Part shown: in pieces, positions 1-64,000 of the stretch
How positions within the stretch are numbered: position 1 is the first letter of the stretch
Layout of the letters: every line of letters begins with the position of its first letter
DNA from: Arthrobacter sp. zg-Y20
GTDB lineage: Bacteria > Actinomycetota > Actinomycetes > Actinomycetales > Micrococcaceae
Direction: 5' to 3'
Assembly: GCF_030142075.1 (NCBI RefSeq)
Contig: NZ_CP126241.1
Location: 868,001-932,000 of the forward strand
Length of the DNA: 64,000 nucleotides
Notes under the pieces: model-generated
Seen by the model: the letters and a program-made list of their open reading frames with translations, nothing else
Database searches by the model: none
Told to the model about the DNA's origin: nothing
Program-made: the position numbers and the translations under genes

Positions 1-70
1 TGCCTTGGTGGCAGTGGCCGCGGTCTTCACCGTGCTGCTCTACCTGGGCCCGCCCGTTCCCATGGGCTGA
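1..70 (+). CDS. C-terminal end of a membrane protein (partial)
   Basis: The frame read from base 2 runs open from the window edge to a TGA at 68-70 and encodes 22 residues, beginning ALVAVAAVFTVLLYLG and ending PVPMG. The hydrophobic run looks like the last transmembrane helix of an integral membrane protein. Nothing more can be assigned because the rest lies outside the window. It converges on the MFS gene on the other strand, about 50 bases away. Confidence 0.5.
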   Translation, partial: ALVAVAAVFTVLLYLGPPVPMG

Positions 71-118
71 TCCAGTCGCACCGCTGCCGTGCCGCGACCT
101 AGGCGTTCATCCGGGCCG

Positions 119-1447
119 CTAGGATGCGGGCGGGATGGAAGCGCCCGCACTCGCGGCAGCTCCGGGACGCAGCCGGCGCCGGTTCGGCCGGTTCGAGCCG
201 CCCCCGCGGTAGGCCGTCGTCGCCGTGGCCAAGATGAGCACAATCAGCACGGCGCAGCCAATGATCACCGACACCATGGCCAGGGCGCTGCCGCCCAGGA
301 TGCCGACCAGCGGGCTGACAATGCCGGCCAGGCCCACCTGCAGGGCGCCGATCATGGCTGCGGCGCTGCCGGCCATGTGCCCGTAGTCGCTGAGGGCAAG
401 GATCGAAGAGTTCGAAGCGATGAAGCCGTTCATGGCGAGCACCAGCCACAACCCTGCGGTAAGGCCCGCAGCCCCGCCGAGTCCGGTCAGCACGATCACC
501 GGCAGCAGCGCGGCCAGTCCCAGCAGCAGGATTACGGCCGCCCGCAGGATGCCCATGGGGGAGTAGCGGGTGACCAGCCAGGCATTAAGCTGCGCGGAAA
601 TGACCATACCCACGCCGTTGATGGCGAACACCAGGGCGTACTGGCCCGGGCTCAGTCCGTAGCCCTCCTGGAAAACGAACGGTGAGCCCACCACGTAGCT
701 CATGATCACGGCCATGCCCAGGCCGGGGATTGCGGCCAGGGCCAGGAACTGCCGGTCGCGCAGCAGGACCCGGAAACCGCTGAAGGTACTGGCGCCGCCT
801 TTGGCCCGGCGGCGTGCCGGCGGCAGCGTCTCGGGCATCCAGCGCAGCACAATGACACCGAGCACCACGCCGATCAGCGCCAGGGCCAGGAACACTGCCC
901 GCCAGTTGAACAGCCCGGAAACGGCACCTCCGATGGAGGGTGCCAGCAGCGGGGCCAGACCGATGATCAGCATCAGCCGGGACAGCATGGCCGCTGCGGT
1001 GGAACCGGTGAACCGGTCCCGCACCACGGCAAGGGACACCACGCCTGCGGCGGCGTTAAAGAAGCCCTGCAGGAGGCGGAGCACAATCAGGGCGCCGATG
1101 TTCGGGGCCACAAAGCACAGCAGTGAAACCACCACGTGCATGCTGATGCCGATGATCAGCGGCAGCCGCCGTCCGAAACGGTCCGAGAAGGGGCCGATAA
1201 CGAGCTGGCCCACCGCTGCGCCGAGCAGTGTGCCGGAGAGGGTGAACTGGGCGGCCGCTGCGCTGGTGTGCAGGTCTTCGGCGACCTGAGGCAGCGCCGG
1301 CAGGTACATGTCCGTGGTCACTGCGGGCAGGGCGGCCAGGGCGCCGAGCATCAGGATGTATTTGATGCTGGTTCGGGTACTGACGCGGGAACTGTTTCCG
1401 GAAACAGCGGGTGCCGGGCTTCCGGTTTCGGGCGGGGTATCGCTCAT
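119..1447 (-). CDS. Bcr/CflA-family MFS multidrug efflux transporter
   Basis: 442-residue inner-membrane proton antiporter of the DHA1 Bcr/CflA family, which exports drugs or metabolites. After a Ser/Pro/Thr-rich cytoplasmic N-terminus the first helix ends in TTDMYLPALP, the family hallmark. Motif A-like GPFSDRFGRR lies between TM2 and TM3, and about 12 hydrophobic helices follow. The frame opens at GTG 1453, but AGGAG sits 5 nt before ATG 1447, so that start is chosen. It is the last gene of a minus-strand run (AKR, DJ-1 family, epimerase, MFS), with 36 nt between it and the epimerase. Substrate cannot be predicted. The C-terminus is Arg/Pro-rich and probably cytoplasmic. Confidence 0.88.
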   Translation of the reverse strand: MSDTPPETGSPAPAVSGNSSRVSTRTSIKYILMLGALAALPAVTTDMYLPALPQVAEDLHTSAAAAQFTLSGTLLGAAVGQLVIGPFSDRFGRRLPLIIGISMHVVVSLLCFVAPNIGALIVLRLLQGFFNAAAGVVSLAVVRDRFTGSTAAAMLSRLMLIIGLAPLLAPSIGGAVSGLFNWRAVFLALALIGVVLGVIVLRWMPETLPPARRRAKGGASTFSGFRVLLRDRQFLALAAIPGLGMAVIMSYVVGSPFVFQEGYGLSPGQYALVFAINGVGMVISAQLNAWLVTRYSPMGILRAAVILLLGLAALLPVIVLTGLGGAAGLTAGLWLVLAMNGFIASNSSILALSDYGHMAGSAAAMIGALQVGLAGIVSPLVGILGGSALAMVSVIIGCAVLIVLILATATTAYRGGGSNRPNRRRLRPGAAASAGASIPPAS

Positions 1448-1483
1448 AGACACTCCTGGTGCGGTTGCGGTGGAACGAAAGAA

Positions 1484-2329
1484 CTACGGGTGCCGGGTGC
1501 CTTCGCCTGCCAGGACCGCGCGGTATCCGTCCCGGAAGGTCGGGTAGGCGAAGTCGAATCCGGTGCTGCTCAGCCGCTCGCTGCTCAGCCTGCGGTTGCC
1601 CCCGCGGCTGCTGGAAGCCGGTGCCGCGGCGGGCAGGTCGTGGCCCAGCTCGCCGGCGAGGAAGTGCAGCACGTCGGACATTTCGACGGGCTCCTTATCC
1701 ACTCCAACATAAATGGGTGCCGGATGTGAAACCCGGGTGGTGAGGTGCACTATGGCCGCTGCCGCATCGTCCCGGTGGATGCGGTTGGTCAGCTGGCTGC
1801 CGGCGGGTATGACGGCGGTGCCGGCGGTGACGGCGTCGATCAGCCGCGTGCGTCCCGGCCCGTAGATCCCGGCGAGGCGCAGCACCACGGCATCCGGACG
1901 CCGGTCATGCAGCAGCTGCTCGGCTTCGAGGATCACGGCTCCGGTGGCCGAGGCGGGTGCGGGCGGGGTGTCCTCGTCCACCTGGCCGCCGTCGGCGTCG
2001 CCGTACACCGCGGTGGAGGATACAAACAGGATGCGGGCCGGGCGGACGCCGTCGCGCTCCAGTGCGTCCATTACATTTGCAGTCCCGTCCACATAGGCGG
2101 CGCGGTAGGCGGCTTCGGTACGTTCCCCGGCTGCAACGGCAATCACGACGACGTCGGTGCCGGCGGGGATGCGCGGCAGTTCGCCCGTGAGGTCAGCAGC
2201 CTGGCCGGTGATGGCCGCCGGCAGATTGCCGGGGGAACGGCGCCAGCCAAGCACGGAGAAGCCGGCCGCGGCGAACCGCAGGCCGGCTTCCGTGCCCAGA
2301 TCGCCGCAGCCGGCGATCAGGACTCTCAT
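1484..2329 (-). CDS. NAD-dependent epimerase/dehydratase family protein (YeeZ-like)
   Basis: 281-residue short-chain dehydrogenase of the extended (epimerase) type, cytoplasmic. It opens with MRVLIAGCGDLGTEAG, a GxGxxG-like Rossmann loop. Later it has FVSSTAVYGD, the Ser and Tyr part of the active site, although a clear YxxxK Lys is not obvious; LAGIYGPGR is a typical epimerase strand. The frame is open further upstream, but ATG 2329 begins the Rossmann strand and lies 4 nt after the DJ-1-family stop, so the two are probably co-translated. The family acts on nucleotide sugars or other NAD(P)-linked substrates; the substrate here is unknown. Confidence 0.82.
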   Translation of the reverse strand: MRVLIAGCGDLGTEAGLRFAAAGFSVLGWRRSPGNLPAAITGQAADLTGELPRIPAGTDVVVIAVAAGERTEAAYRAAYVDGTANVMDALERDGVRPARILFVSSTAVYGDADGGQVDEDTPPAPASATGAVILEAEQLLHDRRPDAVVLRLAGIYGPGRTRLIDAVTAGTAVIPAGSQLTNRIHRDDAAAAIVHLTTRVSHPAPIYVGVDKEPVEMSDVLHFLAGELGHDLPAAAPASSSRGGNRRLSSERLSSTGFDFAYPTFRDGYRAVLAGEGTRHP

Positions 2330-2333
2330 ATGG

Positions 2334-3032
2334 TTACTCGGCCAGGGCGGAGATGACGGCCTTGGCCACATCTTCGCTGGACTGGGGGTTCTGACCGGAC
2401 ATGAGGTTGCGGTCGCGGACCACGTAGCTGGTCCAGGCCGGGCCGGTCTCCACTACGGCGCCCTTGTTGCGCAGCACGTCCTCCACGAACCAGGGGGTGT
2501 TCTCGCCGGTTCCGCCGTTCAGCTCTTCCTCGTCGGTGAAGACGGTGAGCTTGCGGCCGGAGAAAATGAAGCCGTCCTCGGTTTCGGCGGCCAGCAGTCC
2601 TGCCGGGCCGTGGCAGAACGGGGCAATGATCTTGCCGGCGGCGTCGGCTTCCCGAAGGATCCGGCCCATGTCCTTATCGAACGCGAGGTCTGCCATGGGG
2701 CCGTGACCGCCGGGCATCACCACGGCGTCGTATTCCGACACATCGGCGTCGGCGAGCACCAGCGGGGAGGACAGCTCCGCGTCGATGAAGGCAATGTACT
2801 GCGTGAACGCGGCGGCCTTTTCGGCGCTGCCTGCGGACTCGGGGGCCAGGGACACCTGGTCCACGGTGGGCTTAACGCCGCCCGGGGTGGCGATGCGGAC
2901 GGTGTGTCCGGCTTCGCGCAGTACCCGGTGGGACTCGGCGAGCTCTTCGGCCCAGTAACCGGTGGGGTGTTCGCTGCCGTCCTTCATGGTGAGGGAATCG
3001 GCGGCGGATACGACCATTAGGATGTTAGCCAT
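2334..3032 (-). CDS. DJ-1/PfpI superfamily protein (type 1 glutamine amidotransferase fold)
   Basis: 232-residue cytoplasmic protein of the DJ-1/PfpI/Hsp31-like group, which includes glyoxalases, deglycases and holding chaperones. The nucleophile elbow IAPFCHGPAGLLAA places the reactive Cys followed by His. The N-terminus MANILMVVSAADSL and VMPGGHGPMADL are typical of the family. ATG 3032 is preceded by AAGGAGA about 7 nt away; the longer open frame upstream lacks similarity. It lies between an aldo/keto reductase (55 nt upstream) and an epimerase (4 nt downstream). This context suggests carbonyl or oxidative stress handling (inference). Confidence 0.85.
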   Translation of the reverse strand: MANILMVVSAADSLTMKDGSEHPTGYWAEELAESHRVLREAGHTVRIATPGGVKPTVDQVSLAPESAGSAEKAAAFTQYIAFIDAELSSPLVLADADVSEYDAVVMPGGHGPMADLAFDKDMGRILREADAAGKIIAPFCHGPAGLLAAETEDGFIFSGRKLTVFTDEEELNGGTGENTPWFVEDVLRNKGAVVETGPAWTSYVVRDRNLMSGQNPQSSEDVAKAVISALAE

Positions 3033-3087
3033 GCGTTGTTTCTCCTTTGCTTGGCGGAAATGTTGCTTGTGGGGGGATGCCGGAGGC

Positions 3088-3978
3088 TTACTTGGCCGGC
3101 GCTGCGGCAGCGCCGGCGGCGTCGAGTTCGGCGAACGTCGCGTCATCGAGTGAGATATTGGCGGCGCCCAGGTTGTCTTCGAGGTGTGCAATGGAGCCGG
3201 TGCCCGGGATCGGCATCATGACGGGGGAGCGGCGCAGCAGCCAGGCCAGGGCCACCTGCGAGGTGCTGGCGTTCAGGCGCTTGGCTGCCTCATCCACGGG
3301 ACCGCCCTGCTTCGCCAGTTCGCCGGCGGAGATGGGTGCCCAAGGGATGAAGCCGATGCCGTTGTCCTCGGAGTACTTCAGCACGTCCTCGGAGGAACGG
3401 TCGGTGAGGTTGTAGCGGTTCTGCACCGTGGACACGGTGAAGAACTTGGCGGCCGCTTCCAGATCCTCGACGGAGACCTGGGACAGGCCGAGGGCCTTCA
3501 CCTTGCCCTCCTGCTGAAGGTCGCGCAGCACGGCGAACTGCTCGTCGCGGTCCACCTTGGGGTCAATGCGGTGCAGCTGCAGCAGGTCCAGGGACTCGAC
3601 CTTCAGCTTGCGCAGCGACAGTTCGGTCTGCTGGCGCAGGTACTCCGGGCGGCCCACCGGAACCCAGACGTCCGGTCCGGTGCGGACAAAGCCCACCTTG
3701 GTGGCAATGCGGACGCCGTCCGGGTAGGGGTAGAGCGCTTCGGCAATGATCTCTTCGCTGATGTTCGGACCGTAGGAGTCGGCCGTGTCGATGAAGTCGA
3801 CGCCCAGCTCGACGGCGCGGCGCACCACGTCGACGGCGGTGCCGCGGCTCTCGGGTTCACCCCATACACCGGGTCCCACAATCCGCATGGCGCCGAAGCC
3901 CAGGCGGTGTACGGTGCCGAGGTCCTTGAGGTCGATGGTGGGGGACAGGGCGGGTGAAGTTTCCGTCGAATCAGTCAT
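3088..3978 (-). CDS. Aldo/keto reductase
   Basis: 296-residue NADPH-dependent aldo/keto reductase with a (beta/alpha)8 barrel. The tetrad is visible: Asp and Tyr in DFIDTADSYGPN, Lys in RIATKVGF and His in LLQLHRIDP. The C-terminal PIPGTGSIAHLEDNLGA is the NADP-phosphate clamp region typical of the YajO/PdxI-like group. ATG 3978 is the natural start. It is probably the first gene of a four-gene minus-strand operon. A TATAAG hexamer at 4023-4028 and a palindrome at 4035-4053 lie upstream and may form its promoter and operator. The substrate is probably a reactive aldehyde or ketone (inference). Confidence 0.9.
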   Translation of the reverse strand: MTDSTETSPALSPTIDLKDLGTVHRLGFGAMRIVGPGVWGEPESRGTAVDVVRRAVELGVDFIDTADSYGPNISEEIIAEALYPYPDGVRIATKVGFVRTGPDVWVPVGRPEYLRQQTELSLRKLKVESLDLLQLHRIDPKVDRDEQFAVLRDLQQEGKVKALGLSQVSVEDLEAAAKFFTVSTVQNRYNLTDRSSEDVLKYSEDNGIGFIPWAPISAGELAKQGGPVDEAAKRLNASTSQVALAWLLRRSPVMMPIPGTGSIAHLEDNLGAANISLDDATFAELDAAGAAAAPAK

Positions 3979-4022
3979 GTAAGGCCCAACACGGCGCGCC
4001 CCCGGGTTTATTCCTCAGCAGC

Positions 4023-4053
4023 CTTATAAGACACGCGGACACGTCCTGTCCGC
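4023..4053 (-). promoter_or_regulatory. Candidate promoter and operator for the redox/efflux operon
   Basis: On the minus strand TATAAG (4028-4023) is a good -10 hexamer. Just upstream, within the -35/-10 spacer zone, lies a perfect inverted repeat GCGGACA-N5-TGTCCGC (4035-4053). A TTGCGG at 4055-4050 is only a poor -35 (21-nt spacing). A repressor on this palindrome would block transcription of the AKR to MFS set. Seen in sequence; the regulatory role is inferred. Confidence 0.4.
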
Positions 4054-4096
4054 AAGTAGGGTTCCGGCGCGGCACCGGCCGGTTTAGCTTTGCCGG

Positions 4097-4486
4097 ATGG
4101 ACTGGAAAATTGAGCTCGTGCCGGTGCCCGTGTCCGACGTCGACGCCTCCAAGGCCTTCTATGTGGACCAGGTGGGTTTCACTCCCGACTTTGACGAACG
4201 GGTCGACGAAAGCCTGCGCTTTGTGCAGCTGACCCCTCCCGGTTCGGCCTGCTCGGTGGTGATTGGACCTGGTACCACGGACATGGTCCCCGGTACCCAG
4301 CGGATCCAGGTGGTGGTGCCCAGCGCCGCCGACGCCCGCCAGCACCTGGTGGACCACGGCGTGGCAACCAGCGACATCACACCGCTGGACTGGGGCACGT
4401 TTGTGTACTTCAGCGATCCGGACGGCAATCAGTGGTCGCTGCAGGAACTGCCGGCCATTCCGCCCACCCTGCCGTCGGAGTCCTAG
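4097..4486 (+). CDS. VOC (glyoxalase/bleomycin-resistance) superfamily protein
   Basis: 129-residue cytoplasmic protein with two beta-alpha-beta-beta-beta modules. The first module reads KIELVPVPVSDVDASKAFYVDQVGF and the second ends YFSDPDGNQWSLQE, the classic VOC C-terminal metal-ligand strand (Glu in the last motif). Relatives include fosfomycin resistance enzymes, dioxygenases and glyoxalase I. The specific reaction cannot be told. ATG 4097 has no Shine-Dalgarno; TAGCTT at 4085-4090 ends 6 nt before it, so the transcript may be leaderless. It is divergent from the AKR operon. Confidence 0.82.
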   Translation: MDWKIELVPVPVSDVDASKAFYVDQVGFTPDFDERVDESLRFVQLTPPGSACSVVIGPGTTDMVPGTQRIQVVVPSAADARQHLVDHGVATSDITPLDWGTFVYFSDPDGNQWSLQELPAIPPTLPSES

Positions 4487-4563
4487 CTGGACCCGCTGGT
4501 ACCGGACTACGCGGCCGGGAGGGCGGCAACAGTTCCTCGCTGCAGCTCAAGAGGCAGTTCGTC

Positions 4564-4926
4564 CTAGAGCTGGGCGGCTACCGCCTGCAGCACTTCGGTG
4601 ACGTCGGACTTGCCCTGGCCGTAGTCGAGCAGTGTGGTGGGGACCTGCGGCGTGCTGGTGGCCAGGACCCGTGTGTTGCCGGCGTCCAGCGGTTCGAAGG
4701 TGAGCACAATGTTGGCCCCGAAGGACTTCCAGTTGGTTGCGGCGGACATTTCCGCGCGGTCGGCCCAGATTCCGGTGACGGTCATCCGCGGCAACTGGAA
4801 GGCGGCCCGTTCGACGGCGGGAGGCAGTGCGGCAGCCGGTGCGGCAACCACCATTTCACCGCGTGCCCGTGCCCGTTTGGATGTCACGTTGAGACTGATC
4901 GTTTTTGAATTCCCCATATTCGTCAT
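4564..4926 (-). CDS. SRPBCC-like (START-fold) small protein
   Basis: 120-residue protein. ERAAFQLPRMTVTGIWADRAEM followed by FGANIVLTFEPLDAGNTRVLATSTPQVPTTLLDYG fits the central and C-terminal strands of a small START/SRPBCC-like fold, although no specific family is recognised. The N-terminus is SKTISLNVTSKRARARGEM. No signal peptide. The start is ATG 4926, preceded at 7 nt by TATTCT (4934-4939), a leaderless arrangement; the far longer open frame upstream is antisense to the GntR gene and is rejected. It is divergent from the GntR regulator across 60 nt and may share its operator. Confidence 0.6.
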   Translation of the reverse strand: MTNMGNSKTISLNVTSKRARARGEMVVAAPAAALPPAVERAAFQLPRMTVTGIWADRAEMSAATNWKSFGANIVLTFEPLDAGNTRVLATSTPQVPTTLLDYGQGKSDVTEVLQAVAAQL

Positions 4927-4955
4927 GCGAGAGAGAATAGCGCAAACATAAAAAG

Positions 4956-4986
4956 GGAGTTGTTCTAGTTGTAGTAGAATAACTCC
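4956..4986. promoter_or_regulatory. 31-bp palindromic operator at the GntR start codon
   Basis: Inverted repeat GGAGTTGTTCTA-N7-TAGAATAACTCC, 11 of 12 arm positions matching, ending exactly at the base before the GntR ATG (4987). The right arm contains TAGAAT, a -10 hexamer 6 nt before the ATG. Repressor binding here would cover the promoter and transcription start of a leaderless gntR transcript, and could also affect the divergent gene starting at 4926. Palindrome seen directly; autoregulation is inferred from YtrA-family behaviour. Confidence 0.65.
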
Positions 4987-5343
4987 ATGCTGATGAAAGT
5001 GGACGCAACCAGCGACCAGCCGCTCTTTGAGCAGCTGGCCGCCTCGATCCGTGCGGACGCTGCAGCCGGACGCCTGCAGCCGGGCGAACGGCTGCCCACC
5101 GCGCGGGACGTCGCGGAGTCGCTCGGCGTCAACGTGCACACCGTCCTGCACGCCTACCAGGAGCTGCGGGCGGAGGGCCTGATCGAGCTGCGCCGCGGGC
5201 GCGGCGCAGTGGTGACTGAAGCTGCCGCGCCGCTCGCCGCCCTGCACGCCGATGTCCTGGCCCTGGTGGCCAAAGCCCGGAACCTCGGCCTGTCGCCGGA
5301 AACCCTGTCCGCCTACGTAAAGGAAATTGCCCATGAACGCTAG
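4987..5343 (+). CDS. GntR-family transcriptional regulator (YtrA subfamily)
   Basis: 118-residue DNA-binding repressor. The winged helix-turn-helix spans residues 10-75: PLFEQLAASIRADAAAGRL, then GERLPTARDVAESLGVNVHTVLHAYQEL, then GLIELRRGRGAVV. Only about 45 helical residues follow, the short dimerisation tail that defines the YtrA subfamily. Members usually repress themselves and a linked membrane or ABC gene. The stop overlaps the start of the DUF1648 membrane protein (5333), so the two are co-translated. A near-perfect palindrome abuts the start codon. ATG 4987 and 4993 are both possible; the first fits the leaderless -10. Confidence 0.9.
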   Translation: MLMKVDATSDQPLFEQLAASIRADAAAGRLQPGERLPTARDVAESLGVNVHTVLHAYQELRAEGLIELRRGRGAVVTEAAAPLAALHADVLALVAKARNLGLSPETLSAYVKEIAHER

Positions 5344-6307
5344 TGCCTCTGCCCGCCGCCGGTTCCTGCTGGTGGCGCTGGGAGTTCCCGCCGTCGTGGT
5401 GGTTATTGCCCTGGCCCTGCAGCTTGCAACCCTGCCGTCCCTGCCGGACCCCGTGGCTATCCACTGGGGCGTACAGGGGCCGGACGGTTTTGGCTCACCG
5501 TGGTCCACTGTGCTGTTCACCGTGCTGCTGGGAGCGGGTATTCCGGCCCTGATGGCAGGTACCAGCATGCCGGGCTACGCGGATAACGGACCGAGCTATC
5601 GGTTCCTCGGCGCCGCGGTCCCTGCCATCACCACTATGCTTTGCACCCTGCTTACCTGGACCCAGCTGATGCAGGCCGGGCTCTCCGATGCCCGCCAGGC
5701 CCCGGGGGTGGGACTGCCGCTGCTGTACTCCGTGCTTGCCGGACTGGCCGTGGGAGCGGTCTGCTGGCTCGTGCAGCCCAAAGCACAGCAGCGGCCCGCC
5801 GCCAGCCCGTCCGAGCCACTGCCGCTGGCTGCCGGTGAACGCGCCGTGTGGTTCCGCGAGACCAGCCTGTCAAAGCCCGCCCTGCTGCTGATCCTGGGTG
5901 CGGTCACTGCGGTCGGCGCCGGGGCGGTCATCGGGTGGCTGTGGGCGGAGCCGGAGCTGGCCTGGACAATGACCGGCCTGACCGTAGTGCTCCTCGCCGC
6001 CGCGGCCACCGCCACAGCATTCCGGGTGCGGGTGGACGGCAGCGGCCTCACAGCGGTCTCCGTGGCCGGTTTTCCCCGCTTCCATGTTCCGCTGGCGGAG
6101 ATTCGGGATGCCGAGGCAGTTACCGTTTCCCCCGTTGCCGAGTTCGGCGGCTGGGGCCTGCGGTGGGTCCCCGGACGGTTTGGCGTGGTGCTGCGCAGCG
6201 GTCCGGCCCTGCAGGTGAACCGCGTCACCGGCCGCCAGTTTGTGGTCACGGTTGATGACGCCGGCACCGCCGCCGCGCTGCTGCAGGCCCTCACCGCCCG
6301 CACTTAA
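5333..6307 (+). CDS. DUF1648 domain-containing membrane protein
   Basis: 324-residue integral membrane protein. After a short basic start (MNASASARRRF) comes TM1, then LPDPVAIHWGVQGPDGFGSPW, the DUF1648 signature. There are about six further hydrophobic helices and a C-terminal domain with a PH-like feel (FRVRVDGSGLTAVSVAGFPRFHVPL). ATG 5333 lies inside the last codons of gntR, with AAGGA about 8 nt upstream. YtrA-type GntR–DUF1648 pairs recur in actinobacteria; SdpI-type immunity/signalling proteins also carry DUF1648. Function here is unknown; it is probably the target of the adjacent repressor. Confidence 0.78.
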   Translation: MNASASARRRFLLVALGVPAVVVVIALALQLATLPSLPDPVAIHWGVQGPDGFGSPWSTVLFTVLLGAGIPALMAGTSMPGYADNGPSYRFLGAAVPAITTMLCTLLTWTQLMQAGLSDARQAPGVGLPLLYSVLAGLAVGAVCWLVQPKAQQRPAASPSEPLPLAAGERAVWFRETSLSKPALLLILGAVTAVGAGAVIGWLWAEPELAWTMTGLTVVLLAAAATATAFRVRVDGSGLTAVSVAGFPRFHVPLAEIRDAEAVTVSPVAEFGGWGLRWVPGRFGVVLRSGPALQVNRVTGRQFVVTVDDAGTAAALLQALTART

Positions 6308-6331
6308 CGCAGCAAGCAGGGCAGGGACTAC

Positions 6332-6366
6332 CCGGTTTCGCGCACGACAAACAGGCGTGAAACCGG
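6332..6366. promoter_or_regulatory. 12-bp-arm inverted repeat upstream of lutABC
   Basis: CCGGTTTCGCGC-N11-GCGTGAAACCGG, 11 of 12 arm positions paired. It lies 25 nt after the DUF1648 stop and 78 nt before the lutA ATG. No U-run follows, so it is a weak candidate as an intrinsic terminator; an operator for a lactate-responsive regulator is the alternative. No regulator gene is adjacent. Confidence 0.4.
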
Positions 6367-6444
6367 CGTCAGGCATACCAATGCGGGGGAGTATGTTTGA
6401 AGATGGGCAGAACGCGAAGGACCGGCTCGGCCGAAAGGCAACCA

Positions 6445-7272
6445 ATGAAGATTGCACTCTTTGCCACCTGCATTGTGGACGCCATGTATCCGTCCACTGC
6501 CCGCGCCACGGTGTCCATCCTCGAGCGGCTCGGACACCAGGTGGTGTTCCCTGCAGGCCAGGGCTGCTGCGGGCAGATGCACCTGAACTCGGGGTACTTC
6601 CCCGAGGCGGTACCGGTCATCCGGAACCACGTGGAGGCGTTTGAGGCGGAGGACTACGACGTCGCCGTGGCACCTTCCGGTTCCTGCGTCGCCTCCGTGA
6701 AACACCAGCACGCCATGCTCGCCCGCGCCATCGGCGACAAGGACCTGGAAGCCCGCGCCACCGCCGTCGGCGCCCGCACCTATGAACTGTCCGCCCTGCT
6801 CACCGACGTCCTGGGCGTGACGGATGCGGCCGCGCAAATGGGGTCCTGGTATCCGCACCGGATCACCTACCACCCCAGCTGCCATGGAATGCGGCTGCTG
6901 CGGCTCGGTGACCGGCAGTCGAACCTGCTGCGCACCGTCGAAGGCCTGGAACTGGAACCCCTGCCGCAGGCGGACCAGTGCTGCGGCTTCGGCGGAACCT
7001 TTTCCCTCAAGAACGCCGATGTGTCCTCGGCCATGCTGGCGGACAAAGACGCGAATATCTCCGCCACCGGCGCGCAGCTGTGCACCGGCGGCGACGCATC
7101 CTGCCTGATGCACATCGGCGGCGGGCTATCCCGGGAGGGCAGCAGCATCGCCACCCTGCACTTCGCCGAGATCCTTGCCAGCACCCGCGAGGACCCGGCA
7201 CCGGCACCGGACGCGCTCCGGAAGCCGGCCGGGAGCACCGCCGGCAGCATCGCGGAAAGGGCCCGGAGATGA
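6445..7272 (+). CDS. lutA: L-lactate utilisation protein LutA (Fe-S oxidoreductase)
   Basis: 275-residue subunit of the LutABC complex that oxidises L-lactate to pyruvate. It has the two CCG domains of the family: GCCGQMHLNSGY in the first half, and HPSCHGMRLLRL then CCGFGGTFSLKNADVSSAML in the second. These Cys-rich motifs bind iron-sulfur clusters or relay electrons. MKIALFATCIVDAMYP is the typical N-terminus, which places the start at ATG 6445 although the frame opens 48 nt earlier. The ATG of lutB overlaps its stop. It is the first gene of lutABC and encodes a cytoplasmic protein. Confidence 0.93.
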   Translation: MKIALFATCIVDAMYPSTARATVSILERLGHQVVFPAGQGCCGQMHLNSGYFPEAVPVIRNHVEAFEAEDYDVAVAPSGSCVASVKHQHAMLARAIGDKDLEARATAVGARTYELSALLTDVLGVTDAAAQMGSWYPHRITYHPSCHGMRLLRLGDRQSNLLRTVEGLELEPLPQADQCCGFGGTFSLKNADVSSAMLADKDANISATGAQLCTGGDASCLMHIGGGLSREGSSIATLHFAEILASTREDPAPAPDALRKPAGSTAGSIAERARR

Positions 7273-8780
7273 GTTCCACCTATCTGGGCATGCCTGCCCT
7301 GCCGGCCTACGGGCAGGGCAACCTGCACGCCACGGAGGCGTTCCCGGCCGCGGCCCAACGGGAACTGGGCAACACCCAGCTGCGCGCCAACCTGGGCCAC
7401 GCCACGCACACCATCCGGGACAAGCGGCTGCGCGTGGTGGCCGAACTGCCGGACTGGGAAGAACTGCGCAATGCCGGCGCCGCCACCAAGGCCTCGGTCA
7501 TGGCGCGCCTGCCCGAACTGCTGGAGCAGTTCGAAGCGAACTTCACCGCGCGCGGCGGGACCATCCACTGGGCCCGGGACGCTGCCGAAGCCAACCGGAT
7601 TGTGCGGGACCTGATCCGCGACGCCGGCGCCGACGAAGTGGTCAAGGTCAAGTCCATGGCCACCCAGGAAATCGGCCTGAACGAATACCTCGAAGAGCAG
7701 GGCATTGCAGCCTTCGAAACCGATCTGGCTGAACTGATTGTCCAGCTGGACCACGACAAGCCCAGCCATATCCTGGTGCCGGCCATCCACAAGAACCGCA
7801 GCCAGGTGCGCGATATTTTCCTGCGCGAGATGCCCGGCGTGGACCCGGACCTCACCGACAACCCGGCCCGGCTGGCAGAAGCCTCCCGTATGCACCTGCG
7901 CCGCAAGTTCCTCTCCGCCAAAGTGGCCATCTCCGGCGCGAACTTCGCCATAGCCGATTCGGGGACGCTCGGCGTCGTCGAATCCGAAGGCAACGGACGG
8001 ATGTGCCTGACGCTGCCCGAAACCCTGATCACCGTGATGGGGGTGGAAAAGCTGCTGCCGTCCTTCCAGGACCTGGAAGTGTTTATGCAGCTGCTGCCGC
8101 GATCCTCCACGGGGGAGCGGATGAACCCGTACACCTCGTTCTGGACCGGAGTCACCAAGGGGGACGGACCGCAGGACGTGCACCTGGTGCTGCTGGACAA
8201 CGGCCGCAGCGCCGCGCTCGCCGATGAGATGGGGCGGTCCGCCCTGCACTGCATCCGCTGCAGCGCCTGCATGAACGTCTGCCCGGTTTACGAACGGACC
8301 GGCGGACACGCCTACGGGTCCACCTACCCGGGGCCCATCGGCGCCATCCTGTCTCCGCTGCTGACCGGCATCACCTCGGAGGAAAACGCTTCGCTTCCGT
8401 ACGCGTCGTCCCTGTGCGGTGCCTGCTACGACGCGTGCCCGGTGAAGATCAACATTCCGGAGATCCTGGTCCACCTGCGGTCCGTGGACGTGGAGAGCCG
8501 CCGCGGGAATGCGGCCGGGAAGAAGAAACTGCCCGGGCAGATGGACGTGGCCATGAAGGCCGCCTCCTGGGCCATGGGGTCCGGGCGCCGGATGGCACTG
8601 GTGGAAAAGGCGCTGCCGCTGGGACAACTGGCGGCGGGGCCGGACAAGAAGATCAAGAAACTTCCCGGCATTGCCGCCGGGTGGACACAGAGCAGGGACC
8701 TCCCGGCGCCGCCTGCCCGGTCCTTCCGGGACTGGTGGGCTAAGGAACGCGGGAACACATCGTCGAAAGAGAAGGCATGA
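7269..8780 (+). CDS. lutB: L-lactate utilisation protein LutB (LUD domain plus 2x[4Fe-4S])
   Basis: 503-residue iron-sulfur electron-transfer subunit of lactate oxidation. An N-terminal LUD domain (about 60-290, with VVKVKSMATQEIGLNEYLEEQ and DSGTLGVVESEGNGR) is followed by two ferredoxin-type motifs, CIRCSACMNVCP and CGACYDACP, each followed by the usual Pro. A C-terminal LutB segment completes the family length. The ATG overlaps the lutA stop (ATGA), so the longer open frame reaching back to 6978 is a lutA shadow. It is translationally coupled on both sides. The electron acceptor is probably the quinone pool or a flavoprotein (family knowledge, not shown). Confidence 0.93.
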   Translation: MSSTYLGMPALPAYGQGNLHATEAFPAAAQRELGNTQLRANLGHATHTIRDKRLRVVAELPDWEELRNAGAATKASVMARLPELLEQFEANFTARGGTIHWARDAAEANRIVRDLIRDAGADEVVKVKSMATQEIGLNEYLEEQGIAAFETDLAELIVQLDHDKPSHILVPAIHKNRSQVRDIFLREMPGVDPDLTDNPARLAEASRMHLRRKFLSAKVAISGANFAIADSGTLGVVESEGNGRMCLTLPETLITVMGVEKLLPSFQDLEVFMQLLPRSSTGERMNPYTSFWTGVTKGDGPQDVHLVLLDNGRSAALADEMGRSALHCIRCSACMNVCPVYERTGGHAYGSTYPGPIGAILSPLLTGITSEENASLPYASSLCGACYDACPVKINIPEILVHLRSVDVESRRGNAAGKKKLPGQMDVAMKAASWAMGSGRRMALVEKALPLGQLAAGPDKKIKKLPGIAAGWTQSRDLPAPPARSFRDWWAKERGNTSSKEKA

Positions 8781-9394
8781 GCGCCCGTACGGAGATTCTG
8801 GACCGGCTGCGGTCGGCCCTTCATGATGCGCCGGCAGCTGGGGACATCCCGCGGAACTACCGGCACGAGTCCGGTAAGGCTGAGGACGAACTCATTGAAC
8901 TGCTCAGCGACCGGCTGGTTGACTACAAGGCGGGAGTCAGCGTGGTGGACGAGGCCGGGGTGCCCGTCCGTGTGGCGGAGCTGCTGGCGGGAGCTCCCTC
9001 CTACGTGGTTCCGGAAGGGCTGGATGAACGCTGGACGGCGTTGGCGCCCGGGCGAATGGTGGACTCCGCGGAGGACCCGCTTTCCGTGGCGCAACTGGAT
9101 GCTGCCGGTGCCGTGGTGACCGGTAGCGCCGCCGCCGTGGCGGAGACCGGCACCATCATCCTGGACGGCAGTCCGGATCAGGGCCGCCGTGCTATTTCCC
9201 TGATTCCGGACCACCACATTTGCCTGGTCCGGGCCCGGGACATCACCGGAGTGCTGCCCGAGGCATTGCGCCGGCTGGACGCCACCCACCCCCTGACCTG
9301 GATCAGCGGGCCCAGCGCCACGAGCGACATTGAGCTGGAACGGGTGGAAGGCGTACACGGGCCGCGGACCCTGGACGTGGTGATTATCCGCTGA
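8777..9394 (+). CDS. lutC: L-lactate utilisation protein LutC (LUD domain)
   Basis: 205-residue third subunit of LutABC. It is a single LUD domain with GAVVTGSAAAVAETGTIILD in the centre and ISGPSATSDIELERVEGVHGP near the C-terminus, the LUD signature. The ATG overlaps the lutB stop by 4 nt. It lacks Fe-S motifs, as expected for LutC. It converges on the alpha/beta hydrolase with 16 nt between stops and no obvious hairpin. L-lactate permease and lactate dehydrogenase genes lie within 7 kb, supporting a lactate role. Confidence 0.92.
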   Translation: MSARTEILDRLRSALHDAPAAGDIPRNYRHESGKAEDELIELLSDRLVDYKAGVSVVDEAGVPVRVAELLAGAPSYVVPEGLDERWTALAPGRMVDSAEDPLSVAQLDAAGAVVTGSAAAVAETGTIILDGSPDQGRRAISLIPDHHICLVRARDITGVLPEALRRLDATHPLTWISGPSATSDIELERVEGVHGPRTLDVVIIR

Positions 9395-9410
9395 GCGCCG
9401 CGGCAGCAGC

Positions 9411-10487
9411 CTAGGCGCTGATTTTCTCCCTCGCCGGCTGCCGGTATAGCCGGCTGGGGGACTGCGCCTGCGCCGTCGGCCGGGTGACGGTGTCCAGGAA
9501 CCGGACCGTTTCCTGCAACGTCTGGCGGGCCTCCGGCCGGTCCAGCCGGAACTGGTATTCGTGGCCCAGCGCCGGGCGGTAGTCCCTGGGCCAGAAGCGG
9601 CGGGTCACTGGGACCCCAAGTTCTTCCAGCCGGTCGGCCAGTGGCAGGGACTGGTTCTCGGTCAGCGGATCACTGTTGCCGGCGGCTATGTAGGCGGGCG
9701 GGAACTTCCCGTTGGCGTGCTCGAAGATGGACATGTGCCCTGCTGCCTCGGTGGCAGCCCAGTCCTTTGACCCGGTATAGGACCAGAGGGCCTTCTTCAG
9801 GCCCCACCCGAAAGTGCCGGTGAGCCGGGCCACGGATTTGAAGTCGTACAGGCCGCAGTTCAGCACGATCCCACGCAGGTGTTCCGGGGCGGCGGCGGGG
9901 ACTATGCCAGTGAGTCGCGCGTAGTCCGGACTGGTGATGCCCAGGGCCAGCTGGGCTGCGAGCTGGGCTCCGGCTGAGTCGCCTGCCAGGACAATCCGGT
10001 CCGGGTCCAGGCCGTACTTCTGCGCATGTTCGCGCAAATAGCCGAGGGCGGAGTTCAGTTCCCGCACGGCTGTGGGATAACAGGCCTTGGGGGAAATGGT
10101 GTAGCCAAGCCCGACGACGGCGTACCCGTAGCCTGCCAGAACCCGCAGGTAGGGCTCCACGTCTTTCTTGGAACCGGAGATCCAGGCACCTCCGTGGACC
10201 CAGACCACTACGGGCAGCGGCGCGCTCGCCGACGCGGGCAGGAAAAGGTCCAGGGAGGGGTTCACGGCGGAGCCGAGGTACCGCAGTCCCATGTGGCTGG
10301 TGACGCTGCCCCGCGGAAGGTGCAGGACCGGCTGCGAGGGCTGCATTTTGCCGGCGCCGGAGAAGACTCCGCGGATCAGCATGGCAGAGGTTCGGGGATC
10401 CCAGTGCAGGGCAGCGGCGGCAGCTGTTCCAGCAGCGGCGGCCGCCCCGGCCAACACCACCGCTGCCTTCAGCGACAGGAACTTCAC
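9411..10487 (-). CDS. Exported or membrane-tethered alpha/beta hydrolase (BD-FAE/HSL-like esterase)
   Basis: 358-residue serine esterase. The oxyanion motif WVHGGAWISGSKKD and nucleophile elbow LAGDSAGAQLAAQ (Ser) are clear; LGHEYQF near the C-terminus supplies the likely His. The start is taken as GTG 10487, which begins VKFLSLKAAVVLAGAAAAAG, an uncleaved or cleaved signal segment, with TAACTT ending 7 nt earlier (leaderless pattern). The frame is open to GTG 10598, but that extension lacks a ribosome site and would bury the signal. The substrate is unknown; the family hydrolyses short acyl esters. Confidence 0.82.
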   Translation of the reverse strand: MKFLSLKAAVVLAGAAAAAGTAAAAALHWDPRTSAMLIRGVFSGAGKMQPSQPVLHLPRGSVTSHMGLRYLGSAVNPSLDLFLPASASAPLPVVVWVHGGAWISGSKKDVEPYLRVLAGYGYAVVGLGYTISPKACYPTAVRELNSALGYLREHAQKYGLDPDRIVLAGDSAGAQLAAQLALGITSPDYARLTGIVPAAAPEHLRGIVLNCGLYDFKSVARLTGTFGWGLKKALWSYTGSKDWAATEAAGHMSIFEHANGKFPPAYIAAGNSDPLTENQSLPLADRLEELGVPVTRRFWPRDYRPALGHEYQFRLDRPEARQTLQETVRFLDTVTRPTAQAQSPSRLYRQPAREKISA

Positions 10488-10654
10488 GCTTTTTAAGTTA
10501 GGACCTGCCGAAGCACCGTTTTTTCGAAGTTCGCCGCCAGCGATGGCTTCCAGCCGGGCAACGTGCCGGATCTCATACGAAGGTGTAGCCCCGGCCACGG
10601 GAAGGGGGAAGGCGGGCAGGGCTCAGCAGTGAATAGCTCGCAGCAGTGAAGAGC

Positions 10655-12394
10655 CTAGGGCAGCATCCACTCCAGGACCGGCGTGGACTGGAGATAGACC
10701 AGGATGCACATGGCCAGGAGCAACAGTGCGCTCCACCCCACCACCTTGCGCAGCAGTACGGATTCCTGGCCGCTCATGTTCACCGCGGCGGCACCGATGG
10801 CAAGGTTCTGCGGACTGATCAGTTTGCCCATCACGCCGCCGCCTGTATTGGCGGCGACCAGCAGCTGGGGATTCAGGCCCGCTTCGATGCCTGCCGTCTG
10901 CTGCAGCTTGGCGAACAGGGCGTTGGCGGAAGTGTCGGACCCGGTCACTGCCGTGCCGATCCAGCCCAGCACAGGGGACAGGAAGGCAAAGAAGGAACCG
11001 GTGGCCGCCAGCCAGGTGCCGATCGAGACGGTCTGGCCGGAAAAGTTCATCACGTAGGCCAGGGCCAGGACCGCCAGGATGGTCAGCGCGGCCGAACGCA
11101 TCCGCACCGCTGTTGTGCCGATTTCCCGCAGGGCCGCCCCGATGGACAGCGGATACCGCCCGTCCTCGTTGAACCGCGAATAAACCAGGGTGACAATCAG
11201 CCCGGTGATCAGCATGAGCGTGCCGGGGCTGATCAGCCACTCGAAGGAGTAGATGGTGGAGGACTGGCGCTGCCCGCTGCTGTCCAGCAGGGCGTCATGC
11301 AGCACCGGCCAGGGGATCTTGATGATGGTCTTCGCCAGGGCCTCGGGCACGTTGATGCCCCAGGTCCACAGGTTCACGAAGCCGAACACCACAATCACGG
11401 CAACGTATGGAAACAACGCCATCCAGGCGCGGGACGGGGTCAACCGGTCCGCTGCGGTGTCATGGGCCGAGGTCTGCACAGCGGCCGCCGCGCCGGACCC
11501 GGCCGCAGTCCAGCCGCTGGCCCGCGCCTCCTGAAGTTCCGCGTTCATCCGCCGGCCCGCCTCGGCACCGTTGCGGGGATGCCAAAAGCGCAGGAACCCC
11601 ACCGCTGCGAGCATCGCCACCAGCGAAGACACAATGTCGGTGAGCTCGTAGGAGAAGTAGTTGGAGCACAGGAACTGGAAAATCGAGAACACGACGCCGG
11701 TAAACAGTGCCACCGGCCAGCAGTCCCGCAGGCCCCGCCGCCCGTCCAGGATAAAGAGCAGGATCAGCGGCACAAACAGGGCAAGGACAGGTGTCTGCCG
11801 TCCCACAATGGAGCCCAAATCTTCGCCGGTGTAGCCGGTCAGGTTCGCCGCCGTGGTGATGGGAATGGCCAGGGCGCCGAAAGCCACCGGCGCGGTGTTG
11901 GCCACCAGCACCGCCGACGCCGCCCGGATGGGGGCAATCCCCAGCGCCAGCAGCATGGTCACCGTGATGGCCACCGGAGCGCCGAAACCGGCCAGGGCCT
12001 CCAGCAAACCGCCGAAGCAGAACGCCACCAGGATGGCCTGGACCCGCAGGTCCCCGCCGCCTATCGCATCGAATACCCGCCGCAGGTCCTCGAAGCGGCC
12101 GCTGAGCACGGTCACCTGGTACAGCCACACGGCCATCACGATGATCCAGACCACCGGGAACAGGCCGAAGGCGGCGCCCTGCGTGGCCGAGAGCAGCGCC
12201 AGTCCCAGCGGCATGCCGAACCCGAACACTCCGACGGCGAGGGCCACCAGCAGCGCCCAGGCCCCGGCCACGTAGGCCCGGGTTTTGGCAAAGGCCAGGA
12301 GCAGGAAAAACGTCAGCAGGGGCAGCAAGGCCACAAGGGCTGAGAGGGCTACGCTGTTGGCTACCGGATCCGTGCTGGGAGTGAAGCTCTCCAT
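10655..12394 (-). CDS. lldP: L-lactate permease (LctP family)
   Basis: 579-residue proton-coupled lactate/glycolate importer with about 14 hydrophobic helices. Typical stretches are ALAGFGAPVAITVTMLLALG, VANTAPVAFGALAIPITTAA and, near the end, TGSDTSANALFAKLQQTAG followed by NTGGGVMGKLISPQNLAIG. The frame starts at GTG 12400, but GAGG lies 5 nt before ATG 12394, so that is preferred. It lies in the same 10-kb block as lutABC and ldh and probably feeds LutABC with L-lactate. It is transcribed alone; the hydrolase downstream is 167 nt away. No regulator is adjacent. Confidence 0.93.
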   Translation of the reverse strand: MESFTPSTDPVANSVALSALVALLPLLTFFLLLAFAKTRAYVAGAWALLVALAVGVFGFGMPLGLALLSATQGAAFGLFPVVWIIVMAVWLYQVTVLSGRFEDLRRVFDAIGGGDLRVQAILVAFCFGGLLEALAGFGAPVAITVTMLLALGIAPIRAASAVLVANTAPVAFGALAIPITTAANLTGYTGEDLGSIVGRQTPVLALFVPLILLFILDGRRGLRDCWPVALFTGVVFSIFQFLCSNYFSYELTDIVSSLVAMLAAVGFLRFWHPRNGAEAGRRMNAELQEARASGWTAAGSGAAAAVQTSAHDTAADRLTPSRAWMALFPYVAVIVVFGFVNLWTWGINVPEALAKTIIKIPWPVLHDALLDSSGQRQSSTIYSFEWLISPGTLMLITGLIVTLVYSRFNEDGRYPLSIGAALREIGTTAVRMRSAALTILAVLALAYVMNFSGQTVSIGTWLAATGSFFAFLSPVLGWIGTAVTGSDTSANALFAKLQQTAGIEAGLNPQLLVAANTGGGVMGKLISPQNLAIGAAAVNMSGQESVLLRKVVGWSALLLLAMCILVYLQSTPVLEWMLP

Positions 12395-12529
12395 GGACAC
12401 CTCGCGTCAGTCCGCTGGGTGGAGAAAGCATGCAAGCGTCCATTAAGCGTACGGCGGTGCCTCCGGCAGGTAACCCCCGGGAAGGGTGCAGTAGTGCTCC
12501 CAGGCCGGAATGCGCCCACGCGTCCGGTG

Positions 12530-13243
12530 TCAGCCCGCAGGCAGTTCCTCGCCCGCGCCGCTGCGCTCGCGGTGGTGCCGAACGTAGCCGGCGGCTGCCA
12601 CGCTGATGGAAATCAGCGCCGAGATGACCAGCCCCAGCCAGACGCCCACGTTCAGGGCCGCCGCTCCCGCCACGGCGCCCAGCATGATCAGCGCGACGGC
12701 CAGCATGCGACGGACCCAGTACTGGCTGTTGCCCCCGGCCAGCCGGGAATCGGAGGCGAGGCCCGTGATGGTGGACGTGACCACCACCGTGGTGATCTCG
12801 GCGACCTTCAGGCGCTTGGCCGTGGCGGCCTGGACACCCATGGCGGCGGCGAGGGCCGACGTCGTAATGCTGCCCAGGACCCGGTCGCCCTGGACGTCGA
12901 ATACCAGGGTAAAGACGGCGAGGACGGTAATGAAGCCGGCCACCACTACGAGCGAGACGGACGTACGGCGGGACCAGCCCTCCGGGCCCCCGCGCAGCAT
13001 GCGCCCGGCCAGGGCGGCCCCGAGCATAAAGAACACCAGCGCCAGGGCCGGGCGCAGGATGGGCAGGTCCGCGCCCCCGGCGAAGGCCATGCCCAGCAGC
13101 ACCACGTTGCCGGTCATGTTGCCGGTGAAGACCCGGTCCAGCCCCAGGTAGCCGACGGCGTCCACCACCCCGGTGGAGAACGTCAGGGCCAGCATCAGCC
13201 ACAGGTGCACGCGTTCGGTGGGCACGTCGTTCAGGCGCTTCAC
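12530..13243 (-). CDS. YoaK family (DUF1275) membrane protein
   Basis: 237-residue integral membrane protein with about six helices. The DUF1275 opening LALTFSTGVVDAVGYLGLDRVFTGNMTGNVVLLG and the later AAAMGVQAATAKRLKVAEITTVVVTST are diagnostic. The function of the family is unknown; proposals include small-molecule transport. The start is GTG 13243, with AAGGAG 11 nt upstream, slightly long. It is divergent from the gamma-glutamyltransferase with 115 nt between. The C-terminus is Arg/His/Glu-rich and cytoplasmic. Confidence 0.85.
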   Translation of the reverse strand: MKRLNDVPTERVHLWLMLALTFSTGVVDAVGYLGLDRVFTGNMTGNVVLLGMAFAGGADLPILRPALALVFFMLGAALAGRMLRGGPEGWSRRTSVSLVVVAGFITVLAVFTLVFDVQGDRVLGSITTSALAAAMGVQAATAKRLKVAEITTVVVTSTITGLASDSRLAGGNSQYWVRRMLAVALIMLGAVAGAAALNVGVWLGLVISALISISVAAAGYVRHHRERSGAGEELPAG

Positions 13244-13358
13244 TGGCGGGCTGTCTCCTTAGGCAGGGACCGGCACATAGACAGAACCGGGGGCTGAAAC
13301 TCCGATTGTATTCAAAAGCCGGCGGTGCAAGGATGCCACTACCCATCCCCGGCTGAAA

Positions 13359-15173
13359 GTGACATCCGTGAGCTATACGGCGCCTGCATCCTTTACCACC
13401 CGCCCAACGCTGCAGGGCCGTTTTGGCATGAGCGCCTCCACGCACTGGCTGGCCACCGGTTCGGCGCAGGCCGTCCTGGAGCGCGGCGGCAACGCCTTTG
13501 ACGCCGCGGTGGCGGCGGGGTTTGTGCTGCATGTTGTGGAGCCCCACCTCAATGGCCCCGGCGGTGACCTGACCGGTATTTTCGCGACTGCCGGGAATCC
13601 GGGCGAGCCGGTGGTGCTGATGGGGCAGGGGCCGGCCCCTGCGGCAGCCACCAGGGAGCACTACCTTGCCGAAGGCCTGGACCTGGTCCCGGGGGCAGGC
13701 GGGCTGGCCGCTCCGGTTCCGGCCGCCGTCGACGCCTGGCTGCTGCTGCTGCGTGACCACGGCACCTGGGAGCTGGCCGACGTCCTGGCATTCGCGGTGG
13801 ATTACGCCCGCAACGGGCATCCCGTCCTGGGCCGGGTTGGGGCCACCATTGAGGCGGTGGCGGAGCTGTTCACCGACCATTGGCCTACCTCCGCCGCACA
13901 GTGGATGCCGGAAGGCCGGCCACCCCGGGAGGGGGAAACCATCCGCAACGAAACCTACGCAGCGGTGCTGGACCGGCTCGTGGCGGCCGGGTCCGGTAAC
14001 GCCACCCGTGCGGGCAGGATTGACGCTGCCCGGAGGGAATGGCGCGAAGGCTTCGTGGCCCGCGCCGCCGCGGACTTCCTCTCAACACCGCACCGGCATT
14101 CCTCCGGAACCGACCACGCCGCGGTCATTACACCCGGGGACTTCGCCGCGTTCAGCGCCGGCTACGAACCTGCCGTCACCTTCGAATTCCGCGGCTGCAC
14201 CATCGCCAAGACCGGCGCCTGGGGCCAGGGCCCGGCATTGCTGCAAACCCTGGCCATCCTGGCCGGCTTTGAGGATGAACGGCTGGACCCCTCAACCGAG
14301 CTGGGCGCCCACACCATCTTGGAAGCGCAGAAGCTGGCCATTGCGGACCGGGAAGCGTACTACGGGGATGCAGACGTTCCTTTGGATTTCCTCCTAAGCG
14401 AGGACTACGCAGCCGCGCGCCGGACCCTGATCACTGACACGGCTTCCGGCGAGTTCCGGCCGGGCACGGTGCCCGGGCACAGCCCCTTCGTCCCCCCGCT
14501 GCGTACTGAGTACCGTCCGCCGGCCGACGGCGGCCGGGAGTTCGCCGGCGTCGGCGAACCAACGGTGGCGCCCACCGGCGAGACGCGCGGGGATACCTGC
14601 CACATCGACGTCGCCGACCAGTGGGGGAACATGGTGTCCGTGACCCCGTCCGGCGGCTGGCTGCAGTCCTCACCCACCATCCCGGAGCTGGGGTTCTGCC
14701 TGGGCTCGCGGCTGCAGATGACGTGGCTGGAAGAAGGGGCGCCGTCCACCCTGACACCGGGCAAACGGCCGCGCACCACCCTGACCCCTACCCTGGTGCT
14801 GCGGGACGGGCAGCCGGTGGCCGCCCTGGGATCCCCGGGCGGGGACCAGCAGGACCAGTGGCAGCTGCTGTACCTGCTGCGGACCATAGTGGGCGGTTAC
14901 ACGCCGCAGCAGGCCATTGACGCACCGGCCCTGCACACCACGTCCATTCCCGGTTCGTTCTGGCCGAGGACCTGGACTCCCGGCGGAGCGGTGGTGGAGG
15001 ACCGCCTGGGCGAGGACGTCATTGCCGGGCTCGAAGCCCGCGGCCATGTGGTCACCCGGGCGGGGGACTGGGCGCTGGGACGGCTGTCCGCGGTGACCCG
15101 CGCCCCCGGAACCGGCCTGCTGCAGGCTGCGGCCAATCCGCGCGGAATGCAGGGATATGCAGCCGGGCGCTGA
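13359..15173 (+). CDS. Gamma-glutamyltransferase family protein (cytoplasmic type)
   Basis: 604-residue Ntn-hydrolase. The N-terminal part has ATGSAQAVLERGGNAFDAAVAAGFVLHVVEPHLNGPGGD, the large-subunit hallmark. The autoprocessing site is probably the Thr in GETRGDTCHIDVADQWGNMVS; GSPGGDQQDQW and ALHTTSIPGSFWP complete the small subunit. No signal peptide is visible, so unlike periplasmic GGT it is probably intracellular, as in YwrD-like enzymes. The substrate may be a gamma-glutamyl compound or another N-acyl amide. GTG 13359 and GTG 13368 are both possible starts; neither has a clear Shine-Dalgarno. Confidence 0.85.
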   Translation: MTSVSYTAPASFTTRPTLQGRFGMSASTHWLATGSAQAVLERGGNAFDAAVAAGFVLHVVEPHLNGPGGDLTGIFATAGNPGEPVVLMGQGPAPAAATREHYLAEGLDLVPGAGGLAAPVPAAVDAWLLLLRDHGTWELADVLAFAVDYARNGHPVLGRVGATIEAVAELFTDHWPTSAAQWMPEGRPPREGETIRNETYAAVLDRLVAAGSGNATRAGRIDAARREWREGFVARAAADFLSTPHRHSSGTDHAAVITPGDFAAFSAGYEPAVTFEFRGCTIAKTGAWGQGPALLQTLAILAGFEDERLDPSTELGAHTILEAQKLAIADREAYYGDADVPLDFLLSEDYAAARRTLITDTASGEFRPGTVPGHSPFVPPLRTEYRPPADGGREFAGVGEPTVAPTGETRGDTCHIDVADQWGNMVSVTPSGGWLQSSPTIPELGFCLGSRLQMTWLEEGAPSTLTPGKRPRTTLTPTLVLRDGQPVAALGSPGGDQQDQWQLLYLLRTIVGGYTPQQAIDAPALHTTSIPGSFWPRTWTPGGAVVEDRLGEDVIAGLEARGHVVTRAGDWALGRLSAVTRAPGTGLLQAAANPRGMQGYAAGR

Positions 15174-15255
15174 CCTTGCCGTGCACGCCGTTCCGTTCGG
15201 CGGTGCGCCCGCCTAATGTGGGGGCATTCCTTCCTATTGTGAGCGAGGCGTGAGA

Positions 15256-16218
15256 ATGGCAAACATCACCACCCGACCCGTCACAAAACTCGGCATTGTG
15301 GGTGCCGGAAGCGTGGGCACCTCCCTGGCCTACGCGGCGATCATCCGGGACACCGCTCGGGAGATCGCCATTTATGACATTGACGCAGCCAAGGCCGAAG
15401 CCGAAGCCCTGGACCTCGCCCACGGTACGCAGTTCACGGGAGCCAGTACCGTCACCGGCGGCGGCAACATCGAGGCCCTGGCCGGTGCCGACGTCATCGT
15501 TATTACTGCCGGAGCACGCCAGCAACCGGGCCAGAGCAGGCTGGACCTGGCCGGCACCAACGTCCGGATCCTGGAGAAACTGATCCCGCAGCTGATGGCC
15601 CAGGCCCCGGACGCCGTCTACATCCAGGTGACCAACCCGGCCGACGTGCTGGCCGTCGCAGCACAGAAGATCGGCGGGCTGCCGCGCAACCGGATCTTCT
15701 CTTCCGGCACCGTGCTGGACACCTCGCGGCTGCGCCTGCTGCTGGCACGTGAGGCGCACGTGCTGATGACCAGCGTGCACGCCACCATCATCGGCGAGCA
15801 CGGCGACTCGGAATTCCCGGTCTGGTCCAACGCGACCATCGGCCCGGTCCCCATCCGGGAATGGAAAGTCAGCGGACGGCAGGTCTTCACGGAGGAATTC
15901 CTGGCAGCCGCGACCAACGAGGTCGTCAACGCCGCCTACAAAGTGATCGAGGGCAAGGGCGCCACCAACTACGCCATCGGCCTGGCCGGCGTGCGGATTG
16001 TGGAAGCTGTGCTGAACGCCGAGAACGCCGTGCTGCCGGTGGCGGCCATGCTGGACGGGGAGTACGGAATTAGCGGCGTAGCGCTGTCCCTGCCGTCCGT
16101 CGTGGGCCACAACGGCGTTTACAAAATGCTGGAAATGCCGCTTGACGGAGCCGAAACCAAGAAACTGATGGACTCGGCAGAAACCCTGCGCAACACGCTG
16201 GCCTCGCTGGGCATCTAG
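15256..16218 (+). CDS. ldh: L-lactate dehydrogenase (NAD-dependent)
   Basis: 320-residue cytosolic enzyme interconverting pyruvate and L-lactate. The NAD loop GAGSVG is at residues 16-21. The substrate loop reads ARQQPGQSRLDL, where Gln instead of Arg marks lactate rather than malate specificity. The catalytic His is in IGEHGDSEFPVWS (about residue 182). The frame opens at GTG 15250, but GAGG is 7 nt before ATG 15256, giving MANITT. It is single, 64 nt ahead of an ABC exporter operon. Together with lutABC and the permease it gives this region both lactate-making and lactate-consuming capacity. Confidence 0.93.
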   Translation: MANITTRPVTKLGIVGAGSVGTSLAYAAIIRDTAREIAIYDIDAAKAEAEALDLAHGTQFTGASTVTGGGNIEALAGADVIVITAGARQQPGQSRLDLAGTNVRILEKLIPQLMAQAPDAVYIQVTNPADVLAVAAQKIGGLPRNRIFSSGTVLDTSRLRLLLAREAHVLMTSVHATIIGEHGDSEFPVWSNATIGPVPIREWKVSGRQVFTEEFLAAATNEVVNAAYKVIEGKGATNYAIGLAGVRIVEAVLNAENAVLPVAAMLDGEYGISGVALSLPSVVGHNGVYKMLEMPLDGAETKKLMDSAETLRNTLASLGI

Positions 16219-16282
16219 CCCTCCCGCCTGGATGCCCCGCTTTGCGGCGGGGTCCGGGACGGCACCGTAGCCGGAGGAAACC

Positions 16283-17185
16283 ATGACAGCAGACGGTCGC
16301 CTCATCGACGCCGAAGGGCTGCGGAAGTCCTTCGGCAGGTTCCCGGCGCTGCGGGGAGTGGACCTGCAGGTCCGGCAGGGCGAGGTCCACGGGTTCCTCG
16401 GGCCCAACGGGTCGGGCAAGTCAACCACCATCCGCGTGCTCCTGGGCCTGCTCAAGGCCGACGCCGGCACGGTCCGGCTGCTGGGTGGCAACCCGTGGAC
16501 GGACGTAGTCCCGCTGCACCGGCGGCTGGCCTATGTTCCGGGAGACGTGTCCCTCTGGCCGGGAATGAGCGGCGGCGAAGCAATTGACCTGCTGGGTTCC
16601 CTGCGGGGCGGACTGGACCCGCGGCGGCGGGCGGAACTGCTGGAGCGGTTCGAACTGGACTCGGCCAAACGCGGGCGCCAGTACTCCAAGGGCAACCGGC
16701 AGAAGGTGGCGCTGGTGGCCGCACTGGCCGCCGACGTCGAGCTGCTGATCCTGGACGAGCCCACCAGCGGCCTGGACCCGCTGATGGAAAACGTGTTTCA
16801 GAATGAGATCGTCAAGGCGAGACAGCGCGGAACCACGGTGCTGCTCAGCAGCCATGTGCTGGCCGAGGTGGAAAACCTCGCAGACAGGCTCAGCATCATC
16901 CGCGAAGGCGCCATAGTGCGCGCGGGCACCCTGCCGGAACTGCGCGGAACGGCGCGGTCCACCGTCCGCGCCACCCTGGAGTACGCCGCCGGAGCAGCCG
17001 ATGTGCGCGGGCTCCATGACCTGCACCTGGACGGACCGCGACTGACCGCAACCGTCGCCGGCCCGGACCTGGACCAGGCCATGACGGGGCTCGCAAAGCT
17101 GGGCATGACCTCCTTGAGTGTTGAACCGCCGTCGTTGGAGACGCTGTTCCTCAGCCTGTACGAGGACGGCAACGAGGCCGCATGA
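16283..17185 (+). CDS. ABC transporter ATP-binding protein (ABC-2 exporter type)
   Basis: 300-residue cytoplasmic ATPase. Walker A is GPNGSGKST (about residue 41), Walker B LLILDEPTSGLDP and the H-loop LLSSHVLAEVE. The signature is degenerate: YSKGNRQKV replaces LSGGQ, a form common in DrrA/CcmA-like drug exporters of actinobacteria. The C-terminal 80 residues form the accessory domain of these proteins. CCGGAGGAAACC places a good ribosome site before ATG 16283. The permease gene overlaps its stop by 4 nt, so the two form one exporter. Substrate not predictable. Confidence 0.92.
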   Translation: MTADGRLIDAEGLRKSFGRFPALRGVDLQVRQGEVHGFLGPNGSGKSTTIRVLLGLLKADAGTVRLLGGNPWTDVVPLHRRLAYVPGDVSLWPGMSGGEAIDLLGSLRGGLDPRRRAELLERFELDSAKRGRQYSKGNRQKVALVAALAADVELLILDEPTSGLDPLMENVFQNEIVKARQRGTTVLLSSHVLAEVENLADRLSIIREGAIVRAGTLPELRGTARSTVRATLEYAAGAADVRGLHDLHLDGPRLTATVAGPDLDQAMTGLAKLGMTSLSVEPPSLETLFLSLYEDGNEAA

Positions 17186-18774
17186 GCAACCGACTCGCGG
17201 GCACGCGGGTGCTGCTTCCCGCGCTGGCAAAGTTCGACGGGCGCCGCTTCGTGCCTTGGATCGCCTTGGTCACAGCCCTCTGTGCCTCATCGGTGCTGGC
17301 TTACCCCCGGGTGTTTCCCACCCAGCAGGACCGGCTAGGCCTGGCTGCCGCCGTCGGATCAAACCCGGCGCTGAGCATTATCTTCGGCAGGCCTGGTGAT
17401 CTCCTGACCGCGGACGGCTTCACCGCGTGGCGCAGCCTGGCCTTGGGCGGTTTCATGGCCGCCCTCGCAGCTGTCTTCACCGTCACCCGGGCAACCCGCG
17501 GCCAGGAGGATTCCGGACAAGCGGAACTTCTCGCTTCCGGGGTGATGGGCCGCGGGACCAGGTTGGTGTCCGCCGTCCTGCTGGCGCTGGCCGGATCGGT
17601 GCTGTTGGGCGGCATCTCGGGCGTGGTCACCGGGCTCTGCGGCGGGTCCTGGGAAGACTCACTCCTGCTGGGTGCCACCTTCACGGCCAGCGGATGGATG
17701 TTTGCCGGAGTAGCGGCAGCGGCGGCCCAGTTGGCACCGGATGCCCGGACGGCCAACAGTCTTGCCGTCAGCGTCCTCGGTGTCCTTTTCCTGCTGCGCG
17801 GGGTACTTGAGGCACTTGCCGCGCCTGAGTGGACCACGTGGCTCAACCCGATGAGCTGGATCAGCCAGACGGCCCCGGCGGAAGCGGACAACTGGTGGCC
17901 GCTGTTGCCTGCCGCCGTGCTGGCGCTGCTGCTGGTTGGCGCAGCCTTTGCCCTTTCAGCCCGCCGGGACTTCGGGCAGGGGGCCCTGGCTCCCCGGCCC
18001 GGACCGGTGGACGGGGGGCTGCGGGGACCCTGGTCGCTGGCCCTGCGGCTTAACCGTGCTGCTGCTTTCACCTGGGTCATCGCGTTCCTGGTCCTCGGTG
18101 TGGTTTTCGGATACCTGTCCACGTCCGTCGAGGACCTGCTCGGCACGAACCAGGGAGCGCAGCAGCTCCTGGCCGGGGGAGCGGCGTCCTCCTCGGAGCT
18201 CACCCGGTCCTTCATCAAAACCATCCTGAGCCTGGTGGGGATCATCGCGGCCGTCACCGGCGTCCAACTCATGCTGCGGGTGCGCACGGAAGAACTCGAC
18301 CGCCGGCTCGAACCGCTGCTGGCCGCGCCTCTGGGCAGGGGCACGTACTACGCGTCCAACGCGGTTCCAGCCCTGCTCCTGCCCGCGCTGCTGACACTGG
18401 TCTCAGGCACAGTCATCGCCGCGATCGCTGCTGCCTTAGGCACCGGCGTCAGTTTCGGCTCCAGCTTCCTGCAGGCGCTGCTGACCATTCCTGCCGTGTG
18501 GACCGCCGCCGCGGTGGGCGTGGCCGTTGTGGGAGTGCGTCCCCGATTCAGCATCGCAGCCTGGGTTGGCGTGCTGCTCTCTTTTGCCCTCACCCTGCTG
18601 GGTCCGACCCTCCGGTTGTCGGACCTGGTCCTGGGGCTCAGCCCGTTCTGGCATGTTCCCACTGTGACCTCCGGCGTTCCGGACCTGAGCGGACTGCTCT
18701 GGGGCTCCGCGGTCACGGTTGTGCTCGTGCTGGCCGGATTCGCGGGGTTCCGACGGCGGGACATCGACGCCTAG
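17182..18774 (+). CDS. ABC-2 type transporter permease (polyketide-exporter-like)
   Basis: 530-residue membrane protein with about 12 helices in two similar halves. GQEDSGQAELLASGVMGRGTRL in the first half and RVRTEELDRRLEPLLAAPLGRGTYYASN in the second are the paired cytosolic loops of COG3559-type exporters, annotated as exporters of polyketide antibiotics. The ATG overlaps the ATPase stop (ATGA). It needs the upstream ATPase to function. There is no biosynthetic cluster nearby, so a self-resistance role is not indicated. It ends 44 nt from the convergent DUF72 stop. Confidence 0.9.
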   Translation: MSNRLAGTRVLLPALAKFDGRRFVPWIALVTALCASSVLAYPRVFPTQQDRLGLAAAVGSNPALSIIFGRPGDLLTADGFTAWRSLALGGFMAALAAVFTVTRATRGQEDSGQAELLASGVMGRGTRLVSAVLLALAGSVLLGGISGVVTGLCGGSWEDSLLLGATFTASGWMFAGVAAAAAQLAPDARTANSLAVSVLGVLFLLRGVLEALAAPEWTTWLNPMSWISQTAPAEADNWWPLLPAAVLALLLVGAAFALSARRDFGQGALAPRPGPVDGGLRGPWSLALRLNRAAAFTWVIAFLVLGVVFGYLSTSVEDLLGTNQGAQQLLAGGAASSSELTRSFIKTILSLVGIIAAVTGVQLMLRVRTEELDRRLEPLLAAPLGRGTYYASNAVPALLLPALLTLVSGTVIAAIAAALGTGVSFGSSFLQALLTIPAVWTAAAVGVAVVGVRPRFSIAAWVGVLLSFALTLLGPTLRLSDLVLGLSPFWHVPTVTSGVPDLSGLLWGSAVTVVLVLAGFAGFRRRDIDA

Positions 18775-18817
18775 GCACCGCGGAGCAGCGGCCTGCAGCC
18801 ACGGGGACCGACAGGAA

Positions 18818-19546
18818 TCAACTTTGCGCCAGTTCGCGCAGCCGCCGGGCGTTGCGCACGGCGTGCCCCTCGCCGTCGTTGTTGAAGTAGGCATAAACAT
18901 CCTTGCCCATGGCATCCCATTCCCGGATCCGCTCGGCCCACCACCGCAGGTCTGCCTCGGAGTAGGCACCGGCGTACAGGTGTTCCGGGTCGGGTCCGTG
19001 CAGGCGCACGTAAACGAAATCTGCGGTGGCGCGCAGGGTGCAGGGCAGGTGGGCTCCGCTCATCACCGTATAGGCCGCTCCATGCCGCTCGAGTAGCCCG
19101 AAGACGTCCTCGGTGTTCCAGCTCTCGTGCCGGAACTCCACCGCCACCCGGATGTCCTGCGGCAGGTGGGCGAGGACGTAGTCCAGCCGCTCGTCGTCGC
19201 GCTCCATGTCGGGGGACAGCTGGAACAGCAGCACACCGGCACGGTTCCCCAGCGCCTGGAAGCAGCGGTCAATGCGTCCCAGCCATTCATCCGGATCCCG
19301 CAGCTTGCGGGCGTGGGTGAGTCCGCGCGGGGCCTTCACGGAAAAAACGTAGCCCTCCGGCAGCCGGTCCCGGTAGGCAGCGAAGGCTTCTTCGCGCGGC
19401 CAGCGGTAGAAGCTGCCGTTCAGTTCCACGGTGTCGAATTCCTCCGCGTACTTTTCCAGCCAGACGCGTGCCGGTACGCCCTTCGGATACAGCACGTTCC
19501 GCCAGTGGTTGTAGGCCCAGCCCGAAGTTCCGATATGGATGCTCAC
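18818..19546 (-). CDS. DUF72 domain-containing protein (YecE family)
   Basis: 242-residue TIM-barrel-like cytoplasmic protein of the DUF72/YecE family. It starts VSIHIGTSGWAYNHWRNVLYPKG and contains FDTVELNGSFYRWP, FSVKAPRGLTH and YAYFNNDGEGHAVRNA, all family hallmarks. The biochemical role is not established; nuclease-fold and Fe-S-linked roles have been suggested. The open frame begins at TTG 19555, but GTG 19546 gives the family N-terminus and lies 7 nt after TAGGTT (19554-19559), so a leaderless start is preferred. Confidence 0.87.
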   Translation of the reverse strand: MSIHIGTSGWAYNHWRNVLYPKGVPARVWLEKYAEEFDTVELNGSFYRWPREEAFAAYRDRLPEGYVFSVKAPRGLTHARKLRDPDEWLGRIDRCFQALGNRAGVLLFQLSPDMERDDERLDYVLAHLPQDIRVAVEFRHESWNTEDVFGLLERHGAAYTVMSGAHLPCTLRATADFVYVRLHGPDPEHLYAGAYSEADLRWWAERIREWDAMGKDVYAYFNNDGEGHAVRNARRLRELAQS

Positions 19547-19667
19547 ATCATCCAACCTAACGGCTGGCTCCGGACCCCGGCGGGATTGTGCCCGCCGGGC
19601 CGGGGTTCCACACTGGAGGAAGACCCACTCGCGCCGCTTACCGTCCCCGTGCCGCTAGGAGCGCCCC

Positions 19668-20171
19668 ATGGATGACGAGCTTCCCGACGACGGGGTGGAC
19701 TTCCTGCACATGGTGCGGGATCTGCCTTCCGCCCCCGCTGCCATCTACTCAGCCTGGCTGGACCTTTCCCGGATTACGTCCTGGTGGGGAGCCGAGGGTT
19801 TTGTGGTTCCACCGAACCGTATCTCGGCCCAGCAGCGGGTGGGCGGCGATTACCAGGCCTGCATGGTCAATGCCATCACCGGGGACGAGCTCTGGTGGAG
19901 CGGCCAGTACCGGATCCTGGATCCGCCGCACAGTTTGGAGGTCACCCAGCAGTGGCGGCAGCCGGACGGGGTGCCGGCCGGTCCCCTGCGGGTGATCAAT
20001 GTTCAGCTGCAACCCCTGGCAGCAGGTGAGGACCATGCGCTTACCCGCATGACGTTCCGCGAAGGTCCCTTCGAGCCAGGCTCGGAATTGGTAGGACACG
20101 AGAGCGCATGGAGTGAAGCCTTCCACCGGCTGGCCGGTTACCTGGCCCGGCAACAGGAACCAGCGGAATAG
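19668..20171 (+). CDS. SRPBCC domain (AHSA1-like) protein
   Basis: 167-residue cytoplasmic protein of the START-like AHSA1 group. LPSAPAAIYSAWLDLSRITSWWGAEGF is the N-terminal helix-grip motif with the usual Trp-Trp, and MTFREGPFEPGSELVGHESAWSEAFHRLAGYLA is the closing helix. These proteins bind hydrophobic ligands or act as co-chaperones; the ligand is unknown. TAGGAG about 7 nt before ATG 19668 gives a ribosome site. It ends 3 nt before the stop of the convergent membrane protein. Confidence 0.82.
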   Translation: MDDELPDDGVDFLHMVRDLPSAPAAIYSAWLDLSRITSWWGAEGFVVPPNRISAQQRVGGDYQACMVNAITGDELWWSGQYRILDPPHSLEVTQQWRQPDGVPAGPLRVINVQLQPLAAGEDHALTRMTFREGPFEPGSELVGHESAWSEAFHRLAGYLARQQEPAE

Positions 20172-20174
20172 GCA

Positions 20175-20849
20175 TCAGCCGGTGGTGGCAGCACGGACAG
20201 CCTCCACGGCGCTCGCTGTCATCTCATCGGCCAGCGAGAGTACGTCGAACATGCCGGTCCGTTGTTCATCCCGGCTCCAGGCATGGACCTGGGTTCCGGT
20301 GCCGTCCGGTCCGGGAACGGCGAACACCAGAACAACTGGCCGGAACTTCAGGTGCACGACGGCGTCCTGATGCCGCCATGCATGCCCGGTGGCCGGGCGG
20401 TACGCACGGCCCAGTTCCACCAGCACGCTCTCACCTATCCGGGAAGCCGTAGCGCCGGGGGAGGGGAAGGCCCGGACCACGGCGTCCAGCACCTGTTCCG
20501 GATGTTTGGGCGACGGCCAGCTTTCCTCCTGCCCGTAGCGTTCCCGGGCGAGGGCAAGCATATGCTGTTGCGGCAGAGCCAGCGGCCGGCGCAGCCGATT
20601 GGCGAGCACTACGGTCGCGAAGGTCCACGCGCCCCACCAGATCACGGACTGCAGCACCCTGACCGGATGCCATGGGTCATCTTCCGGAAGAAGGCCGAGC
20701 AGCAGCCAGGTGGCCGCCGCACCGAGAAAGCCGAGGGCCTTCCGCCTGAACGGTGTGAAGAACAACACCAGGCGGGACAGCAACGGCAGGTCCCGCACCG
20801 GTTTGGCCGGCCCGGCAGGGGACAGGGGGTGCTTCTGAGACTGGGACAT
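20175..20849 (-). CDS. Hypothetical protein with two membrane helices
   Basis: 224 residues. An N-terminal region ([14 protein letters not shown]) is followed by two hydrophobic helices near residues 37-55 and 68-85, then a soluble C-terminal domain of about 130 residues with [43 protein letters not shown]. No family is recognised. ATG 20849 is preferred to the further upstream frame because MSQSQ opens a plausible cytoplasmic tail and the upstream part reads as non-coding. It converges on the SRPBCC gene with a 3-nt gap. Confidence 0.6.
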
Positions 20850-20986
20850 GGCGGGAGTGTGCCACGGTTCACGGCGGCGGAGAACCGTGGTCCGTCCCGG
20901 ATGAAATAAGCCGGAGGCCCGCGCGGTTGCATCTACCGTGCCCGGACAAACAGCCGGACACGCACGCAACTGAAAGGCAAGCCCCC

Positions 20987-21979
20987 ATGACTGTCCCGCT
21001 CTCCATTCTCGATCTCGCCATCATCGATGAGGGCGAGAGCGCGCGTGATTCCTTCGCTTCCTCGCTGGCACTGGCCCGGGAAGCGGAAAAGCTGGGTTAC
21101 ACCCGCATCTGGTACGCCGAGCACCACAACATGCCCACTATCGCCTCGTCGGCCACCAGCGTGCTGATCGGCTACATCGCTGCGCACACCGAAAGCATCC
21201 GGCTCGGCGCCGGCGGCGTGATGCTGCCCAACCATGCGCCGCTGACCATCGCCGAGCAGTTCGGCACCCTGGAAACCCTGTTCCCGGGCCGCATCGACCT
21301 GGGTCTGGGCCGCGCCCCGGGCAGTGACCAGAAGACCATGCGCGCCCTGCGCCGGGACCCCATGTCTTCGGACAGCTTCCCGCAGGACGTCCAGGAACTG
21401 CAGGGGTACCTGACCGGCAACACCCTCATCCCGGGCATCCACGCGACGCCGGGCACCGGCACCAACGTGCCGCTGTACATCCTCGGGTCCTCCCTCTTCG
21501 GCGCCAAGCTGGCCGCCGCCCTGGGCCTGCCGTACTCCTTCGCCTCGCACTTCGCTCCGCAGGCGCTGCAGGACGCCGTCACCATTTACCGGCGCGACTT
21601 CAAGCCCTCGGCCCAGCTGGCCGAGCCGTACGTGATTGCCGGCGTGAACGTGGTGGCCGCGGAAACCAGCGAAGAAGCGCAGCAGATGTTTGCCGATTCC
21701 CAGCGCCGCCGGGTAACCCAGCTCTTCGGCCGCGACCGCACCTTCACCGATGAGGAAGCGGACGCCATCCTGCAGTCCCCGGGCGGACAGCAGGTCAAGC
21801 AGATGGGCCGTTACTCCGCCGTGGGCAACCCTGAAGAAGTCCGGGACTACCTGGACTGGTTCACCGGGCACGCCCAGGCAGATGAGCTGATCGTCGCCAC
21901 GCAGACCGCCACCCTGGAAAGCCGTCTGCGGTCCTTCCAGCTGTTGGCCGAAGCCGCAGCACTGCCCGTTAGCGCGTAG
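20987..21979 (+). CDS. LLM class flavin-dependent oxidoreductase
   Basis: 330-residue luciferase-like monooxygenase of the MsnO8/YhbW group. Visible motifs are [42 protein letters not shown], the flavin-binding [23 protein letters not shown] and [15 protein letters not shown]. The barrel enzyme uses FMNH2 or F420 with an unknown substrate. GAAAGG lies 9 nt upstream of ATG 20987; an in-frame ATG 60 nt earlier is less likely. A perfect terminator hairpin follows the stop, so it is transcribed alone. Confidence 0.9.
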
Positions 21980-21989
21980 GCAGCGTAAG

Positions 21990-22020
21990 AAAGGCGGGCA
22001 GGTTCTTCCTGCCCGCCTTT
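21990..22020 (+). terminator. Intrinsic terminator after the LLM oxidoreductase
   Basis: AAAGGCGGGCAGG-TTCTT-CCTGCCCGCCTTT, a perfect 13-bp stem with a 5-nt loop, 10 nt after the stop codon. The 3' arm ends in TTT. Confidence 0.85.
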
Positions 22021-22097
22021 CGCATGCCCGGCTGTTCGCATCCCCGTGCCCGGCTCGGCCGGGCGGGAGGCGGGCCCCGCTGTGCTAGAGATGTGGG

Positions 22098-22580
22098 ATG
22101 AGCTCTAACTCCCACACCGCACCTGCCGCCATCCACTGCTCCGTTCCCATGCGATGGGGAGATATGGATGCCTACGGCCACATCAACAACGTGCAAATAG
22201 TGCGCATGCTCGAAGAGGCGCGTGTCCACGCTTTCGGTCCTCCCGGCGGCACAGGCGGGCCGGGCAACGCACCGGCCGTGCCGCTGTTCACGGATGTCCC
22301 GGCCGGCACGCAGTCGCTGGTGGTTGAACACCGCATCCGGTACGTAGCCGAGCTGACCTACCGGAACATCCCGGCCGACGTCGACGTCTGGATCAGCGCG
22401 CTCAAGGGCGCGAGCATCACTCTGGGCTACGTGATCTCCGATCCGGTGACGTCAAAGCCCTGTGTGCGGGCAGAGACAACACTGGCGTTTGTCGACGGTG
22501 CCACCGGCGCCCTGCAGCGGCTGACGCCTGCTCAGCGCGAGCTGGCTGCCGCGCATATGGGGGAACCGGTCTTTCCCTGA
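22098..22580 (+). CDS. Acyl-CoA thioesterase (4HBT hotdog fold)
   Basis: 160-residue cytoplasmic hotdog thioesterase. VPMRWGDMDAYGHINNVQIVRMLEEARVHAF is the 4-hydroxybenzoyl-CoA thioesterase signature, with Asp in WGDMDAYGH as the likely catalytic residue. VVEHRIRYVAELTYRN and GYVISDP cover the central strands. It cleaves acyl-CoA to free acid and CoA; chain preference is unknown. ATG 22098 has no strong Shine-Dalgarno; TAGAGA 6 nt earlier resembles the leaderless pattern but lacks the final T. Confidence 0.86.
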   Translation: MSSNSHTAPAAIHCSVPMRWGDMDAYGHINNVQIVRMLEEARVHAFGPPGGTGGPGNAPAVPLFTDVPAGTQSLVVEHRIRYVAELTYRNIPADVDVWISALKGASITLGYVISDPVTSKPCVRAETTLAFVDGATGALQRLTPAQRELAAAHMGEPVFP

Positions 22581-22636
22581 CCGGCGGGTAGTCACGGAGC
22601 GCCTCGCCAATAGGGGGCCCCGGCGGCGTAAGGGCA

Positions 22637-22659
22637 GGTGCCGCCTTATATGCGGCACC
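22637..22659 (+). terminator. Hairpin after the thioesterase gene (possible terminator)
   Basis: GGTGCCGC-N7-GCGGCACC, a perfect 8-bp stem about 57 nt after the thioesterase stop and 58 nt before the DUF421 start. No U-run follows, so termination is only a possibility. Confidence 0.35.
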
Positions 22660-22716
22660 GCCGCGGCGCTAGCATCTCAGGAACCGCTGCGGATACCGCG
22701 AATAAGGAGATGCGCC

Positions 22717-23262
22717 GTGTGGCATAGCCTCGGCATTACCCCCGTAGAAGCGCTTTGGGTTGTTCTGGGGGCCGTAGGTATCTACGCGGCCTTCTACCTT
22801 ATGGTCCGGGCCTTCGGCCTGCGTGCGCTGGCAACCTGGTCAACGCTGGACAAGGCCGTGGTGATCGCCCTCGGCTCGTTGCTTGGCCGTGTGGTCCTGG
22901 GGTACACCACCACCCTTGCGGCCGGCGTTGTTGGCCTGGCCACCCTGTTCGCCATGCTGCGGCTGGAACGTTGGGTGCGGGAAAAGGACAGCGGGTTCCT
23001 GTCCAGCAACCCGATCCTGCTGATGGCCGGCAGCGAAGTGCTCCAGGACGGGCTGAAGAAAGCCCGCGTCGTGGAGGACGAGCTGTACTTCAAACTGCGG
23101 GCCGCGGGCGTTCGGAACTTCAACGAAGTGGCCGTCGCCATCTTGGAAACCACGGGCGACATCACCGTGCTTAGGCGGGGCCAGCGTATCGATCCTCTGC
23201 TGCTGCGGAGGGTGCCGAACCGTCACTTGATACCCGCGGACCTGATGCTGCCGGGCCAGTGA
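22717..23262 (+). CDS. DUF421 (YetF-like) membrane protein
   Basis: 181 residues with three N-terminal hydrophobic helices (about 10-95), followed by a soluble domain containing GFLSSNPILLMAGSEVLQDGLKKARVVEDELYFKLRAAGVRNFNEVAVAILETTGDITVLRRG. That is the DUF421/YetF C-terminal fold, which binds membrane-proximal ligands or oligomerises. Function unknown. GTG 22717 follows AAGGAG with a 7-nt gap, a convincing start. The first cold-shock promoter begins 12 nt after its stop. Confidence 0.85.
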   Translation: MWHSLGITPVEALWVVLGAVGIYAAFYLMVRAFGLRALATWSTLDKAVVIALGSLLGRVVLGYTTTLAAGVVGLATLFAMLRLERWVREKDSGFLSSNPILLMAGSEVLQDGLKKARVVEDELYFKLRAAGVRNFNEVAVAILETTGDITVLRRGQRIDPLLLRRVPNRHLIPADLMLPGQ

Positions 23263-23274
23263 TCAGGGCCCGGT

Positions 23275-23303
23275 TTGGACTTATCCCAAAGGTCGTGTAG
23301 GCT
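23275..23303 (+). promoter_or_regulatory. Sigma-70 promoter of the first cold-shock gene
   Basis: TTGGAC (23275-23280), 17-nt spacer, TAGGCT (23298-23303). Transcription would start near 23310, about 140 nt before the csp ATG, leaving a long leader. Confidence 0.7.
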
Positions 23304-23309
23304 GAAACG

Positions 23310-23449
23310 CAGTTGTTGTGTTGCGCATTTTGTATTTCAAGCGGCGAAACCAAACGGTCTAGCTGCTTTTCTGTAAAAGCGGTAAAGGAACACCGCGACT
23401 GAAACCTCCCGAAAGTCGGGATGCGTTTCAATGCAGAAGGAATATTAAA
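23310..23449 (+). promoter_or_regulatory. Structured 5' leader of the first cold-shock gene
   Basis: About 140 nt of untranslated leader, homologous to the leader of the second csp gene. Stem 1 pairs AAGCGGC (23339-23345) with GCTGCTT (23362-23368). A small hairpin pairs GCGGT (23379-23383) with ACCGC (23392-23396). Stem 2 (23401-23429) is GAAAC/GTTTC outside CCCGA-AAG-TCGGG. The Shine-Dalgarno AAGGA (23437-23441) lies just 3' of stem 2. A shared 5' block (GTGTTGCGCA near 23318, TCAAGCGGCGAAACC near 23337) is present in both leaders. A cold-responsive RNA switch or stability element is inferred; the conservation between the copies is seen directly. Confidence 0.65.
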
Positions 23450-23653
23450 ATGGCTACAGGTACCGTGAAATGGTTCAACTCCGAAAAGGGCTTCGGCTTC
23501 ATTGAGCCCGACGACGGCAGCGCCGACGTCTTCGCTCACTACTCCGCTATCAACTCCAACGGCTACAAGTCGCTGGACGAGAACCAGAAGGTTAGCTTCG
23601 ACACCGAGCAGGGCCCCAAGGGCCCGCAGGCCTCGAACATCCAGGCCCTCTAA
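23450..23653 (+). CDS. cspA: Cold-shock protein (CspA family), copy 1
   Basis: 67-residue single cold-shock domain that binds single-stranded RNA and DNA and unwinds mRNA structure. It begins [24 protein letters not shown]1 is KGFGFI and RNP2 VFAHY. It ends [10 protein letters not shown]. It differs from copy 2 (26216-26419) at only a handful of positions. AAGGA 8 nt before ATG 23450 is the ribosome site. It is a monocistronic unit with its own promoter, long structured leader and UUCG terminator. Confidence 0.95.
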
Positions 23654-23695
23654 TTTCTTAGAGACTTTGTAACGGCTTCACTGCCGTAACAGCCT

Positions 23696-23725
23696 AAAGC
23701 AGGACGGGTTCGCCCGTCCTGCTTT
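23696..23725 (+). terminator. Intrinsic terminator of the first cold-shock gene
   Basis: AAAGCAGGACGGG-TTCG-CCCGTCCTGCTTT: perfect 13-bp stem closed by a UUCG tetraloop and ending in T's. A weaker hairpin (ACGGC-N6-GCCGT) precedes it. Confidence 0.92.
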
Positions 23726-24192
23726 TGCGTTAACTACGGTCCCGCAGTGCGGGGCGACGCCGCGCTGACTGGTGCTGCAGTGCTACGGGCGGGCTGTCCG
23801 CGACTGGGGTGTGCCGCCATCGGGCTGCCGGCGGGAGCGGTGCACCGGAACCGCGGACCCTTTCCCCGGTGCCCGACGGCGGCACCCTGGTTCCCGTGGG
23901 CCGCAGCGGGATTGTGCAGACGGTGGAGTGGAAACCGCTGATGGCCGCCCTCGGTGTCCACGCGCCGTCACCGGCCAGGACACCCACCTTTCCCGAGCCC
24001 GGAGGTTCTGCTGCCGGGTTGGGTTTTTCCTGACGGTTTTGGTTTCTGCTGCCGGTTTAAACGGGCAGCAGAACTTCAAAGGGTCAGCAGATTTACTAAC
24101 CGGGCGATATTCCAGGCCGGGACTCCGCCCGGGTTCGTTGCCGTCGTCCCGGACACCGGAACCGCGCCCCTTCCCCCGGAGACCGGTACGAC
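23726..24192. other. 467-base gap with a repeat-bearing hairpin and no convincing gene
   Basis: Between the csp1 terminator and the glutaminase stop. A 10-bp inverted repeat TTCTGCTGCC-N10-GGCAGCAGAA occupies 24044-24073, and its left arm is also present as a direct repeat at 24006-24017 (TTCTGCTGCCGG). A plus-strand frame at 23809-24033 (GTG start, 74 codons) contains PDGGTLVPVGRSGIVQTVEWKPL with GC-rich third positions, but it has no ribosome site or recognisable family and may be a gene remnant. The hairpin may help end glutaminase transcription. Confidence 0.4.
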
Positions 24193-26007
24193 TCAGTCCC
24201 GGATCCGCACGGCAGCCTCGCGCAGGTACTGCTCCACCCGCGTGTACGCGTCCTGGGTCAGCGCCTTCCACAGGTTCATGCTCAGCACTGGGTCCTTCGC
24301 GGCCAGTTCTTCAATGGCCTCGGCAGTCAGCACCTTCAGTTTCAGTGGCCCCGCAGCTTTGACCGTAGTTTCCTGCCGCTTGTCCTCACCCATCGCCATT
24401 TCGCCGAAGGTCATTCCGGGGCCCAGCGTTGCCAGCTTCACGCGGCTGCCGTCGGGGCCGGGCATGGACGTGGTGATGTGCCCGGAGACAATGAAGAACA
24501 CTCCGCCAAAACGCTGGCCTACCCGCCGGACCACGTCGCCGTCGTCGAACTCGCGGTCCTCCATCATGTCCTGCAGCATCCGGGCGTCATTCTCGTCCAA
24601 GGGGCTGAGCGCGGGGGAGTCCGCCGGTTCTATGCTGTCCGGCAGCACCAGTTCGGTGCCGTAACCTTCCAGCAGTTTGTTCTCACTCCATTCAATGGCG
24701 GCCGAGCGGGTGGTGAAGGAAGCTGTTTCCCGGCCCAGCTCCTCGAGCGCAGCGGTTACCGAGCCTTCGATGTCCACCAGGGCCAGTTCGCGTCCGTCCC
24801 GGCGCAGCATGTCTTCGGCCTCGGCAATCAGCCGGATGGCGACGTCGGACACCTCGTCTACGCTGCGCAGATCGGCGACCACCAGCTCGACGTCGTCGTT
24901 CAGTTCGCTCAGTGCCCGCACCATGGACTCGGCACCGGCAAAGAGCAGGTCCCCGTTGAGTTCAATCACCTGCACGCGGTGGCCGTGTCCGGCCAGGATC
25001 TCCGCGGCCTCGTCCGTGCGGCGGATGCCGGAGGGGGTGGCCGTGATGTCATACACAGCGCGGATGGCCGAACGGCCGGTGCGTGCAGCACGGACAAAGT
25101 GCAGGCCCAGGTCATGGGACAGCCGCTGGCTGACAGCCACGCCGCGGACGCTGTTGCCGTGGGCGTCCAGGGGCGGGGAGTAGACGGCCAGGCCCACCTG
25201 CCCCGGCAGGACCGCCAGGATGCCGCCGGCCACGCCGGACTTGGCCGGCATCCCCACGCTGCTGATCCAGGAGCCGGCGTCGTCGTACATGCCGCACGTG
25301 GTCATCACCGACAGGACGCGTTCCACCGAGACGAGGTCCAGGACCTCTTCCCCGGAGAGCGGGTGCCGGCCGCTGTTGGCCAGGGTGGCAGCCATCAGGG
25401 CCAGATCGCGGGCGTTCACCATGACCGAGCACTGACGGAAGTAGTCCTTGATGATCGGTGCCGGGTCGGATTCGATGATGCCGAAGGAGCGCAGCAGGTA
25501 GCCCAGGGCGGTGTTGCGGTGACCGGTGCGCAGTTCGGACGTGTAGATGCGCTGGCTTACGGACAGCTCCCGGCCGGCGAAGGCGGAGTATGTGTCCAGG
25601 ATCCGCTTGAAGCGGGTCCGGCCGCCGGAGCCTTTCACCAGCGAAGTGGCGGTGAGGGCGCCGGCATTGATCATGGCGTTGGCCGGCCTGCCGGTTCCTT
25701 CTGCCAGGGAAATTTCGTTGAATGAATCCCCGGAGGGTTCCACGTCCACTTTCTCGTCCACGGCGTCCATGCCCAGGTCCGAAAGGGCCAGACCGTAGGT
25801 GAAGGGCTTGGAAATGGACTGGATGCTGAATTCCTCGCGGGTGTCACCCACTTCGTAGACATAGCCGTCCGCGGTGGCCAGGGCAATCCCGAAGCTGTTC
25901 GGGTTCACCTTGGCCATGGCGGGTATGCCGCTGTACGGGGCGCCGTCCTTCAGCCCGGCCAGTTCAGCGTGGATCCTGCGGAGGTAGTGCTCAATGGGGG
26001 AGTCCAT
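24193..26007 (-). CDS. glsA: Glutaminase A fused to STAS and cyclic-nucleotide-binding domains
   Basis: 604-residue cytoplasmic enzyme converting L-glutamine to L-glutamate and ammonia. Residues 1-310 are a glutaminase of the beta-lactamase-like fold, with the SxxK pair in SIQSISKPF (Ser64, Lys67), INAGAL near 113-118 and a late KSGVAGGILAVLPGQVGL. Residues about 340-450 form a STAS domain (VIELNGDLLFAGAESMVRAL, LVDIEG). Residues about 470-590 form a cyclic-nucleotide-binding-type domain (GGVFFIVSGHITTSMPG, LGPGMTFGEMAMGE). Free-standing GlsA is about 310 residues, so this is a fused, probably allosteric form. ATG 26007 follows TAGGGT by 6 nt, a leaderless pattern. Confidence 0.92.
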   Translation of the reverse strand: MDSPIEHYLRRIHAELAGLKDGAPYSGIPAMAKVNPNSFGIALATADGYVYEVGDTREEFSIQSISKPFTYGLALSDLGMDAVDEKVDVEPSGDSFNEISLAEGTGRPANAMINAGALTATSLVKGSGGRTRFKRILDTYSAFAGRELSVSQRIYTSELRTGHRNTALGYLLRSFGIIESDPAPIIKDYFRQCSVMVNARDLALMAATLANSGRHPLSGEEVLDLVSVERVLSVMTTCGMYDDAGSWISSVGMPAKSGVAGGILAVLPGQVGLAVYSPPLDAHGNSVRGVAVSQRLSHDLGLHFVRAARTGRSAIRAVYDITATPSGIRRTDEAAEILAGHGHRVQVIELNGDLLFAGAESMVRALSELNDDVELVVADLRSVDEVSDVAIRLIAEAEDMLRRDGRELALVDIEGSVTAALEELGRETASFTTRSAAIEWSENKLLEGYGTELVLPDSIEPADSPALSPLDENDARMLQDMMEDREFDDGDVVRRVGQRFGGVFFIVSGHITTSMPGPDGSRVKLATLGPGMTFGEMAMGEDKRQETTVKAAGPLKLKVLTAEAIEELAAKDPVLSMNLWKALTQDAYTRVEQYLREAAVRIRD

Positions 26008-26034
26008 ACTTCCACCCTAGGGGCTTCCGGAGGG

Positions 26035-26063
26035 GTGACTCGGCAGGGGCACCGTTGTATACT
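26035..26063 (+). promoter_or_regulatory. Sigma-70 promoter of the second cold-shock gene
   Basis: GTGACT (26035-26040), 17-nt spacer, TATACT (26058-26063). The start would be near 26070, about 146 nt before the ATG. It lies back-to-back with the glutaminase start (26007, minus strand). Confidence 0.7.
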
Positions 26064-26069
26064 TTTACC

Positions 26070-26215
26070 AGTTGCGGTGTTGCGCAATATGTAAGTTCAA
26101 GCGGCGAAACCCAGATCCAGGGCCAGCCGCTTTTTCTGTAATTTGCCACCACGGACACCGCAGCATGAAACTCCCCGACGGTCGGGGCTGGTTTCGTTTA
26201 GAAGGATGATTAAAA
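26070..26215 (+). promoter_or_regulatory. Structured 5' leader of the second cold-shock gene
   Basis: Homologous to the copy 1 leader. Stem 1 pairs AGCGGC (26100-26105) with GCCGCT (26126-26131), where copy 1 uses a G·U pair. Stem 2 (26167-26195) is GAAAC/GTTTC around CCCCGA-CGG-TCGGGG, one pair longer than copy 1. GCGGTGT near the 5' end can pair with ACACCGC ahead of stem 2, a possible alternative fold. GAAGGA (26201-26206) is the ribosome site. The sequence changes keep pairing intact, which supports a real RNA structure. Confidence 0.65.
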
Positions 26216-26419
26216 ATGGCAACAGGTACCGTGAAATGGTTCAACGCTGAAAAGGGCTTTGGCTTCATCGAACCCGATGATGGCAGCGCCGATGTTTTCG
26301 CCCACTACTCCGCTATTAACGCCAGTGGCTACCGGTCTCTCGAAGAGAACCAGAAGGTTAGCTTCGACACCGAGCAGGGCCCCAAGGGTCCGCAGGCCGT
26401 CAACATCCAGCCTGTCTAA
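26216..26419 (+). CDS. cspA: Cold-shock protein (CspA family), copy 2
   Basis: 67-residue single cold-shock domain, starting [21 protein letters not shown] and ending [11 protein letters not shown]1 KGFGFI and RNP2 VFAHY are intact. It is a close paralogue of the 23450-23653 gene; promoter, leader and terminator are duplicated too, so the whole transcription unit was copied. The glutaminase gene lies between the copies on the opposite strand. GAAGGA lies 9 nt before ATG 26216. Role: RNA chaperone during cold or growth transitions. Confidence 0.95.
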
Positions 26420-26458
26420 CTAGACTTACGGGTCCGTTTCACGGGCCGGCGTGAATCG

Positions 26459-26490
26459 AAAGCAGGGCGGGAGAAATCCCGCCCTGCTTT
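26459..26490 (+). terminator. Intrinsic terminator of the second cold-shock gene
   Basis: AAAGCAGGGCGGGA-GAAA-TCCCGCCCTGCTTT, a perfect 14-bp stem with GNRA loop followed by TT. The outer arms match the copy 1 terminator while the inner pairs and loop differ compatibly. Confidence 0.92.
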
Positions 26491-26633
26491 TTACGTTCCT
26501 GCACGGTTAAGGGTGCGGATTTTCCTCAGTACTTATCCATCCCGGTCCGGTCAGCCGCACCGGGACCAGCAGTTCCAGCGAGAGCAATCTCACTCCGTGG
26601 GCTGGGCGCCCGGGCCGGAATCGGGGACCATGG

Positions 26634-27377
26634 CTACGCCGAACGGTGCAGGGCACTTTCGAGCAGCTCCAAGTCAATCCGGGCGTGTTCGCGTCCGAGC
26701 CGCTCGGCATCGGAGGAGCGCTGATCCGTAATCGCGGACACGAGGAGCTCGTGGTCGCGGAGCGCCCGTTCTTCCATGTGCCGCATGCCCGCAGCATCCC
26801 CCCACACGTGGGACGGAGCAGCGATGCTGACGCGTGCCTCCACCTCCTGGAGCACGGACTGCAGGGTGGCATTGTGGGCTGCGGCACTGACCGCCAGATG
26901 CAGCAGCCCGTCCGCCCGCTGGGACTCCAGGCCCGAGGCAGCTGCACGGAACGCGTTCAGGCTCTCGTTCAGCACAGCGATATCCTCAGCCGTCCGGTTT
27001 TCCGCTGCTGCCCGGCAGATGGTTCCCTGCAGCAGGGACACCGCTTCGCAGGTATCCCGCAGTGCTTCCCACCGGCCGGAAAGGATCCGGCGGACGGCCG
27101 GGTCGGAGGAAGCATCCGGGCCTTCGTCCCGGACAAAGGATCCGCCGTTCCGGCCGCGCTGGGTCCGCAGCAGCCCCTGCTCCACAAGCCGGGCGATGGC
27201 CGCGCGCACCGTCATCCGGCCAACCTGCAGCGAGGACGCCAGTTCCCGTTCAGCCGGCAGCTTGGAACCGGGAAGGTACTCGCCGATGGCGATGGCGGTG
27301 ATCAGGCGGTCCACTATTTCGTCCACCCGGGACGAGCTTTCAAGCGGCGTGTCCAGACCGCTGACGGTACCGGTCAT
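26634..27377 (-). CDS. FadR/GntR-family transcriptional regulator (FCD domain)
   Basis: 247-residue regulator. The winged helix (about 15-85) contains GEYLPGSKLPAERELASSLQVGRMTVRAAIARLVEQGLL and RGRNGGSFV. The C-terminal FCD ligand-binding domain is all-helical, with ESLNAFRAAASGLES, HLAVSAAAHNATLQSVLQEV and HELLVSAITDQRSSDAERLGREH; the His/Asp residues probably coordinate a metal that binds a carboxylate effector. It is divergent from an APC permease and an acetamidase/formamidase across 188 nt and probably controls them (inference). Start ATG 27377 with GAGGA about 5 nt upstream. Confidence 0.9.
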   Translation of the reverse strand: MTGTVSGLDTPLESSSRVDEIVDRLITAIAIGEYLPGSKLPAERELASSLQVGRMTVRAAIARLVEQGLLRTQRGRNGGSFVRDEGPDASSDPAVRRILSGRWEALRDTCEAVSLLQGTICRAAAENRTAEDIAVLNESLNAFRAAASGLESQRADGLLHLAVSAAAHNATLQSVLQEVEARVSIAAPSHVWGDAAGMRHMEERALRDHELLVSAITDQRSSDAERLGREHARIDLELLESALHRSA

Positions 27378-27565
27378 TGCAGTCCTCCTGGTAAGCCGCT
27401 ACAGCCTTCGGACGAAGCGGCGTCGGCGCGTAACAAACATCCTAATGGGCTGATTGGTCTTGTCTCGATACCTTTCCTCGGCAATGATGATTTTCGCCGG
27501 ACCCGACCGCCGCTATTTCCGTCGGGCTCCCCGCCGGCCCCCACCGAGTCCGAAAGTCCGATGCA

Positions 27566-28996
27566 ATGAACCGTTCTGCACCCTCTCCGGAGCGCGATGC
27601 CCAGCAGGAGCTAGAGTCCCTGGGTTACAAGCAGGAGCTCCGCCGTTCCATTTCCACGGCCGACCTTCTCATTTACGGCCTGATTTTTATGCTCCCCATC
27701 GCGCCGTGGGCCATTTTCGGCACGGTCTACAATGCGTCCGGCGGCATGGTCCCGCTCGTTTACCTCATCGGACTCATTGCGATGATCTTCACGGCACTGG
27801 CCTACGCGCAGATGGCGAAGTCGATCCCGCTGGCCGGCTCGGTCTTCTCCTACGTGGGCCGCGGAATCCACCCCACCGCCGGGTTCTTCGCGGGGTGGGC
27901 CATCCTGCTTGATTACCTGCTGGTACCCACTCTGCTCTACGTTTTTGCGGCCGAATCAATGGTCGGCATCTTCCCGGACACCCCCCGCTGGATCTGGGCA
28001 GTGGTGTTCGTCCTCATCAATACCGCCATCAATCTTGCCGGTGTCAGCTCGATCAAGCTGATGAACCGGGTCTTCCTGGCTGTTGAACTCCTGTTCATCG
28101 TCATTTTCGTGGTCATTGCGGTCACGGCACTGAACGGCGGAACGGTCCCCGGAGCGGAACTCACGTGGGCCCCGATGTGGAATCCGGAAACTGTGTCGGG
28201 CCCGCTGATTGCCTCAGCCCTGTCGATTGCCGTGCTCAGTTTCCTCGGGTTTGACGGCATCTCCACCATGGCGGAAGAGTCCACCGGCAGCCGCAACAGC
28301 GCGGGCAAGGCCATGATCGCGGCGCTGATCATCGTGGCGTCCTGCTTCATCCTGCAGACCTGGCTGGCCAGCGCACTGGCCGGCGGCCGGGAGACCTTCG
28401 GGGATGACGAAGCCGGAAACGCCTTCTTCACCATTGTCGAGGCCGCCGCAAACAGCGGATGGGCTACCGCCTTCCTCGCCGTCAACGTGGTGGGGGTGGG
28501 CATCGCTAACGCCATGGCTGCCCAGGCAGCCACTTCCCGGCTCCTCTACTCGATGAGCCGCGACCGTCAGCTGCCGGCCATGTTGAGCCGCATTAACTCG
28601 CGGCAGGTGCCGCAGAACGCCATCCTGCTCGTCTCGGGTATCTCAGCAGTCCTGGTCCTGTTCTTCGTAGGCCAGATCGACCTGATTTCTTCGCTGGTGA
28701 ACTTCGGGGCATTGTTCGGCTTTATGCTCCTGCATCTGGCGGTGATCGTGTTTTACCTCATCCGGAAGAAGTCCCGTAACTTCCTGCTGCACCTGGCCGT
28801 ACCCGTGGTTGGTTTCCTCATCATCGGCTACGTATTGGTCAACGCGAACATCGAAGCCAAGGTCGGCGGGCTTGTGTGGCTCCTCATCGGCGCCGGCGTG
28901 TTCCTCTATTACCGCGCCACGGGCCGGAAAACCGAAATTTCCAGCGACGACGACTCCGTACCCGCGGCAACCGCTCCGGGCACGGGAAAGGCATAA
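27566..28996 (+). CDS. APC-superfamily amino acid/amide permease
   Basis: 476-residue transporter with about 12 helices. Features typical of the amino acid–polyamine–organocation family are FMLPIAPWAIFGTVYNASGG (unwound TM1), AYAQMAKSIPLAGSVFSYVGRGIHP (TM3), FLGFDGISTMAEES (TM6 region) and ATSRLLYSMSRDRQLP. The short soluble tail is acidic. ATG 27566 lacks a good Shine-Dalgarno. The amidase starts 4 nt after its stop, so they form an operon: the permease probably imports an amide, or exports or imports its amino product. Confidence 0.88.
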   Translation: MNRSAPSPERDAQQELESLGYKQELRRSISTADLLIYGLIFMLPIAPWAIFGTVYNASGGMVPLVYLIGLIAMIFTALAYAQMAKSIPLAGSVFSYVGRGIHPTAGFFAGWAILLDYLLVPTLLYVFAAESMVGIFPDTPRWIWAVVFVLINTAINLAGVSSIKLMNRVFLAVELLFIVIFVVIAVTALNGGTVPGAELTWAPMWNPETVSGPLIASALSIAVLSFLGFDGISTMAEESTGSRNSAGKAMIAALIIVASCFILQTWLASALAGGRETFGDDEAGNAFFTIVEAAANSGWATAFLAVNVVGVGIANAMAAQAATSRLLYSMSRDRQLPAMLSRINSRQVPQNAILLVSGISAVLVLFFVGQIDLISSLVNFGALFGFMLLHLAVIVFYLIRKKSRNFLLHLAVPVVGFLIIGYVLVNANIEAKVGGLVWLLIGAGVFLYYRATGRKTEISSDDDSVPAATAPGTGKA

Positions 28997-29000
28997 ACCC

Positions 29001-29945
29001 ATGGACCACTTTCTGGATAAGACACACGGCCGGTTCGGGTTTTCCGCCTCCGGCAGCCCGGCGCTGAAAATCACTCCGGGCACCGGCGAGACTATCGGAT
29101 TCGAGACCAGCGACGAGGTGTATGCCCAGCTCCATGAATTCCATGACATGGAGAAACTGACGGTGGGGATCAACCCCGTCACCGGGCCCGTCTATGTGGA
29201 GGGCGCCCGGCCCGGCGATGCCCTGGCCGTCACCATCCACGACATCCGCTTGAAGGACCGCGGCTGGTCGGTCAGCCTGCCGGGCTCAGGAGCCCTGCAG
29301 TACGTGATGGGCGAGGAGATGTTCACCCGGCGTGTCCCGATCGATGACGACGGGGTGCACGTCACGGACCGGCACACCTTCGAGCCGCTGCCCATGATCG
29401 GCTGCATTGGCACGGCACCGGCGGAGGGCAGCAATTCCACCATCATGCCCTCCACCCCGCAGGGCGGAAACATGGATTTGGTGCAGTGCCGGCCGGGGTC
29501 GACGGTCTACCTCCCCGTGATGGTGGAGGGTGCCTACCTGTCCATCGGTGATATCCACGCCATCATGGCCGAAGGGGAGTCCTCCTTCGTGGCGATTGAG
29601 GCGGAAGGTATCGCCGTCGTGAGTGTGGACGTGGTCCGGGACCTGAACCTGCGTGCTCCCCGGGTGGAGACCGCCGATGAATGGATCTTCGTGGGACTCG
29701 GCGATCCGGTGCAGGAGAGCATTAGGCGCGGCTATGAGGATATGTTCCACTTCCTGGTCTCTGACCACGGATGGGACCGCGGCGATGCGTATGCCGTCAT
29801 GAGCGCCGTGGGCCATTCCCAGCTGGGCGGCCCCACCGGTTCCGCTGAACCGGATCCGCTGCACCCCTTCTCCGCGGTCGGTGCTGTCACCATCCACCGC
29901 CTCCCGAAGTCCGTCCTGGCCGGTCCCGCCGCCGGGACGACCTGA
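29001..29945 (+). CDS. Acetamidase/formamidase family protein
   Basis: 314-residue cytoplasmic amidohydrolase releasing ammonia from short amides. Family stretches are TGETIGFETSDE, NPVTGPVYVEGARPGDALAVTIHDI, MIGCIGTAPAEGSNSTIMPSTPQGGNMDL, YLPVMVEGAYLSIGDIHAIMAEGE and the late HSQLGGPTG. The many conserved His, Asp and Glu residues fit a metal-binding beta-rich FmdA/AmdA fold of the shorter (~300-residue) type. The start ATG 29001 is 4 nt after the permease stop; the longer open frame is a permease shadow. A hairpin terminator follows. Confidence 0.88.
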   Translation: MDHFLDKTHGRFGFSASGSPALKITPGTGETIGFETSDEVYAQLHEFHDMEKLTVGINPVTGPVYVEGARPGDALAVTIHDIRLKDRGWSVSLPGSGALQYVMGEEMFTRRVPIDDDGVHVTDRHTFEPLPMIGCIGTAPAEGSNSTIMPSTPQGGNMDLVQCRPGSTVYLPVMVEGAYLSIGDIHAIMAEGESSFVAIEAEGIAVVSVDVVRDLNLRAPRVETADEWIFVGLGDPVQESIRRGYEDMFHFLVSDHGWDRGDAYAVMSAVGHSQLGGPTGSAEPDPLHPFSAVGAVTIHRLPKSVLAGPAAGTT

Positions 29946-29956
29946 TCGGGACTCCG

Positions 29957-29990
29957 CTGGCCCGCCGCCGCTTCATTGGTGGCGGGCCAG
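29957..29990 (+). terminator. Terminator of the permease–amidase operon
   Basis: CTGGCCCGCCGCC-N8-GGTGGCGGGCCAG, 13-bp stem with one wobble, followed by TTTA, 11 nt after the amidase stop. Confidence 0.75.
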
Positions 29991-30111
29991 TTTAGCGCAG
30001 CAACCGGGGTTGCACGAGGGGTAAAACTGAGTAGAAAAAAAGTCGCTACGGGCCATCTACGCCGTGAATCTGCTCCGCTACGCTATATGGAGGGCGAGAG
30101 AAGGTTGCAGC

Positions 30112-31554
30112 ATGGAAACCAATGCAACGGGTGGCCTGGGCAGGCTCATTGCAGGCAGATACCGACTCATCGAACCTATCGGCCACGGCGGCATGGCCAC
30201 CGTCTACCGGGGCCTGGACGAAGCGCTCGGCCGCGACATTGCGGTGAAGCTCTTCCGGGCCAGCGCCGTCGCTGCAGATGACGTCGGCCGCCAGGACAAT
30301 GAGATGCGGCTGCTCGCCTCCTTATCCCACCCGGGGCTTGTGACCCTGTTCGACGCCGGTAAGGACGACGCCGGGCGTGATGACGGTGAAGCCGGCGAGC
30401 CGCGCACTTATCTGGTGATGGAACTGGTGGAGGGTTCGGACCTGCGCAAGCGGTTGCGGGAAACCGATATCCGCCACCAAGACGTCGGCTACATCGGCGC
30501 CGAACTTGCCGGTGCGCTGGCCTACATCCACAGCCGGGGCGTGGTGCACCGCGACGTCAAACCGGCTAACGTCCTGCTTCCGCCGGCCATCCCCGGGACC
30601 GCGCTACGGGCTAAGCTAACCGATTTCGGTATTGCCCGGATTATCGACGGCGCCCGCATCACCGCGGCCGGGGCCACCCTGGGAACTGCGAACTACCTGA
30701 GCCCGGAACAGGCATCCGGCGTAGCGGCCGAGGCTCCCAGCGATATTTACTCGCTGGGCCTGGTCCTGCTGGAATGCGTCACCGGCCGGGTGGAATTCAG
30801 CGGCAGCGCCATTGAATCCGCCGTCGCCCGCCTGAGCCGGGACCCGGAGGTTCCCGCGTCCCTGGACAGTCACTGGCGGGGACTGCTGGCTGCCATGACC
30901 ACCCGGGACCCGGACCTGCGGCCAACGGCGGCGGAAGTCTCCGCGGCACTGCTGGATCACCGCTGGGCGGAAGGGGCGGCGCGGACGCAGTCCGAGCGCT
31001 CCGGCCCGTCGCCCATTTCCGAAGAACTCTGGAACGGTCCCGCTACCGTCGAGGCCCGCACATTCCCACCCGGGCGCAGCGCCGAGGCCCTGCCGGCATC
31101 CGGCGGTCCAGTGTCCGGTCCCGGTCCCGTGCCCGTGCCCGGTCCCGCCCCCGCAGCCCGGCAGCGATCGAGTCCGGCATCGGAGCCCGTATCGTCCGAC
31201 CCGGTACCGGCCTTGGACCAGGCTCCGGGCTCCGATCGGGTACCGGCAGCCGCCGCGGGGGAACAGCACCCCTCCGCGCCGCTGCCTGTGACCTCTCCGC
31301 CCGCCGTGCCGCCAACTGTCGGTATCCCAGCTGCCCCCGCAGTGTCCGCGGTTCGGATGCCGCAGGTACAGGTGATGGCGGACCAACGGCCGTCAGCCGC
31401 AGCCCGGGCACTGCTTGCCGTTGTCGTGATGGCGGTCTTGACCGCAGCGGTGGTCCTGATGCTCGGGCGCGTGGGTGCCCTGCCGGACGGCGGAACCATT
31501 CCCGGTGAGATCGGCCAGAACCTGCAGCGGCTGCAGGACGCCTTCGGCCGCTAG
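30112..31554 (+). CDS. Membrane-anchored Ser/Thr protein kinase (PknB-type)
   Basis: 480 residues. The kinase domain spans about 15-290, with P-loop GHGGMAT (24-30), Lys46 in AVKLF, catalytic HRDVKPANVLL (146-156), DFGIAR (171-176) and SPEQASG at the activation loop. A Pro/Ala/Ser-rich linker of about 130 residues (GPVSGPGPVPVPGPAPAARQ) leads to one membrane helix at about 431-451 and a 29-residue outer tail without PASTA repeats. The frame opens earlier, but AAGG is 7 nt before ATG 30112. No adjacent phosphatase or FHA gene, so targets are unknown. Confidence 0.9.
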   Translation: METNATGGLGRLIAGRYRLIEPIGHGGMATVYRGLDEALGRDIAVKLFRASAVAADDVGRQDNEMRLLASLSHPGLVTLFDAGKDDAGRDDGEAGEPRTYLVMELVEGSDLRKRLRETDIRHQDVGYIGAELAGALAYIHSRGVVHRDVKPANVLLPPAIPGTALRAKLTDFGIARIIDGARITAAGATLGTANYLSPEQASGVAAEAPSDIYSLGLVLLECVTGRVEFSGSAIESAVARLSRDPEVPASLDSHWRGLLAAMTTRDPDLRPTAAEVSAALLDHRWAEGAARTQSERSGPSPISEELWNGPATVEARTFPPGRSAEALPASGGPVSGPGPVPVPGPAPAARQRSSPASEPVSSDPVPALDQAPGSDRVPAAAAGEQHPSAPLPVTSPPAVPPTVGIPAAPAVSAVRMPQVQVMADQRPSAAARALLAVVVMAVLTAAVVLMLGRVGALPDGGTIPGEIGQNLQRLQDAFGR

Positions 31555-31592
31555 GGCGCAGTCGCCGGGCGCCCGCAGCGCCCGTCCGCCGG

Positions 31593-31644
31593 CGTATCCC
31601 CGCCGTCCGCGCCGTCGTATCCCCGCCGTCGTATCCCCGCCGTC
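31593..31644. repeat. Short GC-rich direct repeats between the kinase and YchJ genes
   Basis: Three copies of CGTATCCCCGCCGTC at 31593-31607, 31616-31630 and 31630-31644 (spacings 23 and 14 bases). The array ends 6 bases before the GATACT hexamer that probably starts the next gene. It is too short and irregular for CRISPR; it may arise by slippage or serve as factor-binding sites. Confidence 0.7.
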
Positions 31645-31661
31645 CGCGCGATACTGGAGGG

Positions 31662-32060
31662 GTGAGTATCCATACACCCGTCACCGCCGAATCCCGCTGC
31701 CCCTGCTTGAGCGGCGAAACCTATGGAAATTGCTGCGGCCGCTTCCACTCCGGCTCCGCAACCGCCCCCACCGCCGAAGCCCTGATGCGTTCGCGCTACA
31801 GTGCCTTCGCCGTCGGCAACGTGCCCTACCTGCTGGCGACCTGGCACCCGGACCACCGTCCGGCCCATCTGGAACTGGACCCGGAGCTGGAATGGCGGCG
31901 CCTGGACATCCTTGCGGTTTCCGGCGGCGGGCCCCTGGACTCCGAGGGCACCGTGGAGTTTGCGGCGCACTACCGGCAGGCCGGAGAACGCGGCACGCAG
32001 CAGGAGCTCAGCCGCTTTGTCCGCGAGGGCGGGCAATGGCTGTATGTTGACGGCGTATAG
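31662..32060 (+). CDS. YchJ family (UPF0225) protein with SEC-C zinc motif
   Basis: 132 residues. The N-terminal SEC-C motif CPCLSGETYGNCCGRFH (Cys-X-Cys...Cys-Cys/His) binds zinc, followed by the NTF2-like YchJ core: EALMRSRYSAFAVGNVPYLLATWHP, then FAAHYRQAG and SRFVREGGQWLYVDG. The family role is unknown. GTG 31662 has GGAGG almost touching it, too close for normal use, but GATACT ends 6 nt before it, so a leaderless start is more likely. It is downstream of, but not clearly in operon with, the kinase. Confidence 0.87.
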   Translation: MSIHTPVTAESRCPCLSGETYGNCCGRFHSGSATAPTAEALMRSRYSAFAVGNVPYLLATWHPDHRPAHLELDPELEWRRLDILAVSGGGPLDSEGTVEFAAHYRQAGERGTQQELSRFVREGGQWLYVDGV

Positions 32061-32214
32061 CTCCCCGCTTCTTCCACCCCCGCCCACGCAGGACCTACGC
32101 TGGAAGACATCCGACGGCGGTCTGCCGCACGGCAGGCACGCTCCGGGAAGCTCCCGAAGTGCAGGCGCATTCCAGGCACTGCACAGGGTCGGATGAGCGG
32201 CAGGCGAGGACATT

Positions 32215-33270
32215 ATGAAAGCACTCGTTTACGAAGGCCCCGGACAGAAGTCCTGGAAGGACGTTCCCGATCCGCAGATCCAGGAGACGCGGGACGCAAT
32301 CGTCAAGATTGATGCCACCACCATCTGCGGCACCGACCTGCACATCCTCAAGGGCGATGTACCGGCCGTGACGCCCGGCCGGATCCTGGGCCATGAAGGG
32401 GTGGGAACGGTTACTGAAATTGGCAGCGGCGTCACCAACTTCAAGGTGGGGGACAAAGTCATCCTCTCCTGCGTGTCCGCTGACGGTTCCTGTTCCTTCT
32501 GCCGCGACGGCCTGTATTCGCACTGCCTGGGCGAGGAAGGCTCCGTCGGGATCGGTTGGATCTTTGGTCACCTAATCGACGGCACCCAGGCCGAATACGT
32601 GCGGGCCCCGTATGCGGACACCTCGCTCTACCACCTGCCGGAGAACGTCTCCCAGGAGCATGGGGTGCTGCTCAGCGACATTTTCCCCACCGGCTTCGAA
32701 ATGGGGGTGCAATACGGGCAGACCAAACCCGGTGATGTGGTGGCTGTGGTGGGGGCCGGGCCGGTGGGCCTGGCGGTCATATCCACTGCCCGGCTCTACG
32801 GGGCGGCCAAGGTCATTGCGGTGGACCTGGACGCCAACCGGGTGGAGCAGGCCCGTAAGTTCGGCGCTACGCACGGGGTCAACTCGGGGGACGCGGACTG
32901 GCGCGAGCAGGTCATGGCCCAAACGGACGGCTGGGGCGTGGACGTTGCCGTGGAGGCCGTGGGTATCCCCACCACGTTCGAGATGTGCACCAACATTGTC
33001 CGGCCCGGCGGGAACGTGGCCAACGTGGGTGTGCACGGGAAACCGGTCAGCCTGGACCTGGAACGGCTGTGGATCGAGAATATCGACATCAGCATGGGCC
33101 TGGTGAACACCAACACCTTGCCTATGCTGCTGAAACTGGTGGCCGAGGGGAAACTGCCGGCTGAGGAATTCATCAGCCACCGGTATCCGCTGCACGACAT
33201 CATGCAGGCGTATGACACCTTCTCCCGGGCTGCGGAGACGGGCGCTCTGAAAGTGATCCTGCAGGCGTAG
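32215..33270 (+). CDS. Zinc-dependent alcohol dehydrogenase (medium chain)
   Basis: 351-residue cytoplasmic MDR enzyme oxidising alcohols or reducing aldehydes with NAD(P). Catalytic zinc ligands are Cys in TTICGTDLH and His-Glu in ILGHEGVG. The structural-zinc lobe CVSADGSCSFCRDGLYSHC has all four Cys. The Rossmann loop is VVGAGPVGLAVISTARLYGA. Closest in feel to the threonine-dehydrogenase/secondary-alcohol branch (CGTDLHILKGDVP). ATG 32215 is a clear start. The next gene is another MDR dehydrogenase after a terminator, so each is its own unit. Confidence 0.92.
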   Translation: MKALVYEGPGQKSWKDVPDPQIQETRDAIVKIDATTICGTDLHILKGDVPAVTPGRILGHEGVGTVTEIGSGVTNFKVGDKVILSCVSADGSCSFCRDGLYSHCLGEEGSVGIGWIFGHLIDGTQAEYVRAPYADTSLYHLPENVSQEHGVLLSDIFPTGFEMGVQYGQTKPGDVVAVVGAGPVGLAVISTARLYGAAKVIAVDLDANRVEQARKFGATHGVNSGDADWREQVMAQTDGWGVDVAVEAVGIPTTFEMCTNIVRPGGNVANVGVHGKPVSLDLERLWIENIDISMGLVNTNTLPMLLKLVAEGKLPAEEFISHRYPLHDIMQAYDTFSRAAETGALKVILQA

Positions 33271-33300
33271 CCGGGCCTTCCACGGAAGCCAGCGGAAAAC

Positions 33301-33345
33301 GGGCGGGCGGTGGCCGGACAGACTACCGCCCGTCCGCCTTTTTGC
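33301..33345 (+). terminator. Terminator of the first alcohol dehydrogenase
   Basis: GGGCGGGCGGT-N13-ACCGCCCGTCC, an 11-bp stem with one G·U, followed by GCC and TTTTT. Confidence 0.8.
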
Positions 33346-33422
33346 GCATTTGTTACGCGGGCAGATAATGGGAACCGCGGCGTGCATCTGCCGCCGCAGT
33401 TTCCGCGTAAAAGAGGTTTTCC

Positions 33423-34451
33423 ATGTCCAACGGCACTTCTACCGGCACCATGATTGCCGGACGTCTCAATGTTGAAACGGGCACTTTCGCCATGCAGGAA
33501 GTTCCGATCCCGGAGCCCGGCCCCGGTTTTGTCCGCATCAAGGTGGGGGCGGCCGGCGTCTGCCTCTCCGACGTCCACCTGATCCAGGGCCTGCTGCGTC
33601 CGCAGTTCCTCAAGGGCAGCGAAGTGACGCTCGGGCATGAGGTGGCCGGCACGGTGGACCTGCCCGGTGCGGGCGTCACGTCCGTGGCGCCTGGTGACCG
33701 CGTAGTGGTTCAGGCCGGCTACGAATATAACGGCGTCACGCTCACCATGGGCGTGGATTACGACGGCGGCTGGGCCGAGTACCTGGTTGTTCCCGCCGGC
33801 GTGCTGGTTCCGCTGGGCGATGACATCCCCTTCGACCAGGCCTCGATCATTCCCGATGCCGTCTCCACCCCCTGGGGCGCCATTGCCTCCACGGCAGATG
33901 TCCGCGCCGGTGAAGCCGTGGGTGTGTGGGGCATCGGCGGGCTCGGCGCCCACGGCGTCCAGTTGCTGCGCCTGGTTGGCGCGGCGCCCATCATTGCCGT
34001 TGATCCCCTTCCCGAGGCCCGGGAACGCGCCCTGGAATTCGGTGCGGACATCGCCCTGGACCCCATGGCGGAAGACTTCGCCGAGTCCATGAAGGCCGCC
34101 ACGGGCGGCAAGGGCCTGGATGTAGCCCTGGACTTCGCCGGCGTGGATGCCGTGCGCGCCCAGGCCATCAACTGCCTGGGCCGGGACGGACGCCTGGTGC
34201 TGGTGGGCCTGTCCGGCAAGCCGATGACCATCAATGACAGCACCGGGTTCTCCTATGCCCGCAAGCAGGTCCGCGGCCATTACGGCTCCGAGGCGCACCA
34301 CGTCCCGCAGCTGGTGTCCCTGGCCCGCCTTGGCCGGCTGGACTTTGCCAAGTCCGTCAGCGGCCGCATTCCGCTGGCCGACGCCGAGAAGGCCGTTCAG
34401 GCCCTCGACGCCAAGGAAGGCAACCCGATCCGCCTGGTGCTGATCCCGTAG
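33423..34451 (+). CDS. Zinc-binding MDR alcohol dehydrogenase without the structural-zinc Cys lobe
   Basis: 342-residue medium-chain dehydrogenase. Catalytic site residues are present: Cys in AAGVCLSDVHLI and His-Glu in TLGHEVAG. The cofactor loop is VWGIGGLGAHGVQLLRLVGA. Where the structural zinc lobe should be, the sequence is VVQAGYEYNGVTLTMGVDYDGGWAEY, with no Cys, so only the catalytic metal is expected. The other ADH in this window keeps its four Cys. Substrate unknown. Start ATG 33423, with AGAGG about 6 nt upstream. A near-perfect palindromic terminator follows. Confidence 0.9.
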   Translation: MSNGTSTGTMIAGRLNVETGTFAMQEVPIPEPGPGFVRIKVGAAGVCLSDVHLIQGLLRPQFLKGSEVTLGHEVAGTVDLPGAGVTSVAPGDRVVVQAGYEYNGVTLTMGVDYDGGWAEYLVVPAGVLVPLGDDIPFDQASIIPDAVSTPWGAIASTADVRAGEAVGVWGIGGLGAHGVQLLRLVGAAPIIAVDPLPEARERALEFGADIALDPMAEDFAESMKAATGGKGLDVALDFAGVDAVRAQAINCLGRDGRLVLVGLSGKPMTINDSTGFSYARKQVRGHYGSEAHHVPQLVSLARLGRLDFAKSVSGRIPLADAEKAVQALDAKEGNPIRLVLIP

Positions 34452-34464
34452 CCGTTCTTTAAAG

Positions 34465-34502
34465 AAGGAAGCCTCCCGCCGGTACCGGCGGGAGGCTTCC
34501 TT
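34465..34502. terminator. Bidirectional terminator between convergent genes
   Basis: AAGGAAGCCTCCCGCCG-GTAC-CGGCGGGAGGCTTCCTT, a perfect 38-nt palindrome with 17-bp stem. It ends the ADH (plus) and probably the NADP oxidoreductase (minus) transcripts. Confidence 0.88.
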
Positions 34503-34554
34503 GTTATCCGGGCCGGGCTGGCCGGCAGGGGGTGCCGGGGCGCGTCCGTCTGTG

Positions 34555-35232
34555 TTAGGGCATATCCGCGTAGCGGACGGCCTCGGCCAGCGCCTTTTCC
34601 AAGCCCGGGACGTCCAGCGCCGCAACGTAGGCCGGGGTGTCCCGCTGCCAGCGCCAGCCTTCGGACAGCGGGCCGGCGTTGACGACGTCGAAACCGAACT
34701 CGTTGATCAGCGAGGTGACCAGCTTCTTGGACTGGGCGTCGTTGCCGGCAATGGGCAGCGCGCGGCGGTTGGGCGTTCCGGGCAACGTCCCCTGGCTGGT
34801 GAGGTGGTCCGCAGTGATGTTGTTGAAGGCCTTGACCACGTGTGAATCGGGCAGGTGGTTCTGCAGCAGCTCACTGGTGGTGGTGGACTCGTTGTCCAGC
34901 TCGGCGATGTTCCCGTCCCGCTGCGGGTAGTAGTTCATGGTGTCGATAACCGTCTTGCCGCGCAGCTCCTCCACGGGCACGTCCGGGTAGCTCTTCAGCG
35001 GGATGGTGACCACCACAAGTTCGCCCGCGGCAGCGGCTTCGGCCGGCGTGGCCGCGCGGGCATGGTCACCCAGTTCCATAAGGAGCGGTTGCAGCTTTTC
35101 GGGGCCGCTCGCGTTGCTCAGGACGACGTCGTAACCCTGCTTGACCGCCAAGCGCGCCAACTGCGAACCGATGTTCCCGCTGCCGATGAAGCCGATGGTC
35201 CGAATCCGAGGGGTGCTCTCCAATGTGCTCAT
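34555..35232 (-). CDS. F420-dependent NADP reductase-like NAD(P)-binding protein
   Basis: 225-residue Rossmann protein of the NADP oxidoreductase, coenzyme F420-dependent family. RTIGFIGSGNIGSQLARLAVKQGYDVVLSNAS is the nucleotide-binding unit. VVVTIPLKSYPDVPVEELRGKTVIDTMNYYPQRDG, SHVVKAFNNI and LPIAGNDAQSKKLVTSLINEFGFDVVNAGPL follow the family pattern. The substrate could be F420 or another hydride carrier. ATG 35232 is preferred to an upstream frame. A second, shorter relative lies at 36890-37498 on the same strand. Confidence 0.86.
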   Translation of the reverse strand: MSTLESTPRIRTIGFIGSGNIGSQLARLAVKQGYDVVLSNASGPEKLQPLLMELGDHARAATPAEAAAAGELVVVTIPLKSYPDVPVEELRGKTVIDTMNYYPQRDGNIAELDNESTTTSELLQNHLPDSHVVKAFNNITADHLTSQGTLPGTPNRRALPIAGNDAQSKKLVTSLINEFGFDVVNAGPLSEGWRWQRDTPAYVAALDVPGLEKALAEAVRYADMP

Positions 35233-35301
35233 GAACACTTCAACGGCCGGATCCGCGAAATATTCCAAGGCAGCGGGGGAGGGCGGCCTGCCCGGGCCGG
35301 A

Positions 35302-36024
35302 TCACAGCCGGCGCAGGTACCGTTCCGGGGCGTCCAGGAAACTCTTCCAGCCACTGACCAGGTCCAGGTCCTCCCAGTCCTTCTCCCGGTATCCCCACGG
35401 CCCCAGCTCCAGGATCCGGGCGCCCGGAAGTGCCGCGAGCACAGGCGAGTGGGTTGAGAGCAGCACTTGGGAGCGTCCATCGGCAACCAGGTCCTTGAGG
35501 ATGCCCAGCAGGGCCAGGCATCCAGAGAAGGAGAGCGCAGACTCGGGCTCGTCGAGAATCCACAAGCCGGGACCCCGGAACCGGTCCACGGCCAGTGAGA
35601 GGAATGATTCCCCGTGGGAGAGGGAATGGAACTCAACGTCTGCCTGCGATGTGGAGGGATTCTGCTCCAGATAGGTGAAAAGGCCGTGCATGGTTTCGGC
35701 CCGCAGGAAATAACCGCGTTTGGTGCCGCCGGGGTTGCGCACCAGCTGCAGATGCCCGCTGAGGGCGGACTCCGTGGGCCTGGTGGTGTGCATGGCACCG
35801 GTAGACCCGCCTTCCGGGGACAGGCCGTAGGCCAGGGCAATGGCTTCAACCAGCGTGGATTTCCCGCTGCCGTTGTCACCGACCAGCACGGTGGCCGCGG
35901 CCAGGTCCAATCCCGACTGCAGCAACTGGGCCACCGGCGGCAGCGTGGCCGGCCAGGTCTTCCGGTCCAGTGGCTCCAACGGATGTTCCCGGACCTGCCG
36001 GATGGGATAGCGGTCGCTGAGCAT
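35302..36024 (-). CDS. AAA family ATPase (AAA_21/ABC-ATPase-like)
   Basis: 240-residue stand-alone P-loop ATPase. Walker A is VGDNGSGKSTLVEAIALAYGL; SLSHGESFLSLAV is the ABC-type signature; Walker B is LWILDEPESAL and STHSPVL the switch. RecF/SMC-like local proteins of this kind often partner with nucleases or transporters, but none is adjacent. TTG 36030 and ATG 36024 are both possible; ATG is chosen. It is divergent from the next membrane protein with 57 nt between. Confidence 0.84.
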   Translation of the reverse strand: MLSDRYPIRQVREHPLEPLDRKTWPATLPPVAQLLQSGLDLAAATVLVGDNGSGKSTLVEAIALAYGLSPEGGSTGAMHTTRPTESALSGHLQLVRNPGGTKRGYFLRAETMHGLFTYLEQNPSTSQADVEFHSLSHGESFLSLAVDRFRGPGLWILDEPESALSFSGCLALLGILKDLVADGRSQVLLSTHSPVLAALPGARILELGPWGYREKDWEDLDLVSGWKSFLDAPERYLRRL

Positions 36025-36081
36025 ATCCAAATTCTGCCACTACGCTTGCCCGCTCCCGCTGCGTTCCTTACTTTGCCCCTC

Positions 36082-36900
36082 ATGTCTTGGAGATGGAAAC
36101 AGGGATGGCTGGTGCCCGCGGTGCTGGTTGCCGCTGCGGTGGTTGGTTACCTTGTGGGCCTGCTCATCCGCCAGTGGGACGCGGACGGCAGTCCGTGGAC
36201 GGTAGCTGGACAAGTGACTGCCGCAGCCTTGGTAGCCATTGCGGCCGTCCGGAGAAACACCCGCCAGGTCCAGTTACTGAAAGCTGATCCGCAGGGGTAT
36301 GTGCAGGACCGCCGGCTTGCGGAGGACAACCGGTTGCTGCCGGGATGGCTGTTGGCCGGCAACCTCCTGATCGCGGGGATGTTTGCAGCTGTGCTCCTCC
36401 TGAAACCCAAACAGGGGGACGGATACGCGCTTGAGGGCATTTTACTGCTGGCCGAAGTGGTGCTCTGGGGTGTCCTCCTCTGGTGCTGGCTGGCCGTACG
36501 GCGGCAGGTGGAAAGCAGGGGCCGCCACAGCACTGCGGCCGGCCGCGGCCGGGTGGCCCGGAGCCGGGTGCTGCTGGACCGGCCGTACTCCGAAGCCCGC
36601 CAGCTTCTGGAGCTGGCGCTCGCCGACCACCGCGTGTACCGGCTGCTGGCCGAAACCGGCCGGACCCTTTGGTTGGGGACCGGGCAGAAGAACACGATCA
36701 CGCTGGTCCTGCAGGTGGAGCTGGTTTCCACTGGGCAGGGGACCGAACTGCACGCGGTGTCCTTTCCCCTGGACCGGTTCGCCAACAACGCGGCCGGGCG
36801 AGGGGGACATGCGCTGGTGGTGCTGCTGGACGCCGTGGCGGACCGCGCAGCGGCGTTACCCGGCCCGCCCGTCCGCCATTCGCCGCCGGCTACCGGGTGA
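36082..36900 (+). CDS. Hypothetical membrane protein
   Basis: 272 residues. About four hydrophobic helices (near 10-28, 40-55, 90-110 and 120-140), the first carrying LVPAVLVAAAVVGYLVGLLIRQW, are followed by a soluble C-terminal domain of about 130 residues with YSEARQLLELALADHRVYRLLAETGRTLWLG and TITLVLQVELVSTGQGTELHAVSFPL. No family recognised. ATG 36082 is preceded at 7 nt by TACTTT (36069-36074), suggesting a leaderless transcript. Its last 11 nt overlap the convergent NADP oxidoreductase gene. Confidence 0.7.
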   Translation: MSWRWKQGWLVPAVLVAAAVVGYLVGLLIRQWDADGSPWTVAGQVTAAALVAIAAVRRNTRQVQLLKADPQGYVQDRRLAEDNRLLPGWLLAGNLLIAGMFAAVLLLKPKQGDGYALEGILLLAEVVLWGVLLWCWLAVRRQVESRGRHSTAAGRGRVARSRVLLDRPYSEARQLLELALADHRVYRLLAETGRTLWLGTGQKNTITLVLQVELVSTGQGTELHAVSFPLDRFANNAAGRGGHALVVLLDAVADRAAALPGPPVRHSPPATG

Positions 36901-37498
36901 CCGCGATGTTGAATGCCGGGCTGCGGAAGGTGCCCATCAGCGCTGCGAAGAGCAGGAAATAGTGTTCGACGGCGCGTGCGGTGGCAATTCCGCCCAGATC
37001 CACCTGGCGTTCGGGTTCCCAGCCGAGGTCGGCCAGCAGCCGGGAAACCAGTGCCTTCGACTCCGGATCGTCCCCGGACAGGAAAATACTGGTCGGCGCG
37101 GACAGCCGTGCCGGGTCAACGCCGATGGGCCCGCCAACGGTGTTGAGGGTTTTGACCACCTTCGTTTCCGGCAAGGCCTTCTGGAGGCGCTCCCCTAGGC
37201 TCGAATCTGGGTAAATGAGTTCCATCTGCTCATTCACGGCGTTGCCAATGTCGATCAGAACCCGCCCGGAGAGGGGCTCGCGCAGGGAGGGCAGGATATC
37301 CATCGAGTGGGCCGCGGCCAGGGCGCTGAGGATAACGTCGCCGTCGCGGGCCGCTTCGGTGTACCCGGTTGCCGGACCGGGCAGGTCCACCTGCTGGTCC
37401 GGGTTACGGGAACCGAAAACCACATCATGTCCTGCCTTGGAGAAAGCTTCTCCGAGGGTGCGGCCCATATGTCCGGTGCCGAGAATTGAGATACGCAT
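36890..37498 (-). CDS. NADPH-dependent F420 reductase-like protein
   Basis: 202-residue Rossmann protein. MRISILGTGHMGRTLGEAFSKAGHDVVFGSRNPD is the nucleotide-binding start, then VILSALAAAHSMDILPSLREPLSGRVLIDIGNAV, TKVVKTLNTVGG and IFLSGDDPESKALVSRLLADLGWEPERQVDLGGIATARAVEHYFLLFAAL. It is divergent from a MarR regulator over 107 nt that hold two TTCRAATTTGAA palindromes, so its expression is probably controlled by that MarR protein. The start ATG 37498 has GGAGTG just upstream. It probably acts as an NADPH-linked reductase. Confidence 0.88.
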   Translation of the reverse strand: MRISILGTGHMGRTLGEAFSKAGHDVVFGSRNPDQQVDLPGPATGYTEAARDGDVILSALAAAHSMDILPSLREPLSGRVLIDIGNAVNEQMELIYPDSSLGERLQKALPETKVVKTLNTVGGPIGVDPARLSAPTSIFLSGDDPESKALVSRLLADLGWEPERQVDLGGIATARAVEHYFLLFAALMGTFRSPAFNIAVTR

Positions 37499-37537
37499 TG
37501 GAGTGTCCTGTCCAGCGGCGGGTACCGCCTGCTAATA

Positions 37538-37549
37538 TTCGAATTTGAA
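37538..37549. promoter_or_regulatory. Candidate MarR operator site 1
   Basis: TTCGAATTTGAA, one base from the perfect palindrome TTCAAATTTGAA. It lies near the TATTAG hexamer (minus strand, 37537-37532) likely to serve the NADP oxidoreductase gene. Centre-to-centre distance to site 2 is 37 bp. Confidence 0.6.
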
Positions 37550-37571
37550 CTAACACGGGAAACATAACATG

Positions 37572-37589
37572 TTGTTCAAATTTGAACAA
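37572..37589. promoter_or_regulatory. Candidate MarR operator site 2 (perfect 18-bp palindrome)
   Basis: TTGTTCAAATTTGAACAA is a perfect palindrome. It lies 16 nt before the MarR start at 37606 and downstream of a TAACAT hexamer, so binding would block the marR transcript. AT-rich palindromes of this length are the usual MarR target. Confidence 0.72.
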
Positions 37590-37605
37590 TAGCCGGGGGA
37601 ACTTT

Positions 37606-38040
37606 TTGACCACTCCACTCAACGAGGATGAACTTGCCGCCTACTTTGTGCTCCGTGCCGCAGGGGACCGCCTGCAGCGGGCCGTCACGCAGCAGCTCCG
37701 GACGCACGGACTGACCGAAGTCCAGTTCTCAATCCTCGCCCAGCTCAGCTCCGCGCCGGATGGAGTGGGCATGAGCGAACTCGCCGGGGCCCTGGTGGTC
37801 ACCAAAAGCGGTTTGAGCTATCAGGCAGGCCAGCTCGAAGGCAAGGGGCTGGTGGCCAGGACCTCCGACGCTGCGGATGAGCGTGCCATCCGCTTGACCC
37901 TCACTCCTGCTGGCCTGGAACTGATTGGACGGGTCCTCCCGGATCACGTGGCCCTGGTCCGGGACCTGTTCATCGACCGCTTGGATTCCGCCGAGCTGGC
38001 GACCGTGCGTGCCTCGCTGGCCAAGGTGGCTCGGGGCTGA
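37606..38040 (+). CDS. MarR-family transcriptional regulator
   Basis: 144-residue dimeric winged-helix repressor. The HTH runs through LTEVQFSILAQLSSAPDGVGMSELAGALVVTKSGLSYQAGQLEGKGLVARTS and the wing DERAIRLTLTPAGLELIGRV. TTG 37606 (MTTPLNEDELAAYF) follows GGGGGAAC and is preferred; TTG 37582 would lie inside the operator palindrome. It is divergent from the F420-type oxidoreductase, the likely target. Effector unknown; family members respond to phenolics or oxidants. Confidence 0.9.
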   Translation: MTTPLNEDELAAYFVLRAAGDRLQRAVTQQLRTHGLTEVQFSILAQLSSAPDGVGMSELAGALVVTKSGLSYQAGQLEGKGLVARTSDAADERAIRLTLTPAGLELIGRVLPDHVALVRDLFIDRLDSAELATVRASLAKVARG

Positions 38041-38050
38041 CGCCGGCCGG

Positions 38051-38593
38051 TTAGCTAACCGCTGCCCCGTTGCTGTGGTCGGCGGCAGGGGGAAGAGGCA
38101 TCTTCTTTATTCGCCAAAGACTGATGCCCATCATGACGGCGCCTATCCCCACGAAGCCGCCGCCTACCGCGTAGCCGTCCAGCATTTTGGCATCCCAGCC
38201 GAGGATCACTGCCTTCGCAGGGTCTTCGGGATCGTAATAGACGGTTTGCTTGGAATCCTCGAGTGTAGGTTCGAAGCCGGGGGTTTTCATCCGGTGGGAA
38301 CCTTCCACGGTCCATTCCCCGCCCTTGGCTGTATAGGTCACCGTCACGTGTTCATGCCGACCGTTTTTGCTGCGGCTCTCCCTGATATCGGTGACAGTTC
38401 CTTGCGCCTTCGTGCCGGTGTCGATCAAGTGCTGGTCGGTATAACCGTCGACGAGACTGCTGATACCCAGGGGCGTCCCCACCAGCACAAACAGGAAGCC
38501 CGCGACGAGGAGCCCGGCAGGGTTGTATTGCCGTTTTCGCCGGCCGTCCGCCGTAGTAGGCAGTGAGTGTTTGCCGGCACCATTTTCTGTCAT
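38051..38593 (-). CDS. DUF3592 domain-containing membrane protein
   Basis: 180 residues. The first helix is GLLVAGFLFVLVGTPLGISSL, followed by an extracytoplasmic domain: TGTKAQGTVTDIRESRSKNGRHEHVTVTYTAKGGEWTVEGSHRM and SKQTVYYDPEDPAKAVILGWD, the DUF3592 hallmark. A second helix, GGGFVGIGAVMMGISLW, comes next, then a basic tail. Function unknown. ATG 38593 is preceded by a run of eleven G's (38609-38599 on this strand) 5 nt away, which acts as the Shine-Dalgarno and is slippage-prone. Confidence 0.8.
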   Translation of the reverse strand: MTENGAGKHSLPTTADGRRKRQYNPAGLLVAGFLFVLVGTPLGISSLVDGYTDQHLIDTGTKAQGTVTDIRESRSKNGRHEHVTVTYTAKGGEWTVEGSHRMKTPGFEPTLEDSKQTVYYDPEDPAKAVILGWDAKMLDGYAVGGGFVGIGAVMMGISLWRIKKMPLPPAADHSNGAAVS

Positions 38594-38715
38594 CTGTTCC
38601 CCCCCCCCCAAATTTGATGACACTAACGTACCGCCAACTCGGCGGTGATCCTGGCAAAGGCGGGGGTCACACCGCTACCGCCGGGCCGGTGCGCGGCGGG
38701 TGCCGTGAAAACGGA

Positions 38716-39291
38716 CTACTTTTTGCCGGCGTGATCCTTGGCTGCCTTGCCTGCCTTGGCCACGGCCTTGGCGGTCACGCCCGCCTTGGCAGCCTTTTTC
38801 GCAGCCTTCGCGGCCTTGCCGGCGCCCTGGGCTCCGGCAATCACGGCGGCCCCCTTTACCGGAGTGGGAACCTTGACGGTCTTGACCTTGGGCTTCTTGC
38901 GGTCCAGGACCAGGGCTGCGGCAATGCCGGCCATCCAGATGTCCTTGGCCAAGGCCGTTCCGTCGGCTGTGGGACGGATGCCGTCCTCTCCCGTCATTCC
39001 GGGGGTCTTGAGGTACATCCGGACCATGCCGCCGGAGAATGCGCCCAGGACCAAGCCGGCCAGTCGGCTGGGGACAAACGGGAGGAGGAGGGTGAGTCCC
39101 ACGCAGATCTCGGCGTTGCTCAGCAGCTTGCCGAACTTCACCGGCTCCATGTCCTCCACTTGCGGAAAGGCGTTGGCCGCCATGTGCTGCAGTCCTGCAG
39201 CGCTTTCGGCGTCCAGCCCGCGTTTGCTCAGGCCGGAATTAAGGATGTACGCGCCGGTGACGAGCCGCAGGGGAATATGGCTGAGTTTCAT
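38716..39291 (-). CDS. DoxX-like membrane protein with a Lys/Ala-rich tail
   Basis: 191 residues. Residues 1-130 form a four-helix DoxX/quinol-oxidase-subunit-like membrane unit (SHIPLRLVTGAYILNSGLSKRG, ICVGLTLLLPFVPSRLAGLVLGAFSGGMVRMY, DIWMAGIAAALVLD). Residues about 132-191 are a basic histone-H1-like tail with repeated KAAKAAKKAAKAG and KAGKAAKDHAGKK. Such tails bind nucleic acid or acidic polymers. The tail's length and charge are unusual for DoxX proteins. ATG 39291 is the clear start. Role in respiration or sulfur chemistry is only a family guess. Confidence 0.8.
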   Translation of the reverse strand: MKLSHIPLRLVTGAYILNSGLSKRGLDAESAAGLQHMAANAFPQVEDMEPVKFGKLLSNAEICVGLTLLLPFVPSRLAGLVLGAFSGGMVRMYLKTPGMTGEDGIRPTADGTALAKDIWMAGIAAALVLDRKKPKVKTVKVPTPVKGAAVIAGAQGAGKAAKAAKKAAKAGVTAKAVAKAGKAAKDHAGKK

Positions 39292-39449
39292 GGGAGTCCC
39301 TTCACAGAACGATCACAGAACGGTGCAAACCTGCATCGAGCCTACGGCCGCCTCCGTCCGGGCGCCAGAGCAGCCGGGCGAAGAACAACCAACTCGGCCC
39401 GGAGTAAAAGGACGCGAAACACGCCCGAGGTGCTTACCCCCCGGTCGCC

Positions 39450-40403
39450 ATGTCTGCTTTTATGGAGGAGATACGCCGCAGCAAGCTGCCGACACAGAAG
39501 GTTCTGATGGATTTCCTCCGGGCTGAGCATCCCCGCCCCCGCCATTTCATCCTCCATCTCAGTGACACGCATCTGCTGGCCGGGGAGCGCCGGCTCTACG
39601 GAGCCGTGGACAGCCTCACCAATCTGAAAAGGCTCTTTGCACGGCTTGAGGAAAGCGGCCAGCAGCCCGAAGCAATCGTTTTCACCGGAGACCTGGCCGA
39701 CCGAGGCGAGGCGGGAGCCTATGCCCGGCTGCGCGACGTCGTCGTCCCGGCTGCCGAACGCATGGGTGCCCGGGTCATTTGGGCCATGGGCAACCACGAT
39801 GACCGGGCGGCCTTCCGGCAGGTTCTGTTGAACGGAGCCCCGGAGATGACCCCGGTGGATCAGGTGCACCACCTGGACGGACTGCGGGTCATCACCCTGG
39901 ACACTTCCGTGCCCGGCTACCACCACGGGGAGCTGACGGCGGAGCAACTGGCCTGGCTGCGCCGGGAACTGCATACCCCCGCGCCGGACGGCACCATTTT
40001 GGCCATGCACCACCCACCGGTGCCCAGCGTGCAGGACCTGTCCGTGCTGGTGGAGCTGCGCAACCAGCAGGAGCTGGCCGCGGTAATCGCCGGCAGCGAC
40101 GTACGCGCCGTGATCGCAGGACACCTGCACTACTCGACCTTCAGCACCTTCGCCGGGATCCCGGTGTCCGTGGCTTCGGCCACCTGTTACGCGCAGGACC
40201 TGGTGACGCCGGGAACTCGCGGCCAGGATGCCGGGCAGTCTTTCAACATGGTGCACCTGTACGAGGACTCGGTGGTCCATTCCGTGGTGCCGCTGGAGCA
40301 GGCCGGCACGGTGGGGGAGCAGGTGGGCCCGCAGGAGACGGCGGACCGGCTGGCGGCCGCCGGCGTACGGATCCCGGACGCCCGCACGCTGGCTTCGGCG
40401 TAG
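39450..40403 (+). CDS. Metallophosphoesterase (CpdA/Icc-like phosphodiesterase)
   Basis: 317-residue dinuclear metal phosphoesterase. All motifs are present: [29 protein letters not shown] and AGHLHY. This matches class III 3',5'-cyclic nucleotide phosphodiesterases (CpdA), though glycerophosphodiesterases share the fold. It is cytoplasmic. ATG 39450 is used; ATG 39462 is an alternative. It ends 4 nt before the stop of the convergent flavin-binding gene. Confidence 0.88.
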
Positions 40404-40407
40404 GGGA

Positions 40408-40833
40408 TCAGCCCCGGTCCGGCTCCGGGCCCAGGTTGAAGAACCGGCCGGTCACGGAGATCGGAGTGATTTCCACATAACGGTATTTCTCCGTGCGCAC
40501 CCAAGGCTGCAGCGGCAGCTGATCCGCGGCAGTGATCTCTTCGGAAGTTTCCAGTTCCCGGATGGTTCCCCGGACGACGACGGACCAGGCCTGGTCGCTG
40601 GTGATGCCGTCCGCTTCCAGCGCCACACGGGAATTCACCGTAAGTTCGGCGAGCTTGGTGCCCGGAGCCGTGCGGATGGTGATCACGCCGTCGTGCGCGA
40701 AGTAGTTGATCGGGAAAATGTCGGGCTCGTTGAGCACGCTCAGGGCCAACCGGCCGTGCTGCGTGTGCTCAAGGTACTTCCAACTCTGCTCGGGACTGAG
40801 TTCAACAACCGGGGGCCGCTCTTCACTAGTCAT
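40408..40833 (-). CDS. Pyridoxamine 5'-phosphate oxidase family protein
   Basis: 141-residue split-barrel flavin- or F420-binding protein. SWKYLEHTQHGRLALSVLNEPDIFPINYFAHDGVITIRTAPGTKLAEL and VALEADGITSDQAWSVVVRGTIRELET are typical of the PNPOx-like/PF12900 group, which reduces small substrates or senses flavin. The upstream frame extends to 40887, but ATG 40833 gives the family N-terminus. It is divergent from catalase, with 138 nt between them. Confidence 0.83.
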   Translation of the reverse strand: MTSEERPPVVELSPEQSWKYLEHTQHGRLALSVLNEPDIFPINYFAHDGVITIRTAPGTKLAELTVNSRVALEADGITSDQAWSVVVRGTIRELETSEEITAADQLPLQPWVRTEKYRYVEITPISVTGRFFNLGPEPDRG

Positions 40834-40971
40834 GAGCACAGTGTGCCAATCCCGGCCTCCCGCCGCTACTATCAGGCTGCTTATCAACTTGACTCAGGCT
40901 CCGGTTTTCATGAGAGTTGAAAGGGTAGATATTGTCAGCCAGCTATGGACCTCACACTCAGAGAGCACGTG

Positions 40972-42645
40972 ATGACAGACGCAGAAACACAGAATTCCGG
41001 CAACGGCCAGAACAACGCCGAAGCCCCCAAGACGCTGACCACCCGGCAGGGACACCCGGTCTACGACAACCAGAACACCCGCACCGTGGGTGCCCGCGGC
41101 CCGGCCACGCTGGAAAATTACCAGCTTCTGGAGAAGATCAGCCACTTCGACCGGGAACGCATCCCGGAGCGTGTTGTACACGCCCGCGGCTTCGTGGCCT
41201 ACGGCGAATTCGAGGCTTCCGGCAAGTGGGGCGACGAGCCCATTGCCAAGTACACCCGCGCCAAGCTTTTCTCCGAGCCGGGCAAGAAGACCGACGTCGC
41301 CATCCGGTTCTCCTCGGTGATCGGCGGCCGTGACTCCTCCGAGGCCGCCCGTGACCCCCGCGGCTTCGCGATCAAGTTCTACACCGAAGACGGCAACTGG
41401 GACCTGGTGGGCAACAACTTGGGCGTCTTCTTCATCCGCGACGCCATCAAGTTCCCGGACGTGATCCACTCCCTGAAGCCGGACCCCATCACCTTCCGCC
41501 AGGAATCCGCCCGCATCTTCGACTTCATGTCGCAGACCCCCGAGGCCATGCACATGCTGGTGAACCTCTTCAGCCCGCGCGGCATCCCCGCAGATTACCG
41601 CCACATGCAGGGCTTTGGCGTGAACACCTACCGCTGGGTCAACGCACAGGGCGAGTCCAAGCTGGTCAAGTACCACTGGCTGCCGAAGCAGGGCGTGAAG
41701 TCCCTGACCGAGGAAGACGCCGCGAACATCCAGGCCAACGACCTCGGCCACGCGTCCAAGGACCTCTACGAGGCCATTGAGCGCGGCGACTACCCCAAGT
41801 GGGACCTGTACGTGCAGCTGATGGATGACAACGATCATCCGGAACTGGACTTCGACCCGCTGGATGACACCAAGACCTGGCCGGAGCAGGAGTTCGAGCC
41901 CAAGTACGTGGGCACCATGACCCTGAACCGGAACGTCACGGACCACCACAACGAAAACGAGCAGATCGCTTTCGGCACCGGTGTGCTGGTGGACGGCCTG
42001 GAGTTCTCCGATGACAAGATGCTGGTGGGCCGCACCTTCAGCTACTCGGATACCCAGCGCTACCGCGTGGGACCGAACTACCTGCAGCTTCCGGTGAACT
42101 CCGCGAAGAACGCCCGGGTGGCCACCAACCAGCGCGGCGGGCAGATGTCCTTCGGCACTGACCTTGCGCCGGGCCAGAACCCGCACGTGAACTACGAGCC
42201 GAACATCACCGGCGGCCTGCAGGAAGCACCCAAGCCGGCGCAGTCCGAACTCGGTCCGGAGCTGGAAGGCCGCCTCACCCGCGCCCGCCTGCCCCGCACC
42301 AACGACTACATGCAGGCCGGCCAGCGCTACCAGCTGATGGAGCAGTGGGAGAAGGACGACCTGGTGAAGAACTTCGTCGACAACATCTCCCAGGCTGTCC
42401 GGGAAGTTCAGGAGCGGATGCTCTGGCACTTCTACATGGCCGATGACGAGCTGGGCGCCCGCGTGGGCGAGGGTCTCGGCATCAGCCTGGACGAGATCAA
42501 GGATCTCGGCCCGCTGGCCACCCAGACGCTCAACGAGGAAGAAACCGAGCGGATGAAGAACCTGGGCCACAACGGCCCCCGCAACGTTGAAGGCCTCACC
42601 ATGACGCACTGCGTACCCAACGAGCACGTGGTCGTCACCCGGTAG
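40972..42645 (+). CDS. katA: Monofunctional haem catalase
   Basis: 557-residue cytoplasmic enzyme breaking hydrogen peroxide to water and oxygen. Catalytic His70 is in [13 protein letters not shown], the Asn in [12 protein letters not shown] (148/149) and the haem-ligand Tyr358 in [42 protein letters not shown] is also invariant in the family. The C-terminal 60 residues are the catalase immune-responsive region. ATG 40972 (MTDAETQ) is the likely start; a 9-codon in-frame extension is possible. It is transcribed alone with a strong terminator. Confidence 0.94.
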
Positions 42646-42667
42646 GGCAGCACAAAACTACCGCAGC

Positions 42668-42711
42668 GAACGACGGCGGCGGCGCACCTGGGTGCGCCGC
42701 CGCCGTCGTTC
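42668..42711. terminator. Bidirectional terminator between catalase and the Stealth gene
   Basis: Perfect palindrome: left arm 42668-42688 (GAACGACGGCGGCGGCGCAC plus C), 2 central bases, right arm 42691-42711. The ACGACGGCG arm recurs in the icd and DUF3618 terminators. Confidence 0.85.
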
Positions 42712-42748
42712 TGTGTCCCTGGCCTGTTCCCGGGCCAGGTTCCCGGGG

Positions 42749-44344
42749 TCAGTGCTCCCAGGGGGCCTTGACCGGGAAGTACTTCTCCAGGAAGTCCGTG
42801 ACCCGCTCCGCGCGTTCGGCGGCCGGGACCTCGGGGAAGCTGCCGTCATTGAGGCAGAACATGTCCATGTTCCGTTTGGCGAGCAGGCGCTCCAGGGCTG
42901 ACAGGCCCGCGTAGGACGTGGTGTCCACGTACTTGGTCTTGGCGGTTTCCTGGGTGACCGCACGCCCGGTGAGCAGGGCGTAGTAGTGGTAGAGCGAGTT
43001 GGTGACGGAGATGTTGTCCTTGGCGCGGAAGGTACTCGCGGCGGTGGCGGCGAACTCCGCGGGGAACGCGGCTTCCATTTCCAGCAGCACGCTGCGGCGC
43101 AGCGGAGCGGCCGCGTGTTCCAAGTGGCGGGTGGTGATCCGGCCGAAGCGTTCCCACAGCAGCCGCCGGTTTACCCGGGCCGCGTTCTCGAAGCCGCTGC
43201 GCTCGGCGTCGTTGGAGCCCAGTCCTATCCGGGTGCTGGCTTCGATGAACTTGGTGATTCCGCCGGGGGAGAAGAACATGTCGGGGGCCACCGGGCGGCC
43301 GAAGAACATGTCGTCGTTGGAGTAGAGGAAGTGTTCCGCCAGCCCGGGGATGTGCTGCAGCTGCGCTTCCACCGCCTGCGAGTTGTGCGTGGGCAGCACG
43401 GACGGGTCCTTGAAGTGCTCCGCCGCCGGCACAAAGGTGACCGAGGGGTGCTCCGCCAGCCAGTGGGGCCGCGGGGAGTCCGAGGCGATGAAGATCCGCC
43501 GGATCCAGGGTGCGAACATGTGCACCGAGCGCAGGGCGTACTTCAGTTCGTTGATCTGCCGGAAGCGGGCCTCGTGGTCATCGCCCTCGCCCACCACGGC
43601 ACCCTGCATCCGGGCCGCGCGGGCGGCCTGGAATTCCGGGGAGCTGCCGTCCACCCAGGAGAACACCAGGTCGATGTCGAAGCGGATGTCCGTGGCGTGG
43701 TCGGCGAACATGTTCTCGATGGTCGGCCAGGTCAGGCCGTGCTTGTCCACGGTGCCGCGGACTGCCTCCGAGGCCGGCAGGGTGCGGCGGGTCAGGGAGT
43801 TCTCCACCGGCAGGGTGATGTTTTCCCCGTCCAGGTCCCACAGTTCAATCTGCACCCCGGCCGCAGCGGAGAACACCAGGTTGGTGCCGGTGAAGGCGCG
43901 CGGCCGGTAGACCCGGATGATCCGGGTCTTGTCGCCGGGGGCCAGGCTGCCGTCGGCAATGAGCAGGGTGCGGCTCTTTTTGGTGTCCACGCTGCGCGCG
44001 TAGAACGGCTCCTCGCGGCAGGCTTCCACCATTGCCTTGCGCAGCAGGTCACGTTCGCGCAGGTTGACGGCGATCACCGGCCGCTGGTCATTGCCGCGCA
44101 CCAGCAGGTAGGTGATGCCGGCGTCGTCGAGCACCCTGCGGACAAACAGCAGGTCTTCCACCATGGCCTCGTGCGGGGTGAGGCCGGTGTCCATCAGAGC
44201 CAGGCGGCCCTTGAACATGGCCACCTCGGGGCGTTCCTCCACGCGGCGGAGTACGGCGGGGGCAGCTGTCTGGAGGTTTTCGGGTTCGAAGTCCGGCTCC
44301 GGGGCTCCGAAGTAGACATCGTGTTCGGCGGCTGTATCGGTAAT
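42749..44344 (-). CDS. Stealth family sugar phosphotransferase with a probable ATT start
   Basis: 531 residues if it begins at ATT 44344. It is a Stealth-family protein, which transfers hexose-1-phosphate to build capsule or cell-wall phosphoglycans. CR1 is DIDLVFSWVDGSSPEF, CR2 RFRQINELKYALRSVHMFAPWIRRIFIASDSPRPHWL, then THNSQAVEAQLQHIPGLAEHFLYSNDDMFFGRP (CR3), and CR4 near the end with YSKR-like AKRNMDMFCLND. A perfect AGGAGG lies 5 nt before ATT 44344, while an in-frame TAG precedes it and no ATG or GTG follows until GTG 44242, which has no Shine-Dalgarno. The extra 34 residues (ITDTAAEHDVYFGAPEPDFE...) read as coding. Confidence 0.85.
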   Translation of the reverse strand: MTDTAAEHDVYFGAPEPDFEPENLQTAAPAVLRRVEERPEVAMFKGRLALMDTGLTPHEAMVEDLLFVRRVLDDAGITYLLVRGNDQRPVIAVNLRERDLLRKAMVEACREEPFYARSVDTKKSRTLLIADGSLAPGDKTRIIRVYRPRAFTGTNLVFSAAAGVQIELWDLDGENITLPVENSLTRRTLPASEAVRGTVDKHGLTWPTIENMFADHATDIRFDIDLVFSWVDGSSPEFQAARAARMQGAVVGEGDDHEARFRQINELKYALRSVHMFAPWIRRIFIASDSPRPHWLAEHPSVTFVPAAEHFKDPSVLPTHNSQAVEAQLQHIPGLAEHFLYSNDDMFFGRPVAPDMFFSPGGITKFIEASTRIGLGSNDAERSGFENAARVNRRLLWERFGRITTRHLEHAAAPLRRSVLLEMEAAFPAEFAATAASTFRAKDNISVTNSLYHYYALLTGRAVTQETAKTKYVDTTSYAGLSALERLLAKRNMDMFCLNDGSFPEVPAAERAERVTDFLEKYFPVKAPWEH

Positions 44345-44814
44345 GGGAACCTCCTAGGGATGGTCGGCGCCCGCACATGCAGGCGCTGGTTGGGTGCAGC
44401 GCTGCACGGGGAACTGCTGCCGGGATACCCGGGTGTTGCACTTGTTGCGCGGTGCCGGTCTTGGCCGGTGCGTATTGGGCCGAACCGCGGGCCGCCCGCG
44501 GACGGGGTGGGCGCGGACGCGGGGACGGAGCACGGGTCGGCCGGGAGCCACTGAGGAAACCGTAACACCGCGCTGGAACATCCTTCTTCCGAGCCCTGTC
44601 CGTTTTCCGGCCGGGGCCGTAGTTCTCTTGTCCAGTATCTCATCCTGTGCCGCGCTGCTGCGAGGGAGACGGCATAGGCTGCCGGCTGCACCGGGGCCGC
44701 GAGTCGCCGGGTCTGTGGTGCCGGTGACTTGTGGATAACCGGTTGTGGTGTGGGGCTGGTGGCTATTATGGCCGGACTGACAGTGTCGCGGCTTGCCCAA
44801 CTTGGGGGTTTCGG
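44345..44814. other. 470-base divergent intergenic region
   Basis: Between the Stealth start and the lipoprotein start. It holds the AGGAGG of the Stealth gene (44350-44355, minus strand) and a likely plus-strand -10, TATTAT at 44764-44769, about 46 nt before the lipoprotein ATG. I see no tRNA, no additional gene and no strong hairpin; the small frames here have no ribosome sites. Confidence 0.5.
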
Positions 44815-45465
44815 ATGACCAGAACCATTCTGCGCCGTTCTCGTGTTTGGAGCTTCCCAGCGGTTTTCGCCGCGGTTGTCCTGGCCGGGTGCACGGGCGC
44901 TTCCGGGGATTCAGGGACCGGTGCTGCCTCCCCGTCTCCGTCACAGTCGTCCGCCTCAGCGACGCCAACTCCCACGCCCACACCGTCAGCTGTTTACAAG
45001 CCGGCCTCTGCCGAGGGGCCGGCGGAAAATGTTCCGTTGCCGGCGATGCCGGAGGAGGCGAAGGTCGAGTCCAAGGAAGGGCTGGAGGCTTTCGCCCGGT
45101 ATTGGTACGAGCTGGTGAACTACGGCTACGAGACCGGCGATACGGAGCCGATTCGCGCTATCAGCGGACCGGACTGCGCGGTCTGCAAGAACTTTTACGA
45201 AATGGTCGGGAAGGGTTACAGCAATGAGGACTGGATCAGTGGCGGCAGAATCAACGTACAAGGCGTCGCTTCTGAGTTCGTCCTGACCCCTGAAGGTAGA
45301 TACCAAGTGCTAATTCAAAACACGCAGGCCCCCTTGAGCTATTACGGTCCCGGGACGCTGTACGGGGCCCGCGACGGTTACGAGGATTCGGCGGTTCAAA
45401 TGATCGAAGCTAGGTACACCACTAATGGCTGGTATGCCGAAGTCGTAGTAACAATTCAAGGCTGA
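44815..45465 (+). CDS. DUF6318 family lipoprotein
   Basis: 216-residue exported lipoprotein. The signal peptide RRSRVWSFPAVFAAVVLAGC ends in lipobox LAGC. A Ser/Thr/Pro-rich spacer (SPSPSQSSASATPTPTPTPS) is followed by the DUF6318 core: EGLEAFARYWYELVNYGYETGDTEPIRAISGPDCAVCKNFYE, whose two Cys (CAVC) may form a disulphide, and GRYQVLIQNTQAPLSYYGPGTLYGARDGYEDSAVQMIEARYTTNGWY. The family is frequent in Arthrobacter; function unknown. ATG 44815 is chosen over an upstream frame because it begins the signal. The next gene starts 4 nt after its stop. Confidence 0.86.
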   Translation: MTRTILRRSRVWSFPAVFAAVVLAGCTGASGDSGTGAASPSPSQSSASATPTPTPTPSAVYKPASAEGPAENVPLPAMPEEAKVESKEGLEAFARYWYELVNYGYETGDTEPIRAISGPDCAVCKNFYEMVGKGYSNEDWISGGRINVQGVASEFVLTPEGRYQVLIQNTQAPLSYYGPGTLYGARDGYEDSAVQMIEARYTTNGWYAEVVVTIQG

Positions 45466-45469
45466 CGGC

Positions 45470-46369
45470 ATGCTGTGGTTTCGAGCAAGGCATTTGGCAT
45501 TTGGAGCAGCTGCAGCATCAGTCATAGTCGTCTGCGTGGCCACCGGCGCAACTGCGGCCGTTAACGATGTTGGGTTCAAAGACGACCTCATATACTCAGG
45601 CGCTTCATACAAGCGGGATCCCAATTCTGGAATGTGGACGACCGTCCCGGTCGGAATTCCTGATGACCCTTTCGGGTATCGCTTTGTGCCCGTTTGCTTT
45701 GATGATTCCGCTGGTGATGTCGATTGCCTGGCGGCCAATCAGGCGGCCTGCACCGCTGGTGAGGATGGTCGCCTCGTGTATTGGTTCAAAGGCTTGAAGA
45801 CGGTCGACCCCGCGGCTTGGCCCCGAGTCAGCGACACCCCGTCGTGCATCTACTCCGAGGAGCCGGTCGACATCGGCCAGCAGATCCAGGCGCAGATCCT
45901 CACTGCGTTCCAGGAGCGGCCGATCGCAGCCGGCAAGCTGGTGGTGCAACCCAGTCCGCACACGCTGATCGGGATGGAGACCAACGTTTACGTTGAAGCC
46001 GCCGAGCAGGTCTTCGAGATGGTCCTGCTGGACCAGACGGTCCGGATAGTTGCGACGCCCACCGAATACGAAATCAACTACGGCGACGGAACGGTCTACG
46101 GTCCCACATCGGCTGCCGGTGCGCCGCTGCCGCAGGGTCGGTGGGGAGAGCAGACCCGCACGAGCCACAGGTACGCCGCCGCAGGGGATTACCAAATGGG
46201 TGCAACCGTGCATTTCTCCGGAACCTATTCGGTGAACGGCGGGCCGATGTTTCCCATTGACGGGAGGGCCGCCGTCGCTTCGCAGGCGCAAACAATCCGG
46301 GTGTGGCGGGCGGAAACCCGCAGCGTCGCGGACAACTGCCTCATCAACCCGAACGGCATCGGCTGCTAA
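45470..46369 (+). CDS. Secreted protein with a PKD-like domain, unknown function
   Basis: 299 residues. A signal peptide (HLAFGAAAASVIVVCVATGATAA) is followed by a domain with several Cys (CFDDSAGDVDCLAANQAACTAG). Later a PKD-like unit has PTEYEINYGDGTVYGPTSAAG and TSHRYAAAGDYQMGATVHFSGTYSVNG, where the DGT and HRYAAAGDY motifs mark the Ig-like fold. It is probably a cell-surface or secreted partner of the upstream lipoprotein (4-nt gap, same operon). Codon use is less GC-rich at the N-terminus than in neighbours. No enzyme motif seen. Confidence 0.75.
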   Translation: MLWFRARHLAFGAAAASVIVVCVATGATAAVNDVGFKDDLIYSGASYKRDPNSGMWTTVPVGIPDDPFGYRFVPVCFDDSAGDVDCLAANQAACTAGEDGRLVYWFKGLKTVDPAAWPRVSDTPSCIYSEEPVDIGQQIQAQILTAFQERPIAAGKLVVQPSPHTLIGMETNVYVEAAEQVFEMVLLDQTVRIVATPTEYEINYGDGTVYGPTSAAGAPLPQGRWGEQTRTSHRYAAAGDYQMGATVHFSGTYSVNGGPMFPIDGRAAVASQAQTIRVWRAETRSVADNCLINPNGIGC

Positions 46370-46376
46370 TCGGCTG

Positions 46377-47171
46377 CTAAAGCCCTTTCGGCTTCGGCAC
46401 CGCAAACAGTGTCCGGGGATCCTGCAGCACCGCCGGATACGCGAACGCCGAACGCGGAATGCTGCCGGACAGCGACACCGGCCGCACAGCGGTGTCATTG
46501 GTCAGCTCCACCGGACCGGCATGACCCAACAGCAGTTGCGAGCGGTCCGCCGGCGAGATCACCGCCACCGGATCGCCGTCGTCCATGTCCTCCAGCAACC
46601 GCACCAGCTGCCGGCCGCGCTTGCCGGTGATCGGCGTGCCCTTCACCGAAAGCATGGGCAGGACAATGGCGGCAGCATCGCCGTCGGGCACCGCCCGGGC
46701 GACCCACAGCCCCTCGCCCGGCGGCGGATCCGCAGGGTCCGGAACGTCTGCGGGGGAGGGCCACACATAGGGCAGGCCCGCGTCGGTGTCCGGAAACAAC
46801 GGCCCGTACACCTCGGGGGATTTCACAATCAGGTTCGAGCGGTGGCTGCGGTGCAGCTGCTCGTCGCCCAGCCACGGCGGAAGCTCGACGTCGGAGCCCG
46901 CCGCTTCCGGAGCGAACTCCAGGATCTGCTCGCGCACGGTGTCGGCGTGCCCGCGCGCAATCCACTCGTCGGTCATCGCCAGCCCGTACGCCGTTAGCGC
47001 CGGCACGAAGCCCTTCCACATCAGCAGGGCGGGATGGCGCTGCCAGCCGTAATCCGGCACCACCAGACCGCGCAGCAGCTGCAGGGTCTCCACCCGCTGC
47101 TTGCCCAGCCGCGCCTGATCCAGGACCCGGGCACTGCGGGCAAAGCTCTCATACGGGAGGAAGGTCTGCAC
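46377..47171 (-). CDS. MSMEG_6728 family (pyrimidine-dimer glycosylase-like) protein
   Basis: 264 residues. The N-terminal MQTFLPYESFARSARVLDQARLGKQRVETLQLLRGL, then RHPALLMWKGFVPALTAYGLAMTDEWIARGHADT, matches the MSMEG_6728 family. That family has a helical fold reminiscent of T4 endonuclease V and is often annotated as a DNA-repair-like protein, without proof. The C-terminal 100 residues are less conserved. The start is GTG 47171. It follows the GNAT gene after 12 nt on the same strand. Confidence 0.8.
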   Translation of the reverse strand: MQTFLPYESFARSARVLDQARLGKQRVETLQLLRGLVVPDYGWQRHPALLMWKGFVPALTAYGLAMTDEWIARGHADTVREQILEFAPEAAGSDVELPPWLGDEQLHRSHRSNLIVKSPEVYGPLFPDTDAGLPYVWPSPADVPDPADPPPGEGLWVARAVPDGDAAAIVLPMLSVKGTPITGKRGRQLVRLLEDMDDGDPVAVISPADRSQLLLGHAGPVELTNDTAVRPVSLSGSIPRSAFAYPAVLQDPRTLFAVPKPKGL

Positions 47172-47183
47172 GGGCCCAGTCTG

Positions 47184-47774
47184 TCACTGTTCCCCGCGGC
47201 CGGCCCCGTCACCGGCCTCCGCCCCGGTGCCGGTGAGCAGCCGGACCATGATCAGGTCCCGGAAAGTATGCGCACCAACCTGGAAGGAGCGACGGCCGGA
47301 AGTCTGGAACCCGGACTTGCGGTAGAAGGACTGCGCCCGGACGTTGCCGTTGTTCACCCCCAGCCACATGGACCGTGCACCTACGGACGCCGCCGCTCCG
47401 GCAGCAGCATCAATGAGCTGCCCGGCAATGCCCCTGCCGTGGGCATCCGGGTGGACGTAGAACTTGCTCAGCTCCGCCGAGGGCCGCAGCGCCCGGCCCT
47501 GGTCCAGGGCATCAAGCACTTCGGGGTCGGTTGGCGCTTCGAGGACCAGCAGGCAGTACCCCACCAGCCGGCCGTCCTGCCGGGCCGCGAGGACCAAACG
47601 CTTCTCATCCGCGAGGAACTGCGTGAAATTCCCGGCGGAGAGATTCGCGGCAACGAAGGCCGCGCTGTCTTCCGGTGTGACTTCGGGCGGGCAGGCCAAA
47701 GGAAAAGTGAGGGAAGCTAATTCGACGAGCCCGGGAATGTCTTCAGCCGTTGCATGTGAAATGGAAGCTTGCAC
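47184..47774 (-). CDS. GNAT family N-acetyltransferase
   Basis: 196 residues. The acetyl-CoA-binding motif is LSKFYVHPDAHGRGIAGQLIDAA (R/QxxGxG/A), preceded by RLVGYCLLVLEAP and followed by SMWLGVNNGNVRAQSFYRKSGFQTSGRR. The acceptor substrate cannot be named. The C-terminus is Gly/Ala-rich. GTG 47774 is preceded at 6 nt by TATGCT (47781-47786), a leaderless pattern. It is upstream of the MSMEG_6728 gene in the same direction. Confidence 0.87.
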   Translation of the reverse strand: MQASISHATAEDIPGLVELASLTFPLACPPEVTPEDSAAFVAANLSAGNFTQFLADEKRLVLAARQDGRLVGYCLLVLEAPTDPEVLDALDQGRALRPSAELSKFYVHPDAHGRGIAGQLIDAAAGAAASVGARSMWLGVNNGNVRAQSFYRKSGFQTSGRRSFQVGAHTFRDLIMVRLLTGTGAEAGDGAGRGEQ

Positions 47775-47841
47775 CCTTCCAGCATAGGCACTGACTCCGT
47801 GTTGCCCGCCCGGCGCCGCGGCCGGACGGGCATCGGCCGTC

Positions 47842-48477
47842 TTAGTACTTCACGTACAGTTCGCCCACCGGCAGCGCGGTGTCCACGGTGTTCGCCGGGC
47901 CGGGCAGCGGGCAGGCCCACGCCTCGTCATAGGCGCAGGAGGGGTTGTAGAGGTAATTGAAATCCAGCACCAAGCTGCCGGGTTCACTGCCCGGTCCCAG
48001 GCTGGCGCCCTTGATCGTGTCCAGCAGGTAGCGCCCGCCGCCGTAGCTGCCGCCGTCGGCGCCGGAACTGGCATCGCGGACCGGCACAAAAATTCCGCCG
48101 CCGTACGTGTCCAGGTTCCACACCGCCAGGCTGCCGACCCCGTCCACGTTCACCGTCCCGAGCCGGGTGAACGGCACCGTCCCGTCCGTTCCGGTGGCCA
48201 CCTCCATCGACTCGCCGGCACCGGCGCCGTCAATAACGGCCTCGAACCGGAACGCCGGATCGTAGCGGGCGGTGCTCAAACCGCGGAACCGGCGGCGGAC
48301 ATCTTCCGGGAGGGGCGAGGCCGGGTGCGTGCCGAAGAGCCGATCCCGGCCGGTGGCCCAGAGGGCATGGGCGTGCGACGCCGAGATCCCCTCGGCAGCG
48401 CGACGCGCCTGCTCATAAAGGGCGAAAGTGTTACGGCGCCAATCGGCGGTGGCAAGGGCTGTGACGGGAGAGAGCAT
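47842..48477 (-). CDS. DUF1684 domain-containing protein
   Basis: 211 residues. MLSPVTALATADWRRNTFALYEQARRAAEGISASHAHALWATGRDRLFGTHPASPLP is the DUF1684 opening. NLDTYGGGIFVPVRDASSG and GRYLLDTIKGASLGPGSEPGSLVLDFNYLYNPSCAYDEAWACPLPGPANT follow the family core, whose function is unknown. ATG 48477 follows TACGCT by 6 nt (48484-48489), leaderless pattern. The much longer open frame to 49128 is antisense to TauE and rejected. It is divergent from TauE with only 22 nt between starts. Confidence 0.85.
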   Translation of the reverse strand: MLSPVTALATADWRRNTFALYEQARRAAEGISASHAHALWATGRDRLFGTHPASPLPEDVRRRFRGLSTARYDPAFRFEAVIDGAGAGESMEVATGTDGTVPFTRLGTVNVDGVGSLAVWNLDTYGGGIFVPVRDASSGADGGSYGGGRYLLDTIKGASLGPGSEPGSLVLDFNYLYNPSCAYDEAWACPLPGPANTVDTALPVGELYVKY

Positions 48478-48499
48478 TTGTCCAGCGTAGTGTGTTCGG
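48478..48499. promoter_or_regulatory. 22-bp divergent promoter with overlapping -10 elements
   Basis: TACGCT for the minus-strand gene (48489-48484) and TAGTGT for the plus-strand gene (48488-48493) share the TA at 48488-48489. Each ends 6 nt before a start codon (48477 minus, 48500 plus). Both transcripts would be leaderless and could not be bound by two polymerases at once. Confidence 0.5.
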
Positions 48500-49246
48500 G
48501 TGACTACCGGACTTCTTATTGTGGTGCTCGTCGCCATCTTTATCGGCGCGATAGCCCAGCGGATCGCCGGTCTAGGCTTTGCGCTGCTCATTTCTCCGTT
48601 CCTCGTGATCATCCTCGGTTCCCACGGCGGCGTGCTGATGGTGAACATCTGCGGCCTCGTGTCCTCGCTGCTGATCATGAGCCGGGTTTGGCGGGACATC
48701 GACTGGTCCATGTACCGATGGCTGGCCATCCCGGCGGTCTGCGCCAGCGTACCGGCCTCGGCGGCCGCCGTGTACCTGCCCGCGGCCCCACTGGCAGTCA
48801 CCGTGGGCGCCGTCGTACTGGTGGCCCTGAGTATCTCCCTGTTCCTGCAGCGCACCTCTATCCAGCTGACCGGCAATACCCCCAAGGCCGTGGCCGGTTT
48901 CACCTCGGGCATCACCAATGCCATGGCCGGCGTCGGCGGCCCCGCCGTCAGTGTGTACGCCTTGCTGGCCCGCTGGCCGCAGCGCCCGTTCGCCGCTACC
49001 CTGCAGCCGTTCTTCGTGACCACCGCCGCCGTCACCCTGACCTCCAAGCTGATCCTGGACCCCGGCCAGATGCCTCCGTTCCAGCCCTGGGCCTGGGTGC
49101 TGGTGGGGGTCATGATTGTGGGCGGCATCTACGCGGGGGAGAAGCTGCAGCGGTTCATCCGCGACGACCAGGCCCGGCTGGCAGTAGTGGTCATCGCGTT
49201 CATTGGTGCAGCCACGGCACTGGTGAAGGGCCTGTACGACCTCTGA
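48500..49246 (+). CDS. TauE/SafE family sulfite/organosulfonate exporter
   Basis: 248-residue membrane protein with about eight helices. GAIAQRIAGLGFALLISPFLVIILGSHGGVLMVNICGLVSSLLI in the first half and SGITNAMAGVGGPAVSVYALLARWPQRPFAATLQPFF in the second are the repeated TauE motifs. The substrate could be sulfite, sulfoacetate or another anion; no sulfur genes are adjacent. GTG 48500 has no Shine-Dalgarno, but TAGTGT ends 6 nt before. It is a single gene, 103 nt ahead of perM. Confidence 0.88.
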   Translation: MTTGLLIVVLVAIFIGAIAQRIAGLGFALLISPFLVIILGSHGGVLMVNICGLVSSLLIMSRVWRDIDWSMYRWLAIPAVCASVPASAAAVYLPAAPLAVTVGAVVLVALSISLFLQRTSIQLTGNTPKAVAGFTSGITNAMAGVGGPAVSVYALLARWPQRPFAATLQPFFVTTAAVTLTSKLILDPGQMPPFQPWAWVLVGVMIVGGIYAGEKLQRFIRDDQARLAVVVIAFIGAATALVKGLYDL

Positions 49247-49349
49247 CCGGCATCGGCACCGCTGACACCACGGCCGTGCCCGCCGCAGTTACCCGACTCA
49301 CGCAGGCACCTCATCGGGCAGCACCGGCCCGGATGGCACGATAGAAGCG

Positions 49350-50657
49350 ATGAAGATTTTATTGCGGCCGAAGAAGCCGGGTGTGCCGCCCATGCCACTC
49401 TGGCTGCAGGGAACGTTTGAACTGGGCCAGGCTGCCGTGCTTTCCGCGCTGCTGGTGCTGCTGCCGCTGGTGGGCGTGTGGCTGGCCAACGGCTTCACCG
49501 ATATCGACTTCACATCCCTGGCGCGCCTCGGCGGCCAGGCCTGGCTGCTCATCCACGGCGTGCCGCTGCAGCTGAGCTTCCCTGCCGGAGAACTCGGAAC
49601 GGGTCCGGCCTCCGGTTTGCTCTCCTTCTTCCCGCTCGGGCTGACGCTGATCCCGTTCTTCCTGTCCTGGCGTGCCGGCCGCCGTCTGGCCCGGGCCTCC
49701 TACACGGACCAGCTCTGGCAGGCACTGCTTGGCGCCCTGGGCGCCTATGCGCTGCTGGGCGCGGCAGCCGCCTACTTCAGCAGCACCGACGGGGTGCGGA
49801 TTTCGGTGGCCGCCGGTGCGCTGCTGCCCCTCATCGCGGCAGGCGCCGGCCTGATTGTGGGGGCCCGGATCGAAGCCGGATCCTGGGTGCGGCTGATCGG
49901 CATGGACCTGACCGCCTGGATTGCCCGGACCAGCCAGCATTCCCGCTGGGCCGGCTCCTACATGTGGGCCGCCCTGCGTGCCGGGGTGGTGGGGATCGTG
50001 GCCGCACTGGGCCTGTCCTCACTGCTGCTCGTGGTGACGCTGGCGATGAACTGGGCCGAAATGGTCTCCGTGTATGAACGGCTCGGTGCCGGTGTGCTGG
50101 GCGGAACGGTACTGACCGTCGTCGAGCTGGGCCTGATGCCCAACTTTGTGGTGTGGACCCTGGGCTGGGCCTCGGGCGCCGGATTCTCCCTGGGCACCGG
50201 AAGCATCATCAGTCCGCTGGAAACAACCGTAGGTCCGCTGCCAGCGCTGCCCGTCCTCGCCGCCCTGCCTACGGGGAGCATGGAATACGGATACGCGGCG
50301 CTGCTGATACCGGTGGTGGCCGGGATCCTGGCCGGCTGGTGGTTCCTGCGCGAGGGCGAAAACCACTTCGACGAATGGCTTTCCATCAAGATCCGCGCCC
50401 GCTGGTTCACGGCACCGGTGTCCACGCTGGTCCTCGGCGCGATCGTCGGACTGGTCTCGGGACTGCTGGCGGCCGGGGCCGCCTGGCTGTCCGTCGGGTC
50501 GCTGGGGATCGGGCGCTTTGTGCAGCTCGGCCCGGATCCGCTGTGGCTGGGACTATGGGTCGCAGCCGAAGTGGGAGCCGGCGTCGTCATCGGTTACGCC
50601 GTAGGTCCCTGGCTGGAACGTGAGCCCAAACCCGAGAAACTGCGGGCCGCGGCCTAG
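49350..50657 (+). CDS. perM: DUF6350 family membrane protein (PerM-like)
   Basis: 435-residue polytopic protein with about ten helices, starting LNWARLP-less MKILLRPKKPGVPPMPLW. GQAAVLSALLVLLPLVGVWLANGF, SYTDQLWQALLGALGAYALLGA and AMNWAEMVSVYERLGAGVLGGTVLTVVELGLMPNFVVWTLGWASGAGF match DUF6350. In mycobacteria the homologue (PerM, Rv0955) precedes purN and purH, helps stabilise the divisome and supports persistence. The same order is seen here, with a small gene inserted. A cell-division role is inferred from family and context. The last 4 nt overlap the convergent hypothetical gene. Confidence 0.8.
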   Translation: MKILLRPKKPGVPPMPLWLQGTFELGQAAVLSALLVLLPLVGVWLANGFTDIDFTSLARLGGQAWLLIHGVPLQLSFPAGELGTGPASGLLSFFPLGLTLIPFFLSWRAGRRLARASYTDQLWQALLGALGAYALLGAAAAYFSSTDGVRISVAAGALLPLIAAGAGLIVGARIEAGSWVRLIGMDLTAWIARTSQHSRWAGSYMWAALRAGVVGIVAALGLSSLLLVVTLAMNWAEMVSVYERLGAGVLGGTVLTVVELGLMPNFVVWTLGWASGAGFSLGTGSIISPLETTVGPLPALPVLAALPTGSMEYGYAALLIPVVAGILAGWWFLREGENHFDEWLSIKIRARWFTAPVSTLVLGAIVGLVSGLLAAGAAWLSVGSLGIGRFVQLGPDPLWLGLWVAAEVGAGVVIGYAVGPWLEREPKPEKLRAAA

Positions 50658-51085
50658 CGCATCTGCTGGAAGGGCAGGTACTCGGCCTGGCAGGCCTCCG
50701 CGCCGTCCAAGGTCAGCGCCGAACGCATGCATGTTTCATAGGTGACGGTCTGGTCCCAGATGGCCACCATGAAGCCCAGCCCCAGGGTGGTCAGGAAGGT
50801 GATGACCAGGCCCAGCGACACCAGGACGGGCAGCAGGGCACCCATCCGCCGGCGGGCCAGCTTGACCAGGGCGATGATTCCCACCACGAAGGCAACAAGC
50901 CCGATTGCCAGCGGCACCAGCTTCCACGGCAGGACCAGGCCGCTGCTCAGCAGCATGACCAGCACCAGCAGCCAGAACACGCGGACATAGCGGACCGCGT
51001 TCTTCTTCTGCTCGTCGGTCGCCCCGGGGCGGCGGCTCTGCTCCGCGAGGGTTTGGGTCTTGTACTGCGCGCCGTCGTCATTCAT
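50654..51085 (-). CDS. Hypothetical membrane protein
   Basis: 143 residues. Three helices are visible: FWLLVLVMLLSSGLVL, LVPLAIGLVAFVVGIIALVKLA and LPVLVSLGLVITFLTTLGLGFMVAIW, with a cytoplasmic N-terminus (TQTLAEQSRRPGATDEQKKN) and a tail containing two Cys (ETCMRSALTLDGAEACQ). Not recognised. ATG 51085 is preceded by TAGGCT (51093-51098) at 7 nt, a leaderless start. It is divergent from purN with 40 nt between and convergent with perM. Confidence 0.72.
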   Translation of the reverse strand: MNDDGAQYKTQTLAEQSRRPGATDEQKKNAVRYVRVFWLLVLVMLLSSGLVLPWKLVPLAIGLVAFVVGIIALVKLARRRMGALLPVLVSLGLVITFLTTLGLGFMVAIWDQTVTYETCMRSALTLDGAEACQAEYLPFQQMR

Positions 51086-51125
51086 GGGTTTAAGCCTAGG
51101 GGACGCCGCACCCTATGGTTGACGC

Positions 51126-51707
51126 ATGCGCATCGTAGTCCTCGTGTCCGGTACCGGCTCCAACCTTCAGGCTGTGCTCGACGCCGTCAGTGACGGCCGG
51201 CTGGATATAGAGATCGCGGCAGTGGGCGCGGACCGGCCCGGCACCTACGGGGTGCAGCGGGCGGCCGACGCCGGCGTCCCCACCTTCGTGGTGCCCTTCC
51301 GCGATTTCCCGGCCCGGCCGGACTGGAACCGGGCGCTCACCAAAACGGTGGCTTCCTACGCGCCGGACCTGGTGCTCTCCTCGGGATTCATGCGCATTGT
51401 GGATGAGGAGTTCATCAACGCGTTCAACGGCCGGTACCTGAACACGCATCCCGCGCTGCTGCCTTCCTTCCCTGGGGCACACGGCGTCCGGGATGCCCTG
51501 GCCTACGGCGTGAAGATCACCGGCTGCACGGTGCACTGGGCCGACGCCGGCGTGGACACCGGCCCGATCCTGGCCCAGGCCGCGGTGGAAGTGCTCGACG
51601 GCGATACCGAGGAGTCCCTGCACGAGCGCATCAAGGTCCAGGAGCGGCGGCTGCTGATCGACACCCTGGACCGGTTGAGCCGGGAAGGGCTGCCGGCGCC
51701 GGCTTAG
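51126..51707 (+). CDS. purN: Phosphoribosylglycinamide formyltransferase PurN
   Basis: 193-residue enzyme of purine synthesis, transferring formyl from 10-formyl-THF to GAR. VSGTGSNLQAVLDA is the phosphate loop. SSGFMRIVDEEFINAFNGRYLNTHPALLPSFPGAHGVRDAL carries the catalytic Asn-His pair, and HWADAGVDTGPILAQAAVEV the catalytic Asp. ATG 51126 has no Shine-Dalgarno; TATGGT (51114-51119) ends 6 nt before it, so the transcript may be leaderless. purH, normally next, lies 2.8 kb downstream, separated by an MFS and an endonuclease-like gene. Confidence 0.94.
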   Translation: MRIVVLVSGTGSNLQAVLDAVSDGRLDIEIAAVGADRPGTYGVQRAADAGVPTFVVPFRDFPARPDWNRALTKTVASYAPDLVLSSGFMRIVDEEFINAFNGRYLNTHPALLPSFPGAHGVRDALAYGVKITGCTVHWADAGVDTGPILAQAAVEVLDGDTEESLHERIKVQERRLLIDTLDRLSREGLPAPA

Positions 51708-51758
51708 TCCAGCGGCTTACTCCGGCGGCGGCTTCTCCGGCGCCGGCTTAGTCCAGCG
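51693..51758. repeat. 22-bp direct repeat spanning the purN and MFS stop codons
   Basis: Identical 22-bp copies at 51693-51714 and 51737-51758 (CCGGCGCCGGCTTAGTCCAG plus CG), 44 bp apart. The first encodes the PurN end (PA-stop); the second encodes the MFS end (ALD-stop) on the other strand. This suggests a local duplication at the insertion boundary. Confidence 0.85.
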
Positions 51759-53100
51759 CCGCACCCTTGGTCTCGGGTGCGAACCGGGCCATCCACAGCA
51801 CCGCCATTAGCACCAGTACTCCTGCCAGGGCGAACGACAGCGCCAGCCCGAGATGGGGCCACAGCACCGAGACGAACAGCAGCGGACCCAAGCCTGCCCC
51901 CACCCGGGAGACGGTGGAGGCCCAGCCGAAACCGCTGCCGCGCAGCTCGGTGGGGTAGAGCTCCGAGACGTAGGCATACAGCACGGGGATAGCCACCTGC
52001 ACCACGAATCCGTAGGCCAGCAGCCACACCGTTGCCGCCGTGGGCAGGTCCACCACCAGCGCCACCACCACCAGGATGGCGGCGGACAGCGGACCGGTGA
52101 CCGCCAGGATCCACTTCCGGCCAACCTTCTCCACCAGCAGGGCCGCCGCGATAACTCCGAGCAGGCCAACGGCTGCCATGCCCGAGGTGGTCAGGAACGC
52201 CCGATACTCGGCAAACCCGGCGTCAACGAGGATCTTGGGCATCCACTGCAGCGCCAGGTAGTAGACCAGCAGGATGGTCAGGAACAGGGACCATGCGGTG
52301 ATGGTGGTTTTGCTGCTGAACCTCCATAGGTCGCCCAATTGGGTGCCCATAGTGCGCAGGGACAGCTTTTCCGGTTCCTCCGGTTCGGGCAGCCGCCACT
52401 GGGTTTGGGTTCCCCCGGTGCGCCGGATCAGGCTGTTGATGACGGCGGCCGCCTCATCGGTGCGGCCCTTGCGGACCAGATAGAGGGGGGACTCGGGGAC
52501 CGAACGGCGCACCCAGAACACCAGCAGGGCGGGGACCACCATCACCAGCATGGTGTACCGCCAATCCGCGAAGGTGGCCATGATCGCAGCGGAAGTGACC
52601 CCGCACAGGGCGGCACCCACCGGCCACCAGCCGTCCATCCCGGTCAGCACCCGGCCGCGCTGTTTCTTGGGGGTGAACTCGCCAACGAGCGCGTAGTCCA
52701 CCGGCACGCAGCCGCCCAGTCCGAACCCGGCCATAAAGCGGAAAATGCAGAACCACACAATGTCCGGGGAGAACGCACCCAGCACGGTAAAGAGGGAAAA
52801 CACCAGCAAGGTAGCGGAAAACGCCCGCTTGCGGCCGATCGCATCGGCAATGGAACCCCATACGAAGGCACCAATGGCCATGCCCAGCAGATTCGCGGTG
52901 CCGATCCAGGCGGCCTGCGGCGCCGTCAGCCCCCATTCCTTGGACAGCAGCGGAATCAGCACGCCGTTCAGCGTTACGTCCCAGGCATCGAACATAAACC
53001 CGAGTCCGCCGATGAGGAAGATCCGGCCTTGGACCTTCCACCGCCACGGCAGGTTCTGGACCACCTGGTCACCGGTGGGCAGCATATTGGTGATGGACAT
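51748..53100 (-). CDS. MFS transporter (sugar/aromatic-acid porter type)
   Basis: 450-residue proton-coupled transporter with 12 helices. Markers are GLGFMFDAWDVTLNGVLIPLLSKEWGL (acidic TM1 pair, AAHS/SP style), motif A GSIADAIGRKRAF, RFMAGFGLGGCVPVDYALVGEFTPKKQRGR, PESPLYLVRKGRTDEA in the central loop and ELYPTELRGSGFGWASTVSRVG. Substrates of this branch include aromatic acids, niacin and sugars. ATG 53100 begins MSITNMLP; the long upstream frame is antisense to another gene. It lies between purN and purH and probably arrived by insertion. Confidence 0.88.
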   Translation of the reverse strand: MSITNMLPTGDQVVQNLPWRWKVQGRIFLIGGLGFMFDAWDVTLNGVLIPLLSKEWGLTAPQAAWIGTANLLGMAIGAFVWGSIADAIGRKRAFSATLLVFSLFTVLGAFSPDIVWFCIFRFMAGFGLGGCVPVDYALVGEFTPKKQRGRVLTGMDGWWPVGAALCGVTSAAIMATFADWRYTMLVMVVPALLVFWVRRSVPESPLYLVRKGRTDEAAAVINSLIRRTGGTQTQWRLPEPEEPEKLSLRTMGTQLGDLWRFSSKTTITAWSLFLTILLVYYLALQWMPKILVDAGFAEYRAFLTTSGMAAVGLLGVIAAALLVEKVGRKWILAVTGPLSAAILVVVALVVDLPTAATVWLLAYGFVVQVAIPVLYAYVSELYPTELRGSGFGWASTVSRVGAGLGPLLFVSVLWPHLGLALSFALAGVLVLMAVLWMARFAPETKGAALD

Positions 53101-53245
53101 GTTGGTTCGGGGCCTTCCGGGGATGCGGGGTGCAGGAGGGGTGGCTGCGTGCCGGGGGTCAATGGCGTCGGGGAAACAATACCGTGCGGGGCCCCCACCT
53201 GTGGATAAGGCGCCGAAGACTCGCGGGACCGGGCACCATGTGGTG

Positions 53246-54208
53246 ATGGGCAAACCGGAGCGGGCGGGAGGGATCGGGCTGCCCGGACCGGTGTTCTCCG
53301 TGGCAGAGGCGCGGGCACGCGGCGTGCCGGCGTCGGAATTGCGGCGCAGGGCGTACGACGGCGCCGGGCACGGTTTGCGTACGGTCCGCGGGGCAGCATC
53401 CGCCCTGCCGGATGCGGTGCGGCCGCTTGCCCCGGCGTCCGGCACTACGGTGGCCAGCCACACCACCGCCGCCGCCCTGTGGGGCATCTGGTTGCCGTAC
53501 CGCTTCGGGCCCGAACCGCTGCACCTCACCCGGCCGCTGCGGTTCAGCCAGCCGCGGAGGAAGGGCGTCGTCGGGCACCATGCACCCCTTCTGCAACTGG
53601 ACGTGGTCCGGGCCGGAGGGCTGCTGGTGACATCACCGGCTTGGACTTGGCGCGACCTGGCCGCTCTCTTGTCTCCCGATGAGTTGGTGGCTGCGGGGGA
53701 CTCCCTGCTGCGGCGGAGGGATGCGCCGGACCGCGGTGGCTACCTGTCCCAACCGGATCCGCTGTGCGGTATGCAGGAGTTGCAGGAGGTTCTGCTGCGC
53801 AGAGCGGGAAACCGCGGTGCATCCACCGCGCGGACCGCTCTCGAGCTGATGCGCCCAGGCGCGGACTCGGCCCAGGAAACCAGGTTGCGGTTGCTCGTTC
53901 GGCGTTCCGGGCTGCCGGAGCCGGCAGTAAACCAATGGATTATCGGTCCGGCGGGGCAGCGCGTGTCCCGGCCGGACCTGCAATATGTGCGGCTGCGGAT
54001 TGCGCTTGAATATGAAGGCGAGCATCACCTACTGAATCCGGACCAGTGGCACCGGGACATTGAGCGCGACGACCGCCTTCGACGGCTGGGATGGGTGGTG
54101 CTGCGCTTCAGCAAGAAGCACCTGCGGCCCGGCAACCAAGCCGCAGCAGCGGAGAAGGTTCGCGCTGCCCTCCTGACGCGCGGCTGGCGACCCGGACAGC
54201 CCGCCTGA
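53246..54208 (+). CDS. Endonuclease-fold (DUF559-like) protein with AbiEi-type N-terminus
   Basis: 320 residues. The N-terminal GPVFSVAEARARGVPASELRRRAYDGAGHGLRTVRG resembles the winged-helix region of AbiEi-type antitoxin-like proteins, and TTVASHTTAAALWGIWLP follows. The C-terminus is Vsr/DUF559-like (PD-(D/E)XK fold): SAQETRLRLLVRRSGLPEPAVN, RPDLQYVRLRIALEYEGEHHLL, DDRLRRLGWVVLRFSKKHL, with Asp and Glu as likely metal ligands. Such proteins are common in Arthrobacter; DNA binding or cleavage is inferred. No toxin partner adjacent. ATG 53246; GTG 53243 is an alternative. Confidence 0.75.
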   Translation: MGKPERAGGIGLPGPVFSVAEARARGVPASELRRRAYDGAGHGLRTVRGAASALPDAVRPLAPASGTTVASHTTAAALWGIWLPYRFGPEPLHLTRPLRFSQPRRKGVVGHHAPLLQLDVVRAGGLLVTSPAWTWRDLAALLSPDELVAAGDSLLRRRDAPDRGGYLSQPDPLCGMQELQEVLLRRAGNRGASTARTALELMRPGADSAQETRLRLLVRRSGLPEPAVNQWIIGPAGQRVSRPDLQYVRLRIALEYEGEHHLLNPDQWHRDIERDDRLRRLGWVVLRFSKKHLRPGNQAAAAEKVRAALLTRGWRPGQPA

Positions 54209-54236
54209 CGCGGCCGGCCTGACGCAGCGTGCCCCA

Positions 54237-54292
54237 CGAGAAGGCAAAATTTACCGATATTGTGCCGAAAATCGGTAAATTGTGCCTTTTCG
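54237..54292. repeat. Large inverted repeat (A and B) upstream of purH
   Basis: Arm A (54237-54258) and arm B (54271-54292) are 22-bp, 20 of 22 paired, with a 12-nt loop. Arm B reads ATCGGTAAATTGTGCCTTTT then CG. The arms are AT-richer than the surroundings. The hairpin lies 29 nt after the endonuclease-like gene stop and 186 nt before the purH GTG. It may be a transcription terminator or an operator. Confidence 0.75.
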
Positions 54293-54300
54293 TTCCCTTT

Positions 54301-54322
54301 GACGGTAATTTTTGCCTTTTCG
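54301..54322. repeat. Third related repeat (C) upstream of purH
   Basis: GACGGTAATTTTTGCCTTTT then CG matches arm B at 18 of 22 positions and starts 30 bp after it. Three copies (one inverted) of one motif within 86 bp suggest a multi-site operator or a mobile repeat remnant. Confidence 0.65.
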
Positions 54323-54477
54323 ATCGCGTGCAGGGACCGGTCTTTGCCCGGCCCCAGCGCGGCCAAGACACGTTGTTACAGCCCCGCAGGCGTGGTCCGG
54401 AGCACATAGGCATAAACTTTCCGCATGGCCGTACGGCCTTTTGCACGCCCTTCATCAACCCCTTTGGAGTGTCAGCT

Positions 54478-56091
54478 GTGAGCAACCCTGTCCTTGACCG
54501 TGTTCCTATCCGCCGGGCCCTGATCTCGGTTTATAACAAGACGGGGCTGACGGAGCTGGCGCAGGGCCTTTCGGCAGCCGGTGTCCGGATTGTGTCCACC
54601 GGATCCACGGCCAAGCAGATTGCCGCCGCCGGCATCGAGGTCACCGAGGTTTCCGAGGTCACCGGCTTCGCCGAATGCCTCGACGGGCGGGTCAAGACCC
54701 TGCATCCGCGCGTCCACGCCGGGATCCTGGCAGACCGCCGCCGCGAGGACCACGTGGCCCAGTTGGAGGAGATGGAGATTGAACCCTTCGACCTCGTGGT
54801 GGTGAACCTCTACCCCTTCGTGGAAACCGTCCGCTCCGGCGCAGCGCAGGATGACGTGGTGGAGCAGATCGACATTGGCGGTCCCTCCATGGTCCGCGCC
54901 GCCGCAAAGAACCACCCGTCCGTTGCAGTGGTGGTGGACCCGAACAAATACTCCGACGTCGTCACCGCAGCAGCCGAGGGTGGCTTCGACCTGGCCCAGC
55001 GGCGCCGGCTCGCCGCCGAAGCCTTTGCCCACACCGCCGCCTATGACAACGCAGTTGCGACCTGGACCGCAGAGCAGTTCGGCGACGGGACCGAAGACGG
55101 CTCCAAGTGGCCGGCCTTCACCGGCCTGGCCCTGGAACGCGCCGAAGTGCTCCGCTACGGCGAAAACCCGCACCAGGACGCAGCCCTCTACGTAGAGCAG
55201 GACGGACAGCCCGGCGTCGCTCAGGCCGACCAGCTGCACGGCAAGGCCATGTCCTACAACAACTACGTCGACGCCGACGCCGCCCTGCGCGCCGCCTTTG
55301 ATTTCGATGAGCCGGCCGTCGCCGTCGTCAAGCACGCCAACCCGTGCGGCATCGCCGTGGCCTCGCCCGGTGCAGCGGATCCCATTGCGGATGCGCACGC
55401 CAAGGCGCATGCCTGCGATCCGGTCTCGGCGTTCGGCGGAGTCATCGCCGCCAACCGGACCGTCACGGCAGGCATGGCCGAGACCGTGAAGGACATCTTC
55501 ACCGAGGTGGTGATCGCCCCCGATTTCGAGCCGGAGGCCGTGGACATCCTCAGCGCCAAAAAGAACATCCGGCTGCTTGCCCTGCCGGACGGCTACGGTC
55601 GCAGTGCCGCTGAATTCCGGCAGGTTTCCGGCGGCGTGCTGGTCCAGAAATCGGACCGGCTGCAGGCCGAGGGCGATGACCCGGCGAACTGGACCCTGGC
55701 CGCGGGGGAGCCGGCAGACGAGGCCACCATGGCCGACCTAGCCTTCGCCTGGGCAGCGGTCCGCGCGGCGAAGTCCAACGCCATCCTGCTCGCCAAGGAC
55801 GGCGCCTCCGTAGGCGTGGGAATGGGCCAGGTGAACCGGGTGGACTCCTGTCGGCTCGCCGTCGAACGCGCCAACAGCCTGGGTGCAGCCGGCGAGGACC
55901 GCGCCCGCGGCTCCGTGGCGGCGTCGGACGCGTTCTTCCCGTTCGCGGACGGCCTGCAGATCCTGATCGACGCCGGCGTCCGCGCCGTGGTGCAGCCAGG
56001 CGGCTCCATCCGGGACAGCGAAGTGGTTGAAGCAGCTGCTGCGGCGGGGGTCACCATGTACTTCACCGGGGCACGACACTTCTTCCACTAG
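54478..56091 (+). CDS. purH: Bifunctional AICAR formyltransferase/IMP cyclohydrolase PurH
   Basis: 537-residue enzyme for the last two steps of IMP synthesis. The N-terminal MGS-like cyclohydrolase (1-190) has [17 protein letters not shown] and [16 protein letters not shown]. The C-terminal transformylase carries the Lys-His pair in [12 protein letters not shown], plus [13 protein letters not shown] and [11 protein letters not shown], and ends ARHFFH. The long upstream frame is open, but GGAG 8 nt before GTG 54478 sets the start. It is the usual partner of purN. A three-copy repeat cluster precedes it and may affect its expression. It acts in the cytoplasm. Confidence 0.95.
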
Positions 56092-56117
56092 GAAAAACCC
56101 GCTCCGCCCGCGCCTGG

Positions 56118-56156
56118 AACCGCGGGACCGTGCAGGTAATGCACCGTCCCGCGGTT
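56118..56156 (+). terminator. Terminator of purH
   Basis: Stem of 17 bp with one mismatch: AACCGCGGGACCGTGCA-N5-TGCACCGTCCCGCGGTT followed by TAGG. It starts 27 nt after the purH stop. Confidence 0.75.
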
Positions 56157-56269
56157 TAGGGCCGGGATAGTGGGCTGTGGCATAGTTGGACTCAAATACA
56201 AGCTAAAAAGACGGGTCCCGTCATGCCACAAGACATGCTCCGGTGCCCACCAACACACTAGGAGTACGT

Positions 56270-57505
56270 GTGGCTGAGAAAATCAAGGTTGTGGGCTCTG
56301 TTGTAGAGCTCGACGGCGATGAAATGACCCGTATCATCTGGCAGTTCATCAAGGACCGCCTGATCAACCCGTACCTGGACGTAGACCTGAAGTACTACGA
56401 CCTCTCGATCCAGAACCGCGACGCAACCGATGACCAGGTCACCATTGATGCCGCCAACGCCATCAAGGAACACGGCGTGGGCGTCAAGTGCGCCACCATC
56501 ACCCCGGACGAAGCACGCGTCGAGGAATTCGGCCTGAAGAAGATGTGGGTCTCCCCGAACGGGACCATCCGCAACATTCTGGGCGGCGTGGTCTTCCGCG
56601 AGCCGATCATCATCTCCAACATCCCGCGCCTGGTCCCGGGCTGGAACAAGCCGATCATCATCGGCCGCCACGCCCACGGCGACCAGTACAAGGCCACGAA
56701 CTTCAAGGTTCCCGGTGCCGGCACGCTGACCCTGACCTACACCCCGGCCGACGGCAGCGAAGAAATCAAGCAGCAGGTTGTCACGTACAACGAAGATGGC
56801 GGCGTCGCCATGGGTATGTACAACTTCAACGATTCCATCAAGGACTTCGCGCGCGCTTCCTTCGCCTACGGCCTGCAGCGCAACTACCCGGTGTACCTCT
56901 CCACCAAGAACACGATCCTGAAGGCCTACGACGGCCAGTTCAAGGACCTGTTCCAGGAAGTCTTCGACGCCGAGTTCAAGGACCAGTTCGAAGCAGCCGG
57001 GCTCACCTACGAGCACCGCCTGATCGATGACATGGTTGCCTCCGCAATGAAGTGGGAAGGCGGCTACGTCTGGGCCTGCAAGAACTACGACGGCGACGTC
57101 CAGTCCGACACCGTTGCACAGGGCTTCGGCTCGCTGGGCCTGATGACTTCCGTGCTGATGACCCCGGACGGCAAGACCGTTGAGGCCGAAGCAGCGCACG
57201 GTACGGTCACCCGCCACTACCGCCAGCACCAGCAGGGCAAGCCCACCTCCACGAACCCGATCGCTTCGATCTTCGCGTGGACCCGCGGCCTGATGCACCG
57301 CGGCAAGCTGGACAACACCCCCGAGGTCATCAACTTCGCCGAAACCCTTGAGGACGTTGTCATCAAGACGGTTGAATCCGGCAAGATGACCAAGGACCTT
57401 GCACTGCTGGTTGGACCCGAGCAGCCGTACCTGACCACCGAAGAGTTCCTCGCCGCACTGGACGAGAACCTCAAGGCCCGTCTGGGTGCCGAGGTCGCAG
57501 CCTAG
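56270..57505 (+). CDS. icd: NADP-dependent isocitrate dehydrogenase (eukaryotic-type homodimer)
   Basis: 411-residue cytosolic TCA-cycle enzyme making 2-oxoglutarate and [73 protein letters not shown] and [32 protein letters not shown] are characteristic of the homodimeric subfamily shared with eukaryotes, rather than the E. coli or monomeric type. AGGAG 5 nt before GTG 56270 sets the start; an in-frame ATG at 56243 is possible. It is monocistronic with a strong terminator. The preceding purine gene ends 178 nt upstream. Confidence 0.94.
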
Positions 57506-57526
57506 CTTTACTGCGGAACCGCACAA

Positions 57527-57575
57527 AACGACGACGGCGCGCTGCCCCTTTCCGGGGCGGCGCGCCGTCGCCGTT
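57527..57575 (+). terminator. Terminator of icd
   Basis: 22-bp stem with one A·C mismatch and one wobble, loop TTTCC, arms beginning AACGACGACGGCGCGC. Outer arm similar to the terminators at 42668 and 63570. Confidence 0.78.
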
Positions 57576-57636
57576 AAGCCCGGTAACACCGGCGTCATAA
57601 GTAGCGCAGGGGTTGCGGCGGTGCCACCATGTGGGG

Positions 57637-58602
57637 ATGTCGAACTCCACCGCCGCACCGTCCAAGCCCGGCTCCGCCGCCGAAGAGCGAAGTGCCCGCA
57701 TAGCGGTGACCGTCTTCCCGCTGCTGATTGTGGCCGGCGGACTGGTTGCCCTGTTTTTCCCGCAGCCCTTCACCGGTCTGTCCGCCTACATCAATCCGGG
57801 CCTGATGCTGATTATGTTCGGGATGGGCCTGACTCTCACCCTTCCCGACTTCGCCCTGGTGGCCCGTCAGCCGCTCCCCGTCCTGCTGGGGGTGGTGGCC
57901 CAGTTCGTGATTATGCCGCTGCTGGGGTTCGGGATTGCGTGGGCGCTTCAACTCAGTCCGGAACTGGCGGCCGGCGTGATCCTGGTCGGCTGCGCCCCCG
58001 GAGGCACGGCGTCGAACGTGGTCACATACCTGGCCCGGGGCAACGTGGCGCTGTCCGTGGCCATGACCTCCGTTTCCACGCTGCTGGCCCCGTTGCTGAC
58101 CCCGTTGCTGGCTCTGTGGCTGGCTGGCCGGTACATGGCCGTCGATGCGGGAAACATGGCCTGGTCCATTGTTCAGATCGTCCTGATCCCGGTGATACTG
58201 GGGCTGGTGATCCGGTACCTGGTGCCGAAGCTGGTTGACCGGGTGCTGCCGGTCCTGCCCTGGGTTTCGGTAGCGGCCATCACCTTCGTGGTGATTGCTG
58301 TCGTCTCGGGCAGCTCCGAGGCCATCTTCACTGCGGGCTGGCTGATCCTGCTGGCCGTTGTGCTGCATAACGGCCTGGGCCTGGGACTGGGCTACGGTGC
58401 CGCGAAGTTGTTCCGGCAGCCCGTGCCCTCCCGGCGGACCATGGCCATTGAGATCGGTATGCAGAATTCCGGCCTGGCGGCGGGACTTGCCAAACAGTAC
58501 TTCGCACCGGAAGCAGCTCTGCCGGCGGCCGTGTTCTCGGTCTGGCACAACGTCTCCGGCGCATTGATGGCCGCGATCTGGCAGCGCCGGCCCTCACGCT
58601 GA
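57637..58602 (+). CDS. Bile acid:sodium symporter family (BASS) protein
   Basis: 321-residue membrane transporter with about nine to ten helices. The markers are PGLMLIMFGMGLTLTLPDF, ILVGCAPGGTASNVVTYLARGNVALSVAMTSVSTLLAPLLTPLLALWLAG (sodium-binding crossover region) and EIGMQNSGLAAGLAKQYF. BASS proteins import organic anions such as pantoate, 2-keto acids or bile acids with Na+; the substrate here is unknown. The start ATG 57637 (MSNSTAAPS) is chosen over an upstream frame. A perfect hairpin separates it from the convergent hsp20 gene. Confidence 0.87.
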   Translation: MSNSTAAPSKPGSAAEERSARIAVTVFPLLIVAGGLVALFFPQPFTGLSAYINPGLMLIMFGMGLTLTLPDFALVARQPLPVLLGVVAQFVIMPLLGFGIAWALQLSPELAAGVILVGCAPGGTASNVVTYLARGNVALSVAMTSVSTLLAPLLTPLLALWLAGRYMAVDAGNMAWSIVQIVLIPVILGLVIRYLVPKLVDRVLPVLPWVSVAAITFVVIAVVSGSSEAIFTAGWLILLAVVLHNGLGLGLGYGAAKLFRQPVPSRRTMAIEIGMQNSGLAAGLAKQYFAPEAALPAAVFSVWHNVSGALMAAIWQRRPSR

Positions 58603-58630
58603 CTGCACGCCGGGCAGCAGGTGTGCAGCA

Positions 58631-58670
58631 ACGCAGCAGGCCCCGGGTGGAAACCCGGGGCCTGCTGCGT
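58631..58670. terminator. Bidirectional terminator between the symporter and hsp20
   Basis: ACGCAGCAGGCCCCGGGT-GGAA-ACCCGGGGCCTGCTGCGT, perfect 18-bp stem. No U-run on the plus side. Confidence 0.82.
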
Positions 58671-58680
58671 CGGGAAGCAG

Positions 58681-59322
58681 CTAGATGCCGGCGCCTTGGT
58701 CACCCGAGGACGTGGGGCCCCCGGAGGAGGACTGTCCGCCGGAACCCGATCCGCCGGAGCCGCCGCTGGTCTGGCTGAACGAGCCGGGGGAGCCGCTGCC
58801 GGAGCCCTGGGACCCGCCACTGCCTGAGCCGCCACTGCCTGAGCCGGCGCTGCCTGAGCCGGAGGACACCGACGCGGGCTCCGACGTCGTCTGGCCGGAG
58901 ATGGTGTGCCCGTCCTTGTAAGCGGCAGCCACTTCGATCTTGCGCGGCTTGGAACGCTCGCTGACCGGGATGAACACGCTGAGCACGCCGTTCTCGTACT
59001 TCGCGGAGATGGAGTCAATATCAATGCCCTGGCCCAGGTTCAACTGCCGCAGGAACGTTCCGCTTTCCCGTTCCCGCGTCAGCCAGGTGACTCCCTCGGT
59101 GGCGTGGATGGTCCGCTCCGCGCGGATAGTGAGCAGCTGCCCGTCCACATCCACATCGACTGAGCCCGGATCAATGCCGGGAAGATCCGCGTTCATGATG
59201 TAGTGGTCGCCCTCGCGGTAGAGGTCAATGGGCATCAGCCGCAGTCGCTGCCGTGGATCAAGGAGCGCCCCTGCCATCCGGTCGAGTTCGCGGAACGGGT
59301 CAAACTTCATCGCCATTGTCAT
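58681..59322 (-). CDS. hsp20: Hsp20/alpha-crystallin small heat shock protein with a Gly/Ser tail
   Basis: 213 residues. The alpha-crystallin domain (about 40-135) has LMPIDLYREGDHYIMNADLPGIDPGSVDVDVDGQLLTIRAER and ends with YENGVLSVFIPVSERSKPRKIEV. The final 60 or so residues are almost all Gly, Ser, Gln and Pro (SGSGSAGSGSGGSGSGGS, then QGSGSGSPGSFSQTSGGS), unusual beside the normal short IXI tail. It is a holding chaperone for unfolding proteins. GAGGAG 5 nt before ATG 59322 sets the start. A CIRCE operator lies 104 nt upstream, so HrcA control is likely. Confidence 0.9.
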   Translation of the reverse strand: MTMAMKFDPFRELDRMAGALLDPRQRLRLMPIDLYREGDHYIMNADLPGIDPGSVDVDVDGQLLTIRAERTIHATEGVTWLTRERESGTFLRQLNLGQGIDIDSISAKYENGVLSVFIPVSERSKPRKIEVAAAYKDGHTISGQTTSEPASVSSGSGSAGSGSGGSGSGGSQGSGSGSPGSFSQTSGGSGGSGSGGQSSSGGPTSSGDQGAGI

Positions 59323-59425
59323 CAACTCCTCTTGCGCCGGCGCCCGCCGGGCACCGGTGGTGTTGCCGGTTGTTGGAAAACGGAGAAACAGGCTGAGCCG
59401 CAGTGGCCCAACGGTGCAAATCACG

Positions 59426-59452
59426 CTAGCACTCGCTAATAGTGAGTGCTAG
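59426..59452. promoter_or_regulatory. CIRCE operator (HrcA-binding) upstream of hsp20
   Basis: CTAGCACTC-N9-GAGTGCTAG, differing from the CIRCE consensus TTAGCACTC-N9-GAGTGCTAA only in the outermost base of each arm. It lies 104 nt before the hsp20 start codon; the gene on the other side (GshA-like) ends here, so only hsp20 is served. hrcA itself is not in the window. Confidence 0.9.
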
Positions 59453-59524
59453 GTCACGGCGATGGATCGCGGCTTGGAAGCCGTAATCCGGCCCCGGGGC
59501 CGTTGGGCACCGCGGGTACGGTGC

Positions 59525-60991
59525 TCACAGCGGCCAGGAGTGCACCGCCGCGTTGCTGTGCATGTTCTCCCAGTACCGCCGGGACAGTTCACTCAGGGCT
59601 GCCGGACGGGACAGGCCTGACTCCTCGAGCCGGCGGAGCATGGCGATCTGCCACGCGGCCCCGTTCTGCTCGGTCCGGGCGCGCTCGGTGACCACATTGA
59701 GGTACCGGTCAATCAGGGAGGCATCCACCTTCAGGTCCCGCAGTCCCTCTGCGGCCTGGGGGATCAGGTGCCGCACGATCAGTTCCGCCACGGGAATCTC
59801 GCCGATGCCGGGCCAGTAGACCGTGGCTTCCAGGCCGTGACGGGCGCAGGTCAGGAAGTTGTCCGAGGCGGTCTTGAATGCCACCCGGCTCCAGAGAGGA
59901 CGGTCTGCGGTGCGGATGTATTCCACGAGCCCGTAGTAGAACGCAGCGTTGGCCACCACGTCCAGCACGGACGGACCGGCGGGAAGGACCCGGTTCTCCA
60001 ACCGCAGGTTCGGTGTGCCGCTGCCCGGATCGTAGATGGGCCGGTTCCAACGGTAAACGGTGCCGTTGTGGAGCCGGAGTTCCGGCAGCAGGGGCGCCCC
60101 GAACGGGGTGGTTTCCCCGCCGTTACCGGACAGTTCGGGAAGCAGCGCCGGGAAGTACCGGACATTTTCCTCGAACAGGTCGAAGATGGAGGTGATCCAC
60201 CGTTCACCGAACCACACACGCGGGCGGACGCCCTGGTTACGCATTTCCGGCGGCCGGGTGTCAATGGCCTGCTTGAACAGTTCAATCCGGGTCTCATGCC
60301 AGAGCAGGTGCTCCATAAAGACCGGCGAATTCGCCGCCAGGGCAACCTGCGGCGCCGCTATCATTTGAGCCGCGTTCCAGGCCGGGGCAAACTCCTCGGG
60401 GGAGACCTCCAGGTGCAGCTGCACCGAGGTGCAGGCTGCCTCGGGGGCAATGTTCTGGGCGTAAAAGGACAGCGGCTCCGGCCCCGAGAGGTCCAGCAGT
60501 ACATCCTCGCCACGGGCCTGCAGCACTGAGGTGTTAAGGGCTGCATACCGCTGTCCGCTGCTGAGCCACTCCCAGCCGTCCATGAAGCCCGGCGTGAGGG
60601 TGGGGAGGATCCCCACCATCATGATGTCCGCGGACTCCTGTGCCGCCCGCTCGTCGGCCCGGTTGAGCTGGGCCCGCAGGCTGTCCTCGAGATCCTTCAG
60701 GCCGAACTGCCCCACCGACATGGCCGGATGGTTCATTTCGATATTGAAGGCGCCGATTTCCGTCTGGAATGCCGGGTCGGCAATGCGCTCGAGGACGGCC
60801 TGGTTGCGCAGGGCAGGCGAAAAGTCCCGGTTGGTGAGGTTTAGCTCCAGTTCCAACCCAATACTGGCCGAATCGGCAAACTGCGCCGTCGACAGGTAAT
60901 GGGCGAAATGGTCCAGGTTCTCCAGCAGGCGCTGGCGGTACGCCGTCCGCTGCGCCCGGCTGAAGGTCCTGCTTGAGACTTCAGCACCCAT
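59525..60991 (-). CDS. Glutamate-cysteine ligase (GCS2/EgtA-like) family protein
   Basis: 488-residue enzyme of the GCS2 ATP-dependent ligase family. SIGLELELNLTNRDFSP supplies the acidic metal/ATP ligands; EIGAFNIEMNHPAMSVGQFGLKDLEDSLRAQL and ACTSVQLHLEVSPEEF follow; RPRVWFGERWITSIFDLFEENVRYFPALLPEL and LRLHNGTVYRWNRPIYDPG, then NLRLENRVLPAGPSVLDVVANAAFYYG, are family signatures. The product may be gamma-glutamyl-cysteine or another gamma-glutamyl amide. ATG 60991 is 5 nt past the stop of a small membrane gene, so they form an operon. Confidence 0.85.
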   Translation of the reverse strand: MGAEVSSRTFSRAQRTAYRQRLLENLDHFAHYLSTAQFADSASIGLELELNLTNRDFSPALRNQAVLERIADPAFQTEIGAFNIEMNHPAMSVGQFGLKDLEDSLRAQLNRADERAAQESADIMMVGILPTLTPGFMDGWEWLSSGQRYAALNTSVLQARGEDVLLDLSGPEPLSFYAQNIAPEAACTSVQLHLEVSPEEFAPAWNAAQMIAAPQVALAANSPVFMEHLLWHETRIELFKQAIDTRPPEMRNQGVRPRVWFGERWITSIFDLFEENVRYFPALLPELSGNGGETTPFGAPLLPELRLHNGTVYRWNRPIYDPGSGTPNLRLENRVLPAGPSVLDVVANAAFYYGLVEYIRTADRPLWSRVAFKTASDNFLTCARHGLEATVYWPGIGEIPVAELIVRHLIPQAAEGLRDLKVDASLIDRYLNVVTERARTEQNGAAWQIAMLRRLEESGLSRPAALSELSRRYWENMHSNAAVHSWPL

Positions 60992-60996
60992 GGCCG

Positions 60997-61539
60997 CTAC
61001 TTCTTCTTCTTCAAGCCCTCGTAGACATTGATGGGACGCTGCATCTCGCCTTGCTGGGCGCCCATCACAACCACGGTGCCCGTGAGGGCTGGAATGCTCC
61101 ACTGGAGGATTTTCAGCTGGCGCTGCGCGGACTTGAGTTCATCGGAAGCGCCGGCGCGGGGCTCCGTGGCGCCCTGGCTGCCCTGGTCGGAGAGTTTTTC
61201 CACCTTGCTTCCGAGGATGCCGGAGTACAGGGTCACCACTGCCGCCAGGACCGTTAGCACCGTCTTGTAGGCGGTTGAGCGCCCAACACCTTCCTGCGCA
61301 GCGATGCGGGTCTTGTTGTCGCCGACCAGGGCGAGTCCGGCCAGGAAATGCATGCCAATGGCAGCGGCCTGGATGGGTGCCCATTTTTTCCAGCCCAGTG
61401 CGGAAAGACGGGCCCTTTCGGTGGGATCCTTGGCCTCCGCCGTGGCACCGTTGAGGCCAACGGCGCCCATCAGTGAACCGCCGAACCAAGCCGCGGCGGT
61501 GAGGTCGTGTACAGAGCGCGTAATCAGGGTTGCAGCCAA
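60997..61539 (-). CDS. Hypothetical membrane protein co-transcribed with the GshA-like gene
   Basis: 180 residues if started at TTG 61539, which follows AGGAG with a 7-nt gap. About four helices are visible: ATLITRSVHDLTAAAWFGGSLMGAVGL, KKWAPIQAAAIGMHFLAGLALVG, YKTVLTVLAAVVTLYSGILG and ALTGTVVVMGAQQG. The C-terminus is short and Lys-rich (VYEGLKKKK). Not recognised. The next gene (GCS2-like) starts 5 nt after its stop. It is divergent from the amphipathic-protein cassette over 169 nt. Confidence 0.72.
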   Translation of the reverse strand: MAATLITRSVHDLTAAAWFGGSLMGAVGLNGATAEAKDPTERARLSALGWKKWAPIQAAAIGMHFLAGLALVGDNKTRIAAQEGVGRSTAYKTVLTVLAAVVTLYSGILGSKVEKLSDQGSQGATEPRAGASDELKSAQRQLKILQWSIPALTGTVVVMGAQQGEMQRPINVYEGLKKKK

Positions 61540-61635
61540 TGTATTGCTCCTGTGGGTTGTTGGTGCAAAAAAGACAACCACGCGCGGTAAACATTAGCAA
61601 GGGCACTTATGATCCTAACACGCTACACATTGAGA

Positions 61636-61651
61636 ACTAAGTGTGCTTAGT
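61636..61651. promoter_or_regulatory. Palindrome in the divergent region before the envelope cassette
   Basis: ACTAAG-TGTG-CTTAGT, perfect 6-bp arms. TTGAGA lies just upstream and TATTGG just downstream on the plus strand, so it may sit in a promoter spacer. Role inferred. Confidence 0.35.
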
Positions 61652-61708
61652 ATTGGTGAATCCGGAACATCCGATCTTGATCAGCAGTTGGAATGACGAA
61701 AGAGAGCG

Positions 61709-62491
61709 ATGATGACAGAGAATTACAGCCCGCGCGATGGAAGCCATGCGGCTACTCCGGCCGGAGGCGCCAGCGATTCGACCGCCTCAGCCAAGGCCGA
61801 CGCTGCCAAGCAGCAGGCCGGTGACATTGCCCAGCAGGCAAAGGGCAACGCAGCACAGGTGGCTGACACGGCCAAGACCGAGGCGGCAGGCGTCGCCTCT
61901 GAAGTCAAGAGCAACGCCAAGGATCTCTTCACGCAGGCCCGCTCGGATCTGACTGAGCAGGCAGGGGTGCAGCAGCAGAAGGTAGCCGAAGGCCTGCGCT
62001 CCATGGCCGATGAACTGCACTCCATGGCACAGTCGGGACAGTCCGGCGTCGCCACGGACCTCGTCGGCCAAGCCGCCAACCGCGCCTCCTCCGTGGCCAC
62101 CTGGCTGGACGGCCGCGAGCCGGGCTCCCTCGTTGACGAAGTGAAGGGCTTTGCCCGCCAGCGTCCCATGGCTTTCCTTGCCATTGCAGCGGGCGCCGGA
62201 TTCCTTGCCGGCCGCTTGAACAAGAGCATCAGCGCCGGCCGTCCCCAGCAGGGCACCGCAACCGCCGGTTCCTCCGGACAGCACGTGGCGGCGCCGGTTC
62301 CGCAGGCCCCTGCCGCACAGCCGACCGTCGGCACCACCGGAACCGCCGGCAGTACCGGAGCACTGGATGACCCGTTCGGCAGCGAGCCGGTCCGCCCGGC
62401 CGGCACCGGCCCCGCCTCGGCACAGACGCTGCCGCCCACGCCGAACACCGGCGTTCCCGCAGCTGATCCCTACAGCGGTGGTCGGCACTGA
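61709..62491 (+). CDS. Amphipathic Ala-rich surface protein (unknown function)
   Basis: 260 residues. The N-terminal half is Ala/Gln/Lys-rich amphipathic helix (DAAKQQAGDIAQQAKGNAAQVADTAKTEAAGVASEVKSNAKDL), reminiscent of apolipoprotein/LEA-type repeats. A single membrane-like helix, RPMAFLAIAAGAGFLAGRLNKSI, follows, then a Pro/Gly/Thr-rich tail. Probably a membrane-associated stress protein (inference). ATG 61709 and 61712 are tandem starts after GAGAG. Its TGA overlaps the next gene's ATG. Confidence 0.75.
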   Translation: MMTENYSPRDGSHAATPAGGASDSTASAKADAAKQQAGDIAQQAKGNAAQVADTAKTEAAGVASEVKSNAKDLFTQARSDLTEQAGVQQQKVAEGLRSMADELHSMAQSGQSGVATDLVGQAANRASSVATWLDGREPGSLVDEVKGFARQRPMAFLAIAAGAGFLAGRLNKSISAGRPQQGTATAGSSGQHVAAPVPQAPAAQPTVGTTGTAGSTGALDDPFGSEPVRPAGTGPASAQTLPPTPNTGVPAADPYSGGRH

Positions 62492-62925
62492 TGAGTACCG
62501 AAATGCCCGAAATGCCACCCACTGCGGCACAGGCGAAGGCGGAAACCACCTCCCTGGGTGATCTGCTCGGCCAGGTGACCCAGGACATGTCCACCCTGAT
62601 GCGTCAGGAAGTGGACCTGGCGAAGGTCGAACTCAAGCAGTCTGCGTCCCGCGCGGGAAAGGGCGCGGGAATGTTCGGCGGAGCCGCCGTCGCCGGGTAC
62701 TTCGTTCTCCTCTTCCTCTCCGTGGCGCTCTGGTACGCACTGGGCACCACGGCCATCGGCTTCGGCTGGTCCGCAGTGATCGTGGCCGTTATCTGGGCGA
62801 TCATCGCCGCAGTCCTGGCCAGCCGCGGACGCACTGAGATGAAGAAGATCAACGGTATGCCGCAGACGTCTGAAACACTGCAGGAAATTCCCCAGACCAT
62901 GAAACCAAGCGAGGAAACACGATGA
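62491..62925 (+). CDS. Phage holin family (Holin-X superfamily) membrane protein
   Basis: 144 residues. An N-terminal amphipathic region (SLGDLLGQVTQDMSTLMRQEVDLAKVELKQSASRAGKGAGMFG) leads into two helices, AAVAGYFVLLFLSVALWYALG and IGFGWSAVIVAVIWAIIAAVLASRG. This is the actinobacterial Holin-X (PF07332) superfamily, which is chromosomal and not evidence of a phage. The ATG overlaps the previous stop (TGATG) and the next ATG overlaps its own stop. Confidence 0.85.
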   Translation: MSTEMPEMPPTAAQAKAETTSLGDLLGQVTQDMSTLMRQEVDLAKVELKQSASRAGKGAGMFGGAAVAGYFVLLFLSVALWYALGTTAIGFGWSAVIVAVIWAIIAAVLASRGRTEMKKINGMPQTSETLQEIPQTMKPSEETR

Positions 62926-63518
62926 GTGAAAACCCTGATGAGATCCGCGCCGATATTGAAGCAACCCGCCGGCGCCTGGGTACCAACGTTGACGCTGTGG
63001 CGGACAAAGTAACTCCCTCCCACATCGTCCAGCGCCAGACGGACAAGGTGAAGGACAAGGTTTTCGGAGTAAAGGACAAGGTGATGGGTGTGGCTGATTC
63101 CATGGGCAACAGCGCGTCAAACGCCGGAGGCAGCGTTTCCGACGGAATGTCCGCTGCCGGTTCGGCCGTTTCCGACGCTCCCGGCCGCGTGGTCAACAAG
63201 GCCCAGGGCAACCCGATGGCAGCGGGCCTGATCGCCTTCGGCGCCGGCCTGCTGGCCGCTTCCCTGATCCCCGCCAGCGAGAAGGAACGCGTCGCTGCGG
63301 ACAACATCAAGACCGCCGCCCAGCCGATGACGGACGAACTGGCTGGCGCCGCGAAGGAAATGGCGGAGGGGCTCAAGGAGCCCGCACAGGAAGCAATGGA
63401 GAACATCAAGTCCACTGCGACCGACGCCGCGCAGAACGTGAAGTCCGAGGGGCAGGCGGCCGCCGCGGACGTCAAGGATTCTGCTTCCGACGCACCGCAG
63501 AACGTCCGCAACGCCTAA
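62922..63518 (+). CDS. DUF3618 domain-containing protein
   Basis: 198 residues. MSENPDEIRADIEATRRRLGTNVDAVADKVTPSHIVQRQTDKVKDKVF is the DUF3618 hallmark. A membrane-like helix (NPMAAGLIAFGAGLLAASLIP) and an Ala/Lys/Glu-rich amphipathic tail follow. Function unknown; in actinobacteria it accompanies Holin-X proteins, as here. The ATG overlaps the previous stop by 4 nt. A U-tailed terminator follows at 63570. Confidence 0.87.
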   Translation: MSENPDEIRADIEATRRRLGTNVDAVADKVTPSHIVQRQTDKVKDKVFGVKDKVMGVADSMGNSASNAGGSVSDGMSAAGSAVSDAPGRVVNKAQGNPMAAGLIAFGAGLLAASLIPASEKERVAADNIKTAAQPMTDELAGAAKEMAEGLKEPAQEAMENIKSTATDAAQNVKSEGQAAAADVKDSASDAPQNVRNA

Positions 63519-63569
63519 CCGGTGCCGGATGCAGCCGCTCCCGGGCTGACGGCCGGGGAGAAGGGCAAT

Positions 63570-63615
63570 AACGACGGCGGCGCCGCACCTGCAAGGGTGC
63601 GGCGCCGCCGTCGTT
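63570..63615. terminator. Terminator of the envelope cassette (possibly bidirectional)
   Basis: 20-bp perfect stem with left arm AACGACGGCGGCGCCGCACC, loop TGCAAG, right arm ending CGTCGTT and then TTTAA. It also lies between the cassette and the oxidoreductase gene on the minus strand. Confidence 0.88.
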
Positions 63616-63642
63616 TTTAACCCGGTGGACGGAAGGAAAGCC

Positions 63643-64000
63643 CTACCGGGGGAGCGCGGCTTCGTCGTTGCTGTAAAGCACGCCCATCTGGGCCCGCGCG
63701 GCATCAAAGAGCTTCATGGTGCGCAGCGAATCAGCCCAGGTCATGGTGGGGCTCTCCACCAGTCCCTCCTGGATGCACCGCGTGACCTCCCGCAGTTCGT
63801 ACGTGTAGCCGTTGCCGACCTGCGGGAAGCGCTCCACCCGTGCCTCGCCCGTATGCGGAACTATGGTGAGTTCCACCGGGTTGTGCAGCGGCGAACCGGT
63901 GCGAAGCCAGCCCTTGCTGCCGGAAATAAGGGCAGTCCGGGGGCAGGAGGAGACCAGGGAAGAGGTCAGCTGGGCGAACCCGCCGGAAGCGTATCCCAGG
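63643..64000 (-). CDS. Gfo/Idh/MocA family oxidoreductase (C-terminal part)
   Basis: The frame runs open to the window edge; 118 codons of C-terminus are visible. It begins LGYASGGFAQLTSSLVSSCPRTALISGSKGWLRTG, the beta-sheet of the GFO/IDH/MocA C-terminal domain, and contains YTYELREVTRCIQEGLVESPTMTWADSLRTMKLFDAARAQMG, the closing helices. These NAD(P) enzymes act on sugars, inositol or related polyols. The N-terminal Rossmann half is outside the window, so the start is not seen; the TAG stop is at 63645-63643. Confidence 0.85.
   Translation of the reverse strand, partial: LGYASGGFAQLTSSLVSSCPRTALISGSKGWLRTGSPLHNPVELTIVPHTGEARVERFPQVGNGYTYELREVTRCIQEGLVESPTMTWADSLRTMKLFDAARAQMGVLYSNDEAALPR

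Follow-up and report, generated by a model that had tools for sequence, protein, structure and literature searches.

Known cold-shock leaders and the Arthrobacter locus

Control of cold-shock protein synthesis through the mRNA leader is known in detail for Escherichia coli. The E. coli cspA mRNA takes up an open form in the cold and a closed form at 37°C, and transcript fragments of 137 and 187 nt fold like the cold form (PMC9947658). Among actinobacteria, C. glutamicum cg0215, annotated as an RNA thermometer, and C. diphtheriae DIP0320 have long observed leaders, with published matches to RF01766 (cspA) of 60.19 and 64.8 bits (PMC3890552, PMC5784534), scores which lie under the present cut-off of 78. 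They resemble the genes described here as actinobacterial csp genes with a long leader and an RF01766 match, a likeness at the level of annotation.

The window, ie the whole stretch of 64,000 nt that was analysed, is from Arthrobacter sp. zg-Y20 (GCF_030142075.1, NZ_CP126241.1, 868,001-932,000, forward strand). It was originally predicted to contain two csp genes with leaders of approximately 140 nt, and this was borne out by two 67-aa CspA-type reading frames with leaders of 139 and 146 nt. The features of csp1 are:

23275..23303, + strand: putative promoter read by eye, TTGGAC (23275-23280), 17 nt spacer, TAGGCT (23298-23303), the -10 being weak
23311..23449, + strand: csp1 leader RNA, 139 nt; R1 model match 23311-23453, 130.5 bits
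23312..23322, + strand: P1 5' arm, GTTGTTGTGTT, partner 23389-23399
23340..23367, + strand: stem 1 (H1), AGCGGC with GCTGCT
23367..23373, + strand: P3 5' arm TTTTCTG, the anti-SD tract, predicted partner 23434-23440; arm-swap test made on the family
23389..23399, + strand: P1 3' arm, AACACCGCGAC, partner 23312-23322
23400..23430, + strand: stem 2 (H2), TGAAAC/GTTTCA outside TCCCGA/TCGGGA; five inner pairs counted across the family
23434..23441, + strand: P3 3' arm including the SD (CAGAAGGA), from duplex and ensemble prediction
23450..23653, + strand: csp1, 67-aa CspA-family cold-shock protein, NCBIfam best scores just under the curated cut-offs
23696..23726, + strand: possible terminator 3' of csp1, hairpin and T4, a sequence reading

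Those of csp2 are:

26035..26063, + strand: putative promoter GTGACT-17-TATACT, called by a simple scan
26070..26215, + strand: csp2 leader RNA, 146 nt; R1 model match 26070-26218, 127.5 bits (also R1 seed)
26071..26081, + strand: P1 5' arm, GTTGCGGTGTT, predicted to pair with 26155..26164
26100..26131, + strand: stem 1 (H1), AGCGGC with GCCGCT, then a T tract
26132..26138, + strand: P3 5' arm TTTTCTG, the anti-SD tract, able to pair with 26199-26205
26155..26164, + strand: P1 3' arm, ACACCGCAGC, predicted to pair with 26071..26081
26165..26197, + strand: stem 2 (H2), GAAAC/GTTTC outside CCCCGA/TCGGGG
26199..26206, + strand: SD region, TAGAAGGA
26216..26419, + strand: csp2, 67-aa CspA-family cold-shock protein
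26460..26494, + strand: possible terminator 3' of csp2, hairpin and T5, a sequence reading

The simple scans called neither the csp1 promoter nor either of the downstream hairpins. Of 42 non-redundant leaders, 39 have a TAN3T box 4-12 nt 5' of the element, where shuffles would give 3.0, and the element, adjoining this -10-like box on its 3' side, probably begins at the transcription start. A start close to the csp ATG, which would leave the leader untranscribed, is on this sequence evidence unlikely.

With the coding region included, RF01766 gave 79.5 bits for csp1 and 52.9 bits for csp2 (gathering cut-off 78). Membership of the leaders proper in that family was rejected, as 23300-23452 and 26060-26218 gave no match up to an E of 5, and the original statement that no Rfam family was known holds for the leaders proper, the RF01766 match requiring the coding region. 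The csp2 leader alone matched RF02883 weakly (18.6 bits, cut-off 40). By analogy, the Corynebacterium scores may also stem from the coding part. Since RF01766 matches can come from the csp coding region, actinobacterial 'RNA thermometer' annotations merit re-examination.

The leader family and its helices

Both leaders are members of a family of csp leaders in the Micrococcales. All 73 matches of the R2 model in the order adjoin csp, as do 34 of the 35 R1 matches there. Under strict filters the R2 matches fall in just 65 of the order's 396 genomes, which counts against a switch. The R1 score of the csp1 leader is high by construction, because that leader is itself in the R1 seed. A phylum-wide search of 396 genomes matched five, three of them of the window's own order; in other orders there was no match except two weak ones, in which no csp was found by pattern. 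These two (L202, L203) and the lone R1 match without csp (L193) were left out, csp being sought by pattern only. Conservation of the structured RNA in other genomes is found, and "actinobacterial", as the RNA was first described, is broader than these matches support. Folding z scores were -3.88 for csp1 (23311-23452, none of 200 shuffles folding as well) and -3.07 for csp2 (26072-26218, one of 200). An encoded leader peptide was considered and is unlikely, because the longest reading frame within the leader has anything from 0 to 46 codons in the 42 leaders, and those of the 12 listed start at different places and are unlike in sequence.

Several alignments were used. A2 holds 35 of 89 leaders after removal of redundancy, 5 of 94 having been excluded for want of a TAN3T box; A4 holds 46 matches from 45 chosen loci; and A5 holds 88 matches from 89 loci, ie 32 R1-seed rows and 56 others, 42 of the latter outside both seeds. 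The structure of R2 and A5 is P1 plus H2, never P3, and because A5 pair counts lean towards those helices, pairs were also counted in A6 (73 matches to a sequence-only model). The arm tests used 42 of the 88 A5 rows, 32 of the 56, and the 18 of those 32 that are in neither seed; thinning at 80% similarity removed both window copies.

The features said to be shared by the two leaders are present in both, namely the 5' block GTTG..GTGTTGCGCA, stem 1, stem 2 and the pairing of the 5' end with ACACCGC. The compensating change claimed for stem 1 was not found; the AGCGGC strand does not vary between the copies, and the difference between GCTGCT and GCCGCT turns a G-U pair into G-C on one side only. 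Nor is the csp2 stem 2 hairpin one pair longer. The inner hairpin has six pairs in each copy, and its outermost pair, T-A in csp1 and C-G in csp2, is a true double change. The alternative pairing of the 5' end, here P1, exists and had been given as too short: GTTGTTGTGTT with AACACCGCGAC forms 10 pairs with one mismatch in csp1, and csp2 has at least 9 pairs. Absent from the original prediction was P3, in which TTTTCTG after stem 1 could form a helix with CAGAAGG in the SD region. Overall, that observation is partly confirmed and its interpretation partly supported.

P3 is the best-supported helix; it covaries and takes in the SD. Native arms gave -13.57 kcal/mol against -10.42 for swapped arms (n=42), -14.73 against -11.40 in leaders outside the R1 seed (n=32), and -13.66 against -10.26 outside both seeds (n=18), with 0 of 20000 permutations as good in each case. 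When the SD core was omitted, 1 (n=42), 0 (n=32) and 49 (n=18) of 20000 were as good. Examples are GGGTCTG/CAGATCC in L219 and AGATCTG/CAGATCT in L221. Counted against a switch, a leader's own P3 partner was the single best in just 3 of 42 leaders (median rank 8), because arms taken from other leaders find a partner in the purine-rich SD too.

The P1 pairing is kept across the family, with weak covariation. In a sequence-only alignment 86.3% of cells are paired, one pair occurring as C-G, U-G and U-A; in the arm swap 388, 1593 and 1171 of 20000 permutations were as good. P1 does not outperform the control pair mid5-P1b (399 of 20000, n=42; 493, n=32), which has bases in common with the P1 arm and is the sole control near the P1 result. 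The other controls (n=42; n=32, of 20000) were P1a-P3b (11845; 3910), P3a-P1b (15732; 18048), mid5-P3b (1310; 1279), H1-P3b (4449; 2194) and P1a-H2loop (19722; 18258). Stem 2 shows double changes across the family. Consensus folding of 35 leaders, a method unable to show crossing helices, recovered just stem 2 and a pairing of 5' GUUGU with stem 1. P1 and P3 cross, and are therefore mutually exclusive or form a pseudoknot.

Predicted states and the proposed switch

In the predicted ensembles the csp1 SD is closed (unpaired 0.01 at 4°C, 0.04 at 37°C) and that of csp2 open (0.84 and 0.97), with csp2 P3 at 0.00. The slight trend of SD access with temperature runs in the wrong direction in both copies. 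A strict RNA thermometer was rejected on the energy model, by which SD access is near-constant from 4 to 37°C, and cold sensing in the form first proposed is not supported, equilibrium folding giving nearly the same state across that range in each copy. An equilibrium thermometer was not apparent in 41 of the 42 leaders, one without a recognised SD being dropped (mean SD access 0.38 at 10°C, 0.40 at 37°C). Between 37 and 10°C the leaders with P1 above 0.5 rose from 16 to 21 and those with P3 above 0.5 fell from 20 to 16. Cold increases the predicted advantage of the closed csp1 fold, from 4.9 kcal/mol at 37°C to 6.7 kcal/mol at 10°C, which counts against a switch.

The two types are predicted to differ genus-wide. 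The 27 and 29 leaders compared yielded 20 csp1-type and 23 csp2-type distinct usable ones; at 37°C 14 of the former were closed and none open, and of the latter none was closed and 18 were open. P3 exceeded 0.5 at 37°C in 7 of the 20 and 0 of the 23, so other pairings would hide the SD in the remaining csp1-type leaders; this, too, weighs against the switch.

Predicted folding order at 25°C places P1 early. P1 exceeded 0.5 in all 42 leaders with its 3' arm just made, in 38 after stem 2 and in 19 at full length, and 18 of 42 had P1 after stem 2 and then P3 at the end. When the 5' arm was randomised, 24 of 42 leaders still exceeded the threshold for nascent P1 (mean 0.58 against 1.21), which also counts against a switch. 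Nascent csp1 is predicted to hold P1 at approximately 1.0 from 90 to 126 nt and P3 at 0.94-0.97 at 142 nt. For the direct path from P1 to P3 the barrier, an upper bound, was 15.1 kcal/mol at 37°C, 19.3 at 25°C and 23.4 at 10°C.

Our preferred reading, to which we give a probability of about 0.45, is that one conserved cis-regulatory RNA, present here in two copies as the csp leaders, controls the start of csp translation through a choice between two crossing helices. The order along the RNA is P1 5' arm (at the transcript 5' end), stem 1, P3 5' arm, P1 3' arm, stem 2 and P3 3' arm (SD). P1 would form once its second arm is transcribed, leaving the SD free (open); P3 could form only after the SD is transcribed and, in the predicted duplexes, would cover the SD and some of the outer stem 2 strand (closed). 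As temperature between 4 and 37°C has little effect on the predicted states, cold sensing would be kinetic or Csp-assisted. At low temperature the P1 fold formed early would persist, refolding to P3 being slow or Csp protein holding the leader open, and Csp would be made; in the warm csp1 would close. Since csp2 is predicted to be open throughout, it would be on by default, and regulation would fall to csp1. The leader RNA may in this way decide the timing of cold-shock protein synthesis by hiding or exposing the ribosome-binding site. Doubtful, in our judgement, is the wider proposal that the Micrococcales family is a co-transcriptional kinetic switch in which temperature sets the rate at which P3 replaces P1, with paralogues tuned oppositely, one off but inducible and one on. 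Two natural copies with opposite predicted states in one genome make kinetic cold sensing testable.

The E. coli cspA thermosensor is similar in its long 5' leader, its SD-exposing and SD-hiding conformers (here predicted) and early intermediates that resemble the open form (PMC9947658). It differs in that its closed form, as there described, is held by pairing between the 5' UTR and a segment of the coding region (PMC9947658), whereas here mid-leader pairs with the SD region. The actinobacterial family has an architecture other than that of E. coli, with a covarying SD-closing helix.

Rival readings and related leaders

Stem 1 and its U tract could instead be an intrinsic terminator, with Csp protein or cold giving read-through into csp. 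In a set of 42 leaders that excludes the window copies, the two are terminator-like in 21, against 7.0 expected from dinucleotide shuffles, and the GUUGU/stem 1 5'-side pairing of the consensus fold, which lacks double changes, is a possible antiterminator. E. coli Csp proteins are antiterminators, which also favours attenuation. However, half of the leaders lack the terminator-like arrangement, the csp1 U tract is four T only, a simple terminator scan called stem 1 in neither copy, and the covariation of P3 is left unexplained; we consider this reading unlikely. The helix over the SD is equally unaccounted for if the leader is an mRNA stability element, in which P1 would sequester the 5' end and stem 2 would act as a shield, with slower decay in the cold. 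P1 begins at the probable +1, and five of the seven columns that are invariant in the 35-leader alignment fall within its 5' arm; both are consistent with such a role, to which we assign a low probability.

A similarly low probability is given to a leader that senses no temperature itself and is opened or closed by Csp binding, for example at GUUGNNGUG or ACACCG (autoregulation). Both segments are strongly conserved across leaders, the predicted states are nearly insensitive to temperature, and E. coli CspA binds its own leader (PMC9947658); the Csp sites here are putative, however, and the proposal overlaps with the two-helix switch. Shared ancestry with chance folds would account for the homology of the leaders, and P1 conservation alone could be sequence conservation, but the double changes in H2 and the P3 arm-swap results contradict an absence of regulatory structure, which we regard as very improbable.

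The Streptomyces-type csp leaders gave no P3 detectable by arm swap (3964 of 20000; 34 leaders, 15 non-redundant, some anchors uncertain). Three of them (L113, L103 and L107) are weak R1 matches, with E values of 0.012, 0.088 and 0.66, and, like the present family, the type begins with GUUGC at the 5' end and has an extended P1-like pairing (144 of 20000 permutations, n=15).

The csp1 and csp2 leaders and their surroundings

The genome holding the window is a single contig of 3,526,984 bases with five csp-like matches. Two of these, csp1 and csp2, carry a leader of the kind described here, and the remaining three gave no match to the leader covariance model R1 up to an E value of 1. The csp1 and csp2 proteins are 89% identical across 66 residues. 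The features are as follows (window coordinates):

Putative promoter of csp1, TTGGAC-17 nt-TAGGCT, separated by 7 nt from the conserved block at 23311; read by eye
23450-23653, csp1, 67-aa CspA-type gene
24193-26007, glutaminase gene between csp1 and csp2, on the strand opposite to the csp genes
Putative promoter of csp2, GTGACT-17 nt-TATACT, ending 6 nt before 26070; called by promoter scan
26216-26419, csp2, 67-aa CspA-type gene

The promoter scan of the window made no call for csp1. Among 42 non-redundant leaders from the order Micrococcales, a TAN3T box lies 4-12 nt upstream of the leader element in 39 (3.0 expected from shuffles), and in 30 of the 32 that were not in the R1 seed (2.1 expected). 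Because of this placement, the element very probably begins at the first bases of the transcript.

Two leaders of this kind were found in 28/28 genomes of the same genus, as well as in the window's own. In one of them (G009) the leaders, L034:934-1081 and L034:1507-1652, are about 0.6 kb apart rather than about 2.8 kb, and therefore the glutaminase gene cannot sit between them. The 604-aa glutaminase A of the window has a C-terminal part similar to cyclic-nucleotide-binding regulators.

At gathering thresholds, the only Rfam match in the window was RF01766 (cspA) at 23361-23725, with 79.5 bits against a cut-off of 78; csp2 scored 52.9 bits. Without the coding region the leaders gave no RF01766 match up to an E value of 5, so both scores depend on coding sequence, through which this thermoregulator model is able to score. 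L038 was the only one of 18 scanned relatives to reach this cut-off, and its match likewise took in coding sequence. As originally supposed, no Rfam family covering the leader itself was found in scans of the window and leaders. Published Corynebacterium cspA annotations were built on RF01766 hits of 60-65 bits, according to two articles (PMC3890552, PMC5784534). Searches of one open-access library gave no paper that deals with this leader in its title or opening abstract lines.

A csp-specific family in the Micrococcales

The leader family, as modelled, is Micrococcales-wide and csp-specific. R1 was built from 35 leaders, its structure being P1 (the 5'-end pairing) and inner stem 2, and was run on 297 genomes of the order, 29 of which gave a total of 35 matches. 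The locus was returned for 30 matches, and a csp gene lies directly at the match end in 29; none was found at the locus of the other, L193. The other five are csp leaders, four by position and one by locus sequence, and thus 34/35 matches are at csp. Conservation in other genomes, which the original prediction had proposed to check by a covariation search, was also seen with a second model, R2, built from 46 leaders: among 396 genomes of the order, 65 gave a total of 73 matches, all 73 with a csp gene at the match end (judged from the reading frame at L223 and L232, loci of only about 0.6 kb). A phylum-wide search of 396 genomes gave matches in five; two lie outside the order (E = 0.004 and 0.0096), where a pattern search found no csp. 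All family searches were run with strict filters, which lose weak matches.

Helices of the leader

Stem 2 and P3, the helix between the tract 3' of stem 1 and the region holding the Shine-Dalgarno (SD) sequence, are both rated as shown. For stem 2, 95.8% of cells are paired in an 88-leader alignment leaning towards that stem, with double changes in 5/5 pairs; the values are 94.7% and 4/5 in an alignment made without structure. P3, which is absent from both covariance models throughout, was assessed by permuting arms between leaders (Table). Changed P3 arms are, for example, CAGGAGC/GCTCCTG (L053), TCAAGAGTTG/CGACTCTTGA (L211) and ACCAGATG/CATTTGGT (L228).

Table. P3 arm swap. Energies in kcal/mol; the last two columns are permutations of 20000 reaching native.
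Leaders; native; swapped; full arms; without SD core
42 non-redundant; -13.57; -10.42; 0; 1
32 outside R1 seed; -14.73; -11.40; 0; 0
18 outside both seeds; -13.66; -10.26; 0; 49

P1, between the first bases of the transcript and a segment 5' of stem 2, is a probable helix. In the two alignments 86-87% of cells are paired, compared to 36-59% (88 leaders) and 45-51% (structure-free) with the partners slid, whole structures being counted. One pair occurs as C-G, U-G and U-A, and double changes are found in 3/10 and 2/10 pairs, respectively. The arm swap was weak (388, 1593 and 1171 of 20000 for n = 42, 32 and 18); a control pair, mid5-P1b, gave 399 and 493 (n = 42 and 32).

The csp leaders of L058-L113, from Streptomyces and relatives, often begin with GUUGCAGUU, and their 5' end is able to pair with a segment such as GGGGUAAUCAUCACAGCGAC, possibly a distant version of P1.

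Bases 26101-26123 of csp2 stem 1 recur (22/23, same sense, E about 0.002) at L239:544-566 within the genome's polyribonucleotide nucleotidyltransferase gene, pnp. Within the genus the same short match was listed in 14/28 genomes, and outside it in one; it is probably due to chance.

Folding order and a candidate switch

Along the RNA, the first P1 arm is followed by stem 1, the first P3 arm, the second P1 arm, stem 2 and the second P3 arm, and therefore P1 and P3 cross. Their exclusivity in the predictions below is built into nested folding, and a pseudoknot holding both is conceivable. From 4 to 37°C (4, 10, 20, 25, 30 and 37°C) the csp1 leader is predicted closed, i.e. with the SD paired (SD unpaired 0.01-0.04, P3 0.94-0.97), and that of csp2 open (SD unpaired 0.84-0.97, P1 1.08-1.09). 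Each state is nearly unchanged over this range, and equilibrium folding thus lends no support to the cold sensing originally proposed. With 30 further coding bases, csp1 is still closed and the csp2 SD unpaired value falls to 0.48-0.59. Across the genus at 37°C, 14/20 csp1-type leaders are predicted closed and none open; for csp2-type leaders, the prediction is open in 18/23 and closed in none. However, just 7/20 csp1-type leaders have P3 above 0.5 at 37°C (9/20 at 10°C), so other pairings hide the SD in the remainder.

In the growing csp1 transcript P1 is predicted to form first, with a value near 1.0 at lengths of 90-126 nt, switching to P3 once the SD is included. The closed fold is favoured by 4.9 kcal/mol at 37°C and 6.7 at 10°C, and the direct-path barrier is at most 15.1 and 23.4 kcal/mol, respectively. 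At 25°C, P1 is predicted to exceed 0.5 in all 42 leaders as soon as its second arm is complete; the count is 38 once stem 2 has been added and 19 for the full-length leader, and 18/42 go from P1 after stem 2 to P3 in the complete leader. Randomising the 5' arm leaves 24/42 above 0.5 for P1, with the mean value halved.

The simplest account is that the leader acts as a translational switch, which would be open early in transcription and could close late. We infer that in the cold closing would be slow and more Csp would be made, a temperature step that finds no support in equilibrium folding. Attenuation at stem 1 and its U tract may act alongside the translational switch; stem 1 with this tract is terminator-like in 21/42 leaders, compared to 7.0 expected.
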